Below, piece by piece: positions 1-48,362 of a stretch of 48,362 nt of DNA. Source of the DNA: Nitrospiraceae bacterium (lineage in GTDB: Bacteria > Nitrospirota > Nitrospiria > Nitrospirales > Nitrospiraceae); contig CAKKRK010000043.1 in NCBI GenBank assembly GCA_919902665.1, forward strand, positions 1 to 48,362, read 5' to 3'. The translations under genes were made by a program, and so were the position numbers. Positions within the stretch are counted from its first letter, which is position 1; each line of letters begins with the position of its first letter. The notes beneath the pieces are model-generated. The model searched no databases. It worked only from the letters and a program-made list of their open reading frames with translations, and was not told the origin of the DNA.

Positions 1-54
1 TAAACCGGACACTTCACGTGCTACAAAAACCGGACAGATGATGTGCTAGCTACA
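1..54. mobile_element. Probable IS21-type insertion sequence end (partial)
   Basis: The decamer AAACCGGACA occurs twice, at 2-11 and 27-36, in the same orientation and 25 bp apart. Each copy is followed by a related GTGCTA-containing stretch, and the block closes with TAGCTACA at 47-54. Internally repeated ends that finish in CA are characteristic of IS21-family elements, and I recall this AAACCGGACA-type repeat from IS21-like ends. No transposase is inside the window, so this is either the edge of an element continuing upstream or a remnant. The family assignment is from memory and is not proven. Confidence 0.5.
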
Positions 55-71
55 ATAGTTCCACCATTGAA

Positions 72-100
72 TTGACTCTCTTTTGTCCCCTTCATATAAT
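72..100 (+). promoter_or_regulatory. Strong sigma70-type promoter for the MutL operon
   Basis: The -35 box TTGACT (72-77) and a perfect -10 box TATAAT (95-100) are separated by 17 bp. The start site would fall near 107, about 30 nt before the chosen ATG at 139. The promoter begins less than 20 bp after the IS-like end, so the insertion may have changed the operon's original upstream control. Confidence 0.65.
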
Positions 101-138
101 GCGATCCGTTCTTGGTTTGCCTTATCCGGCCTACACTT

Positions 139-510
139 ATGCGATCATTCCTCAAAGGAAATGCAGCGGAAAAGCTGGCGAAAGTTCGTGTTGGATTGCG
201 CCATGCGTTTGCCGTTCAGCCTGAGACTGAGTCCCTCGCCATTGAAGATGTCCAATTGCTGGAACGAATAGCTGAGATGGTCGTCAAGCGTGGCATGGCG
301 GCTCCGGCGACGATGTTTTTGGAATCCATGGGGCCGATGAATTTTCTGGGCAGTCAGGCACTGCACTTCATCACACCGATCATTGACTGCGTGTTGAGTG
401 CTAAAGAAGTTGAACAAGTTGCACGATTGCTCGAACGCCGCGACACCGTAACGCGTCTGATCTCAATCATTGAAGCCAAGTCTGCTCCACAGGGAGCAAC
501 GGCTCAATGA
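139..510 (+). CDS. Small conserved protein of the MutL operon, function unknown
   Basis: This is a 123-residue protein without signal peptide or membrane segment, so probably cytoplasmic. Its core carries a pattern around MFLESMGPMNFLGSQ, followed by a helical region ending in LLERRD. I have seen this pattern in short conserved proteins of many phyla without an assigned function. An in-frame TTG at 112 would lengthen the product, but it lies almost on the predicted transcription start, so ATG 139 is preferred. The stop overlaps the next start (ATGA at 507-510), which implies translational coupling with the MutL-like gene. Confidence 0.65.
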   Translation: MRSFLKGNAAEKLAKVRVGLRHAFAVQPETESLAIEDVQLLERIAEMVVKRGMAAPATMFLESMGPMNFLGSQALHFITPIIDCVLSAKEVEQVARLLERRDTVTRLISIIEAKSAPQGATAQ

Positions 511-2348
511 CGGCTTCTGCCTCCAGCCCTCCCAAGATCGATCGTCCCCTCAATGTGATTGTCGCCACCGATTGTGGCAGCACCACGACGAAAGCCATTC
601 TCATCGAAAAAGTTGGTGATGAATATCGACAGACCTATCGCGGTGAAGCCCCGACGACGGTGGAAGCGCCGTTTGAGGATGTGACACGCGGAGTATTGAA
701 TGCCATCGCGGAAATTGAAGAGCTTTCGGGCCGGAAGATTCTGGATGGGGACAAGATCATCACGCCCTGCCGGGATGACAAGACAGGTGTTGATATCTAC
801 ATCTCAACCAGCAGCGCCGGTGGCGGGTTGCAGATGATGGTGACCGGTGTTGTGCAGAACATGACGGGCGAAAGCGCGCAGCGCGCGGCACTGGGGGCTG
901 GCGCAATTGTCATCGACGTGTTGGCAGCTAACGACGGCCGCTTGCCGCATGAAAAGATCGAGCGTATTCGTTCCATGAGACCGGACATGATTTTGATGTC
1001 CGGTGGAACCGATGGAGGGGCGGTCACCCACGTCGTGGAGATGGCGGAATATATCGCTGCGGCAGAGCCACGGCCCCGGTTCGGCGTGACCTACAAGTTA
1101 CCGTTGATCTATGCGGGCAATAAGGAAGCCCAACCGCAAGTGAGAAAGATTTTGGAAGATAAGTCGGCGCTGGTCGTGACGGAGAACATCAGGCCGGTCT
1201 TGGAGCGGGAGAACTTGGCACCGGCGCGAAACAAGATTCACGACCTGTTTCTTGAGCATGTCATGCAGCAGGCGCCTGGTTATAAGAAGCTCATGGAAAT
1301 GGCTGGCGCGCCGATCATGCCGACTCCCGCTGCAGTCGGCCTCATCATGGAGGCGATCGCCAAACGGGAACATCTGAACCTGATTGGTGTGGATATCGGG
1401 GGGGCAACCACGGATGTGTTTTCCGTCTTCGACGGCCTATTCAACCGGACGGTCAGTGCCAATCTGGGCATGTCCTACAGTGTGTCCAACGTGCTCGCCG
1501 AGGCTGGATTGGCTAATATCATGCGTTGGGTGCCGTTCACGATTGATGAGCAGACGTTGCGCAACCGGATCAAGAACAAGATGATCCGACCCACCACCAT
1601 TCCGCAGACGCTTGATGAACTGCAAATCGAACAGGCGATCGCACGGGAAGCCTTGCGATTAGCCCTGATCCATCACAAGTCCCTTGCGACCGGATTGAAG
1701 GGTGTGCAGCAGGAACGAACGATCTCCGACGTCTTCGAGCAACAGACCTCCGGCAAGACACTGATCGACATGTTGAAGCTGGATTTGATCGTCGGAAGCG
1801 GAGGGATTCTGTCACATGCTCCGCGGCGGATCCAATCGATGTTGATGATGGTCGACGCCTATGAGCCGATGGGCTGTACGCGGTTGTCCGTCGACAGCAT
1901 CTTCATGATGCCACACCTTGGAGTGCTCTCCACGATCAACGAGAAGGCAGCGACCGACGTGTTCGTGCGGGATTGCATGGTCTACCTTGGGACATGTGTG
2001 GCGCCGATTGGGCAGGGAAAGGACGGCGATCTCTGTGCCGACTATGAAATCACCTGGCCCGATGGGAAGACCACGAAGGAGCCATTGAAGTTCGGCGAGT
2101 TGAGATTGTTTCCATTAGAGTCCGGTAAGCAGGCCACGATCAAGGTACAACCTGCCAAGGGGGTCAACATGGGGGCAGGGGCGGGTGTGGCCGTGACAAA
2201 GGAAGTTCATGGCGGTGTCGTTGGGCTCTTGCTGGATGGCCGTGGGCGGCCATTGAGACTTCCGGCTGATCAACCAGGCCGTGTCACGGCGCTGACGAAA
2301 TGGTTCAATGCCGTTGGGCTCTATCCAGGACCGAGTATCGAGCGATGA
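507..2348 (+). CDS. MutL/GlmL-family ASKHA ATPase-like protein
   Basis: This 613-residue protein belongs to the glutamate mutase MutL/GlmL family, related to actin-like ATPases. The N-terminal phosphate loop is visible as ATDCGSTTTK (about residues 20-29), and a second as GVDIGGATTD (about 295-304). A glycine-rich adenosine-type motif GSGGILSHAP lies near 431-440. GlmL is thought to support B12-dependent glutamate mutase, but no mutase subunits (GlmS, GlmE) are in this window. All following genes of the operon encode unknown envelope proteins. The ATPase may therefore serve that complex rather than a mutase. It overlaps the upstream gene by 4 nt and leaves a 38-nt gap downstream. Confidence 0.8.
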   Translation: MTASASSPPKIDRPLNVIVATDCGSTTTKAILIEKVGDEYRQTYRGEAPTTVEAPFEDVTRGVLNAIAEIEELSGRKILDGDKIITPCRDDKTGVDIYISTSSAGGGLQMMVTGVVQNMTGESAQRAALGAGAIVIDVLAANDGRLPHEKIERIRSMRPDMILMSGGTDGGAVTHVVEMAEYIAAAEPRPRFGVTYKLPLIYAGNKEAQPQVRKILEDKSALVVTENIRPVLERENLAPARNKIHDLFLEHVMQQAPGYKKLMEMAGAPIMPTPAAVGLIMEAIAKREHLNLIGVDIGGATTDVFSVFDGLFNRTVSANLGMSYSVSNVLAEAGLANIMRWVPFTIDEQTLRNRIKNKMIRPTTIPQTLDELQIEQAIAREALRLALIHHKSLATGLKGVQQERTISDVFEQQTSGKTLIDMLKLDLIVGSGGILSHAPRRIQSMLMMVDAYEPMGCTRLSVDSIFMMPHLGVLSTINEKAATDVFVRDCMVYLGTCVAPIGQGKDGDLCADYEITWPDGKTTKEPLKFGELRLFPLESGKQATIKVQPAKGVNMGAGAGVAVTKEVHGGVVGLLLDGRGRPLRLPADQPGRVTALTKWFNAVGLYPGPSIER

Positions 2349-2386
2349 GAAACGAGGCAGACCTCCACACTCAGGACTCTCGTTAA

Positions 2387-3511
2387 ATGGCCCATTCGTA
2401 CACCCCCGGTTTAACAGTGACGGATCATACGGTCATCCACCGTCGGCGCATGTTGCCGCTACCTGGGACGGTCGTGGTCACTGTCGGCGATCTGGTCCGT
2501 TCCGATCAAGTTGTGGCGCGTGCAGAGTTGCCGGGGAAAGTGTTTCCGGTCAATCTTGCCAATCAGCTCAGCGTGGCTCCGGGTGAGATCAAAGACTATC
2601 TGATTAAAAAGGAAGGTGATGTTGTCGGAAAGGACGAAATCCTTGCTGAGAACAAGCCACTGATCAAATGGTTTAAGACGGAGATTCGTTCGCCGGTCGC
2701 GGGGACGATCGAATCGGTGTCGAGCGTCACAGGACAAGTCCTCTTGCGCGAACCTCCACGAGTGCTTCAGCTGCTCGCCTATGCGAACGGCACGATCATC
2801 GAAACGATTCCGCAGCAGGGCGTCGTGGTCGAAACGACGTGTAGCCTGGTTCAGGGGATCTTCGGCATCGGCGGAGAAACGTCCGGGGAGATTGTCATGG
2901 CGGTGAAGGGGCCCGATGAAGCGTTGACCGCGGGACATTTCAATAGCGCCATGAAGGATAAGGTCGTGGTCGGGGGATCCTTCCTTTCAGCCGAGGCGAT
3001 GAAGCAGGCCAAGGCGGTTGGTGTCGCTGGTTTGGTGGTCGGCGGGATTCACGATGAAGATTTACGCGCCTTGCTAGGCTATGACCTGGGTGTGGCCATT
3101 ACTGGAACTGAACAGGTGGGGTTTACGCTGATTCTGACCGAGGGGTTCGGGACGATTCCGATGGCGACCAAGACCTTCAAGTTGCTCTCCTCCCATGTCG
3201 GCCAGAAGGCGTCGATTTCCGGTGCCACCCAGATCAGGGCCGGCGTGATTCGTCCTGAGATTATTATTCCGCAGGAACAGACCAGCTCGAAGGGGGCAGC
3301 TCAGTCACAACGCGAGGGCATTCGTCTTGGCGACCCGGTCAGGATCATCCGCGATCCGATGTTCGGGCGTATCGGTGAAGTATCGGCGCTTCCATCAGGG
3401 CTCACTAAGATCCCCACAGAGAGTGAGGTACGGGTCTTAGAAGTGAAATTTGCCGATGGACAGAAAGCCGTCATCCCGCGGACGAACATCGAGGTCATCG
3501 AAGGGGCATGA
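2387..3511 (+). CDS. Barrel-sandwich and KOW-like domain protein of the MutL operon
   Basis: This 374-residue protein has no export signal. Residues about 65-125 read like a lipoyl/biotinyl-type barrel-sandwich hybrid (KKEGDVVGKDEILAEN, then SPVAGTIESVSSVTG). This form without a modified lysine is also seen in RnfC-like proteins. The C-terminal ~60 residues (GDPVRIIRDPMFGRIGEV onward) resemble a KOW/SH3-like beta domain. No catalytic motif is evident. The stop overlaps the start of the next gene (ATGA at 3508-3511), so it is co-translated with a membrane protein. The domain readings are by eye. It could be an adaptor linking the ATPase to the membrane partners. Confidence 0.6.
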   Translation: MAHSYTPGLTVTDHTVIHRRRMLPLPGTVVVTVGDLVRSDQVVARAELPGKVFPVNLANQLSVAPGEIKDYLIKKEGDVVGKDEILAENKPLIKWFKTEIRSPVAGTIESVSSVTGQVLLREPPRVLQLLAYANGTIIETIPQQGVVVETTCSLVQGIFGIGGETSGEIVMAVKGPDEALTAGHFNSAMKDKVVVGGSFLSAEAMKQAKAVGVAGLVVGGIHDEDLRALLGYDLGVAITGTEQVGFTLILTEGFGTIPMATKTFKLLSSHVGQKASISGATQIRAGVIRPEIIIPQEQTSSKGAAQSQREGIRLGDPVRIIRDPMFGRIGEVSALPSGLTKIPTESEVRVLEVKFADGQKAVIPRTNIEVIEGA

Positions 3512-4782
3512 GCGACGTGAATTCTCAGGCGTTCATCGGTCAACGGAGCGTCTGTATGGTTGTCTGGACACTGCTGGTGTTTGGTTGGCTCTGTTCCTCT
3601 GCCTTGGCACAGATATCGATCAGTGCGCCCCAAGATATGCGGGTCTTCGACACGCCGAGTGATGGTGGAGGCAGCCTTACGGTGCAGTGGGCTCCTTCGT
3701 CATGGGATGGTCCTGATGCACGGTATCAAGTCTTGGCCGGTGATGCGGCTGTGACTGACCCGGCAGCGCTCACGATCATCGCGGAGTTCCCAGGGAACTC
3801 GAAGTACGTCAAAGATGCAAAAACCGCGTGGTGGACCAGGAACGTCGACAAAACCTGGCATCAGGTTCTGGTCAGAAGCGCGAAGGGATTCGAGGTCAAG
3901 GATGGGATATTCTATGCCGTTGCTGTGGCAGCCGTTCAAGGCGACCAGCGGGTCTTCAGCCAGGTCTTGGTGGCCAGTCCTTCGCCGGACTGGTTTAATT
4001 GGAATCAGCTCAATAATCTCATCATCGCGTTGTCGTTTGGCGGGCTCGTGTTTTACTCGATCAGTTACGCGAAGCGACACGAGATCTTCCTGCGGCGGAT
4101 TCCAGGTCTTGATGCGGTCGATGAAGCGATCGGACGTGCAACGGAGCTGGGCAAGCCGATCCTCTATCTGACCGGCGCGCATGACCTGCACGATCCTTCG
4201 ACCATCGCCGCCGCAGTCATTTTAGGGAAAGTTGCCAAACGGGCTGCGCTGTACGAAACGGAATTGCTGGTGCCGCACCGCGAACCGATTACGATGGCAG
4301 TCTGCCAGGAAATTACCAAGCAGGCCTATTTGGAAGCGGGTAAGCCGGATCTTTTCAAGGAAGACGCCAACTTTTTCATCACGGCCGATCAGTTCAGTTA
4401 CACGGCGGCAGTGGACGGGATTATGTTGCGGAAGAAGCCGGCCGCGAACTTCTTCATGGGCGCGTACTTCGCCGAATCGTTGCTGCTGACGGAGACAGGC
4501 GCAAGTACCGGTGCTATTCAGATCGCCGGCACTGACTCAGATCACCAGCTGCCGTTCTTTGTGACGACTTGCGACTACACCTTGATCGGCGAGGAGCTCT
4601 ACGCTGCCAGTGCATACCTCTCCAAAGAACCGGTGCAGATCGGGACGCTCCTCGGTCAGGATATCGGGAAGGCGGTCGTCCTGAGTGCCATCGGTATTGG
4701 CATCGTATTGGCGACGGTGGGAGCCGTCACGGGCGCACAATGGCCACAGTTGTTTCTCGATCTGTTAAGGGATTTAAAATGA
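3508..4782 (+). CDS. Membrane protein with Fn3-like ectodomain (DUF6754-like)
   Basis: This 424-residue protein has a signal-anchor-like N-terminus (VVWTLLVFGWLCSSALAQ). An extracytoplasmic region of about 120 residues with a fibronectin-III-like flavour follows (LTVQWAPSSWDGPDARYQV). A membrane segment lies near 168-188 (LIIALSFGGLVFYSISYA), then a large soluble domain, and a C-terminal membrane helix near 390-410. I recognise the soluble part as similar to DUF6754 proteins, which are uncharacterised. It overlaps both neighbours by 4 nt (3508-3511 and 4779-4782), a sign of tight coupling within one complex. Confidence 0.65.
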   Translation: MSDVNSQAFIGQRSVCMVVWTLLVFGWLCSSALAQISISAPQDMRVFDTPSDGGGSLTVQWAPSSWDGPDARYQVLAGDAAVTDPAALTIIAEFPGNSKYVKDAKTAWWTRNVDKTWHQVLVRSAKGFEVKDGIFYAVAVAAVQGDQRVFSQVLVASPSPDWFNWNQLNNLIIALSFGGLVFYSISYAKRHEIFLRRIPGLDAVDEAIGRATELGKPILYLTGAHDLHDPSTIAAAVILGKVAKRAALYETELLVPHREPITMAVCQEITKQAYLEAGKPDLFKEDANFFITADQFSYTAAVDGIMLRKKPAANFFMGAYFAESLLLTETGASTGAIQIAGTDSDHQLPFFVTTCDYTLIGEELYAASAYLSKEPVQIGTLLGQDIGKAVVLSAIGIGIVLATVGAVTGAQWPQLFLDLLRDLK

Positions 4783-5429
4783 TCTTTCTCCGCCGACAGC
4801 TACCCCTCTTGATCACCTTGGTCACCGGCCTTCTGTTTGCCGCCCAGTATTATGTTCCGCATCCCGCTTCGGAACAGATGCTCACCTCCGCGACGAAGTG
4901 GCTGCAGATCGTCGGTGGGTTTGCCTTGATCTTGGGAGTGACCAGTCTGTTTCATCAGCATGCGGTGAAGATCAGACGCCAAGAAGCGGGCTGGGGCTAT
5001 AGTCTCGTGCTGTACGTCGGGATGCTCGGCACCATCGCGGTCGGGCTTTGGACGAATGGAAAGGAGAGTGTCGAAGGGACCATGACGGCCTTCGGCTGGA
5101 TCTACAACTACATGATGGTGCCGCTACAAGGGACCATGTTTGCCATCCTGGCCTTCTTCATCGCATCGGCTGCCTATCGCTCGTTCAGGGCCAAGAGTCG
5201 TGAAGCGGCCGTGCTGTTAGTGGCAGCTGTGATTGTCATGATGGGACGAGTGCCGTTGGGTGAGTATTTGATTCCCCTGAGCGGTGATGTGTCTTCGTGG
5301 ATTTTGAATGTGCTGAACTCATCTGTGCGTCGCGCCATTCTGATCGGAGTGAGCCTCGGGGCCGTGGCCCTGTCGTTCAAGATCATCTTCGGCGTAGAGC
5401 GGTCGTATCTCGGGGGAGGGAAGGAGTAG
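4779..5429 (+). CDS. Polytopic membrane protein of the MutL operon
   Basis: This 216-residue, strongly hydrophobic protein has about six predicted membrane helices. The first is LPLLITLVTGLLFAAQYYV, and others lie near residues 44-60, 75-95, 112-135, 142-160 and 185-205. An in-frame start far upstream (4569) exists, but it would overlap the previous gene by 214 nt. ATG 4779 overlaps the upstream stop as ATGA, matching the other junctions of the operon. No family is recognised. It is probably the membrane core partner of the flanking anchored proteins. Confidence 0.7.
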   Translation: MIFLRRQLPLLITLVTGLLFAAQYYVPHPASEQMLTSATKWLQIVGGFALILGVTSLFHQHAVKIRRQEAGWGYSLVLYVGMLGTIAVGLWTNGKESVEGTMTAFGWIYNYMMVPLQGTMFAILAFFIASAAYRSFRAKSREAAVLLVAAVIVMMGRVPLGEYLIPLSGDVSSWILNVLNSSVRRAILIGVSLGAVALSFKIIFGVERSYLGGGKE

Positions 5430-5448
5430 TGAAGGCTGTGAGCGAAAG

Positions 5449-6288
5449 ATGTGGATGGCAGGTATGACCTTCTCGGAAAAAATGCTCAAGATTGATCGGC
5501 GGATCATTTTCTTGATGATCGGTCTCTGCACGCTCTTGCCGCTGCTCTATCCGGTCGGCTTGCCGATCAAAACTTCATCGGAAGTGCGTGGTGTGTATGA
5601 CCATATTGAATCGTTGCCGGAAGGTTCGGTGTTCCTTCTGTCGATCGATTTCGACCCGGCGTCCAAACCCGAGCTGTATCCGCAAGCGATCGCGCTGCTG
5701 CGTCATGCGTTCAAAAAGAACCTTCACGTGATCACGATGACACTGTGGGTGTCCGGAACAGGAATGGCGGATCAGTTAGTGACGCAAGTTGCCAAAGAAA
5801 TGGGAAAAGAAAATGGCACGGACTACACCTTTCTCGGATGGAGTCCCGGTGGCCAAGCGGTGATCATCAACATGGGACAGGACCTCTACTCGGCCTATCC
5901 CAGTGACTATCGAGGCAAGCCCACGAAGGAGTTGCCGATTCTTGAGGGGGTGCGCAGCTTGAAGGATGTCGGCTACATGGTGAGTTTGGGGGCAGGACGG
6001 CCGGGGGTGGAAGAATGGTATGTCTTTGGTAAGGATAAGTATAAGTTTGAAATGGGTGGTGGGTGCACGGGCGTGATGGCTCCCGGTTTATATCCATTGC
6101 TACGGAGCGGTCAGATCAACGGCCTCATCGGGGGGCTCCGTGGCGCAGCGGAATACGAAAACCTGATCGGACAGAAAGGCAAGGCCGTGGCTGGGATGGA
6201 CGCGCAGTCGGCCACGCATCTCGCCATCATTGCGCTGGTGATCATGTGCAACTTGTTCTATTTTTCACTCCGCCAACAAAAAGGGTGA
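5449..6288 (+). CDS. Doubly anchored membrane protein with extracytoplasmic domain
   Basis: This 279-residue protein has one N-terminal membrane helix (IIFLMIGLCTLLPLLYPVGL, residues about 23-42) and one at the extreme C-terminus (LAIIALVIMCNLFYFSL). Between them is about 200 residues of soluble, alternating beta/alpha sequence with GSVFLLSIDFDP and FLGWSPGGQAVIINMG. The topology suggests a domain on the outside held by two anchors. The start may be ATG 5449 or ATG 5464; neither has a strong Shine-Dalgarno sequence. No family is recognised. Confidence 0.65.
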   Translation: MWMAGMTFSEKMLKIDRRIIFLMIGLCTLLPLLYPVGLPIKTSSEVRGVYDHIESLPEGSVFLLSIDFDPASKPELYPQAIALLRHAFKKNLHVITMTLWVSGTGMADQLVTQVAKEMGKENGTDYTFLGWSPGGQAVIINMGQDLYSAYPSDYRGKPTKELPILEGVRSLKDVGYMVSLGAGRPGVEEWYVFGKDKYKFEMGGGCTGVMAPGLYPLLRSGQINGLIGGLRGAAEYENLIGQKGKAVAGMDAQSATHLAIIALVIMCNLFYFSLRQQKG

Positions 6289-6295
6289 GTCATCA

Positions 6296-7057
6296 GTGAC
6301 GACGATGCCGCTAGAAATGATCGTAGGAGCGTGGGTCGCAACCGGGTTGACCCTCCTGATCTTCTCGTTCCTCTACAAAGACAACCCGCTGTTCAAACTC
6401 GCGGAACATCTCTATGTGGGGGTGTCAGTCGGCTACGTGATTGTGAAGACCTACGATACGGTCATCGTGCATCTGGTCGTCAAACCGATCGTTGAGAATG
6501 GTGAAATCGCCCTACTGATTCCCGTTGCCATTGGGATGCTGATGCTGACTCGGTATGTGCCAAAGGCGGCCTGGATGTCTCGCTATGCGTTTGCCTTTAT
6601 TGTCGGGATGGGCGCTGGGTTGGCGATCCCGAGAACGGTGTCATCCTTCATTCTCAAACAAGTCGAGGATACCATTCGACCGTTGTTGTCGATGACTGGG
6701 TCGGATGGCGTCACGTTCTCGATGAATCTGCTCAATCCGGCCAGCCACCTCAACGCGATCATCATCTTCATCGGTGTCAGCTCGGTGTTGTTCTACTTCT
6801 TTTTCTCGATCGAGCATAGCGGAGTGGGGAAGGCGGTGGCACGAACCGGTATTCTCTTCTTGATGATTTCGTTCGGCGCCGGGTTTGGCTACACGGTCAT
6901 GGCACGCATGTCGCTGTTGATCGGTCGCTTGACGGACTTGATCGAATTCTCCGATACCTCCTATGGTCGTCCGACTGTTTGGCTGTCGCTACTCACGGTT
7001 GGGGCTCTCTTTCTGCTCGCTCGACGGGGTCGAGAGCAACCACCTGATATTCATTGA
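6296..7057 (+). CDS. Multi-pass membrane protein of the MutL operon
   Basis: This 253-residue protein has about six to seven hydrophobic helices. The first is MIVGAWVATGLTLLIFSFLY and the last is VWLSLLTVGALFLLA. It is read from GTG 6296, 8 nt after the upstream stop and preceded by AGGGTGAG. ATG 6305 is an alternative. It has no recognisable transporter signature. Its place among three other membrane proteins suggests a subunit of the same complex. Confidence 0.65.
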   Translation: MTTMPLEMIVGAWVATGLTLLIFSFLYKDNPLFKLAEHLYVGVSVGYVIVKTYDTVIVHLVVKPIVENGEIALLIPVAIGMLMLTRYVPKAAWMSRYAFAFIVGMGAGLAIPRTVSSFILKQVEDTIRPLLSMTGSDGVTFSMNLLNPASHLNAIIIFIGVSSVLFYFFFSIEHSGVGKAVARTGILFLMISFGAGFGYTVMARMSLLIGRLTDLIEFSDTSYGRPTVWLSLLTVGALFLLARRGREQPPDIH

Positions 7058-7107
7058 GAAGGAGGGGTCGTCGAAGCGGTTGCAGCTGTAACCGTTTGTC
7101 CCCTACA

Positions 7108-8355
7108 ATGATCTCCGCTATGACCTCCAGTATTGCAAAAAGTCCTGCTCAATTCCCTGTCCTGCGGAATCTGCAATTTTCTCCCATTAAGCAGGGAGAG
7201 GATCAGCTGATCGTGCTCTGGGATCCCAGTGGTTTGAGCAAGGAGAAGTTGGTCCTGCCGCTCAATTTCTTCTTCATCGTGCAACATTTCGATGGAGAGC
7301 ATTCCATCCAGGACATCGGTGCGCTGTATCTGAAACGGTTTGGCGAGTTTCTGATGCCGAATAAGGTAGAGCAGCTTGTGACGGATTTGGAGCAGAAACT
7401 CTTTTTGGAGGGGGAACGGGTCGAGGCTGCCAAGCAACAGGCCAGGATTGCGTATCGGCAGCAACCAATCCGGCAGGCGGCGTTTGCTGGCCGTAGTTAC
7501 GAGGCGGACGGTGTCAAACTGAAGAAGCAGATCGATGGGTTCTTTACATCCGGTGAGGGGCCGGACTTTAAGCCCTCAGAGAACCGAGGCAAATTGATCA
7601 AGGGGCTGGTCGCCCCCACGTATGATCTTAAACAAGCCGGATCGGTCTACGCATGGGCTTACAAGGAGCTACAGGAAGCTCAACAGCCGGATGTCTATGT
7701 CATCATCGGGACTGCCCATGCAGGGCTGGAGAACTTCTTTGCCGTCACAGACAAGGATTTTGAGACACCATTAGGAGTGGTGCCAGCCGATCGAACGATC
7801 GTGGATCAGCTGAAGGGGCTGGTGCCGAAATTCTTTGACGAAGAGATGGCTCACCAAACAGAACATGCTATTGAATTTCAGCTACCGTTTCTCCAGACCA
7901 TTGTTGGTAAACCGTTCACGATCGTCCCGATTCTCTCGTCATTTTCTGCCCTCAGCCTCAACGATCCAGCTGTTCAGAGCTCTGTGGAGCAGCTCCTTAG
8001 CGCATTCCGAGAGGTGATCGCGGCGTCGGGAAGGACCGTATGTATCATTGCCGCAGGGGAATTGGCGCATCTGGGGATGCGCTACGGCGATAGTGCGCCA
8101 CCCACCGATTTCTCTTTCCATCGTTCAATGCAGCAGGACCTGGAAATGTTGAAACCGGTCGAAGAGCTCAAGCCGGCTGGATTCTCCGGGTATATTCAAA
8201 AAGAAAACGATCAACGGCGGATATCCGGATTTTCCCCGATCTATAGTCTGCTCCGATTAATCCAAGCCGAAAAAGGCCAAGTCCTTCGCTACGACCGCGG
8301 CATCACCGATCAGTACAATTCCACCGTCACCTACGCCAGCCTGGCGTTCTTCTAA
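7108..8355 (+). CDS. amrB: Memo-family protein (AmmeMemoRadiSam protein B) with N-terminal extension
   Basis: From ATG 7108 the product is 415 residues; ATG 7120 is equally possible. The Memo fold starts near residue 130 (QAAFAGRSYEADGVKLKKQI). Conserved histidines of the family are visible in IIGTAHAG, AHQTEHAIEFQLPFLQ and AAGELAHLG. Memo resembles extradiol dioxygenases and can bind metal. The first ~115 residues are extra compared with stand-alone Memo; a stretch with FDGEHSIQDIGALYLKRFG looks like a small PqqD-like helical domain. The usual AMMECR1 and radical-SAM partners are not in the window. It closes the operon. Confidence 0.75.
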   Translation: MISAMTSSIAKSPAQFPVLRNLQFSPIKQGEDQLIVLWDPSGLSKEKLVLPLNFFFIVQHFDGEHSIQDIGALYLKRFGEFLMPNKVEQLVTDLEQKLFLEGERVEAAKQQARIAYRQQPIRQAAFAGRSYEADGVKLKKQIDGFFTSGEGPDFKPSENRGKLIKGLVAPTYDLKQAGSVYAWAYKELQEAQQPDVYVIIGTAHAGLENFFAVTDKDFETPLGVVPADRTIVDQLKGLVPKFFDEEMAHQTEHAIEFQLPFLQTIVGKPFTIVPILSSFSALSLNDPAVQSSVEQLLSAFREVIAASGRTVCIIAAGELAHLGMRYGDSAPPTDFSFHRSMQQDLEMLKPVEELKPAGFSGYIQKENDQRRISGFSPIYSLLRLIQAEKGQVLRYDRGITDQYNSTVTYASLAFF

Positions 8356-8769
8356 CTGCATTCACTGAATATCCCCAGTGAAGCTGGCTGGGTTCCCGAG
8401 AAAAGCCCAACCGATTCCTGCCGTGTAAGCAGCGACCGATATTGTCCGCAATCTTGTCCAACCGACTTCGATCGGTGCTCTCGTCTCTTGTGGCTAGATC
8501 GCTCCCAGCGAAATACAAAAGACACAAGCACCCGGTGCTACATGGCGCTCCAATTGCCCCTTCATGCCCCAATTTCATGATCAGCACTGTCTAGGCAAGT
8601 AGACAGCCTAACGTTTTGTATTTATTAACATTGAGTGGTTTTGGCGTAGCCGCTGGTTCATCCTGTAGAAAAATTCCCCACAAACGAACGATGAGTTTCC
8701 TCTATCTGAATCGTTCTAACAATCTGTTATGACGAGATATTTCCCATTCATGCTGTTCGTTGCCGTTTT
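8356..8769. other. Non-coding stretch between the MutL operon and the MCO1 promoter
   Basis: I see no convincing gene here on either strand. A stem-loop at 8587-8606 (CTGTCTA, loop of 6, TAGACAG), followed by a T-rich run, may be a weak terminator. A loose partial match to the enhancer dyad found upstream of MCO2 occurs at 8542-8563, agreeing at 12 of 17 defined positions, which is not convincing. Confidence 0.5.
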
Positions 8770-8787
8770 TCGGCACAGCGATTGCTG
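8770..8787 (+). promoter_or_regulatory. Sigma54 (-24/-12) promoter for MCO1
   Basis: The sequence CGGCACAGCGATTGCT has GG at 8772-8773 and GC at 8784-8785, exactly 10 bp apart. The flanks GGCAC and TTGCT match the sigma54 consensus (TGGCAC-N5-TTGCW) nearly perfectly. The start site would be near 8797, giving a leader of almost 390 nt before the MCO1 ATG. An NtrC-type activator that could serve it is encoded at 27227-28636. Confidence 0.65.
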
Positions 8788-8883
8788 ACAATAATTGTCG
8801 CTGGTGAAGGTTGGGGTGATTTTGGACCGGCCTCCGAATGACCCATTCCTTCGCAAGAAGGAGCCCTTCACCAGCTCTTTATC

Positions 8884-9117
8884 CCTCAAGGTCACTTGAG
8901 GCCGGAGTCACGCTGGAGGCCGGTGGTTCACCATTCTATGAAGTGTGTGTGGAGGGGGTGTCAAAAGAACACCTCAGTCACACAAAGAGCTTGACACCGT
9001 TTCTGGTAAGCGGCTACATAGCCCGCAAAGAACTGGGACCAGTTGGTGCTAGGAGAGGTGTACTACTTAATTTTGAAATGTAGATCGATGTTGAAGTGTG
9101 AGGATAGTGTGAGGATA
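8884..9117 (+). promoter_or_regulatory. Structured 5' leader of MCO1
   Basis: The leader holds a perfect 7-bp hairpin (CCTCAAG/CTTGAGG, 8884-8901). GGTGTCAA at 8957-8964 can pair with TTGACACC at 8991-8998, or through GGTGT with ACACC at 8969-8973; the two pairings exclude each other. A tandem 11-bp repeat GTGTGAGGATA sits at 9096-9106 and 9107-9117. A possible sigma70 -35/-10 pair (TTGACA 8991, TACATA 9015) overlaps the second arm. Known riboswitch classes are not recognised. Confidence 0.4.
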
Positions 9118-9183
9118 AACAGGGGGTTCTTTCAATAAGATCATCCGCTCTAAGGGATGAATCTAAGCGAGGGGAGGCCAAGT

Positions 9184-12100
9184 ATGGGAGGTTCTATGTT
9201 TAAACCTTTTAAGGGGCTGAGGCGATCAGGTATCGCACGGATACTCCAGTCGGTGTTGTTGGCTGGGGGGCTGATTGCGGCGCCGGGATTGTTTGCGGCG
9301 GAATCGGGTGATGGTCAGCATGGTGGGCATGCGACGCCGGTGGCGATGCCAGGCTGGGCTCAACAGCTGAAGGGGCAGACGGTGGTAGAGAATGCCATCG
9401 AAGGGCGCGCCGACAATGCGCAAAAGATGGAGATGCAGCACCATCGCTTGATGGAGAAGCTGGAACAGCAGGCCCAAAAGGATGCGAAGGTCCAGCAGAC
9501 ATCCGGTGCGTTCAACGGCATGTCGATGATGCACCAGTATATGGGGCAGGACGGCAGCAGCTTCCTGCTTATGACGGATGCGTCGAAGGGCGAGCCGGTG
9601 TTGACGACCGGTGGGAAATGTCCGGCCAATGCACCGGTTAGGAAGTACGACGTCTCGATGATCAATATCGAGATCACCTTGAATCGCTGGCTGGATTTCT
9701 ATCCGGGCTACATGTATGTGAACACGGAAGATCTGACGGCGGCCCGTGCCGAGGAAGCGAAGAACAAGGAGGCTCGCGAAAAGGAAGGATTCGATCCGGG
9801 CGCTGTCTCGACCGGGTTGCAGGGTGACGTGATTCAGCCCCTGGTGCTCCGAGCGAACCAGGGTGACTGCCTGAAGATGACCCTTCGCAATCAGATGGAG
9901 GGCGAGGACGGCAGCCTGTTCATCCAGGCCTCCAGTATGATTGTGAGCGCCACCGGCAAGCCGGCGACGACGACGAACCCCGATTCCATCGTGGCGCCGA
10001 GCAAGTCGCAAGAGTTCGAATGGTATATCCATCCACAGATGCAGGAAGGGGTGCGGCAGTTTCACTCCTTCAGCCATGATCGTGAATTGACGGTCCTCGG
10101 TCTCTTCGGCGCCTTCATTGTGGAGCCAAAGGGGTCCAAGTACCTCGACTCAATCGGTACCGGCCCTGACAAGGAGGTCAGGAACGGCTGGCAGGTGAAT
10201 ATCGATAACGGGTCAGGACCGGACTTCAGGGAGTTCGTGCTCTTCTATCATGAAATCGGGGATGAAGCGTTCCGACCACTGAACAAGAAGGGCGACTTCC
10301 TGCCTCAGCGTGACCCGCTGACGGATGCCTACCGTCCGGGCGGTCGAGCGATCAACTATCGCAGTGAGCCGTTCGGGATCGATCAGATGCATTTGCAACA
10401 CGAGTATTTCGGGTTTGAAGACGAGTCGATGGCCTATAGCTCCTATACGTTCGGCGATACGCCGACCACGATCGCCCGTGGCTATTTGGGCGAGCCGGTG
10501 AAGTGGCGGGTGGTTCATGGTGGTTCAGAAGTGTTTCATTCACATCATCCGCATAGTGGGACGATTCGGTGGCAGCGGAGCCCCGGCACCGATTCCAACA
10601 ATCTTTGGGCAATGGGTGCGGATGGGCCTGTGAAGTATCCGGTGGTGCGGACCAAGTCCGATCGTGTGGACGTGGAAGTCATCGGTCCATCAGAAGCATT
10701 GGATCTTGAACCGGAATGCGGCGGTGGTGGTTGCCAGCATCTGGCAGGCGAGTTCCTCTACCACTGTCACGTGGCGCACCATTATGTGGCGGGTATGTGG
10801 GGCTACGGCCGATTCTACAACACGCTGCAGGTCGGCGCGAGCCATACCGATAGTATGCCGGATCTGCAGGAATTGCCGGATCGGAAGGGCCGGATGAAGC
10901 TCGGTGTTTCTTCCGACAAGCTGATCGGAACCACCGTTGATTGGTTCGGTAAGACCTTCAAGATCGTGGACAAGGGACAGAAGACCAACTGGAAATCTGA
11001 TCCAGTGGTTGTGAATATCAAGGACTGGGTGGAGATGTTCGTTCCGGCTCAAGGTCAACCAGGCCACACGAACGACGAAAAGGGCCAGATCATGGCCTAT
11101 GATTCGACGGTGTGGGACTGGAAGTGGGACGGCAACATCGCACGCGGCGAGCGGGAAAGCACTGCGCAGAATCCCAAATATGCATGGGCGGCCAAGTGGG
11201 ATGACAGCACCAGGCCTGCCATTTTGTTCGACCCGACCACAGCCAAAATGGCGTGGCCATTGTTCAAACCGCATTTCGGCAAACGTGTGCCGTTCTCAGC
11301 GAACCACAGCGGCGCGCCCTGGCTAGAACCGATTCACCAGGATGAAAATGGTGAGCGGACCTCCGAACCGGCCAAGCCGGGTGAGCAGGGCCGATGGAGC
11401 CTCTGTCCTGATAATGCGAATCGCAAGCACTACAACATCCACTTCGTGCGGATGCCAATCACTCTAGCTAAGAAGCAGGGGAAAGAGCCGGCCATGGTCG
11501 ACAAGGACGGCTTGATCTACGTGCTTCATGAAGAAGAGCGTTTGACCAGAGCGAACGACGATCTGAAGCTTCCAGCAGTCATTCGTGCCAATGTCTATGA
11601 TTGTGTGGACGTGCTTCTGACGAGCGAGTGGGATGATGACGATTACACGAACTTCCAGTCGTCCAAGATCAACATCCACCCCCATTTCTTCCAGTTCGAC
11701 ACGGGGAACTCGGATGGTGTGATTTCAGGATTTGAGTATGAGATGTCGGTCCGGCCCTTCACCATGTGGGGGAAGAAGACCAAGCATGGGTTGCCGGCCC
11801 CGATGGTGGCGAAGCTCGAGGGCGCCGTGAAGGCGGGAGCGAAATCGTTCACGATCAAGATGGCTCCAGGCGCCACGCCTTTCCATGTCAATACCGAAGT
11901 CATGGTCGGTATGGATTGTTTGGAGAAGGGGAACGATCCGACGGCCTCGTTGCCACGGGACAAGAGCTGTCAGGAAGTCGTTCGGATCAAGGAGATCAAA
12001 GGCAATCAGATCACGTTCTTCAAGCCACTCAAGAACAATCACCCAGCGGGCGATCTGGTATCGCCGGAGTTCGTCCGGTATCGCTGGTGGGTAGACGTGG

Positions 12101-14124
12101 ATCTGGGGACCGTGTTCTGGCATGACCATGCGTTCGGCGCGACGACTTGGCCCCATGGCGGGTTCGGCGTGACGATCGTGGAACCGTTTGGATCTACCTA
12201 TCATGATCCGAAGAACGGTAAGTTGGTCTACAGTGGTCCAATTGCAGACATTCACAGCAACGAACCGATTGGGGCGGGCGTGAGTGGCAGTTTCCGTGAG
12301 CTGATGGTATCGATCCATGACACGGTGCCGCACACTGTGAACGTGATCGAGGCCGGTAATCCGCCAGGACAACCGGTAGAAGTGGCGTTGGAAGCCGGCA
12401 AGACCGTGTCGTTCCAGATGCCGGAAAAGATCCTGAATGCGCCGAATAAGTACATCAACGGCGGGACGCATACGACCGGCAGCGGCTTCAATTTCCGCGC
12501 GGCTCCGTTTGCACAACGCCTGTCCAACAATCCAGATACGTCGAAGCTGTTCAGCAGCGCGATCCATGGAGATCCGGGTACGCCATTGATCCGTGCGTAC
12601 ACAGGGGACACCTTGGTGGTTCGCCTGTTGCATCAGCTGATGAACGAATCCCATGTCTGGACCATTTCGGGCCATACCTTCCTCACGGAACGGTATGCGG
12701 CGGATGCCAATCGGAAGAACTCGATTCACATCGGGATCGCCGAACGGTACGATTTGGTCACAAAGGCTGGCGGATTCCAGGGTATGCCTGGTGACTACAT
12801 CCACTTTAATGGAAGAAGTTCACACTTCGCGGAAGGTGGATGGGGGATCTTGCGGGTACTCGATAAGGAAGTGGCGGATCTCAAGCCGTTGCCTAGGGGG
12901 ACCAATCCGCTCGGCATTCCTGCCACTCCAAGCTCCGTCTGTCCGGCGGATGCACCGGTGAAGAACTTCAGTGTGGTGGCTTTGGATCGCCCCATGAAGT
13001 TGAATCCGAAGGCGCCGGATGTGATTGAAGTCGACTTCGAACGGAAGATCGAGATGACGATGCCGGAAGGCAAGGTCTTCGCGCTTGAGGGAGAAGCGAC
13101 AACGGTTTCCAGCGGTGCAACGCCGCATCCGCTGACGCTACGGGCCAATTTGGGCGATTGTATCAAGGTAAACTTGACCAATAAGATGAAGGCGAGCCGG
13201 GCGTCATTCTTTGCGCCTGGTCTGGCCTTTGATCCGAAAGACAGCCAAGGTTTGAACGTCGGCAACAATGGCGGCGACCAGACTATTGGTCCAGGTGAGA
13301 AGCGGCAGTACACCTACTACGCACATCCGTCGAACAAGGAGACGACCTCCTTGGTGTGGGACGGTGGCAATATCGTCGTCAATCCGCGCAATGGATTGTA
13401 CGGGGCGATCATCGTCGGTCCGAAGGGATCACAGTATCGTGATCCAGTCACTGGCGCTGATATCTCGCAGAAGAATTCCTGGAGGGCGGATGTGATCGTG
13501 GACGCCAGTCTGCCGGAGAACGTGGGCAAGCGGAACTATCGCGATGTGGCCCTCTTCTTCCAGGATGAGGACAACATCATCGGAACCGCGTTCATGCCCT
13601 ACGTGCAGAACGTGGCGGGGTTGACGTCCGTCAACTACCGTGCGGAACCATACAAGTTCCGTGAGGAGCAGGGATGTTCGCTGGGCAAGATTTTCCAGCC
13701 TTGCGTTGTAGGCAAGCCGGAAGACCCGGCGACGCCTGTCATCGAGGCCCATGCCGGTGATGCGCTGCGCATCCACGTGATCGGCGCCAACAGTGAGCAG
13801 AACGGGATGTTCGGCATTGAGGGCCATGAATGGCCGATCGAGCCCTACATGCCTGGAGCCGATATGATCAGCGTCGTGGAATACGCGGGATCTGAGACGC
13901 TCGATGTGTTCCTCCGTGGCGGTGCGGGTGGACCGTATCGACAGGTGGGAGACTTCGTGTGGTCCAATCAACGGCTGCCCTACACGCAGTCCGGACAATG
14001 GGGCTATCTCCGTGTGTTGCCAGTGGGCGATTCACGGATCCAAACGCTGAGCACAATCGGTGTAGGTGCAAAGCAGGCGGAAGCAAAGCCCGGTGTGAAA
14101 GCCATCCCGACCGCCATGAAATAG
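9184..14124 (+). CDS. Giant multicopper oxidase MCO1
   Basis: This is a 1,646-residue exported protein with an N-terminal hydrophobic segment ending near LFAAE. ATG 9184 is chosen because GAGGGGAGG lies 6 nt upstream. Copper motifs in order: HSHHPH (452-457), HCHVAHHYVAGMWG (from 527, the full type 1/type 3 motif), HPHFFQFD (from 832) and WHDH (H980, H982). Three internal units each begin with CP-x-x-AP or a close variant and contain R-x-N-x-x-DC. A beta insert lies between the third and fourth copper motifs. It lacks two histidine positions present in MCO3 (see findings). Length and motif order resemble MnxG/MofA-type oxidases. The substrate is unknown. It heads a cluster of partner genes and ends in a strong terminator. 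Confidence 0.85.
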   Translation: MGGSMFKPFKGLRRSGIARILQSVLLAGGLIAAPGLFAAESGDGQHGGHATPVAMPGWAQQLKGQTVVENAIEGRADNAQKMEMQHHRLMEKLEQQAQKDAKVQQTSGAFNGMSMMHQYMGQDGSSFLLMTDASKGEPVLTTGGKCPANAPVRKYDVSMINIEITLNRWLDFYPGYMYVNTEDLTAARAEEAKNKEAREKEGFDPGAVSTGLQGDVIQPLVLRANQGDCLKMTLRNQMEGEDGSLFIQASSMIVSATGKPATTTNPDSIVAPSKSQEFEWYIHPQMQEGVRQFHSFSHDRELTVLGLFGAFIVEPKGSKYLDSIGTGPDKEVRNGWQVNIDNGSGPDFREFVLFYHEIGDEAFRPLNKKGDFLPQRDPLTDAYRPGGRAINYRSEPFGIDQMHLQHEYFGFEDESMAYSSYTFGDTPTTIARGYLGEPVKWRVVHGGSEVFHSHHPHSGTIRWQRSPGTDSNNLWAMGADGPVKYPVVRTKSDRVDVEVIGPSEALDLEPECGGGGCQHLAGEFLYHCHVAHHYVAGMWGYGRFYNTLQVGASHTDSMPDLQELPDRKGRMKLGVSSDKLIGTTVDWFGKTFKIVDKGQKTNWKSDPVVVNIKDWVEMFVPAQGQPGHTNDEKGQIMAYDSTVWDWKWDGNIARGERESTAQNPKYAWAAKWDDSTRPAILFDPTTAKMAWPLFKPHFGKRVPFSANHSGAPWLEPIHQDENGERTSEPAKPGEQGRWSLCPDNANRKHYNIHFVRMPITLAKKQGKEPAMVDKDGLIYVLHEEERLTRANDDLKLPAVIRANVYDCVDVLLTSEWDDDDYTNFQSSKINIHPHFFQFDTGNSDGVISGFEYEMSVRPFTMWGKKTKHGLPAPMVAKLEGAVKAGAKSFTIKMAPGATPFHVNTEVMVGMDCLEKGNDPTASLPRDKSCQEVVRIKEIKGNQITFFKPLKNNHPAGDLVSPEFVRYRWWVDVDLGTVFWHDHAFGATTWPHGGFGVTIVEPFGSTYHDPKNGKLVYSGPIADIHSNEPIGAGVSGSFRELMVSIHDTVPHTVNVIEAGNPPGQPVEVALEAGKTVSFQMPEKILNAPNKYINGGTHTTGSGFNFRAAPFAQRLSNNPDTSKLFSSAIHGDPGTPLIRAYTGDTLVVRLLHQLMNESHVWTISGHTFLTERYAADANRKNSIHIGIAERYDLVTKAGGFQGMPGDYIHFNGRSSHFAEGGWGILRVLDKEVADLKPLPRGTNPLGIPATPSSVCPADAPVKNFSVVALDRPMKLNPKAPDVIEVDFERKIEMTMPEGKVFALEGEATTVSSGATPHPLTLRANLGDCIKVNLTNKMKASRASFFAPGLAFDPKDSQGLNVGNNGGDQTIGPGEKRQYTYYAHPSNKETTSLVWDGGNIVVNPRNGLYGAIIVGPKGSQYRDPVTGADISQKNSWRADVIVDASLPENVGKRNYRDVALFFQDEDNIIGTAFMPYVQNVAGLTSVNYRAEPYKFREEQGCSLGKIFQPCVVGKPEDPATPVIEAHAGDALRIHVIGANSEQNGMFGIEGHEWPIEPYMPGADMISVVEYAGSETLDVFLRGGAGGPYRQVGDFVWSNQRLPYTQSGQWGYLRVLPVGDSRIQTLSTIGVGAKQAEAKPGVKAIPTAMK

Positions 14125-14151
14125 GCGAACGGGACAGGGTATAAATCCCTG

Positions 14152-14196
14152 GTGGGGGAGTCGCCTGTTTCATGCGGCTCCCCCACTTGTGTTTTT
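14152..14196 (+). terminator. Rho-independent terminator after MCO1
   Basis: GTGGGGGAG (14152-14160) pairs with CTCCCCCAC (14178-14186) and is followed by TTGTGTTTTT. It separates MCO1 from its partner genes, so these need read-through or a promoter of their own. Confidence 0.8.
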
Positions 14197-14330
14197 GGTA
14201 GGATGCAGAGGAGATTTCGAGAAGGATTATTTAGGAAATGCACCATGGGGCTGGCATAGAGACTAGTATGTCGAAGAAGGACCGAATAGAGGTGATGAAG
14301 GTGAGGCGAGGGAGGCTGGAGGGATTGAAT

Positions 14331-15263
14331 GTGAGAAGTATCACACGATGGGCGGTGGGTTTAGTCTTGCTGTCGCTGTCAGGTCCTGCGCTTGCCTATC
14401 AGGAAATCAAAGTATCGGATGGCGGGACCGTCAAAGGTACGGTGAGGCTCGATGGGCTGGTTCCCAAGCCAAAGGGCTATAATCTCACGACATTGCCGGA
14501 CCAACTCTATTGTGGGCGGATTTCCGATGGGCAGGGCTGGCGTATTCTACAGCCGTTCCAGGTGGGAGCGGCAGGCGAGTTTCGCGAGGTGGTGGTCTAT
14601 CTGGAGGGAATCGAGAAAGGCAAGCCGTTTGATGAGACGAGTACACCTCAAGTTGAGGCAAAGGACTGCTTGTTTCTCCCCTTCACCATGGCGGTGCGAG
14701 ACGACCAAACGGTGACAGTCGTCAATATGGATCCTGTCATGCACGATATTCAGGCGTATGAAACGTCGAATCTGGGCGCACGGGTGCTGTTCAATGTGCC
14801 GCTCCCGATGAATTCGCAGCACCCGCGAAATTTTAAAGATCGTAGCGATGCGGCGATGTACCACAAACACATGGCCGGGGCTCCAACGAAGCAACTGGTC
14901 AATCTCAGTAAAGGGCGCCGGATCTTCGTCATGCAGTGCGGGTTTCATGCGTATATGGAGAGCTGGGGGATCGCGGTGAATAATCCCTACTTCGCGAAGA
15001 CAGACGAGCAGGGACGGTTCACCATCACCGATATTCCACCCGGTACCTATAAGTTGGTCGTCTGGCATCCGTATGTGAGGACACCGGTTGAGCGAACCAT
15101 TACTGTGCGTCCAAAAGAGACGATGGAAACGACGCTGATGGTTCAGGCTCCAACTGGTCGGCTCTATGCCAATGAGGTCTTAGAGCACGATTATGTCCGC
15201 TACAATGTGACGGAAGAAGCTCAGAAAGAAATCGATCCCATGATTCAAAAGCAGAAACGCTGA
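14331..15263 (+). CDS. Exported plastocyanin-like protein Cup1 (long subtype)
   Basis: From GTG 14331 (GGAGG 8 nt upstream) the product is 310 residues, matching its paralog at 18194 (308). Upstream in-frame ATGs exist (14238, 14268, 14295) but add a non-signal extension. A signal peptide ends at GPALA. A carboxypeptidase-regulatory-like beta domain (GGTVKGTVRLDG; C-terminal FTITDIPPGTYKLVVWHP) surrounds a cupredoxin-like core. Candidate type 1 copper ligands are the His of DPVMHDIQAY and the Cys, His and Met of QCGFHAYM. An additional His-rich loop (MYHKHM) could form a second metal site. It is probably a periplasmic copper or electron partner of MCO1. Confidence 0.75.
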   Translation: MRSITRWAVGLVLLSLSGPALAYQEIKVSDGGTVKGTVRLDGLVPKPKGYNLTTLPDQLYCGRISDGQGWRILQPFQVGAAGEFREVVVYLEGIEKGKPFDETSTPQVEAKDCLFLPFTMAVRDDQTVTVVNMDPVMHDIQAYETSNLGARVLFNVPLPMNSQHPRNFKDRSDAAMYHKHMAGAPTKQLVNLSKGRRIFVMQCGFHAYMESWGIAVNNPYFAKTDEQGRFTITDIPPGTYKLVVWHPYVRTPVERTITVRPKETMETTLMVQAPTGRLYANEVLEHDYVRYNVTEEAQKEIDPMIQKQKR

Positions 15264-15266
15264 GCG

Positions 15267-16241
15267 ATGGTCGGATTGAGACAGGCTGAGGGGCAGGCGC
15301 CATCACTCGTCGATCTCATGCGATACTCAGGGATTATTGTCTTGTGTGGCCTGCTGGGGCTTATGGTAACCTCGGCCAGGGCTGATCACGAAAGCTCCAA
15401 GCAGCCCCCGCTGTGGACTCCACAAGATGAAGCGGAGCGGTTGGGGGCGATGGAGGTGCCGGGTGGAATGGTACTGGTTCCGGCAGGATCGTTTCTTATG
15501 GGGAGTGATCCTCGAAAGGACCGTGCCGCCGGTCCGCAGGAACAGCCACAGCACCAAGTCTATCTTGACACCTTCAAGATCGACCGGTTCGAGGTGGCGA
15601 ACGTTGAGTATCTCCGATTCGTGCTTGGGACGGGAGTCGCCTGGCCAAAATTCTGGCGAGAGAATCCCTTTCCGGAAAAGGCTGCCCTCCATCCCGTGAT
15701 TAACGTGAGCTGGTATGAGGCCGACGCCTTTTGTCGGTGGGCCGGGAAACGGCTTCCCACAGAAGCTGAATGGGAGAAGGCAGCACGTGGGGTGGACGGT
15801 CGGATTTTTCCCTGGGGCAGCGAGCCGGCCGGTTGGATCAAGAGTAATATCGCCCACGCTGGGTCGAAGCGCGGATTCAAGTACCCTCCGCTCGCCAATA
15901 TTAATCGCTATGACAAAGGCACTAGCCCGTATGGCGTCTATCAAATGGCGGGTAATGTCAGCGAATGGGTGTCGGATTGGTTTGATCCTGAGTACTATCG
16001 GCGAGGTCAGGACAAAAATCCGCTAGGGCCCAAGAGTGGAGAACTCAAGGTTTTTCGTGGAGGATCATGGAATGAAGATCCGGAGGTTGCCCGTTCCGCA
16101 GGCCGCAATGCCGGTCCACCGGATCGAGAAAGTTATCTGACAGGATTTCGCTGTGCGAAGTCCGGAGACGATGGAAATAGTGAAGCATCGAATATCGGTC
16201 GAGAGGGTACCGCACCGACAGTGATGCGGTTCTCAGAATGA
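15267..16241 (+). CDS. SUMF1/FGE-fold exported protein, catalytic Cys missing
   Basis: This 324-residue protein is of the formylglycine-generating-enzyme (FGE-sulfatase/SUMF1) family, related to NirV and PvdO. The start may instead be ATG 15318, directly at the signal-like segment (IIVLCGLLGLMVTSARA). Family marks are GGMVLVPAGSFLMGSD, RLPTEAEWEKAARG, NVSEWVSDWFDPEYY and FRGGSWNEDP. True FGE has two cysteines after GGSW that bind Cu(I); here that region has none, so aldehyde formation is unlikely. NirV-type proteins are known next to copper nitrite reductase genes. It lies 3 nt after Cup1, so it is co-transcribed. Confidence 0.8.
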   Translation: MVGLRQAEGQAPSLVDLMRYSGIIVLCGLLGLMVTSARADHESSKQPPLWTPQDEAERLGAMEVPGGMVLVPAGSFLMGSDPRKDRAAGPQEQPQHQVYLDTFKIDRFEVANVEYLRFVLGTGVAWPKFWRENPFPEKAALHPVINVSWYEADAFCRWAGKRLPTEAEWEKAARGVDGRIFPWGSEPAGWIKSNIAHAGSKRGFKYPPLANINRYDKGTSPYGVYQMAGNVSEWVSDWFDPEYYRRGQDKNPLGPKSGELKVFRGGSWNEDPEVARSAGRNAGPPDRESYLTGFRCAKSGDDGNSEASNIGREGTAPTVMRFSE

Positions 16242-16292
16242 GGGCCCCTAGGGGGTGAATCTCAACCCTTCAAGAGAAAAGGAGACCTTCGT

Positions 16293-17276
16293 ATGAGGGG
16301 AGCAAGAGGAAGATCATGGCGTATGGCTGGCTGGACCGTCATCACGCTCGGCGTCATAACAGCGATGGCTCACGTCGCATGGGGCTTGGATACGCAAGAT
16401 ATCACGGTAGAGTGGACGGAAGCTGGGAAGAAGCTGGCCGTGGAACGTGTGGCCAACTGGAAGACGAAAGAGGAAATGATCTTGGTGCCAGCGGGGGAGT
16501 TCTTGATGGGCAGTGACAAGAAGACAGACCGACTGGCCTATCGAGGGGAGATTCCGCAACGACGCGTGTATCTCGACGCCTTTCAAATTGATAAGTACGA
16601 AGTCACAAATCTTCAGTATCTGAAATTCATTCTCGCGACCGGGCGCAATCCCCAGTTGGACTGGCGCTACGACGGTGGAAATTTCCAAGAAGCGATGGCT
16701 CACCATCCGATCATGCATGTGACGTGGCACGACGCCGACGCGTATTGCAAGTGGGTGGGCCAGCGGCTACCGACCGAGGCGGAATGGGAAAAGGCGGCGC
16801 GGGGCGAAGACGGACGAATGAATCCCTGGGGGAAGGAATCCGCAGGATTGAGCCGAGCGAACTTCGGAAGGACTGGGCTTTCGGGACCCGTGCGGGACCG
16901 GCCTGAGAGGTCGTTGATGTATCCACCGATCATCGCAGTCGATAAGTATGACAACTCCGTGAGCCCCTATGGCCTGCATCAAACAATGGGGAATGTGGCT
17001 GAGTGGGTATCCGACTGGTATGACCAGGACTACTACAAGACGGCGCCGGATCGAAATCCTCGAGGGCCGGAAACTGGGACGCAAAAGGCGTTTCGCGGCG
17101 GCGGTTGGATGGACAGCACCACGACGATGAGGGTCGCGATGCGGAATGGAACTGATCCGAATACCAGAATCAATTGGCTGGGATTTCGTTGCGCGAAGTC
17201 GGTGTCTGGCGATCAATCATCGAGCAGCGTCTCTCACATGCCAGGTGAGTCGTCGACTTTTGAGGCAAAACACTGA
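16293..17276 (+). CDS. SUMF1/FGE-fold exported protein, second copy
   Basis: This 327-residue paralog of the preceding gene has AAAGGAGA upstream of the start and a signal segment (WTVITLGVITAMAHVAWG). Family marks are MILVPAGEFLMGSD, RLPTEAEWEKAARG, NVAEWVSDWYDQDYY and FRGGGWMDS. The Cys pair of active FGE is again missing; the only cysteine in the C-terminal part is that of GFRCAKS. Two neighbouring copies suggest tandem duplication. The role may be protein binding or assembly of the oxidase or cupredoxin. This is inferred from position only. Confidence 0.8.
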   Translation: MRGARGRSWRMAGWTVITLGVITAMAHVAWGLDTQDITVEWTEAGKKLAVERVANWKTKEEMILVPAGEFLMGSDKKTDRLAYRGEIPQRRVYLDAFQIDKYEVTNLQYLKFILATGRNPQLDWRYDGGNFQEAMAHHPIMHVTWHDADAYCKWVGQRLPTEAEWEKAARGEDGRMNPWGKESAGLSRANFGRTGLSGPVRDRPERSLMYPPIIAVDKYDNSVSPYGLHQTMGNVAEWVSDWYDQDYYKTAPDRNPRGPETGTQKAFRGGGWMDSTTTMRVAMRNGTDPNTRINWLGFRCAKSVSGDQSSSSVSHMPGESSTFEAKH

Positions 17277-17277
17277 A

Positions 17278-17301
17278 CGATCACACTCCACAGTGTGATC
17301 G
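17278..17301 (+). terminator. Perfect 10-bp stem-loop inside the MCO1 cluster
   Basis: CGATCACACT and AGTGTGATCG are perfect complements around a 4-nt loop, starting 2 nt after a stop codon. No T-run follows, so it may be a Rho-dependent or processing signal, or a protein-binding dyad, rather than a classical terminator. Confidence 0.45.
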
Positions 17302-17371
17302 GGCCAGCTTCTGGTCGTCGAGCAACTCCACCGAATGGTAGTGTATCGAGCAAGCGGGGTTAGGAGTGCCT

Positions 17372-18031
17372 ATGTTACGCACATGGTTCGATTCGTATAT
17401 CATTTATCTCGCAGCGACCAGTCGGCGGCCAGCCGCCATCGTGCTTGCGGTCCTACTCCAGGCAGGCGTGCCGCAACTGAGCGATGGAGCGCCGGGGGGC
17501 AAGACAGAGGTGCTGCCCATGGAGAAGGCTGCGCCTGCTGCTGTGGTCATCGAGGCGGCCGGAACTGAGCCGGAATTGAGGCGTCAGATGAGGTCAAAGA
17601 ACGGTGTGGCGGAGTTGAAGAGTGGTGCGGTTCGGTTTTCACTGGCTCCCACGGGGAGCTATGGGTTCATTGCACCCAAGCAACTTGGTTTGGCATTGGT
17701 GACACAGAGTCCGGATTTGATGTTGGAGCAGGTGTCCTCCTCGTCTGGATCCTACGAGATTCATAAGCTTGGCGATGGGAGTGGGCTCCTGGTTGGTTTT
17801 GTGGGGAATGAGGTCGTTCCTCAGATCAAGCCGAGCGAACGGCCGAAGAGCGTACGGCTTTTCCTGTATTCGAATTCATTTAGTAAAGCGACGACTATTG
17901 CGGCAGTTCCATTAACGAAACTCATGGTCGACCAAATGCCGCATCGGATTGAACCCAAGCAACCGGACGGTCCGGTCTTGCTGGAAATGGATTTGCAGGG
18001 TACGGCTAATCGTAAAGCCCCCAGTCAATAG
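17372..18031 (+). CDS. Exported hypothetical protein
   Basis: This is a 219-residue protein. ATG 17372 has AGGAG at 5 nt; a GTG at 17366 lies inside that ribosome site and is less likely. A hydrophobic segment (AAIVLAVLLQAGVPQLSDG, about 24-42) indicates export or anchoring. The rest is beta-rich (FSLAPTGSYGFIAPKQLG, SVRLFLYSNSFSKATT) without Cys, His clusters or catalytic motifs. I do not recognise a family. Its position inside the MCO1 cluster suggests an envelope role with the same system. Confidence 0.55.
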   Translation: MLRTWFDSYIIYLAATSRRPAAIVLAVLLQAGVPQLSDGAPGGKTEVLPMEKAAPAAVVIEAAGTEPELRRQMRSKNGVAELKSGAVRFSLAPTGSYGFIAPKQLGLALVTQSPDLMLEQVSSSSGSYEIHKLGDGSGLLVGFVGNEVVPQIKPSERPKSVRLFLYSNSFSKATTIAAVPLTKLMVDQMPHRIEPKQPDGPVLLEMDLQGTANRKAPSQ

Positions 18032-18193
18032 GATTGGTGTGGTATATCGAGATCGCGTTGCGTGGACTCTGCGTAATTTGACTGTACGTCAGGAGGGGCC
18101 TTGGTCTTCTGTTCTGCTTGCGCAGGTTCCTTCCGTATTATTTAAAGGTGCTGTAGGCGGTGCAATCGTGAGTGCAAAAAGGGGAGTTCATTC

Positions 18194-19120
18194 GTGAACC
18201 GATCGTTGCACACGTGTCGCGTTGGAATCGTACTCTTCGTCGCTGCGCTGTTGCTGCCGATCGTTGCGGCGGCCTATGAGGTTATTGATGTACCGCACGG
18301 CGGAAGGATTGAAGGCATCGTGACCTTGAGTGGCGATGCTCCCGAACCGAAAGGGTTCAACCTCATCACGTTTCCTGATCCTGTCTATTGTGGACGCATT
18401 TCAAACGGCCGTGGGTGGCGATTGTTGTATGATTTTGTCGTCGACTCCGGCCGAGGGCTGAAGGATGCGATCGTCTTGCTGGAAGGTGTCGAGTCTGGAA
18501 AACCGTTTGACGTGTCCGTTCCGTTGATCGAAGCCCGCGATTGCAAGTTCGAGCCATTCATGACCGTGGTTCGAAATGGGCATGCAGTGGAAGTGATCAA
18601 TATGGACCCGGTCATGCATGATATCCAGGGATATGAGACGTCGCCCGAAGCAGGCAACCGGGTGTTGTTCAACACCCCACTGATCATGAACCATCAGCAT
18701 CGGCGGGGCGATCTCTATGCCATGCATAATCATGCGCCAGGAAAGTCGCTGGTCGGGCCAGTGTATCTCAACAAAGGTCGGCGGACATTCTATATGCAGT
18801 GTGGCTTTCATGCGTATATGGAAAGTTGGGCCATGGCCGTGAACAATCCCTACTATACCTTGACCGATCCGAAAGGAAAGTTCGTGATCGAGGGAATTCC
18901 GCCCGGCACGTACCAGTTGGTGGTCTGGCATCCCCAGACAGGACCAGGAACGACGAAGTTCATCACGGTGCAACCAGACGGAAAGCTGATTGAGCGGTTG
19001 TCATTGCAAGCTCCGAAAGGGAATCGGACCGCCTATAAGGTCATGGACAATCCTCGATTCGGCCTTGAGGCATTGGGGCATCCCGTCGATATCCAACCGG
19101 TGGTTGAAACTCAGCAGTAA
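18194..19120 (+). CDS. Exported plastocyanin-like protein Cup2 (long subtype)
   Basis: This 308-residue protein is read from GTG 18194 with AGGGGAG about 7 nt upstream. The signal peptide ends near LLLPIVAAA. It is the closest paralog of Cup1: GGRIEGIVTLSGDAPEPKG, then DPVMHDIQGYE and MQCGFHAYMESW (His, Cys, His, Met candidate type 1 ligands), and IPPGTYQLVVWHP at the end of the regulatory-like domain. A His-rich insert (MNHQH, MHNHAPG) parallels that of Cup1. The preceding 162 nt hold no gene and show no clear promoter. It is likely a periplasmic cupredoxin or copper donor for the MCO1 system. Confidence 0.75.
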   Translation: MNRSLHTCRVGIVLFVAALLLPIVAAAYEVIDVPHGGRIEGIVTLSGDAPEPKGFNLITFPDPVYCGRISNGRGWRLLYDFVVDSGRGLKDAIVLLEGVESGKPFDVSVPLIEARDCKFEPFMTVVRNGHAVEVINMDPVMHDIQGYETSPEAGNRVLFNTPLIMNHQHRRGDLYAMHNHAPGKSLVGPVYLNKGRRTFYMQCGFHAYMESWAMAVNNPYYTLTDPKGKFVIEGIPPGTYQLVVWHPQTGPGTTKFITVQPDGKLIERLSLQAPKGNRTAYKVMDNPRFGLEALGHPVDIQPVVETQQ

Positions 19121-19126
19121 CGACTG

Positions 19127-19747
19127 ATGCAGAGAGGGGCAAGAAGGAGAGCCTACAACCCGGTGCTCCTTGTCCTCATCGCTGTGGTGTCGGTTTGGTT
19201 CCCACGCTTGGTTGTAGAGGGTGGAGACACTTTTCCCCCTGAGCCGGAATTTTCCGGCCGTCTCGTCGTATCGGTGAACGGGAAGCAACGTCAGGCGCAA
19301 GTGTTTGGAAAGGGGGACCGCCTGAGGCTGGAGTACAAGTATGCCGTTCGAACGGAACGTGGATTTGCGGCGATCGAAATCATACGCCCGGATTACGCGG
19401 AGGTGTGGTATGTGCTTCCTCAACAGCGAGAACTCTTGGTGATGCCGCTGGCGGAGGACATCATCCCTACGCGCCCCAAATTGAGCGGAGAAACGACCAG
19501 AACACTGATCGGTCCCGCTATGGTAGCCGACCGTCCCGCCAGGCTGTTTGACGTTCAGACGGAGCGCCATGGAAGAGGAGAACGATTCTATGAGTGGGTC
19601 GATGAGGAGATGGACATCGTTCTCAAATTGGTCAGTCAAGACCGAGATTGGTCATTTCAGTACGAACGAATCCGGAAGTCACATCAACCAGCGATGTATT
19701 TCGAGGGGCCACCCGGATACAAGAAACGCGCGAGTTCCACTCGTTAA
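19127..19747 (+). CDS. Exported protein with LolA-like fold
   Basis: This 206-residue protein has an N-terminal hydrophobic segment (VLLVLIAVVSVWFPRLVV). The body reads as the beta-sheet pattern of outer-membrane lipoprotein-sorting/DUF4412-like proteins: FSGRLVVSVNGKQRQAQ, then GDRLRLEYKY, VWYVLPQQRELLVMPL and ERFYEWVDEEMDIVLKLVS. Such domains bind hydrophobic ligands in the periplasm, but no lipid-transport role is proven for this subtype. It sits 6 nt after Cup2, within the same transcription unit. Paralogs occur at 22123 and 33930. Confidence 0.65.
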   Translation: MQRGARRRAYNPVLLVLIAVVSVWFPRLVVEGGDTFPPEPEFSGRLVVSVNGKQRQAQVFGKGDRLRLEYKYAVRTERGFAAIEIIRPDYAEVWYVLPQQRELLVMPLAEDIIPTRPKLSGETTRTLIGPAMVADRPARLFDVQTERHGRGERFYEWVDEEMDIVLKLVSQDRDWSFQYERIRKSHQPAMYFEGPPGYKKRASSTR

Positions 19748-19766
19748 AGGCACGAAGAGTTAAGAC

Positions 19767-21128
19767 ATGAAGCGCTCAGGTGTTCGATGGTATACGATCG
19801 GCCTACTTGCACTGATCGGGTTGCTCCCTCTTGCCGACGCTGCTTTTGCAGGAGCAGCGTCCGGCGTTCAGAAGATTCAGGCGCTCTACGATCAGCATGA
19901 ATATCAGAGGGTGATTGAGGAGCTGGGAAAGCTTGATACGGAGGTGGCAGGTGCGCCGGAAGTTCGCCGACTGAAAATCAGTACATTGTTGAGGTTGGGT
20001 AAGCCGAAAGAGGCGTTGGCAGATTACGACAGCTTTATCCAGGTGGCGAGGCAAGAAGATCACTCGCTTCTTCAAGAGGTCGCTCTGGCCTTCGTCGTTG
20101 TCCTTGCGAAAGACATGAGGGAACAGATGCGCGGTGTCGCGTATACCGCACTCAAAGATTGGCAAAGTTCGGATGCGGTTCCATTTTTGGAGGACGGGCT
20201 CAATGACGGGTCCGGATTGATTCGGGCACTGGCTGCTGAAGGGTTAGCGAAATTGGAACAGGGGCGTCGATCGAATCGTTTCCGCGACGCCTTGGGCGAT
20301 CAAGCTGCTCTCGTCAAGGAGGCGGTCCTCAAAGGACTAGGGAGATCCGATGATGCCTCGAATATCAGGCTGATCGAACCGTTGCTGCAGGACTCTGAGG
20401 TACGGGTACGTGTGGCGGCGGCAGAGGCCCTTTGCCGTCATGGGCGCACACAAGGCTGTGCGTTGTTGGAACAGTCAGGAAAAGCTCCAAACCCCGATGA
20501 ACGAGGCGCGGCGATTCGCGCGTTGGTCGACTTGCAAGGAGCGCAGGTGTTGCCGATTCTGATCGAAGCCAGCCAGCACAAACAACCATCGGTTCGCGGC
20601 GTGGCTGCCATGGGCTTTGGCCATGTGTCTACGCCGGAGGCGCTCACTGCCTTGAGTAGGCTGCTGAGGGACCCGCTCCCTCCGGTTCGAGTGGCTGCTG
20701 CGGTGAGCCTCGGGCAGCTCCAGGGCTTGGATGCTCGATCCCCATTACGCAAGGCCATCACTGAGGACCGTGACGCGTCCGTCAGGGCGTTTGTGATAGG
20801 GGGATTGTTAGAGCAGGGCGAACGGTTTGATGAATTATCTCCAGCGATCGAGGCTCTTTCCGGTACAAAAGAGTCGGCCGTACGCACTGCGCTGGCTCGA
20901 GCTCTCGCTCGAGCCTCTGAGGGGAATCGAACCGCCGCGCGATCAGCCGTGAGAGCTTTGTTCTCGGACACGATGCCTCGGGTGAGGATCGCAGTCCTCA
21001 AATCGATGGCAAAGCTGGGTGGCGTGAGTGCGCTCCCGCTTCTGAAACAGGGGCTCCATGATGAAGATGATGCAGTTCGCGCCACGGCAGGAGGCGAGCT
21101 GCTGCGCCTTGCACAAGTCAGGGGGTAG
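19767..21128 (+). CDS. Exported HEAT-repeat protein
   Basis: This 453-residue protein has a signal peptide (LLALIGLLPLADAAFAG). Residues about 30-110 look like a TPR-type helical hairpin region (ALYDQHEYQRVIEELGKLD). From about 130 to the end run repeated HEAT/PBS-lyase-like units with the pattern VR-x(3)-A-x(2)-L (for example VRVAAAEALCRHG, VRGVAAMGFGHV, VRVAAAVSLGQL, VRIAVLKSMAKLG). These solenoids are protein-binding scaffolds. Export to the envelope beside the oxidase and cupredoxin genes suggests a scaffold or assembly role. Confidence 0.8.
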   Translation: MKRSGVRWYTIGLLALIGLLPLADAAFAGAASGVQKIQALYDQHEYQRVIEELGKLDTEVAGAPEVRRLKISTLLRLGKPKEALADYDSFIQVARQEDHSLLQEVALAFVVVLAKDMREQMRGVAYTALKDWQSSDAVPFLEDGLNDGSGLIRALAAEGLAKLEQGRRSNRFRDALGDQAALVKEAVLKGLGRSDDASNIRLIEPLLQDSEVRVRVAAAEALCRHGRTQGCALLEQSGKAPNPDERGAAIRALVDLQGAQVLPILIEASQHKQPSVRGVAAMGFGHVSTPEALTALSRLLRDPLPPVRVAAAVSLGQLQGLDARSPLRKAITEDRDASVRAFVIGGLLEQGERFDELSPAIEALSGTKESAVRTALARALARASEGNRTAARSAVRALFSDTMPRVRIAVLKSMAKLGGVSALPLLKQGLHDEDDAVRATAGGELLRLAQVRG

Positions 21129-21245
21129 GTGCCGACGAGGCGTCAACAATGCGTGATCGACGAGAAACTCGGCCGCACGGCGGTCCTATTGCAGGCGATG
21201 ATACACTGACGTGACTGTTGGAGTTCAACGAAGGAGTCATGATCG

Positions 21246-22091
21246 ATGGCTGTTCTGCTGCTGGTTGGTGCGGCGATGCTCGGGATTCTGTTCAACACAA
21301 TTCCTTTCGTGGCGGACGCGCAGTCATTCCAGGCTGTCATTGCACCGCCGAAGGGGAAGGATCGTGCGCCGATGGTCGAAATCCCATCCGGGTCATTTCC
21401 CATGGGCGTTCCACCAGGGGATCGTGATGGGGGGCGAGACGAGTATCCACGTCACGAGGTCTTGTTGGATACGTTTTGGATCGACCAATTCGAAGTGACG
21501 AACGGTCGCTATATCGAGTTTGTCAAGAGCGCCGGCCATCGTGTTCCACAGAACCCAACAAATCCTACGAGAAATCTCTGGCAAGGTGACCGCATCACAG
21601 AATCCCTGACTGATCGTCCTGTGATCAATGTTGATTGGTTTGACGCGGACGCCTACTGTAAGTGGGTGGGTAAACGACTTCCCACGGAAGCAGAGTGGGA
21701 AAAAGCAGCAAAAGGGACGTCCGATCGCCGGTTTCCATGGGGGAATGTTGAGCCGACCGCAAAACATCTGAATTACAACCAGCGGTGGATCGGCGAGAAG
21801 ACGCTCATGCCGGTTGGAAGTTATGAGGCGGGAAAGAGTCCCTATGGTGTATACGATGTTGTTGGCAATGTGTGGGAATGGGTGAATGACTGGTATGATG
21901 CGCGGTATTACGAAAAAAGCCCATCCAGAAATCCGAAAGGTCCACAGGAAGGTACGAAGAAAGTGATTCGTGGAGCGGGCTGGCAGAATGAAACGCCGAC
22001 TGTCCGCATCTTTACGCGTGTCGACAGTGATCCGACGATGCGCAATGAGTCGACCGGCTTTCGCTGTGCGGCCGATGTTGGAATAAACTGA
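21246..22091 (+). CDS. SUMF1/FGE-fold exported protein, third copy
   Basis: This 281-residue protein has GAAGGAG about 12 nt upstream and a signal segment (VLLLVGAAMLGILFNTIPFV). Family marks are PMVEIPSGSFPMGVPPGD, RLPTEAEWEKAAKG, NVWEWVNDWYDARYY and VIRGAGWQNETP. The catalytic cysteines of FGE are absent. It is the last plus-strand gene of the MCO1 cluster and meets the convergent gene at 22123 over a shared stem-loop. Confidence 0.8.
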   Translation: MAVLLLVGAAMLGILFNTIPFVADAQSFQAVIAPPKGKDRAPMVEIPSGSFPMGVPPGDRDGGRDEYPRHEVLLDTFWIDQFEVTNGRYIEFVKSAGHRVPQNPTNPTRNLWQGDRITESLTDRPVINVDWFDADAYCKWVGKRLPTEAEWEKAAKGTSDRRFPWGNVEPTAKHLNYNQRWIGEKTLMPVGSYEAGKSPYGVYDVVGNVWEWVNDWYDARYYEKSPSRNPKGPQEGTKKVIRGAGWQNETPTVRIFTRVDSDPTMRNESTGFRCAADVGIN

Positions 22092-22107
22092 TCGCGGAGC
22101 GATCAGT
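22087..22107. terminator. Bidirectional stem-loop between convergent genes
   Basis: ACTGATCGC and GCGATCAGT form a perfect 9-bp stem with a 3-nt loop, overlapping the stop codon of the plus-strand gene. A T-run is absent, but the position between convergent genes fits a shared terminator. Confidence 0.55.
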
Positions 22108-22122
22108 CCTGTTCAGGACCCC

Positions 22123-22731
22123 TTACATGCCGGGTGCAGTTGGCTCAGGCGCTGCCGTCTTATTGAAATCTTCCAATGGGTGAAAGTTGAGGGGGAGATT
22201 GAATAGCGAATCGGGAACCGAGCGCATCTTGACGTGCTGGTATTCCATGATCCAACTCCCGTCTTTTTTGGCCAGCTTCATGGGGAAGTGAAGGTCTGTT
22301 GCGACCCATTGATAGTAGACATCGACCTGCTCGCCTTGCCTTGTCGTAACTTCGTACAGGACTGTCGGATGTCCCTCCCGGACTTCCTGACCGATCTCTT
22401 CTCGCGAGACTTCACCAGGCAATGTTTCAGTCACTCTGAGTTCTTGTTCGGCGTTGTAGGGAATGGCCTTGAAATGCTTCATTCTAGATAGTAACAGCCA
22501 GACGACCTGCTTATCTTTCCGTACGATGCTGACATTGACCGGTCCCATCGTATGGTGGTCAATACGCCACATATTGTCGCGGTAGTAGACGTTGGATTTT
22601 TGCGATCTCCCATCAATTTTGGTGATCTGATCAGCCGTAAACTCCAAGGCCTTGGCCGGAAGGGCGGGGAGTAGTAGACTGCAAGGAATCAGAAGAGTGA
22701 GCCATCTCAGAGGCGCGACAACTCCTCTCAT
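22123..22731 (-). CDS. Exported protein with LolA-like fold, second copy
   Basis: This 202-residue protein is read from ATG at 22731, which puts the signal peptide first (LRWLTLLIPCSLLLPALPAKA). The body has LEFTADQITKIDGRSQ, VYYRDNMWRID, VVWLLLSRMKHFKAIPY and VDVYYQWVATDLHFPMKL, resembling the 33930 paralog throughout. A longer in-frame start at 22782 has no ribosome site. The strong AAGGAGG upstream serves a seven-codon ORF (22751-22728) whose stop overlaps this ATG, pointing to translational coupling. Confidence 0.65.
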   Translation of the reverse strand: MRGVVAPLRWLTLLIPCSLLLPALPAKALEFTADQITKIDGRSQKSNVYYRDNMWRIDHHTMGPVNVSIVRKDKQVVWLLLSRMKHFKAIPYNAEQELRVTETLPGEVSREEIGQEVREGHPTVLYEVTTRQGEQVDVYYQWVATDLHFPMKLAKKDGSWIMEYQHVKMRSVPDSLFNLPLNFHPLEDFNKTAAPEPTAPGM

Positions 22732-22751
22732 AGGGACCGGTCCATTTTCAT
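22728..22751 (-). CDS. Seven-codon upstream ORF coupled to the LolA-like gene
   Basis: On the minus strand AAGGAGG is followed 6 nt later by ATG and encodes MKMDRSL. Its TGA overlaps the ATG of the LolA-like gene (ATGA). This is the only good ribosome site in front of that gene. It may be a leader peptide or simply a re-initiation device. Confidence 0.4.
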   Translation of the reverse strand: MKMDRSL

Positions 22752-22810
22752 TTGAAACCTCCTTCGATCGAGAAACAATCATTCATCAAGCTGTCCATGC
22801 AGATTGGCAA

Positions 22811-23710
22811 CTAGTTGGCACTCTTGATCGAGGGGCGTGCGCAGCGGAATCCGATCGTCGCCGAGCGTTGATCGGGAGGTGCCCCGCCCCTCGTTGCGGT
22901 TCTCAGCATGATCCGAGCACTTTTCCATGAGCCGCCACGAACGCCCTTGTATCGGCCAGTCGTGGGGCCCGGAGGATTGCGTTCCGGCATATAGGCATAG
23001 TAATCAGGCCCAAACCAGTCTTGCACCCATTCTGCCACATTTCCGGCCATATGGTGCAGTCCATAAGGACTCTTGCCATGATCGAGAGAATCGACGACGG
23101 CGAGAATGGGGATCTCATGCATATGATGCTGTCCGAACATCGCGAGCGAGGAGCTCGGGGTGGTCTCACCCCAGGGAAAGAGATAGCCCTCTGACCCTCG
23201 CGCCGCTTTTTCCCATTCAGCTTCCGTCGGTAGTCTCGCCTGCTTTGCTGCGCAGAAATCCTTGGCTTCAGTCCACGTGACATAGAGCGCCGGCCACCGC
23301 GTCAGGGTTTCGTCCGGGATGAAGTGGATGGTGATGACATGCCAGAGGAGTTTCTGCAATTCATCCGATGGATGGTGGTTTCGTTGGTGTAAGAAGACTA
23401 GGTATTCACCGAGAGTCACTTCGTCGCGACCGATCTCATATGTATCCAGCCAGACTCGATGTTGAGGAAGTTCCGTATCGTCGAAGGGTGTCCAGTTGCC
23501 ATAGGGCGCAGTTGGGACACTCTTACTGCCGTATACAAAGATACCGGCTGGGATGGGTAGCATTGGTGATGGTCGGGCCAATTCCGCAATGGTCTCCAAA
23601 TGACTGGCTAATTCAGGTGATGGTATTGATCCTGCCTGTGTGAGCGTGGGGGTTCCAATGATGACGAGGAATGAAAGCACAGTCGCGGGCCATATAGGAT
23701 AATCCAACAT
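22811..23710 (-). CDS. SUMF1/FGE-fold exported protein, minus-strand subtype
   Basis: This 299-residue protein has a signal segment (PATVLSFLVIIGTPTLTQAG). It forms a subtype with the gene at 36012: both have a longer N-terminal half with a DE-V-[ST]-LGE motif, a LAMFGQ-x-H-x-HEIPI segment, SPYGLHHMAGN and VRGGSWKSA. Family marks include RLPTEAEWEKAARG. No Cys pair follows GGSW, so FGE chemistry is unlikely. It precedes the LolA-like gene on the same strand by about 80 nt and probably shares its transcript. Confidence 0.8.
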   Translation of the reverse strand: MLDYPIWPATVLSFLVIIGTPTLTQAGSIPSPELASHLETIAELARPSPMLPIPAGIFVYGSKSVPTAPYGNWTPFDDTELPQHRVWLDTYEIGRDEVTLGEYLVFLHQRNHHPSDELQKLLWHVITIHFIPDETLTRWPALYVTWTEAKDFCAAKQARLPTEAEWEKAARGSEGYLFPWGETTPSSSLAMFGQHHMHEIPILAVVDSLDHGKSPYGLHHMAGNVAEWVQDWFGPDYYAYMPERNPPGPTTGRYKGVRGGSWKSARIMLRTATRGGAPPDQRSATIGFRCARPSIKSAN

Positions 23711-24036
23711 AAGATTGCACCAGTAGTCTCATCGTAGGGCCGGAGGGCATTGCACGATAAGCTCGGTGTCGATGGCTGGTCGTCGCTCAGCCATGGCCGA
23801 GGATCGTCAGATTACCACAGAGGCCAACAGGCCTGCATCTGGTGGGACATGGACGGTTCAGCAGTCGTCGTGGAACGTTGGCGTGAAGGATAACCGGTGG
23901 TGTATGCATGATGTGCCCATCTCATCAGTGTGTTGAGATGCACCGAAACACTTGGGTAGGATCTGCACTCGGTGAGCAACAAGGCAGGTTGAACTTCTCT
24001 ACTGAGGGAAACGGTTGTTGTTGAAAGGAGTATCAC
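23711..24036. other. Divergent intergenic region
   Basis: This region lies between the minus-strand SUMF1 gene and the plus-strand protease gene. I see no supportable gene and no clear -24/-12 or -35/-10 pair. The protease start has a good AAAGGAG ribosome site at its 3' edge. Confidence 0.5.
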
Positions 24037-25071
24037 ATGATCCGCTATCGGTCGTTGAAGTCATTTTACCCATGTTTCTCCGCATTGTGTGCGGGGGGTG
24101 TCTCACTGATGTTCGCTTTTCCCCTCATGGCTGAAACAACGCCACTCAGCCAAGACGCGTTTCAGCGAGCGAGACAGGTGACGGTGGGAATTCTGGCAGA
24201 CACCCAAGATCAACGAACCCCGGAGAAGCCAGGGAAAGTTGCTGTTCGGGGCACTGGCTTTCATCTGCGAGACGGGTATGTGGTTACCGCCAGACATGCT
24301 GCGGAAAAGCATGATCCGACGACCGGTACTCTCATCCAGAAGCGAATTCGTATACTGACCAATGATCTGCATGAACTTCTAGCCGATCTCGTTGGTGACA
24401 GTGCCTTTATGGATGTCGTGCTCTATCGAGTGAGCGAACAGCATCGCTCGAAACTGCAGACAGGAACCTCATTTGTCACCGGAGACGTTTTACCCGGAAT
24501 GGAGGTCTTCACAGTCGGCTACCCGCTTGGGTGGGGGCCGACCATGGCCTTTGGCAGGCTTGGGAATACCAATACCTTCCTACAAACAGTCGCTACCCGC
24601 TTGTTGCAGGCTGACCTTTCGGCTTGTAGCGGCAACTCAGGAGGAGGACTCTTTAACGGGCAAGGGGAGATTGTGGGAATCGTGCATGCGGTGATTCAGA
24701 CTGATAAAGAAGAAACACAGAACTATTGCAGCCGCATGGCATTCGCGATCCCAGGAATTCTCGCTGAGCGCATCGTCAACGCGGCGCTTTCCGGAAAACC
24801 TCTCGCCTTTTCCAAGCTTGGTCTCCATTTGACTTCAGTCAAAGATGGCACGAGGTTGCGCATGGCCGTGCAGGATGTCACCGAGCCGGCCAAAGCGGCT
24901 GGTCTGCAGAGACACGATATTTTGTTAGCCATTGAGGGTACAGAGGTTATCGATGCCGCCCAGTTGAAGAATTTTCTGATCGAACGGACCACCCCGGGTC
25001 AAGAGGTGTCCATCAAAGTGCGTCGAGTGGATGCAGATCTCACGTTTCATGTCGTGCTGGGCGGAGGGTGA
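24037..25071 (+). CDS. HtrA-like exported serine protease with PDZ domain
   Basis: This 344-residue protein has a signal peptide ending near LMAET. The trypsin-fold triad is visible: His87 (VVTARHAAE), Asp126 (FMDVVLYR) and Ser201 (SACSGNSGGGLF). Cysteines at 197 and in QNYCSR could pair. The C-terminal ~85 residues (AAGLQRHDILLAIEGTEV) are a PDZ domain. It is shorter than DegP and has one PDZ, like DegS, but without a clear anchor. It likely degrades or inspects misfolded envelope proteins. It lies 146 nt upstream of the sensor kinase gene in the same direction, which suggests a functional link to stress sensing. Confidence 0.85.
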   Translation: MIRYRSLKSFYPCFSALCAGGVSLMFAFPLMAETTPLSQDAFQRARQVTVGILADTQDQRTPEKPGKVAVRGTGFHLRDGYVVTARHAAEKHDPTTGTLIQKRIRILTNDLHELLADLVGDSAFMDVVLYRVSEQHRSKLQTGTSFVTGDVLPGMEVFTVGYPLGWGPTMAFGRLGNTNTFLQTVATRLLQADLSACSGNSGGGLFNGQGEIVGIVHAVIQTDKEETQNYCSRMAFAIPGILAERIVNAALSGKPLAFSKLGLHLTSVKDGTRLRMAVQDVTEPAKAAGLQRHDILLAIEGTEVIDAAQLKNFLIERTTPGQEVSIKVRRVDADLTFHVVLGGG

Positions 25072-25217
25072 ATGTGGTCATGCGATGTGGTTCCATCTGA
25101 GCGTCCTTATTACCCCCTCTCATGAGGTAGCCATCGAGGGCTGATCGTTGTGATCTGGGCCTGGAGTTTTCTCATCCCTGGTGCTTACAATATTGTCCCA
25201 ACGAGGCAGCAGAACTA

Positions 25218-27254
25218 ATGAAAATCGGGACGATTCGTGCTCGAATCATGCTGGCGATCGTACTGGTGGGATGTATCCCGCTTCTGATCGGGCTCGTTCT
25301 TGCCTATGTCTCCGGCATGCGCTCGCTTAGCGATGTGATCGGTGGAAATCTTCAGGCGGTGGCCATCCAAGCAGCCGATCGGGTAACGATGTTGGTTCAG
25401 GCTGAGGTACAAAGTGTCAGGCTGCTCGGGTCCGCGCCGTTGCGTGTCCGCCAGCCTGTCGAGGCGGTCAATCGATCGTATCCGATGGACCTCGACATAG
25501 TCCAACGCATGATCTCGGAGCGCATGCAGGTTTGGGAAAAGGGCGTGGAAGGTGCAGAGCGCCTCATGGACGCCGAACTCTCCAAGTTTCTTTTGGAAAC
25601 AAAGGTTCGTGGAGGGGATAAGGTTGTCGGCTTGCTCATCGTGGATCAATATGGGGGGGTGGTTGCAGCAAGTTCCGACCCGAACCACTACTTTTGGGGA
25701 GATGAATCATGGTGGAAAGCGCTCCAAACGGGTAACGGCGACCAAGTGTACATCAGCGGAATGATTCCAGCACATGAAGGGTCGTTTCGGACTTCTGAGG
25801 AGACGATCGATATTGCGGTACCTATTCTTGACGACCGCCAGCGCGCCGTCATTGGAGCCGTCAAAGCATCATACCGATTCGATATACTCTTTGCCATGAT
25901 CAAACAGATCCACATCGGGCAAACCGGCCATGCGATGCTGTTCGATGATGCAGGAAATCCCCTCGTCTGTCCGATCCTGCCCAGGCAGGCGCATCGGATC
26001 CCCGGCCAGCTCATGGCGATGATCGTGTCGTCAGAGCCTGGGTGGGGGATTGCAACGGATGATGGACATGGCGAGACGGATACTGTCGTCGGCTACGCAC
26101 CTGTTTCTCAGCTGAAGATACCGGAGAATCCATGGCATGTCTTTGTGCGCCAGCAACCGGCGGAGAGTTATGCGCCGATTCGAGATCAATTGCGGAATCT
26201 GGCGATGATCGGCTTGGTCATGCTGGGACTCCTATGGGCGATCGGGCGGTATGTCGCCGCGCGCATTGCACGTCCTATTCAAATTCTCCAGAGCGGCGTC
26301 GAGGCGATCAGCCAAGGCACTTATGACCGTCCCCTGAACATCCAGACCGGCGATGAGTTTGAAGAATTGGCTGCCGCTGTGCATCGCATGGCCGACCGGC
26401 TGATGGCCTCCCGGAGCGAGCTCGAAGGGCTCAATAGGGACCTGGCCCGCCGTGTGGAGGAAAAGACCCAAGAGGTTACCAGGCACATGCGAAGCTTGGA
26501 ATTAGCTGAACGCCTGGCCACTCTGGGCAAAGTAGCCAGCGGGATTGCGCACGAAGTCAATAATCCTCTGGGGATCATTTTGAATCGTATTGAATGCATG
26601 GAGGCTGATGCGGCACGGTCGCCGATCCCGGCTGAAGTGCGCCGCGATCTTCTCGCGGTCAAGACTCAAGCGGAGCGCATTTCGAGGGTGACGAAAAGTA
26701 TTTTGGCTTTCTCACGAGGATCGGTATCGACCTTAAAGCCTGTCGATGTCAATTGTGTCGTGCGCTCGTGCGTCGGCATCGCCGGTGAACGGGTGTCTGC
26801 TCTTTCCGTGGGACTTGAATCCAGGCTTGCCCCATTACTCCCTCCTATCATGGGCGATCGCGATCGATTAGAGACGGTCATTCTCAATCTGATCAACAAC
26901 GGGATCGATGCGGTGAGCCCCCTGGGGACGGGTGGCGTCGTGACGGTTCGAACGAGATCCATACAGATGGACGGAAGGCTCGGGGTCGAAGTGATAGTGT
27001 CCGACAACGGACCCGGTATCCCGAGCGAGATCATTGGGCGGGTCTTTGACCCATTTTTCAGCACAAAACCGGCGGGACAGGGAACCGGGCTGGGCTTATT
27101 TCTGGCTTACGGGATCGTCGCAGACCACCGGGGGCGGATTGAGGTCAAGAACGGAGAGACCGGGGCGCTGTTCTCGGTTGCCTTGCCGGCGGTAGGGTGC
27201 GGCGCGTCGGTCGAAGAAGAGGGAATATGGGAATCGCAGGCAAAATTCTCATAG
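25218..27254 (+). CDS. Membrane sensor histidine kinase (Cache-HAMP-HisKA-HATPase)
   Basis: This 678-residue protein has a membrane helix at about 10-32 and a long periplasmic region of about 280 residues that reads like a dCache sensor (VDQYGGVVAASSDP, DESWWKAL, IHIGQTGHAMLFDDAGNP). A second helix follows (LAMIGLVMLGLLWAIGRYVAA), then HAMP, coiled coil and an H-box with His445 (GIAHEVNNPLG). The N box (LNLINNGIDAV), G1 (SDNGPGIP), F (FDPFFSTK) and G2 (GQGTGLGLFLAYG) boxes are all intact. The layout fits NtrB-like partners of sigma54 activators. The gene overlaps the response regulator by 28 nt. The ligand is unknown; copper, a substrate or envelope stress are options. Confidence 0.9.
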   Translation: MKIGTIRARIMLAIVLVGCIPLLIGLVLAYVSGMRSLSDVIGGNLQAVAIQAADRVTMLVQAEVQSVRLLGSAPLRVRQPVEAVNRSYPMDLDIVQRMISERMQVWEKGVEGAERLMDAELSKFLLETKVRGGDKVVGLLIVDQYGGVVAASSDPNHYFWGDESWWKALQTGNGDQVYISGMIPAHEGSFRTSEETIDIAVPILDDRQRAVIGAVKASYRFDILFAMIKQIHIGQTGHAMLFDDAGNPLVCPILPRQAHRIPGQLMAMIVSSEPGWGIATDDGHGETDTVVGYAPVSQLKIPENPWHVFVRQQPAESYAPIRDQLRNLAMIGLVMLGLLWAIGRYVAARIARPIQILQSGVEAISQGTYDRPLNIQTGDEFEELAAAVHRMADRLMASRSELEGLNRDLARRVEEKTQEVTRHMRSLELAERLATLGKVASGIAHEVNNPLGIILNRIECMEADAARSPIPAEVRRDLLAVKTQAERISRVTKSILAFSRGSVSTLKPVDVNCVVRSCVGIAGERVSALSVGLESRLAPLLPPIMGDRDRLETVILNLINNGIDAVSPLGTGGVVTVRTRSIQMDGRLGVEVIVSDNGPGIPSEIIGRVFDPFFSTKPAGQGTGLGLFLAYGIVADHRGRIEVKNGETGALFSVALPAVGCGASVEEEGIWESQAKFS

Positions 27255-28636
27255 TCGATGATGAGCAAGAGGCTTTGGAAAATTGTCGAAGGATTTTGAC
27301 TCGCGTGCCCTATGACTGCCTGGTGGCTTCCGATCCGAATGACGCGCTCGATATGATGGAGCGGGAACGGCCTGGTCTTGTGTTGACGGATCTGCGGATG
27401 CCCAAGTTGGATGGAATCGAGGTTCTGGCCGCTGCCAAGCGAATGGATCCAGCGGTTCTTGTGGTGCTGTTGACGGCGCATGCGACCGTCGAAACAGCGG
27501 TGACTGCTATGCGGTATGGCGCCTTTGATTACATCATCAAGCCATTCACGAGCGATGAGCTTGTGCAGGTTGCGCGGCGAGCTTTTGAATCCCTGCCGGT
27601 GAGTGCCAGCACTGCTGTTCGTCCTGCCGCGTCGCTGGAACGATCATCTCTGCGCTCGCCGGACGAAGTGATCAAGCTCGTCGGGAACAGTGCCACGATG
27701 AGGGACGTGTTGGCGTTGGTCAATAAAGTGGCACCGACCGATTCAAATATATTGGTGTACGGAGAAAGCGGGACGGGAAAAGAAATGATTGCCCGGTTGA
27801 TTCACGAGTCGAGCTCTCGATCAGATCGCCCATTTGTCCCCGTGGACTGTGTGTCCCTCCAGGATTCCCTCTTGGAAACCGAGCTGTTCGGTCATGAGAA
27901 AGGCGCCTTCACCGGGGCTCATGCCGCAAAGGCCGGTCTCTTTGAGGCGGCGGACGGCGGCACGATTTTCCTCGACGAAGTCAGCGGAATGACCCCGAAT
28001 CTACAAGCTCGGCTGCTCCGTGTTCTGCAAGAGAGGCATGTGCGGCGGGTTGGCGGGACACGGTTCACACCGCTGAATGTCCGTGTCATCGCGGCCTCCA
28101 ATCAAGATCTTGAAGGGCTGTGTAAGCGGGGGACCTTCCGCGAAGATCTCTACTATCGGCTGAACGTCATTCCTCTAACCCTTCCCCCTCTCAGAGCCCG
28201 CGGGGAGGATATTCTCCTACTGGCCAACGAGTTTCTGACCCGGTTTGCGCAGCGGGTTCGAGCTGAGCTCAGCACGGTTCCGACGATCGATCCTTCGGCT
28301 GCAGATCTCCTGATGCGGTATGCCTGGCCTGGCAACGTAAGGGAGCTCCAAAATGTCATGGAAAGGGCCGCTGTGTTGGTCGACGGGGCCACTGTTACAA
28401 GTGCACAGTTACCGGAGCGGTTCCTCTCGTTGGCCGATAGAGACTCATTGCAATCCGAATCAAGTTCATTCAAGCAAGCGAAACAGCAAGCGGTAGAATC
28501 CTTCGAGCGGGGTTTTCTGGTCGATCTCCTCAAACGCAACGATGGGCATATGGGGAGGGCGGCGCGTGAAGCCGGTGTGGATCGCAAGACGATCGAGCGC
28601 ATGGTGAAGAAGCACGGCCTGCGTGGGTCGTTCTAA
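27227..28636 (+). CDS. NtrC-family sigma54-dependent response regulator
   Basis: This 469-residue protein is read from ATG 27227 (GAAGAGGGAAT upstream). The receiver domain has an acidic pocket (LIVDDE) and the phosphorylation site Asp55 (VLTDLRMPK). The AAA+ domain has Walker A GESGTGKE (179-186), the sigma54-contacting GAFTGA (226-231) and Walker B GGTIFLDEV. A Fis-type helix-turn-helix lies at the C-terminus (GHMGRAAREAGVDRKTIERM). Two matching dyads and a -24/-12 promoter lie just downstream, before MCO2, so MCO2 is a direct candidate target; MCO1 also has a sigma54 promoter. Confidence 0.93.
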   Translation: MGIAGKILIVDDEQEALENCRRILTRVPYDCLVASDPNDALDMMERERPGLVLTDLRMPKLDGIEVLAAAKRMDPAVLVVLLTAHATVETAVTAMRYGAFDYIIKPFTSDELVQVARRAFESLPVSASTAVRPAASLERSSLRSPDEVIKLVGNSATMRDVLALVNKVAPTDSNILVYGESGTGKEMIARLIHESSSRSDRPFVPVDCVSLQDSLLETELFGHEKGAFTGAHAAKAGLFEAADGGTIFLDEVSGMTPNLQARLLRVLQERHVRRVGGTRFTPLNVRVIAASNQDLEGLCKRGTFREDLYYRLNVIPLTLPPLRARGEDILLLANEFLTRFAQRVRAELSTVPTIDPSAADLLMRYAWPGNVRELQNVMERAAVLVDGATVTSAQLPERFLSLADRDSLQSESSSFKQAKQQAVESFERGFLVDLLKRNDGHMGRAAREAGVDRKTIERMVKKHGLRGSF

Positions 28637-28666
28637 ACACAGCCAAGTAGTTCTGTTCGCATTCAA

Positions 28667-28688
28667 ATGGGGCGGTGCTGTCCCATTC
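28667..28688 (+). promoter_or_regulatory. Enhancer dyad 1 upstream of MCO2
   Basis: This site has the pattern ATGGGGCG-N5-GTCCCATTC, an imperfect inverted repeat (ATGGGGC/GTCCCAT). Its centre lies about 195 bp before the predicted sigma54 start site. The second copy 88 bp downstream is identical in all defined bases and spacing. It is a likely binding site of the response regulator encoded immediately upstream. Confidence 0.65.
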
Positions 28689-28754
28689 AGCGCTTTTTCA
28701 AGCACCATTACTCTCTCCTTCTGAATACAGCGTTTTGGGACCTCCGATGTTTTC

Positions 28755-28776
28755 ATGGGGCGTCCATGTCCCATTC
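28755..28776 (+). promoter_or_regulatory. Enhancer dyad 2 upstream of MCO2
   Basis: This is the second copy of ATGGGGCG-N5-GTCCCATTC; only the five central bases differ from dyad 1. Its centre is about 107 bp before the predicted start site, a usual distance for NtrC-type enhancers. Confidence 0.65.
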
Positions 28777-28846
28777 CGTCAGTGACCGATGGAATGCTCA
28801 GAACGGAATGTCGTTCAATTAACTAGGTCATGAGTGTTTCGAAAAA

Positions 28847-28864
28847 CAGGAATGAGACTTGCTC
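28847..28864 (+). promoter_or_regulatory. Sigma54 (-24/-12) promoter for MCO2
   Basis: GG at 28849-28850 and GC at 28861-28862 are 10 bp apart. The -12 element TTGCT is perfect, while the -24 element (AGGAAT) keeps only the invariant GG. The two dyads upstream strongly support it. Transcription would start near 28873, leaving a leader of about 200 nt. Confidence 0.6.
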
Positions 28865-28911
28865 GTACTGGAAGGAGGGAAACAGGCCGGTATCTCCCAG
28901 TATATTGATCT

Positions 28912-28985
28912 GTCCGATGGGGGAGTGGGAACGGCAGGATTGGCCTCCTCTCGCTTCCTCCGTGATGAGCGGCCCCCCATCGGAC
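28912..28985 (+). promoter_or_regulatory. Long inverted repeat in the MCO2 5' leader
   Basis: GTCCGATGGGGG (28912-28923) and CCCCCATCGGAC (28974-28985) are perfect 12-bp complements separated by 50 nt. In the transcript this would form a very stable stem ahead of the MCO2 ribosome site (about 29054-29063). No T-run follows, so it is not a simple terminator. Confidence 0.5.
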
Positions 28986-29070
28986 TCATAAAAATGGTTA
29001 TGACAACAAGGCTGATCTTTCTTGTGTGCAACATGTGTGTTTCACCGATCTGGGAGAGGAGGCTAAACGT

Positions 29071-32000
29071 ATGGGTATTTCAGTAAGGCATGTATGGCCG
29101 GGGATATTGGGGGTGGCAGCCAGCCTGATAGTGCCCTTGGCAGTGTCGATGGCGTGGGCTGCTGAGCAGCATGGTCACCAGGGCAGCGCGGAGCAGGCGT
29201 CTGCCAAAAAGGTGATCTATCGTGAAGGCGGGTCAGTCCTTCACGACCGCATGATGGAAGAGATCAAGCGGCAGCAGGAATTCATCGGAAAGAAGGGAGG
29301 GTACAGCACGGGCGCCAACAGCCACATGATGCAACAGGGTGTGTTGCTGGTGGCGGATGACCCGGACAAAGTCTCGGTCACCGGCGGGCAGCGGTGTCCG
29401 GCGAATGCGCCTGTCAAGGAATATCATGTCTCGGCGATCAATATCGAAATCACGCTGAGCCGGTTCCTCGATTACTTCCCTGGGTACATGTACGTCCTGA
29501 ACGAAAATCTGGATAAAGCACGAGCCGAGGAGACCGCGAACAAGGAAGCGCGGGAAAAAGAAAACGATCCCGGTGCCCTGTCGAACGGTCTGCAGGGTGA
29601 TGTGATTCAACCGCTCGTCATCCGGGCGAATCAGGGTGACTGCCTCAAGATGACGCTCCATAACCAGATCACCGATGAGCCGACCAACCTCGTCATCAAT
29701 GGGTCGTCGATGGTGGTCTCATCCACCGGGAAACCGGCAACCCCGTCGAATCCGGATACAACCGTGGCGGTTGGCAAACAGCAAAGTTTTGAATGGTACA
29801 TCAAGCCGGACACACAAGAGGGCGCACGGTTTCTCCGGTCGCATGCCTCACGCGAACAGTTCAATCAAGGCTTGATCGGCATGTTGGTCGTCGAGCCACG
29901 TGGCTCACGATATCTGAGTCCATTCGACGGGAAGCCGATGGCGAGCGGCTGGGAAGCCATGATCGAGGATCCGAAGGGGGCGGATTTCCGTGAATTCGCG
30001 ATCTTTTATCATGAGGCAGGAGATGAGGCCTTCCGGATTTTGAACAAGAAGGGTGAGATGCTGCCGCAGCGTGACCCGCATACCGATTCCTATCGTCCTG
30101 GGGCACGGTTGCTGAACTATCGCAGCGAGCCGCACGGCACCCGCATCGAGCTGCAGGCCCACATGGGGTTCTATGGCGACGAGTCCATGGCCTATGGGTC
30201 CTATACGTTCGGCGACCCGGCTACCACCATTCCGCGTTCGTATCTCGGCGATCCGGCCAAGTTCCGGATGGCGGGTGGCTCAGAGATCGTGCATTCGCAT
30301 CACCTCCATGGTGGGTCCATTCGCTGGGCACGCCAGCCGGGGAACAGCAACCTGGACTTCGCGGCCTCCAGTAATGGTCCGGTGAAGTTTCCGCTTATCA
30401 GCGATACCTCGGATCGTCTCGACGTGCAGTCCATTGGGCCGACAGAGATCTATGATCAGGTGATCGAGGGCGGTTCAGGAGGATTGCAGGCATTGGCCGG
30501 CGAGTTTGTATTCCATTGCCACATTCCGCAGCATTATGTGACGGGCATGTGGGGATTCTGGCGGGTGTACAACACCCTGCAAGCGCCAGGGTTCCAGACC
30601 GATGTGATGAAACCTCTGGTTGAGTTGCCGGATCGCGCCGGCCGTATGAGGACCGGTGTCGCAAGCGATAAGCTCGTGGGCACGATGGTCGATTGGTACG
30701 GTGGCAAGAAATTCGAGATCACCAAGGACCAGACGGATTGGAAAGCCAATCCAGCCAAGGTCTCCATCAAGGATTGGGTTGAGATGCAGGTGCCGCCGCA
30801 GGGCAAGCCAGGGCACAAGAACACGGAAAAGGAGCAGACCCTGGCCTATGACTCGACGGTCAATGATTGGGCCTGGGATGGTACGAAAGCTCTCACAGAA
30901 CCTGAAACGTCGTACGAATGGGTAAACTATAAATCGACGACCCCTGGAAAGCGGCAGGATATTCTCTTCGATCCACGAAGTGGAAAGCTGTCGTGGCCGT
31001 GGCTACGGCCGCATCTGGGCCGACGAGTGCCATTCTCTCCGAGCCATAGCGGGGCGCCGTGGTTGGAGCCGATCCACCGGCGTGACGATGGCAGCAATTC
31101 AACCGAGCCTTCCAAGCCGGGCGAGAACGGACCCTGGAGCCTCTGTCCGGAAGGCGCGCCGCTCAAGAAATTCAATATCCATGCGATCACCTTGCCGATT
31201 ACCTTGAAGGGGGCGACGGCCAAGACGCCGGCGATCGTCGATCCGGACGGCTTGCTCTATGTGTTGCATGAAGAGGAAGCTGAGGTCCGAAAGAATCGAG
31301 CGAAGCAGTTTCCGCTGGTCATTCGCGGAAACGTGCAGGACTGCGTTGACGTCGTCTATAAGAGCGAGCTGAAAGATGATGCACGGCAAGGGTTCTCCAG
31401 CAAGACGAACCTGCATCCGCACATGTTCCAGTTCGATACGCAAGCCTCCGACGGTCCGATCATCGGCTTCTCGTATGAGATGTCGCTCCGGCCATTCACG
31501 ATTTTGAAGAACGAACATCCGGGGAAGGGCATGCCAGTCCCGATGAACACCACGATCGAGGCCGATGCCGCCAAGGGGGCGACCAGCATCAAGGTCAAGG
31601 ATGCGTCAAAGTTCCACGTCAAGACAGAGCTGGGCGTGGGGATGGATGAAGTGAATGGATTTGAGTCAGCCCGTATCAGCAAGATCGACGGCAATACGAT
31701 CACCTTCGAACGGCCACTGATGCATGCCCATAAGAAGGGCGAGATCGCATCGGTCGAATGGATCCGTGAACGTTGGTATGTGGACGCCGATTTCGGCACC
31801 ACGTTCTGGCATGACCATGTGTATGGACTCGATTCGTGGGGGCACGGGCAGTATGCCTCATTCATCACGGAGCCGCCGCGATCGACCTATCATGATCCAG
31901 TCACGGGGAAGGAAATCAGGAGCGGCCCCGTTGCAGACATTCACACGACCGAACCGGTGTCTGCCCATATCAGGGGGTCTTTCCGTGAGATCGTGACACA

Positions 32001-33810
32001 TGTCATGGATTCCAACCCTCGGGCGGCAGAATTGATTACGGCCGACAATCCACAGGCGAGGGTCAATGCGATATCTGTGGATGGGACGCCTTCGGCGGTC
32101 TATCCAGCCAGATTGAACCTCTCGCCGATGAAGTTCTTGAACGGCGGCGAGGCCACGACCGGTGGCGGGTACAACATGCGGATAGAGCCTTTGTCTGTCC
32201 GCTTAGCAAACAACCCCGATCCGTCGCAGTTGTTCAGCAGCCGGATCCACGGAGATCCTGATACGCTGATGTTGCGGGCCTATCTGGGCGATCCAGTGGT
32301 GGTCAGGCTGCTTGAAACGTCAGCCAACGAAGTGCATTCCTGGCACATCAGCGGCCACTGGTTCCCGATGGAGCGGTATAGCAAGAACTCCATCCCACGG
32401 AGCTCGCTGCACGTGGTGATCGGGGAACGGTACGATGCGGCCATTCCGGCCGCCGGCGGACCGCAACAGATGGCAGGCGACTACCTGTACTATAGTGGTC
32501 GGGCGTCGCACTTCGTCGAAGGCAGCTGGGGAATTTTCCGAGTCCTCGACAAACCGGAGACGACGCTGAAGCCGCTCCCTGGGCGCAGCGAGATTCCGCA
32601 GTCAGCCAAGTCAGTCTGTCCAGCGGACGCACCAATGAAGAGCTTCAACGTCTCGGCCATCGACAAGGCGATTCGCTACAACAAGGGCACGCCAGGCACG
32701 ATGGAAGTCGACCTGGAGCGTAAGATGGTGCTGAGCAACGAGACCGGGAAGATGTATGTGCTCGAAGGCGAAAAGACCAAAGTCACGTCGGGCAACCTTG
32801 AGCCGAGCCCGTTGACGCTGCACGTCAACGTCGGTGACTGCATCAAGGTGAATCTCAAGAATGAAATGGTGAAAGAGCGAGCTGGGTTTCACGTGGACAA
32901 CCTGGCGTATGATCCCAAAGAGTCCATGGGCATCAACGCCGGTAACAATCCTGGCGATCAGACGATCGCGCCGGGCCAGAGTAAAACCTATACGTTCTAC
33001 GCCCATCCGGAGTTCGGGGAGAACGCAGCCCTGATTCAGGATTGGGGGAACGTCATCGAGAATCCGCGGAACGGACTCTTTGGTGCCGTCATCATCGGTC
33101 CGAAGGGATCGCAGTATCGCGATCCGGTGACCGGCGAGGATGTGGCCCAGAAGAGCTCGTGGAGGGCGGATGTGATTGTCGATCTGACTGTATCAGGAAA
33201 CGAAAAACGGCAGAACTACCGCTCGTTTACGCTCCTGTTCCAGGACGAAGATAACCAAACCGGCACCAGCTTCATGCCGTATATCCAAAAGGTGGCCGGC
33301 GTGACGGCGGTGAACTACCGATCGGAGCCGACCGATTACCGCACCGAGAAGGGCTGTGCCTACAGCGAAGTGTTCGCCTGTGTGAAGACGGGTGACCAGC
33401 CAGTGACGCCGACGATCGCCGCGCACGTCGGAGATTCGGTGGTCATTCATGTCCTGGGCGCCTTCAGCGAACAGGTGCAACTCTTCAGCGTGTCGGGTCA
33501 TGAATGGAAGCACGAACCGTACATCAGCGGAGCAGACCTCGTGAGCACCATGGAATTCGGTGGGTCCGAAGTCATCAATGCCTGGTTGCACGGTGGAGCC
33601 GGCGGACCGAACGGGATTCCCGGTGACTATCTCTGGCTCAATCAGCGTCCAGGCTATCTCGATGCCGGACATTGGGGAATGCTGAAGGTTCTGGATCGTG
33701 ACAGCCGTGCCATCCTTCCGCTGAGTGGTAAAGCCCCGGCCACACAACAAGCCGAGGGTAAGTCCTCAGCAAAATCCCACCCGGTGTCTATGAAGGCGAA
33801 GGCCAAGTAG
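29071..33810 (+). CDS. Giant multicopper oxidase MCO2
   Basis: This 1,579-residue protein is read from ATG 29071 with GGAGAGGAGG upstream. The signal peptide is GILGVAASLIVPLAVSMAWA. Copper motifs are HSHHLH (408-413), HCHIPQHYVTGMWG (from 482), HPHMFQFD (from 782), WHDH (H914, H916) and HSWHISGH (from 1089). It is much closer to MCO3 than to MCO1. Where MCO3 has HSHASR at 258, MCO2 reads RSHASR, so the first His of that pair is lost. The three internal CP-x-x-AP units and a basic C-terminal tail are present. It is probably a periplasmic or surface oxidase under sigma54 control. The substrate is unknown. Confidence 0.87.
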   Translation: MGISVRHVWPGILGVAASLIVPLAVSMAWAAEQHGHQGSAEQASAKKVIYREGGSVLHDRMMEEIKRQQEFIGKKGGYSTGANSHMMQQGVLLVADDPDKVSVTGGQRCPANAPVKEYHVSAINIEITLSRFLDYFPGYMYVLNENLDKARAEETANKEAREKENDPGALSNGLQGDVIQPLVIRANQGDCLKMTLHNQITDEPTNLVINGSSMVVSSTGKPATPSNPDTTVAVGKQQSFEWYIKPDTQEGARFLRSHASREQFNQGLIGMLVVEPRGSRYLSPFDGKPMASGWEAMIEDPKGADFREFAIFYHEAGDEAFRILNKKGEMLPQRDPHTDSYRPGARLLNYRSEPHGTRIELQAHMGFYGDESMAYGSYTFGDPATTIPRSYLGDPAKFRMAGGSEIVHSHHLHGGSIRWARQPGNSNLDFAASSNGPVKFPLISDTSDRLDVQSIGPTEIYDQVIEGGSGGLQALAGEFVFHCHIPQHYVTGMWGFWRVYNTLQAPGFQTDVMKPLVELPDRAGRMRTGVASDKLVGTMVDWYGGKKFEITKDQTDWKANPAKVSIKDWVEMQVPPQGKPGHKNTEKEQTLAYDSTVNDWAWDGTKALTEPETSYEWVNYKSTTPGKRQDILFDPRSGKLSWPWLRPHLGRRVPFSPSHSGAPWLEPIHRRDDGSNSTEPSKPGENGPWSLCPEGAPLKKFNIHAITLPITLKGATAKTPAIVDPDGLLYVLHEEEAEVRKNRAKQFPLVIRGNVQDCVDVVYKSELKDDARQGFSSKTNLHPHMFQFDTQASDGPIIGFSYEMSLRPFTILKNEHPGKGMPVPMNTTIEADAAKGATSIKVKDASKFHVKTELGVGMDEVNGFESARISKIDGNTITFERPLMHAHKKGEIASVEWIRERWYVDADFGTTFWHDHVYGLDSWGHGQYASFITEPPRSTYHDPVTGKEIRSGPVADIHTTEPVSAHIRGSFREIVTHVMDSNPRAAELITADNPQARVNAISVDGTPSAVYPARLNLSPMKFLNGGEATTGGGYNMRIEPLSVRLANNPDPSQLFSSRIHGDPDTLMLRAYLGDPVVVRLLETSANEVHSWHISGHWFPMERYSKNSIPRSSLHVVIGERYDAAIPAAGGPQQMAGDYLYYSGRASHFVEGSWGIFRVLDKPETTLKPLPGRSEIPQSAKSVCPADAPMKSFNVSAIDKAIRYNKGTPGTMEVDLERKMVLSNETGKMYVLEGEKTKVTSGNLEPSPLTLHVNVGDCIKVNLKNEMVKERAGFHVDNLAYDPKESMGINAGNNPGDQTIAPGQSKTYTFYAHPEFGENAALIQDWGNVIENPRNGLFGAVIIGPKGSQYRDPVTGEDVAQKSSWRADVIVDLTVSGNEKRQNYRSFTLLFQDEDNQTGTSFMPYIQKVAGVTAVNYRSEPTDYRTEKGCAYSEVFACVKTGDQPVTPTIAAHVGDSVVIHVLGAFSEQVQLFSVSGHEWKHEPYISGADLVSTMEFGGSEVINAWLHGGAGGPNGIPGDYLWLNQRPGYLDAGHWGMLKVLDRDSRAILPLSGKAPATQQAEGKSSAKSHPVSMKAKAK

Positions 33811-33832
33811 ACCGACGTGGAGACCTAACAGG

Positions 33833-33878
33833 CGGGGGAATCCGGCGATGTGAGAGCCGGGTTCCCCCGTTCGTTTTT
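33833..33878 (+). terminator. Rho-independent terminator after MCO2
   Basis: CGGGGGAA (33833-33840) pairs with TTCCCCCG (33862-33869), with further pairing of CCGGC and GCCGG inside, and is followed by TTCGTTTTT. It closely resembles the terminator after MCO1. Confidence 0.8.
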
Positions 33879-33929
33879 CAACGGCGAACGATGTCTTGAA
33901 CCTAGCCCACCCATACGGTAAATAGACTG

Positions 33930-34517
33930 ATGGAACCGCGAGTATCAATTTGTCTGTTCTTGATCGGGCTCCTGTCGATTGCCATCGGTGTTGTACCAGA
34001 GTCAGCTACAGCGCTTGATTTTTCGGCTGAACGGATCGTGAAAAACGGAGCGTCTGTCATCACGGCCCATGTCAACGCTAAGGGCGATCGCTGGCGGTTC
34101 GAGTATGCACAACCCCAAAGGGGGGCCAGTGTCATGATCGTTCGGATGGACAAGAAGCATTCGTGGCTCATCCTCTCGAAGCGCCGGCAGTATCTCGAGA
34201 TCCCGATCGCGGCCGACCATATATTGGCGGTGACGGAGAATATGGACGGAGAGGTCTCGCGCGAGTTGGTGGGTGACGAGACGCTAAACGGTCATCCCAC
34301 GGAACTGTTCGAAGTGACGGTTGCTGAACAGGGGGAGACTCGGCGATACTATCGATGGGTGACCAAGGCCGAGCGGTTTCCACTCAAGACGGTGAGTAAG
34401 CAGGGAAAGTGGTCGGAGGAGTTTCGTCGGGTGATCTTCACCGAACAATCTCCGTTTCTCTTCGAACTTCCACGACGGCTGGATAACGCGAATCCATCCG
34501 CCGATACGCAACCGTAG
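33930..34517 (+). CDS. Exported protein with LolA-like fold, third copy
   Basis: This 195-residue protein has a signal peptide (ICLFLIGLLSIAIGVVPESATA). The body (LDFSAERIVKNGASVI, GDRWRFEYAQP, HSWLILSKRRQYLEIPI, RRYYRWVTKAERFPLKTV) aligns by eye with the minus-strand copy at 22123. A TTGAAC-N17-TAAATA pair (33896-33924) ends only 5 nt before the ATG, so if real it would give a nearly leaderless message. It is followed by Cup3 after about 20 nt and probably forms one transcript with it. Confidence 0.65.
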   Translation: MEPRVSICLFLIGLLSIAIGVVPESATALDFSAERIVKNGASVITAHVNAKGDRWRFEYAQPQRGASVMIVRMDKKHSWLILSKRRQYLEIPIAADHILAVTENMDGEVSRELVGDETLNGHPTELFEVTVAEQGETRRYYRWVTKAERFPLKTVSKQGKWSEEFRRVIFTEQSPFLFELPRRLDNANPSADTQP

Positions 34518-34536
34518 TCGCATGACCGGAGGAAAC

Positions 34537-35310
34537 ATGAGACAGGCGATGATGGGCGCATTATGGGCAGCGGGCTGTATGTCGGTCTTCCTGACAACCG
34601 GACATGGAACCGATGCCGGGGCCTATGAGTCGGCACCTGTGGTGGACGGAGGGACGGTGCGGGGGACGGTCACGTTCAAGGGTCCAGTGCCGGAACCGAA
34701 GGAATTCGAGTTACGCCGCTCCCCGGACCGCGAGTTTTGCGGGGTGTTATCCGATGGCAATGGGCATCGGCTCCTGAAGGAAGTTACGATCGGGTCGGAG
34801 GGGGGGCTCAAGGATGTGGTCGTCCTCGTGGAAGGCATCCAGAAAGGGAAGCCGTTTACCTTCACCGATGCTGAAGTAGAAGCCAGTCTCTGTCAGTTCC
34901 TGCCCTTTGTCACGGTGGTGAGCGACAAGCGCCGCATCACGGTGTTTAATCGAGATCCGGTGTCACACGATATTCAAGGCTATGCGTATGATCAAGCCGG
35001 CGTCGATATCGTCCTTCATCGGCCTGCGCTGCATGTGAGTGGGACCACCGATATCGTGCAGCTGGTCAAGGGGCGAAAAGTGTTTACCATGCAGTGTGGC
35101 ATGCACCCCTACATGCAGAATTGGGGCTATGCAATCGACAATCCCTATTATGCCATCACGGACCCCACTGGTTCGTTTGCCATCGGCGATCTCCCGGCCG
35201 GGACCTATCACATCAAGGCTTGGCATCCGATCCTCGGAAGCCAAGAGCGGGACATTACCGTCAAACCCAATGAGACGGTGTCACTCGATCTGTTGTTTGA
35301 AGCCAAGTGA
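34537..35310 (+). CDS. Exported plastocyanin-like protein Cup3 (short subtype)
   Basis: This 257-residue protein is read from ATG 34537 with GGAGG 5 nt upstream; ATG 34522 lacks a ribosome site. It has GGTVRGTVTFKGPVPEPKE, then DPVSHDIQGYA and MQCGMHPYMQNW, giving His, Cys, His and Met as candidate type 1 copper ligands, and LPAGTYHIKAWHP near the end. It lacks the His-rich insert of Cup1 and Cup2 and is closest to Cup4 (42057). It is a candidate blue-copper partner of MCO2. Confidence 0.75.
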   Translation: MRQAMMGALWAAGCMSVFLTTGHGTDAGAYESAPVVDGGTVRGTVTFKGPVPEPKEFELRRSPDREFCGVLSDGNGHRLLKEVTIGSEGGLKDVVVLVEGIQKGKPFTFTDAEVEASLCQFLPFVTVVSDKRRITVFNRDPVSHDIQGYAYDQAGVDIVLHRPALHVSGTTDIVQLVKGRKVFTMQCGMHPYMQNWGYAIDNPYYAITDPTGSFAIGDLPAGTYHIKAWHPILGSQERDITVKPNETVSLDLLFEAK

Positions 35311-35347
35311 TGGGATAGGGTGTGGGGATGTGAGATTCGCCTCACCT

Positions 35348-35992
35348 TCATCGTGGTGCAACTGGTGGCTCAGGTTTCGGCACGAGAGGGCTGACCGCGT
35401 TCTGATCCCGTCCAGGTTGGTAGGTCGCGAGCATCCGCTCAACCATTGGCATGAGGTGGTGTTCCCCAGAAAGCGGTACTTTGACTCGTATGCCTCGTCC
35501 CTCGTTCCGACCGAGGGACATGAAGTGGTGTTCGATTACCTCGCCCAGTGTGCTGTCGACATAGGTAAAGGTGAGTCGTCTCCCAGGAAATCCGGCCAAG
35601 GGCCTCTCCTGATCTGGCCGCCACGTGACGGTAATGTTTTTTTTTCCGTAGAGTTCCGTGATAATGCGCCGATGAGCTGAGGCGAATTCTTCGATCGTCT
35701 GCCGCCCATCTTGACTGGTCCCACCGACGATATTCATATGACCCGATATGGCGACGAGACTATGTTCGACCGTGGGGGACAGCGCCACGCCGACTCCATC
35801 AGGCAGCGGATTACCAAGGCGCCAGTCATCGGGGTAGCGGACGGAGAAACCAAAGCGGGCGTTCGAATAGATTTTCCAACCGGTTCCATCACTGGATTCG
35901 GTGACGGCGCCGAGAGAGGATGGGGCGTTTGGAGCGAGACTCATCACCGCCAAGGTAACCACAAAATACCCCAGGATCATCCGCGTCTTCAT
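35348..35992 (-). CDS. Exported PsbP/DUF1795-like protein
   Basis: This 214-residue protein is read from ATG at 35992, where a signal segment begins (MILGYFVVTLAVMSLAPNAP) and GGAGGAG lies upstream. A longer frame to 36229 overlaps the neighbouring gene and is a shadow. The mature part starts with WKIYSNARFGFSVRYPDDWRL, the usual opening of PsbP/MOG1-fold proteins, and has a Pro-rich C-terminus. No catalytic residues are evident. It lies 20 nt after the SUMF1-like gene on the same strand and takes the place the LolA-like gene has in the other minus-strand pair. Confidence 0.65.
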   Translation of the reverse strand: MKTRMILGYFVVTLAVMSLAPNAPSSLGAVTESSDGTGWKIYSNARFGFSVRYPDDWRLGNPLPDGVGVALSPTVEHSLVAISGHMNIVGGTSQDGRQTIEEFASAHRRIITELYGKKNITVTWRPDQERPLAGFPGRRLTFTYVDSTLGEVIEHHFMSLGRNEGRGIRVKVPLSGEHHLMPMVERMLATYQPGRDQNAVSPLVPKPEPPVAPR

Positions 35993-36011
35993 AAGGCAGC
36001 GTTCTCCTCCA

Positions 36012-36887
36012 TTACCGGATTGACTTTGCGCAACGAAACCCAATCGTGGCTGCTCGTTGGTGCGGCGAGGCACCGCTTCGTGTCGCCGTTCGCAGCAACG
36101 GCGGGGCGCTTTTCCACGATCCACCCCGCACCACTTTATAGCGACCTTGACCTGCTCCCCGCGGGTTTCGGTCTGGCATGGTCGCATAGTAATCGATCCC
36201 AAACCAGTCTTCGACCCACTCGGCGGCATTTCCCGCCATGTGATGGAGTCCGTAGGGACTCCGACCCTCCTCGCCGAATTCTACAGAAGCCACGATGGGT
36301 ATTTCGTGGACGTGGTACTGCCCGAACATGGCCAATCCCGGCGCAGGAGGTTGGTGTCCCCAGGGAAAGAGATTCCCATTCTCTCCGCGGGCGGCTTTTT
36401 CCCACTCAGCTTCGGTCGGGAGGCGTTTGTCCTGTGTGCGACAAAAGTCCGAGGCCTCGCCCCAGGTAACGTAGAGTGCTGGCCAATGAGCAAGTGTTTC
36501 TGATGAAACGGCATGGACGGTCGTCATGTGGTCGATTAGCTTACGGATTTCCGTGGGAGTGGGGCGTTGCTGGCGTTCTAGCCATCGTAAAAATTCCCCA
36601 AGGCTGACCTCATCTCGATCGATGTCAAATCGGTCCAACCAGACGTTGCGCTGCGGCTGTTCAGTATCATCGTATGGAAGATCAAGACTGAAGAGGTCTT
36701 GGCCAGTCCTGGCAGTACCCATGAAAAACTGGCCTTCAGCGACGGTGATAAGGGGCGAGATGGAGGCGAATGCGGCGATGCGCCCAAGGACGCTCTTGTC
36801 CTTTGCTGCTCCGGTTGCTGGACTCAGGAAGACTGCCGTGAGTGCCCCCATAAGGAGAAAGCCGACAAAGGTTGACTGGCACCGCAT
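36012..36887 (-). CDS. SUMF1/FGE-fold exported protein, second minus-strand copy
   Basis: This 291-residue protein is read from ATG at 36887, giving a clear signal peptide (FVGFLLMGALTAVFLSPATG). Longer in-frame starts (37055, 36956) add non-signal sequence. It is the closest relative of the gene at 22811: LAMFGQYHVHEIPI, SPYGLHHMAGNAAEW, VRGGSWKSAPP, with RLPTEAEWEKAARG. The FGE catalytic cysteines are missing. It is divergent from MCO3, sharing a 302-bp upstream region. Confidence 0.8.
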   Translation of the reverse strand: MRCQSTFVGFLLMGALTAVFLSPATGAAKDKSVLGRIAAFASISPLITVAEGQFFMGTARTGQDLFSLDLPYDDTEQPQRNVWLDRFDIDRDEVSLGEFLRWLERQQRPTPTEIRKLIDHMTTVHAVSSETLAHWPALYVTWGEASDFCRTQDKRLPTEAEWEKAARGENGNLFPWGHQPPAPGLAMFGQYHVHEIPIVASVEFGEEGRSPYGLHHMAGNAAEWVEDWFGIDYYATMPDRNPRGAGQGRYKVVRGGSWKSAPPLLRTATRSGASPHQRAATIGFRCAKSIR

Positions 36888-37189
36888 ATCTCCCTGTACC
36901 GATAACAGCGGCCAGGAGTCAATAGCCAGAGGGGCCTGCGTCGAGAGGAGCACCATGAATATTACATGAAAGTCTGTCTTGCAATCCCTTATGGGAATCG
37001 ATATATAAGATACGATTTTGATCAAGAAGACTTGCCCAATTCTAAGGCCGGGCATCTATTTTTCTTAATGCCGTTTCTGAATACACCATCATGATGGATG
37101 GATGTCGTGTTGTCCGACCGCAAACTGTGTTGAGGAATGAGATAGGGGTTGATTCATGCCTGACATACTGATGCATGGGGGGGGAACGT
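36888..37189. promoter_or_regulatory. Divergent control region of MCO3 and the SUMF1-like gene
   Basis: On the plus strand TTGCAA (36979-36984) and TATATA (37002-37007) are 17 bp apart, a fair sigma70 promoter for MCO3. A perfect 12-bp palindrome CCATCATGATGG lies at 37086-37097. The only GG-N10-GC (37146-37159) is a poor sigma54 match. No copy of the MCO2 enhancer dyad is seen. A run of eight G residues (37177-37184) serves as the MCO3 ribosome site. Confidence 0.45.
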
Positions 37190-40100
37190 ATGAGTGATTC
37201 AACGAAATGGATGGGGCCGGGAATCTTGGGGTTCGCAGCCAGCCTGATATTGGCTGGTGTGCTGCCGGCTGGTGCGATTATGTCGCACGATGGGCATGTT
37301 GCGCAGGGTGTGACGCAGGATTTGGCGAAGCCAGTCCACGCACAAGCAGGTCCGGCGCTGTTGGACAAAATGTCGAAAGCTGTCGAGCAGGTGGAGCGAC
37401 AGGTCCACTCAAAAGGACCGTTCCAGGGCGCGAGTGCGCACGCGATGCAGCAGGGTGTTCTGCTCGTTGCAGATGATATGGACAAGGTGAAGGTCACGCA
37501 GGGCGGACGATGCCCAGCGCATGCGCCGGTTCGAGCGTATGACGTGACCGCGATGAACGTTGAGATCACCGTCAATCGGTTCGGGGATTTCTATCCTGGC
37601 TTCATGTATGTCCTCACGGAGAATGTCGCCGGAGTGCGTGAAGAAGAGACCAAGAATAGGACTGCGCGGGAGAGCGAAGATCCGACCTTCGCCGAGGGGG
37701 CTATCTCCAACGGGTTGCAAGGAGATCTGATTCAGCCGTTAGTCATTCGGGCCAACCAGGGTGATTGTCTCAGGATCACGCTGCGCAATCAGATTGAGGG
37801 CGAGCCCACGAACATGATCATCAATGGCTCGCAACTGTTGGTTGCCAACAGTGGAAAACCAGCGACGGCCAACAACCCGGAGGCCTTGGTCGCGACAGGG
37901 AAGACCGGCGAGTTCGAATGGTATATCCAGCCGGATACACAAGAAGGCGGACATGCATTTCATAGTCACGCATCCAGAGATCAGTACTCGCTGGGTCTGT
38001 TGGGGTCGCTCGTGGTTGAACCACGTGGATCTCGGTATCTCAGCCCATTTACCGGCGAGGATATGAAGAGCGGCTGGGAAGCCATTATCGATAAGGAAAA
38101 GGGTTCGGACTTTCGAGAATTCGTGATTTTCTATCATGAGGCCGGTGATGAGACATTCCGCCTCTTGAACCGCAAGGGTGACATGTTGCCTCAGCGCGAC
38201 GCCCATACGGACACCTATCGTCCGGCTGCCCGGTTGCTCAACTACCGGAGCGAGCCGCATGGCACGCGTTTGGAGATGCAAGAGCACCTGGTCGGCTTTG
38301 CTGATGAGTCGCAGGGCTATGGATCCTATACATTCGGTGATCCAGCCACGACGATTCCTCGTTCGTACTTGGGTGATCCTGCGACCTTCCGCATGATCGG
38401 TGGATCAGAAATCGTTCATTCGCACCACTTGCACGGTGGGTCGATTCGTTGGGCAAGACAGCCTGGTACCAGTAAGTTGGATCCGACTCTGTCGAAGAAC
38501 GGTCCCGTCAAGTTCCCGATGATCAATGACACCTCTGACCGGTTGGATGTTCAGTCAATCGGACCGTCCGAGATTTATGATGAAGTAATCGAAGGTGGAT
38601 CAGGCGGGTTGCAAGCGTTGGCCGGCGAATTCGTTTTCCATTGCCACATTCCGCAGCACTATGTCACGGGCATGTGGGGATTCTGGCGGGTCTACAACAC
38701 TCTGCAGCAGCCTGGCTTCCAAACCGACGTCATGAAGCCGCTGGTCGAGTTGCCGGATCGGAAGGGCAAGATTAAAGCTGCCATCAGTTCCGATAAGCTG
38801 GTTGGTACCACGGTCGATTGGTATGGGGGAAAGAAGTGGGAAATTACGAAGGATAAGACTGATTGGAAAGCGAGTCCGGTGAAGATCTCCATCAAGGATT
38901 GGGTGGAGTATATGCTGCCTCCGCAGGGGTTACCAGGAAAGACGGAGGATCAAGTTCAGCAAGCTAAGGCAAATGATCCAACGGTTGTAAATTGGAAGTG
39001 GGAAGGGGCATTGGCTCTTAATGAACCAGAGACCCCACACAAGTGGGCCGACTATGTGTCGCCTGCTCCGTTGAAGCGTTTACCAATTACGTTTGATCCA
39101 CAAACGGGTAAGCTCGCATTTCCATGGCTCCGCCCGCACCTTGGGAAGCGTCCGCCCTTCGCGCCGAATCACGGCGGTGCGCCGTGGTTGGAACCGTTCC
39201 ACGTGAGGGAGGACGGCACCAAGAGTACCGAGCCGCCCAGGCCTGGTGAACAAGGCCCATGGAGTCTTTGTCCTGAAAATGCTCCACGGAAGTTCTTCAC
39301 CACTCATTCCATCACCCTGCCGATCACGCTGAAGCCGGCGACGGAAAAGACGGCGGCGGTCGTTGATCCGATCGGCATGATCTATGTGTTGCACGAAGAA
39401 GAGGCGGAAGTTCGTAAGGATCCTAAAAAACAAGTGCCGCTCGTTATTCGTGGCAACGTATATGATTGCGTGGACGTCATCTTCAAGAATGAAATTCCGG
39501 ACGATGCGCGGACCGGTTGGTCGAACAAGATCAATCTCCACCCGCACTTCTTCCAATTCGATACGAGCGCGTCCGATGGTCCGACCATCGGTTTCTCGTA
39601 CGACATGTCTCTCAGAGCCTTCACGATGTTGAAGGATCCACAACCTGACAAAGGTATGCCGTTGCCAGGCAACACTGTCTTGACGGCAGATGTGAAGGCT
39701 GGGGGCCGCAGCATCACCGTTGCAGACACGTCCAAGTTCCATGTGAACATTGAGCTTGGTGTGGGCATGGATGATCCGAAGTTCTTCGAAGTCGTACGTA
39801 TCAAGTCCATCAATGGCAAGACGATCACCTTCGATGCGCCATTGAAGTACGGGCATAAGAAGAATGATATTGCTAGCGTGGAATTTATCCGTGAGCGTTG
39901 GTATGTCGACGTGGACCTCGGTACTGTGTACTGGCATGATCACGTATTTGGAACGGATACATGGGGCCATGGACTCTTCTCAGCATTTATCACTGAGCCA
40001 CCACGGTCGACCTATCATGATCCGGTGACCGGTAAAGAAATCCGGAGCGGTCCCATCGCGGACATTCATACCTTGGAGCCGGTTTCGGCCCACATCCGCG

Positions 40101-41935
40101 GCAGTTTCCGTGAAGTCATGATGCATATCATGGACAGTAATGCCAGATCCGCAGAGTTGATCACGACGGACAATCCTCAGGCGAGGATGAATGCGGTAAC
40201 GGTGGATGGGCCACCGTCGCATCAGTTCCCTGAACGTATCAATAAATCTGCGATGTGGTTCCTGAATGGAGGCGAAGCCACCACGGGTAGCGGCTACAGC
40301 ATGCGTGTGGAGCCGTTGAGCGTGCGGCTTGCTAACAATCCTGACCCGTCCAAACTGTTCGTCTCCGGTATCCATGGTGATCCCGGTACTCCGTTGTTGC
40401 GGGCGTACCTCGGTGATCCGATTCTCGTGCGAGCGCTCGTTGGATCGGCCAATGAAGTGCATACGTGGCATGTGACTGGACACTGGTTCCCGATGGAACG
40501 GTATGGGAAGGATGCCATGCCGCGCAGCACTGTCCATTTGGTGATCGGTGAGCGGTATGATCCGGCTATTCCAGCGGCAGGTGGTCCGCAAAAGCAGGCG
40601 GGAGACTATCTCTACTACAGCGGACGTGCGTCGCATTTCGCGGAAGGCAGTTGGGGTATCTTCCGTGTGTTTGATGAATTGCAGAATGATCTGAAGCCAT
40701 TGCCCAGTCGTGAGCAGATTCAAAAGTCTGCTCCGTCGGTGTGTCCGGCTGATGCGCCGATGAAGTCGTTTAATGTCTCAGCGATCGATCAGCAGATTCG
40801 GTACCATGAAGGGGCACCGGGTGTGATGGAAGTCGATCTTGAGCGGAAGATGGTCTTCGGTAATGAACAGGGCAAGATGTACGTGCTCGACGGAGATCGT
40901 GGACGGGTCAAGGCCGGAGAACTCAAGCCGAGCCCACTGACTCTGCACGTCAACGTCGGTGATTGCGTGAAAATCAATCTGAAAAACGAGATGGCCAAGG
41001 AGCGAGCCGGGTTCCACGTCGACATGATGGCGTTTAATCCGAAGGATTCGTTCGGTGCCAATGTGGGTAACAATCCCGGTGATCAAACGGTTGGTCCCGG
41101 CGAGAGCAAGACCTACACTTACTATGCTCACCCTGAATATGGCGAGCTTGCTGCGTTGATTCAGGATTGGGGGAACGTCGTGGAGAATCCACGGAACGGC
41201 CTCTTTGGTTCTATCATCGTTGGTCCGAAGGGATCGCGGTATCGTGACCCAATCTCGGGTGACGATATTACGATGAAGAGCAGCTGGCGTGCCGATGTCC
41301 TTGTAGATCGGACGCTTCCTGGAAATGATAATCGGAAGAACTATCGCGATTTCTCGTTGATGTTCCAGGACGAAGACAATATCGTGGGCGTCAGTTTCAT
41401 GCCCTACATTCAACAAGTAGCCGGCATTACGGCGGTGAACTACCGCTCGGAGCCGACAGCTTGGAGAATGGAAAAGGGTTGTGACGTGTCCGAGATTTTC
41501 AGCTGCGTGAAAGCCGGGGATACGCCGTCCACCCCGCTGCTCCAGGCGCACGTTGGAGATCCCGTGGCTGTACACGTGTTGGGTGCATTCAGTGAACAGG
41601 TGCAGCTATTCACGATTGATGGACATGAATGGCCGCATGAGCCCTATATGCAGGGTGCCGACCAGGTTAGCACCATGGAGTTCGGCGGATCTGAAATCAT
41701 CAATGCCTATCTCACAGGAGGGGCTGGTGGCCCGAACAAGATCGCGGGCGACTATCTGTGGAAGAATCAGCGTCCGGCCTTTGCCAACGCCGGACAGTGG
41801 GGCCTGTTCAAGGTCCTGCCGGTTGACGATCAGCGGATCAAGCCGTTGATGCCGCAGGTTCCTCCAACAAAGACGGCTGAGCAGCCGTTTGGTAAGGCCA
41901 AGGCTTCACCGACATCGCTGAAGGGCAAAAAGTAA
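37190..41935 (+). CDS. Giant multicopper oxidase MCO3
   Basis: This 1,581-residue protein is read from ATG 37190, directly after a G-rich ribosome site; ATG 37175 precedes that site. The signal peptide is LGFAASLILAGVLPAGA. It has the fullest set of candidate copper motifs of the three: HSH (258-260), HSHHLH (410-415), HCHIPQHYVTGMWG (from 484), HPHFFQFD (from 784), WHDH (H916, H918) and HTWHVTGH (from 1091). Internal units start with CP-x-x-AP at 108, 694 and 1185, with matching DC at 193, 760 and 1259. The basic tail is SPTSLKGKK. It appears to be under sigma70 rather than sigma54 control. Confidence 0.87.
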   Translation: MSDSTKWMGPGILGFAASLILAGVLPAGAIMSHDGHVAQGVTQDLAKPVHAQAGPALLDKMSKAVEQVERQVHSKGPFQGASAHAMQQGVLLVADDMDKVKVTQGGRCPAHAPVRAYDVTAMNVEITVNRFGDFYPGFMYVLTENVAGVREEETKNRTARESEDPTFAEGAISNGLQGDLIQPLVIRANQGDCLRITLRNQIEGEPTNMIINGSQLLVANSGKPATANNPEALVATGKTGEFEWYIQPDTQEGGHAFHSHASRDQYSLGLLGSLVVEPRGSRYLSPFTGEDMKSGWEAIIDKEKGSDFREFVIFYHEAGDETFRLLNRKGDMLPQRDAHTDTYRPAARLLNYRSEPHGTRLEMQEHLVGFADESQGYGSYTFGDPATTIPRSYLGDPATFRMIGGSEIVHSHHLHGGSIRWARQPGTSKLDPTLSKNGPVKFPMINDTSDRLDVQSIGPSEIYDEVIEGGSGGLQALAGEFVFHCHIPQHYVTGMWGFWRVYNTLQQPGFQTDVMKPLVELPDRKGKIKAAISSDKLVGTTVDWYGGKKWEITKDKTDWKASPVKISIKDWVEYMLPPQGLPGKTEDQVQQAKANDPTVVNWKWEGALALNEPETPHKWADYVSPAPLKRLPITFDPQTGKLAFPWLRPHLGKRPPFAPNHGGAPWLEPFHVREDGTKSTEPPRPGEQGPWSLCPENAPRKFFTTHSITLPITLKPATEKTAAVVDPIGMIYVLHEEEAEVRKDPKKQVPLVIRGNVYDCVDVIFKNEIPDDARTGWSNKINLHPHFFQFDTSASDGPTIGFSYDMSLRAFTMLKDPQPDKGMPLPGNTVLTADVKAGGRSITVADTSKFHVNIELGVGMDDPKFFEVVRIKSINGKTITFDAPLKYGHKKNDIASVEFIRERWYVDVDLGTVYWHDHVFGTDTWGHGLFSAFITEPPRSTYHDPVTGKEIRSGPIADIHTLEPVSAHIRGSFREVMMHIMDSNARSAELITTDNPQARMNAVTVDGPPSHQFPERINKSAMWFLNGGEATTGSGYSMRVEPLSVRLANNPDPSKLFVSGIHGDPGTPLLRAYLGDPILVRALVGSANEVHTWHVTGHWFPMERYGKDAMPRSTVHLVIGERYDPAIPAAGGPQKQAGDYLYYSGRASHFAEGSWGIFRVFDELQNDLKPLPSREQIQKSAPSVCPADAPMKSFNVSAIDQQIRYHEGAPGVMEVDLERKMVFGNEQGKMYVLDGDRGRVKAGELKPSPLTLHVNVGDCVKINLKNEMAKERAGFHVDMMAFNPKDSFGANVGNNPGDQTVGPGESKTYTYYAHPEYGELAALIQDWGNVVENPRNGLFGSIIVGPKGSRYRDPISGDDITMKSSWRADVLVDRTLPGNDNRKNYRDFSLMFQDEDNIVGVSFMPYIQQVAGITAVNYRSEPTAWRMEKGCDVSEIFSCVKAGDTPSTPLLQAHVGDPVAVHVLGAFSEQVQLFTIDGHEWPHEPYMQGADQVSTMEFGGSEIINAYLTGGAGGPNKIAGDYLWKNQRPAFANAGQWGLFKVLPVDDQRIKPLMPQVPPTKTAEQPFGKAKASPTSLKGKK

Positions 41936-41945
41936 GTAGAGATTT

Positions 41946-41981
41946 GGCGGCGTTATCCACGTGAAAGTGGGTAACGCCGCC
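41946..41981 (+). terminator. Stem-loop after MCO3
   Basis: GGCGGCGTTA (41946-41955) pairs with TAACGCCGCC (41972-41981), and CCAC with GTGG inside. It is followed by only a weak T-rich tail, and a second, classical terminator comes 30 nt later. Confidence 0.65.
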
Positions 41982-42011
41982 ATTCTATCTAATCTAGTCG
42001 ATCTTACACTG

Positions 42012-42042
42012 CTGGGGAGCCATCGCTCCCCAGTGTTTTTTT
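42012..42042 (+). terminator. Rho-independent terminator between MCO3 and Cup4
   Basis: CTGGGGAGC (42012-42020) and GCTCCCCAG (42025-42033) form a perfect 9-bp stem with a 4-nt loop, followed by TGTTTTTTT. It ends about 15 nt before the Cup4 start codon, so Cup4 expression from the MCO3 transcript would be attenuated. Confidence 0.85.
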
Positions 42043-42056
42043 GACAGGGCATAATC

Positions 42057-42839
42057 ATGAGACGTTTCCTCTGTACTCTTGTTTCTGGTTTCATCGGCCT
42101 GACTTTCACGACACTCACGGTGAGTACGGGAGCGATGGAACTTGCATCGGCCTATGAACCGATAGCGGTCGTGAACGGAGGTGCGGTTAAGGGGATGGTG
42201 CACTTCACCGGCGATCTACCTGCCCCGGCTACCTTCAAGCTCCATCGTTATCCGGATCAGGGTTATTGCGGTGCCCTTTCGGATGGATCCGGCTATCGTC
42301 TGCTTCGTGAAGTCTTGGTAGGGCCACAAGGTGGACTCAAAGACGTGATTGTCACGATCGAGGGCGTAAAAAGCGGTAAGCCGTTCGAATTGGAAGCAAC
42401 CAAGTTGGAAGCGAATATCTGTCAGTTCGTGCCGTATGTCTCGGTCATGCGCAACGAGCATCCTCTCATCGTGAAAAATCTGGACTCCGTTGCACACGAT
42501 CTTCAGGTATATGAACGGGATTGGGAGCATATCTTTATTATGTTTCACCGTCCTGCGCTGACCAAAGGGGGAACCCAGGATGTTGTTCGTTTTACCGGGG
42601 ATCGGCGAGGTGTTATCATGCAATGCGGGATGCATCCCTATATGCAGGGACACGGTCTTGCTGTCGATAACCCGTACTATGCCGTGACGGGGAGCGAGGG
42701 GATGTTTGATATCAGAGACCTCCCGGCCGGCACCTACCGGATCAAGGCCTGGCATCCGACTCTCGGGGAACAGGATCGGGAATTCACCGTGGCGGCTGGA
42801 GAAAGCAGTTCGGTGGAATTTACGTTTAAGGCAAAATAG
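42057..42839 (+). CDS. Exported plastocyanin-like protein Cup4 (short subtype)
   Basis: This 260-residue protein has a signal peptide (LVSGFIGLTFTTLTVSTGAM). It has GGAVKGMVHFTGDLPAP, then DSVAHDLQVYE and MQCGMHPYMQGHG, with His, Cys, His and Met candidate type 1 ligands, and LPAGTYRIKAWHP. It is closest to Cup3. No promoter is evident in the 15 nt after the terminator, so it depends on read-through from MCO3 or on a promoter inside the MCO3 end. It is followed directly by two further small exported proteins. Confidence 0.75.
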   Translation: MRRFLCTLVSGFIGLTFTTLTVSTGAMELASAYEPIAVVNGGAVKGMVHFTGDLPAPATFKLHRYPDQGYCGALSDGSGYRLLREVLVGPQGGLKDVIVTIEGVKSGKPFELEATKLEANICQFVPYVSVMRNEHPLIVKNLDSVAHDLQVYERDWEHIFIMFHRPALTKGGTQDVVRFTGDRRGVIMQCGMHPYMQGHGLAVDNPYYAVTGSEGMFDIRDLPAGTYRIKAWHPTLGEQDREFTVAAGESSSVEFTFKAK

Positions 42840-42841
42840 CG

Positions 42842-43348
42842 ATGCGTATACAGTGGCATGTGATCGGTCTGCTATTCATCGTCCTGCTGAGTGAGATGAC
42901 GGTGCTGTCCGCGTTCGGGGAGAAACCGGCGGCGCCGACGGTGAGCCGTGTTGAAGTGGTGCTTGCCTATCACTATCGAGCTCGTGAAGTCGAACTCAAA
43001 CAGGAATTTGTCCAAGCCGGATTTTCCAACGTGCATTTCCAGTTTGCCAGGATGGGACAACCACCGCAGAATATCGGGTTAGGGCGAGAAGTTCCAGCCG
43101 ATAAGGCCAGAGAAGCAATCCGATTGGCGCTAAAATACAATCTAGGAGTGGGCATCTTACTGCCGGAACGATTGTTTCCTCCCAGGTTTATTACGATTGC
43201 GTCATCCAATTATGACGACACCGTGGAATATCCGATTGATCAAGCGACCTTGACGAGGTTGCAGAATCCTGAGTTGACGACGGAAGCATTTCATCGTCTT
43301 TATCACGAGCTGACATCTGCCGTAATTATCCCCAAAGGGCGCTATTAA
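42842..43348 (+). CDS. Exported hypothetical protein downstream of Cup4
   Basis: This 168-residue protein has an N-terminal hydrophobic segment (VIGLLFIVLLSEMTVLSAF). The rest is a small alpha/beta domain (VEVVLAYHYRAREVELKQEF, AREAIRLALKYNLGVGILL). I do not recognise the family. It starts 3 nt after the Cup4 stop, and its stop overlaps the start of the SmbP-like gene (TAATG), so the three are co-translated. Confidence 0.6.
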   Translation: MRIQWHVIGLLFIVLLSEMTVLSAFGEKPAAPTVSRVEVVLAYHYRAREVELKQEFVQAGFSNVHFQFARMGQPPQNIGLGREVPADKAREAIRLALKYNLGVGILLPERLFPPRFITIASSNYDDTVEYPIDQATLTRLQNPELTTEAFHRLYHELTSAVIIPKGRY

Positions 43349-43785
43349 TGGCGGCGATACGCGTGCAAACTGGATACTCCAGCATCGCATCGATGATCTC
43401 TGGGCTCATCCTCATCATCGTTTTTTCACTTATCGCACACACGACGGTGTTTGCCGTTGAGCAGAGCCAAAGCCTGAATGAGGCGGCGGATGGGCTGCGA
43501 TTGAATGCTGAGGACATGGTTGCCCATGGTGGAATGGGTGATACAAAGGCGATCATTCACCATTGTGCTGAGACAGCGCAGTATGCCGAATCGCTTATCA
43601 AACAGCTCTCCAAGTCGCATCCAGGCCGGGAGGAGGGTATCGCGTCCCTTCATGACGTTATCCGCCACTGTAAGCGGGTCGCAGAAATCGGGATCCATGC
43701 AGATCCCGGGGTGCTCCTCAATCCTGCTATCAAAGCTCGCACAGCCGCACGCGCATCGGTGAAGGCACTTGGGTTTGCCAAGTAG
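43348..43785 (+). CDS. SmbP-like small metal-binding protein
   Basis: This 145-residue protein has a signal/anchor helix (ISGLILIIVFSLIAHTTVFA). The mature part is all-helical with regularly spaced histidines: MVAHGGMGDTKAIIHHC, then SKSHPG, LHDVIRHC and IGIHADPG. This resembles SmbP, the periplasmic small metal-binding protein of Nitrosomonas europaea that binds copper and other divalent metals, and its relatives with AHGxMGH-type repeats. The similarity is judged by eye; it has fewer His than SmbP and two Cys. It could buffer copper for MCO3 and Cup4. Confidence 0.6.
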   Translation: MAAIRVQTGYSSIASMISGLILIIVFSLIAHTTVFAVEQSQSLNEAADGLRLNAEDMVAHGGMGDTKAIIHHCAETAQYAESLIKQLSKSHPGREEGIASLHDVIRHCKRVAEIGIHADPGVLLNPAIKARTAARASVKALGFAK

Positions 43786-43843
43786 TGATAGTATCCTTGC
43801 AATACGAGAGGGACGAGGCGTGGAGCCGACCAGCAGTTTGACG

Positions 43844-44845
43844 TTATAGCGTTGCGCAGCGATGCAAGCGATTCATGATCGCGACCCCCAACCCTTCTTC
43901 CTGACAAGGCTCCGCATAGATCCGATCTAGACCAAGGGAGTCCAGCCTTCGCAATGCTGCAAACAGATGGCGTGCGGCTTCCCTTAGATCGCCGGTTGAA
44001 GAAAGAACTTCAACGGCGGCAAAGTGATCGTCGGTGTCTCTTGGATGCGAGTGGATGAGTAAGCCCGCGCGCACGCCATCTTTCAGGATTGGCCTTGCTC
44101 CAGCTGAGGCTAAGACTGTCAGTGGTGTCTGGGTTGCGTAGTGGCGTGATAATTGACCAGGCGCGATTGGCGTGTGATTGACGGACAACGACTGACGAAT
44201 AGAACCGACGATAGAACTAAGTTGCTCGATGGTGATGCTGCCTGGGCGCAACAACTCGGGCTGTGATCCTGCCAGTGAAACAATCGTCGATTCAACTCCA
44301 ATCGGACATGGTCCGTCATCGAGTATGAGGTCGACGGTATTCCCAAGCCCAGCAGCTACGTGCTGAGCCGTTGTTGGACTGACATAGCCGAATAGATTGG
44401 CGCTGGGTGCTGCGATTGGGGTGCCTGCCTCTCGAATAAGGCTCTGCGCCACCGGATGGTTGGGCATTCTGACTGCTACCGTTGAGAGCCCAGCGGTGAT
44501 GAGATCTGGGATCGCCGGCTGTTTTGGCAAGACCAACGTCAACGGACCGGGCCAAAACGCGTCAATGAGCCGCTGACCCACAGCAGGAAGAGATGCAATC
44601 ACCATCTCCAGCTGCGTAAGGTCAGCGATGTGGACGATGAGCGGATCGAACTGAGGACGTTGTTTGGCTTCGAAGACCTTCGCTGCTGCCTCAGCATTCA
44701 TCGCATCGCAGCCCAGTCCATAGACCGTTTCGGTTGGAAATGCGACGAGTCCACCTGATGTGATGATTCTTCCTGCTCGTCGAATGGATTCAGCATCTGA
44801 TGCTGAGAGGATGGCGCCCTTCACATGATTCTTCTCTCTCTCCAT
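43844..44845 (-). CDS. sua5: L-threonylcarbamoyladenylate synthase, Sua5 type
   Basis: This 333-residue cytoplasmic enzyme makes threonylcarbamoyl-AMP from threonine, bicarbonate and ATP for the t6A37 modification of tRNA. The YrdC domain fills the first ~200 residues (GGLVAFPTETVYGLGCDA, RPQFDPLIVHIAD, PGPLTLVL, PSANLFGYVSPT). The C-terminal Sua5 domain follows (TPIAPGQLSRHYATQTPL linker, then about 110 residues). Length fits the two-domain Sua5 type rather than the short TsaC. It is convergent with the SmbP-like gene. Confidence 0.9.
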   Translation of the reverse strand: MEREKNHVKGAILSASDAESIRRAGRIITSGGLVAFPTETVYGLGCDAMNAEAAAKVFEAKQRPQFDPLIVHIADLTQLEMVIASLPAVGQRLIDAFWPGPLTLVLPKQPAIPDLITAGLSTVAVRMPNHPVAQSLIREAGTPIAAPSANLFGYVSPTTAQHVAAGLGNTVDLILDDGPCPIGVESTIVSLAGSQPELLRPGSITIEQLSSIVGSIRQSLSVNHTPIAPGQLSRHYATQTPLTVLASAGARPILKDGVRAGLLIHSHPRDTDDHFAAVEVLSSTGDLREAARHLFAALRRLDSLGLDRIYAEPCQEEGLGVAIMNRLHRCATL

Positions 44846-44873
44846 AAGGAATGCTGCACAGCGTGCTGATCGC

Positions 44874-45395
44874 CTACTCCTTCACAGTCATCGTAATTTT
44901 GATCGGATCGAGTGGGTTGTCTCGCTCGTCACGAGGAGCACCGACAATCTTGTCGACGATGTCGATCCCACGAAAGACTTCTCCAAACACCGTGTAGCAC
45001 CGATCCAACCCGCTGTTGTCTCCGACGCAGATAAAAAACTGTGAGCCGTTGTCGTTGAAGTCGCGCGTACTATTGCTCTCACGCGGCATTTTTGCCATGG
45101 AGAGTGCGCCGCGCTTGTGTGGGTAATCGTTTGGCTCGGGCGAAAGAAAGTATCCTGGTCCGCCCGTGCCGTGGAGTGCACGCTCGGGAGATTTGCTCAA
45201 TGGATCCCCGCCCTGAATGATGAACCCAGGCACCACACGATGGAACGTGGTGCCGTCATAGAACCCCATCTTGATGAGATTGATGAGGTTCTCTACATGG
45301 CGCGGAGCGGCGTCTGGGTAGAAGCGAATCTTGATCTCACCGAATCTCGTGGCGATCGTGACGCGGGGATCCTTTTTTTGAAACTGCATGCTCAT
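44874..45395 (-). CDS. Cyclophilin-type peptidyl-prolyl isomerase
   Basis: This 173-residue cytoplasmic protein has no signal peptide. Cyclophilin marks are GEIKIRFYPDAAPRHVENL, GFYDGTTFHRVVPGFIIQGG (active-site Arg and Phe), NDNGSQFFICVGD and YTVFGEVFRGIDIVDKI. The usual QFFI-x-T/C core is intact. It lies 28 nt upstream of the Sua5 gene on the same strand, so they are probably co-transcribed. Confidence 0.92.
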   Translation of the reverse strand: MSMQFQKKDPRVTIATRFGEIKIRFYPDAAPRHVENLINLIKMGFYDGTTFHRVVPGFIIQGGDPLSKSPERALHGTGGPGYFLSPEPNDYPHKRGALSMAKMPRESNSTRDFNDNGSQFFICVGDNSGLDRCYTVFGEVFRGIDIVDKIVGAPRDERDNPLDPIKITMTVKE

Positions 45396-45460
45396 GGTCT
45401 GACTGTATCAAGGCCGTCTTCTCGATGACAAGGACTGGTGAGGACGTTGAGTTCGTGCCA

Positions 45461-46777
45461 TCACGGCTCAGGGCCATTTTCTGTGAGTCCATCACCTGGG
45501 GTGATGCCGAGCCACATAATTCCACCGATCAGGGCTATGATTGCGGCAAAGCCGAGCGAAGCGGGCCATCCCCACTGGTGAGCGATCCATGGTGTGATTG
45601 TAGGTGAAAGGGCGCCGCCGAGATTGGCGCCCATATTCATGAGACCTGACAAGCTACCGGCATGGGTCGGTGACAGATCGCTTGTCGAGGACCAATAGGC
45701 GCCGATGGTGAAGTAGAGCCAACCTGCACCCAATGAGAGGCCGGCGATCGCCAGGTAGGGAGACTCCACGCTTGCACCGAGCGCGATCGAGCTTGCGGCT
45801 AACACCATACCTGTCATGCCTACAATCTGGCGACCTTTGGTAATGCCGTGGCGCATCGCTAGCCGATCGGTGACCCATCCACCGAGTGGACATGAGATAA
45901 GAATTGTGAGAAAGGGGGCGGCAGCAAACACCCCACCACTTAAGATAGTGAAGCCACGCGCATTGACGAGGTAGAGATAGAACCATGACATGTAGACGTA
46001 CGCGACATAGCCGAGACATCCGTAACTCAACGTGAGCCACCACACGCTTGGTGTTTTTCGGAAGGTGGCCCAAGGAATCGATGGCTGGGTGACGGGAACC
46101 GACGTCTTGGATTGTCCTGTCTCGTGATCGTGGTGCCATCGGTGACTTGTCGGACGATCAGCGGCCAAGAGCCACCAGATAGCGGCGAGGCCTATCCCTA
46201 AGCCGCTCGAAAGGTAAAACGCTACTTGCCAACCATAGTTAACCATGATCCAAGCGGTGAGGGGGGGAGTAATCGCTGCGCCGATTCCGATCCCACCAAT
46301 GGCGATGCCGATGCCGAGACCGCGTTCAAGTGCCGGGAGCCAGTCGGTGACCGCGCGATTAAACGTCGGCAAGGCTGCCGCTTCTCCCACTCCAAGGAGA
46401 AATCTGATACAGGCCAGAGCACCGACCACTCCCAAGGGCCCGGCCAGAAATGATGTCGCCGCGATGGCTGTCCAAGCGGTGAAGCAGGACCACCAGATGA
46501 GTGCGATCGTCAGCACGATGCGTATGCCCCAACGATCACTGAGCCAGCCGCCGGGTATTTGGAACAGAGCGTACCCGACGACGAATGCGGAGAAGACCAA
46601 GCCCATTTCCTGATCGGTCAATCCCAGCGCTGGCATCATTTGCCGCGCGGTGACAGAGATATTGACGCGATCGATGTAGGTCACAACGCTGATGGCAAAG
46701 AGGAGCCCGAGAATCAACCAGCGCAGGGGGGAAGGAGGGGAAGATTGAAGGCCCTTCGTGGAGATCGTCTCGCTCAC
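45461..46777 (-). CDS. Major facilitator superfamily transporter
   Basis: This 438-residue protein has about 12 membrane helices and is read from GTG 46777. The N-terminal YIDRVNISVTARQMMPALG and GGWLSDRWGIR are typical of the anion:cation symporter (ACS) group of the MFS, which includes hexuronate and glucarate transporters. The central loop (DHETGQSKTSVPVTQPS) separates two six-helix halves. The substrate cannot be told from sequence. Confidence 0.85.
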   Translation of the reverse strand: MSETISTKGLQSSPPSPLRWLILGLLFAISVVTYIDRVNISVTARQMMPALGLTDQEMGLVFSAFVVGYALFQIPGGWLSDRWGIRIVLTIALIWWSCFTAWTAIAATSFLAGPLGVVGALACIRFLLGVGEAAALPTFNRAVTDWLPALERGLGIGIAIGGIGIGAAITPPLTAWIMVNYGWQVAFYLSSGLGIGLAAIWWLLAADRPTSHRWHHDHETGQSKTSVPVTQPSIPWATFRKTPSVWWLTLSYGCLGYVAYVYMSWFYLYLVNARGFTILSGGVFAAAPFLTILISCPLGGWVTDRLAMRHGITKGRQIVGMTGMVLAASSIALGASVESPYLAIAGLSLGAGWLYFTIGAYWSSTSDLSPTHAGSLSGLMNMGANLGGALSPTITPWIAHQWGWPASLGFAAIIALIGGIMWLGITPGDGLTENGPEP

Positions 46778-46848
46778 AATAGCTCGGCTAGCACATTCAT
46801 GTGGAAGGTGATCACTCTGAGGTTTGGTAGGGGGCGCGGGAATGAATT

Positions 46849-46881
46849 GCGTTGCCGCCTCCTTGGGAGAGGCGGCAACGC
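46849..46881 (-). terminator. Terminator stem-loop downstream of the FKBP gene
   Basis: GCGTTGCCGCCTC (46849-46861) and GAGGCGGCAACGC (46869-46881) are perfect 13-bp complements around a 7-nt loop, just after the FKBP stop. The T-run is poor, but the stem is very strong. Confidence 0.75.
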
Positions 46882-46888
46882 GAAGTAG

Positions 46889-47566
46889 TTATTTAGCAAC
46901 AACCTCGAGCAGCTCAACCTCGAAAACTAAGGTTGAACCTGGCTTAATGATCGGCGGTGAACCGCCGTCACCATAGGCCAGATTGGATGGGCACACCAGT
47001 CGGCTTTTCCCTCCGACCTTGATCTGTTGGACGCCCTCGGTCCAGCACTTAATGACTTTGTCCAATGGAAATGTCGCTGGTTCCCCTCGCTTGACGGAAC
47101 TATCGAAGACTGTCCCATCGGTTAAGGTGCCATGGTAATGGACCTTGACTGTATCTGTTGCCTTTGGTGTGGCCCCGGTTCCAGGCTTGATGGTGGTGAT
47201 CACGATGCCGGATTCAGTTTTGGTGGCACCCTTCTCCGAGGCCGCTTTCGTTAGAAATGCGGCTCCTGCTTTCTTTTCACCCTCAGCAAGCAGCGCCACT
47301 CGAGCCTGTTGCAGTTGCTGGATCTTTGGCCCGAATGTTTGGAGGTCAGCTTTAGGGGGGCGCTTCAGTACGCCGTCGGTAAGGCCATTTTTGACCATAT
47401 CGAGTTCGGCGTCGCTTAGCGAAAATGTTCCTAGCGATTGGCTAATGGCCAATCCAAGAGCATACAAAGTCTTCTGGTCATCATTCGCTGGATCCTGCGA
47501 GGCCGCTAATAACGGTGTCGAGAGCGTGAGAAGCCCTATGGCAAAACAGAGTGTACGAATTCGCAT
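46889..47566 (-). CDS. Exported FKBP-type peptidyl-prolyl isomerase
   Basis: This 225-residue protein is read from ATG at 47566, which places the signal peptide first (RIRTLCFAIGLLTLSTPLLA); the frame continues to 47614 without support. The N-terminal dimerisation region (about 25-115, YALGLAISQSLGTFSLSD) is of FkpA/Mip type. The C-terminal FKBP domain has VKVHYHGTLTDGTVFDSS, CWTEGVQQIKVGGKSRLVCP, YGDGGSPPIIKPGSTLVFEVELL. It is a periplasmic folding helper and could act on exported oxidases, although its own position is in the housekeeping group. Confidence 0.92.
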   Translation of the reverse strand: MRIRTLCFAIGLLTLSTPLLAASQDPANDDQKTLYALGLAISQSLGTFSLSDAELDMVKNGLTDGVLKRPPKADLQTFGPKIQQLQQARVALLAEGEKKAGAAFLTKAASEKGATKTESGIVITTIKPGTGATPKATDTVKVHYHGTLTDGTVFDSSVKRGEPATFPLDKVIKCWTEGVQQIKVGGKSRLVCPSNLAYGDGGSPPIIKPGSTLVFEVELLEVVAK

Positions 47567-47720
47567 GGAGTGAGGGTCCTTTCTTATGATGGTCGATGGG
47601 CCAATGTGGCACATAAGGATACGATAGGCTTTCCAAATCTCACAACAGAAATTTCACTAGAAGTAGGTAGGGCCAGTCAGGCGAGGTTCTATGCTCCACG
47701 CAACTATGCGGTTGAGCGTG

Positions 47721-47813
47721 TGGCGGAGAGGGAGGGATTTGAACCCTCGGTAGAGATTTTGTCCCTACGGCGGTTTAGCAAACCGCTGCCTTCGGCCACT
47801 CGGCCACCTCTCC
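47721..47813 (-). tRNA. tRNA-Ser (anticodon GCU)
   Basis: On the minus strand GGAGAGG (47813-47807) pairs with CCTCTCC (47731-47725) as the acceptor stem, followed by discriminator G and an encoded CCA (47723-47721). The anticodon stem GCGGT/ACCGC holds loop TTGCTAA with anticodon GCT. A long variable arm, typical of a class II serine tRNA, and a TTCAAAT T-loop are present. Confidence 0.95.
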
Positions 47814-48065
47814 ACGTCACAATTAATGGATTTCGCCGCATCCACAGCGGAAAGCGTCGCTAGGGCGGGAATCACCGACGAGGGGGCATCTTACCTCAGC
47901 TGATAGGGAGGGTACAAGAGAGGAGTGCTGTCTTGGGCTAACACTGCATCCTGTCTTAGAATTGGTTTTCGATGGGGGCTCCTCAGGCATCATACGAATG
48001 ATCATCTGCAGTCGACGCCATTCTGAGCGCAGACTCTATGGGGAAGAACGTGTGCTTGTGGACAA

Positions 48066-48353
48066 ATGTGTAAGCAATCTGAGCGTGAGAGTGCCCGAGT
48101 GATCTCTCATCCTTGGTGGCCAGCTCATCAGTTCAAAGAACTTTTGTCGGAGGCTCAATGGTCGGACTGCGCGTATGGGTTTCTCCTGGAAGGCGCTCGA
48201 GTGATCTTCACTATTCAGGAGCGGGATCGCATAACGAAGTTTGGCGTAGCTTGGTCGGACGACACCGCTGAGGATCAGCATGTGAAGTGCCTTCCGTTTT
48301 TGTCGTGTGCGGAAGGTGTCAATGAGTTTGGGACACTTGCTGTTGGCATTTAG
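48066..48353 (+). CDS. Small hypothetical protein
   Basis: This is a 95-residue frame with balanced composition (FKELLSEAQWSDCAYGFLL, GARVIFTIQERDRITKFGVAW) and no signal or membrane segment. No good ribosome site precedes the ATG. The mixed hydrophobic and charged pattern looks protein-like, but there is no recognised family. It could be a real small cytoplasmic protein or a chance frame. Confidence 0.4.
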   Translation: MCKQSERESARVISHPWWPAHQFKELLSEAQWSDCAYGFLLEGARVIFTIQERDRITKFGVAWSDDTAEDQHVKCLPFLSCAEGVNEFGTLAVGI

Positions 48354-48362
48354 TGTAGAACC

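Follow-up and report, generated by a model that had tools for sequence, protein, structure and literature searches.

What controls the expression of a giant multicopper oxidase gene that lies directly behind the gene of an NtrC-type regulator? The window, by which we mean the whole 48,362-nucleotide stretch of Nitrospiraceae DNA analysed here, raises this question in the intergenic region between the regulator gene and the oxidase gene MCO2. From sequence comparison we consider it very probable that this region is an enhancer-dependent sigma54 promoter driven by the adjacent kinase-regulator pair, a judgement that leaves aside the role of a leader RNA in the transcript. A search of the open-access literature found no description of the promoter, the dyads or the leader RNA.

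Elements of the regulator-MCO2 region

25218..27254, + strand: sensor histidine kinase, 678 aa, with a dCache_1 periplasmic-type sensor, HAMP, HisKA and HATPase_c domains (Pfam)
27227..28636, + strand: NtrC-type response regulator with a receiver, a sigma54 AAA+ domain with GAFTGA and a probable C-terminal Fis-type HTH (Pfam, NCBIfam)
28667..28686, no strand assigned: enhancer dyad A, ATGGGGCGGTGCTGTCCCAT, candidate regulator site (motif scan and conservation)
28755..28774, no strand assigned: enhancer dyad B, ATGGGGCGTCCATGTCCCAT, candidate regulator site (motif scan and conservation)
28848..28863, + strand: sigma54 -24/-12 element AGGAATGAGACTTGCT, with a predicted start at about 28874
29071..33810, + strand: MCO2, giant multicopper oxidase, 1579 aa (Cu-oxidase_3 and Cu-oxidase_2 above Pfam cut-offs)

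The sequence ATGGGGCG-N5-GTCCCATTC occurs exactly at 28667-28688 and at 28755-28776. The two copies lie 88 bp apart and their five central bases are the sole difference between them, just as the first-pass annotation of this DNA had claimed; dyad A, which it had placed 30 bp past the regulator stop, does begin there, the stop ending at 28636. No third copy with three or fewer mismatches was found in the window, and at the same tolerance shuffled windows gave a mean of 0.23 matches, with 4 of 100 shuffles reaching two. The dyad is better described as the palindrome ATGGGRC-N6-GYCCCAT. Scanning the 3.56-Mb genome with this form returned dyads A and B as the only perfect sites and one site with a single mismatch, inside an open reading frame (C230:7894); with an N5 spacer, used as a spacing control, no perfect site was found genome-wide. 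The dyad had been proposed as a specific motif with which a regulon could be searched. The specificity was borne out by the scan, but a wide regulon was not, and the motif looks to mark essentially one promoter in this genome.

The proposed GG-N10-GC element with a perfect TTGCT, about 72 bp after the second copy, was likewise found in place: the -24 GG is at 28849-28850, 72 bases past the second dyad copy, and TTGCT is at 28859-28863. The element differs from the consensus at 3 of 12 positions, and its -24 part, AGGAATG, is far from TGGCACG. Consensus matches with three or fewer mismatches number 60 in the window against 75 expected, so that the element alone is not significant. We take it as real because it is conserved across loci; by itself it is unremarkable. 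Inspection by eye between dyad B and the -24 GG found no IHF consensus. The genome has one rpoN gene.

The end of the kinase gene overlaps the start of the regulator gene, and in the genus loci examined the regulator likewise has a kinase orthologue in front of it. The annotated activator with an intact GAFTGA is indeed of the NtrC type: the motif is encoded at 27902-27919, the receiver (PF00072, E 2e-28) and the sigma54 AAA+ domain (PF00158, E 1e-67) are intact, and the adjacent kinase has HisKA and HATPase_c. The C-terminal HTH_8 match reaches 20.5 bits, below the Pfam cut-off of 22. The C-terminal helix of the regulator, EAGVDRKTIERMVK, hardly varies among dyad carriers, and none of seven paralogues in this genome has it.

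Conservation of the dyads and the predicted promoter

MCO2-like genes were matched in 78 of 79 genus genomes, and a regulator orthologue (E at most 1e-150) in 20 of the 79. Perfect dyads were present in 14 of the 20 regulator-bearing genomes versus 6 of the 59 others (Fisher p = 7e-7, relatedness ignored). Sixteen regulator loci could be compared as a footprint, in which the dyads lie 88-92 bp apart and the distance from the second dyad to the -24 GG is 92-95 bp. The GG-N8-TTGCT core is 100% identical in all 16, and the dyad arms are 86-92% identical, compared to 31-36% (near chance) for the 40-60 bp flanks and the spacers. Since the motif itself, with up to two mismatches allowed, served to find the dyads of this first set, the conservation of their arms is partly circular; the spacing, the sigma54 conservation and the second set described below are not. 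With GG and TTGCT invariant at a fixed distance in the 16 loci, the -24/-12 element is under selection. Of the regulator genomes outside these loci, in one the region is covered by a run of N (G074), in two the contig ends (G026, G058), and one has a single perfect dyad (G071).

Where the target gene was on the contig, it was MCO2 in the clade of the window (G000, G073, G028, G005) and MCO3 in the others of the first set. In a clade whose regulators are about 60% identical, the pair of dyads is found ahead of MCO3, roughly 3 to 10 kb past the regulator, and a single dyad follows the regulator, before a second NtrC-like gene. This second gene mostly aligns only to regulator residues 1 to about 400 and apparently encodes an activator that lacks a DNA-binding domain. 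In regulator orientation it was seen at L177 5439-6629, L180 5620-6798, L181 5731-6990, L182 5631-6803 and L183 5633-6805.

One genome, G037, has dyads before both MCO2 and MCO3 and only one regulator copy that passed the search threshold, which is consistent with action in trans. Its regulator sits elsewhere in the genome, before MCO3. Upstream of its MCO2 (G037:C92, locus L021) a transposase-like ORF occupies the place of the regulator, and the dyads remain there, one with two mismatches.

For the second set, 20 regulator loci were picked by regulator homology alone; they represent five further genera of the family. Dyads were found in 18 of these, mostly as the same pair, and in most loci with a pair GGAAY-N5-TTGCT follows about 90 bp on and then an MCO gene of the MCO1, MCO3 or MCO2 type. 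The two loci in which no dyads were found are those of G154 and of G169, whose contig stops some 600 bp further downstream; in G150 the dyads are present and no recognisable sigma54 element was found near the MCO3 leader. When MCO3-type leader-RNA loci of other genera were located without use of the dyads, five of six had two dyads upstream, one at shorter spacing. Among 80 far regulator relatives (36-45% identity), collected by a search with the regulator protein, no MCO gene like those of the window was found nearby, and these relatives were of no use for the footprint.

The enhancer-dependent layout read by the first-pass annotation is therefore supported by the elements themselves, their selective conservation, their fixed spacing at 16 loci, the presence of dyads in 18 of 20 second-set loci, the association of the dyads with the regulator family and its HTH (p = 7e-7 for co-occurrence with the regulator, relatedness ignored) and the single rpoN. 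Conceivably, some other protein (a repressor or a second activator) recognises the dyads, and the adjacent regulator acts elsewhere. About two dozen sequences in the genome match the sigma54-activator domain, and the six regulator-less genus genomes have one perfect dyad each. However, the dyads co-occur strongly with the regulator family, as does the HTH of the family with the dyads, and at almost every locus the sites adjoin the regulator; stray sites, at one per ten genomes, are of the order of magnitude that chance would give (about 0.05 per genome by a motif-information estimate). We regard this explanation as very improbable. Still less credible is that the palindromes close the regulator gene as terminators of transcription or as hairpins in its RNA, as dyad A, an inverted repeat shortly past the stop, might suggest: we rejected it because across relatives the dyads lie anywhere from about 20 to 800 bp past the regulator stop but stay 92-95 bp from the -24 GG, which assigns the dyads to the promoter rather than to the regulator end, and moreover no T run follows, there are two copies, and those before MCO2 in G037 have no regulator alongside.

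With the dyads taken as enhancers, the promoter would work as follows. The membrane sensor kinase, through its dCache domain, would respond to a signal and phosphorylate the NtrC-type regulator, which would bind both ATGGGRC-N6-GYCCCAT dyads, whose centres lie at about -197 and -109. DNA looping would then bring the AAA+ ring of the regulator, via GAFTGA, to the sigma54-RNA polymerase at 28848-28863. Transcription is predicted to start near 28874 and to read through the MCO2 operon, and the transcript would carry the leader RNA, which probably tunes translation by competition for the Shine-Dalgarno sequence. The inducing signal may be a metal or redox cue, a guess that we base on the MnxG-like oxidase and on the parallel with Pseudomonas discussed below.

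The leader RNA

28909..28988, + strand: conserved structured leader RNA with closing stem P1 and hairpins P2 and P3 (covariance model R1, 80.1 bits, E 3e-15)
8797..8878, + strand: second leader RNA copy, before MCO1 (covariance model R1, 72.5 bits, E 2e-13)
28943..28952, + strand: candidate anti-Shine-Dalgarno segment GCCUCCUCUC in the leader, a 10-nt perfect complement of 29054-29063
29054..29063, + strand: Shine-Dalgarno region GAGAGGAGGC of MCO2 (from sequence)

Between the predicted start and the MCO2 start codon lies an 80-nt RNA that forms a three-way junction. Searched with the covariance model, this genome shows two copies and no more, one ahead of MCO1 and one ahead of MCO2. In the MCO1/MCO2-type alignment 94.9% of the stem cells pair, with 10 doubly changed pairs, and in the MCO3-type alignment 90.8%, with 11; when the partners were slid as a control, pairing was 38-57%. 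Within the class, 178 of 269 genomes have copies, and in a 395-genome sample of the phylum the leader-bearing genomes, among those listed, are all within the order. Leader matches fetched from other genera precede a giant MCO in 21 of 22 cases. In most leaders of the MCO1/MCO2 type, the position of the sigma54 element predicts a transcription start right at the 5' end of the RNA. No Rfam family matched the leader at threshold; the weak Rfam matches (mir-1231, snoRNAs) were rejected as chance.

The CCUCC segment of the leader, made up of loop and arm, can pair with the ribosome-binding site, over 10 nt in the MCO2 of the window. We see an even chance that the leader adjusts translation by competing for the Shine-Dalgarno sequence. 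We give a slightly less than even chance to a passive role, in which the leader is a stability element in the 5' UTR or a protein-binding site rather than a sensing switch. In favour of passivity, the leader has no known ligand, and its match to the Shine-Dalgarno region is to some extent trivial, as both CCUCC and GGAGG are frequent sequences. On the other side, the P2 core hardly changes in sequence whereas the stems vary and covary, and the core forms longer pairings with the Shine-Dalgarno region that follows it than with those belonging to other leaders (mean 7.6 versus 7.1 nt, 0 of 301 permutations, a test made lenient by the relatedness of the sequences). We tentatively propose, at somewhat under even confidence, that the leader is a new riboswitch class of the order, which would sense a metal ion, a redox compound or a related cofactor and control the translation of giant MCOs. 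If this riboswitch proposal is true, control would have two tiers, with the kinase, regulator and sigma54 acting on transcription and RNA sensing acting on translation.

The oxidases of the window

33930..34517, + strand: gene without a Pfam family, probable operon member, which follows MCO2 in several relatives too
34522..35310, + strand: gene with a carboxypeptidase-regulatory-like domain, probable operon member, which follows MCO genes in many relatives too
8771..8786, + strand: sigma54-type element CGGCACAGCGATTGCT before MCO1 (consensus scan), part of a second promoter-leader arrangement, one without dyads

MCO2 is only a distant relative of MnxG: it scores 117.7 bits against the NCBIfam profile NF041487, the cut-off of which is 3100, and we do not class it as an MnxG manganese oxidase. 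The window has two further giant oxidases, MCO1 (probable start 9184) and MCO3 (start 37175 or 37190). Upstream of the sigma54 element of MCO1, TGTAGAAAAATTCCCCACA occurs at 8664-8682, and a similar form (about GTAGAANAATTCCYCA) lies upstream of MCO2 in many regulator-less genomes; it is a candidate site of another activator. Downstream of MCO1 there are two FGE-sulfatase (formylglycine-generating-enzyme-like) genes in tandem, at 15267-16241 and 16293-17276.

The MCO2 of the window carries an MCO3-type leader and signal peptide, unlike MCO2 in regulator-less genomes (29071-29160 compared to L019 and L032). In the region before the window's MCO3 (36970-37190), no recognisable dyad, leader RNA or sigma54 element was found, unlike MCO3 in most relatives examined. 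Because the MCO3-type leader and signal peptide are at MCO2, while the window's MCO3 is without leader, dyad and sigma54 element, the arrangement suggests that recombination put MCO2 under the regulated promoter, with a swap of promoter and signal peptide.

Relation to known systems

The closest known system is that of Pseudomonas putida GB-1 and its relatives. According to the relevant passages of two reports (PMC11409713, PMC11930936), the MnxS1/MnxS2-MnxR two-component system controls mnxG and mcoA; MnxR is a sigma54-dependent NtrC-type regulator that the multicopper oxidases require in order to oxidise Mn(II); the mnxG and mcoA promoters have predicted sigma54 sites; and an rpoN insertion abolishes Mn oxidation. 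A two-component system, sigma54, an NtrC-type regulator and multicopper oxidase targets are common to both, and the parallel is one of function. Here the regulator gene is directly upstream of the oxidase, two conserved and defined dyads are present, and no IHF site was identified. There is one kinase here, whereas those passages describe two, and they mention no leader RNA.

With NtrC-, AtoC- and ZraR-type systems the regulator shares its receiver, its GAFTGA AAA+ domain and probably its C-terminal HTH, and the promoter shares palindromic sites that come as a pair and precede a -24/-12 element by about 100-200 bp. However, the binding motif and the target differ, and the NCBIfam equivalog matches shown for the regulator are all below their cut-offs (AtoC, 436 of 714 bits). 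The leader resembles riboswitch-like Rfam leaders in its compact three-way junction, its place in the 5' leader of a metalloenzyme mRNA and its possible competition for the Shine-Dalgarno sequence, although it differs from them in having no Rfam family at threshold.

The locus provides a concrete and transferable binding motif, together with a regulator family, for the control of giant MnxG-like oxidases, and it links these oxidases to the sigma54 control known for the Mn oxidases of Pseudomonas. The leader RNA, in turn, is a direct handle on what the oxidases respond to.
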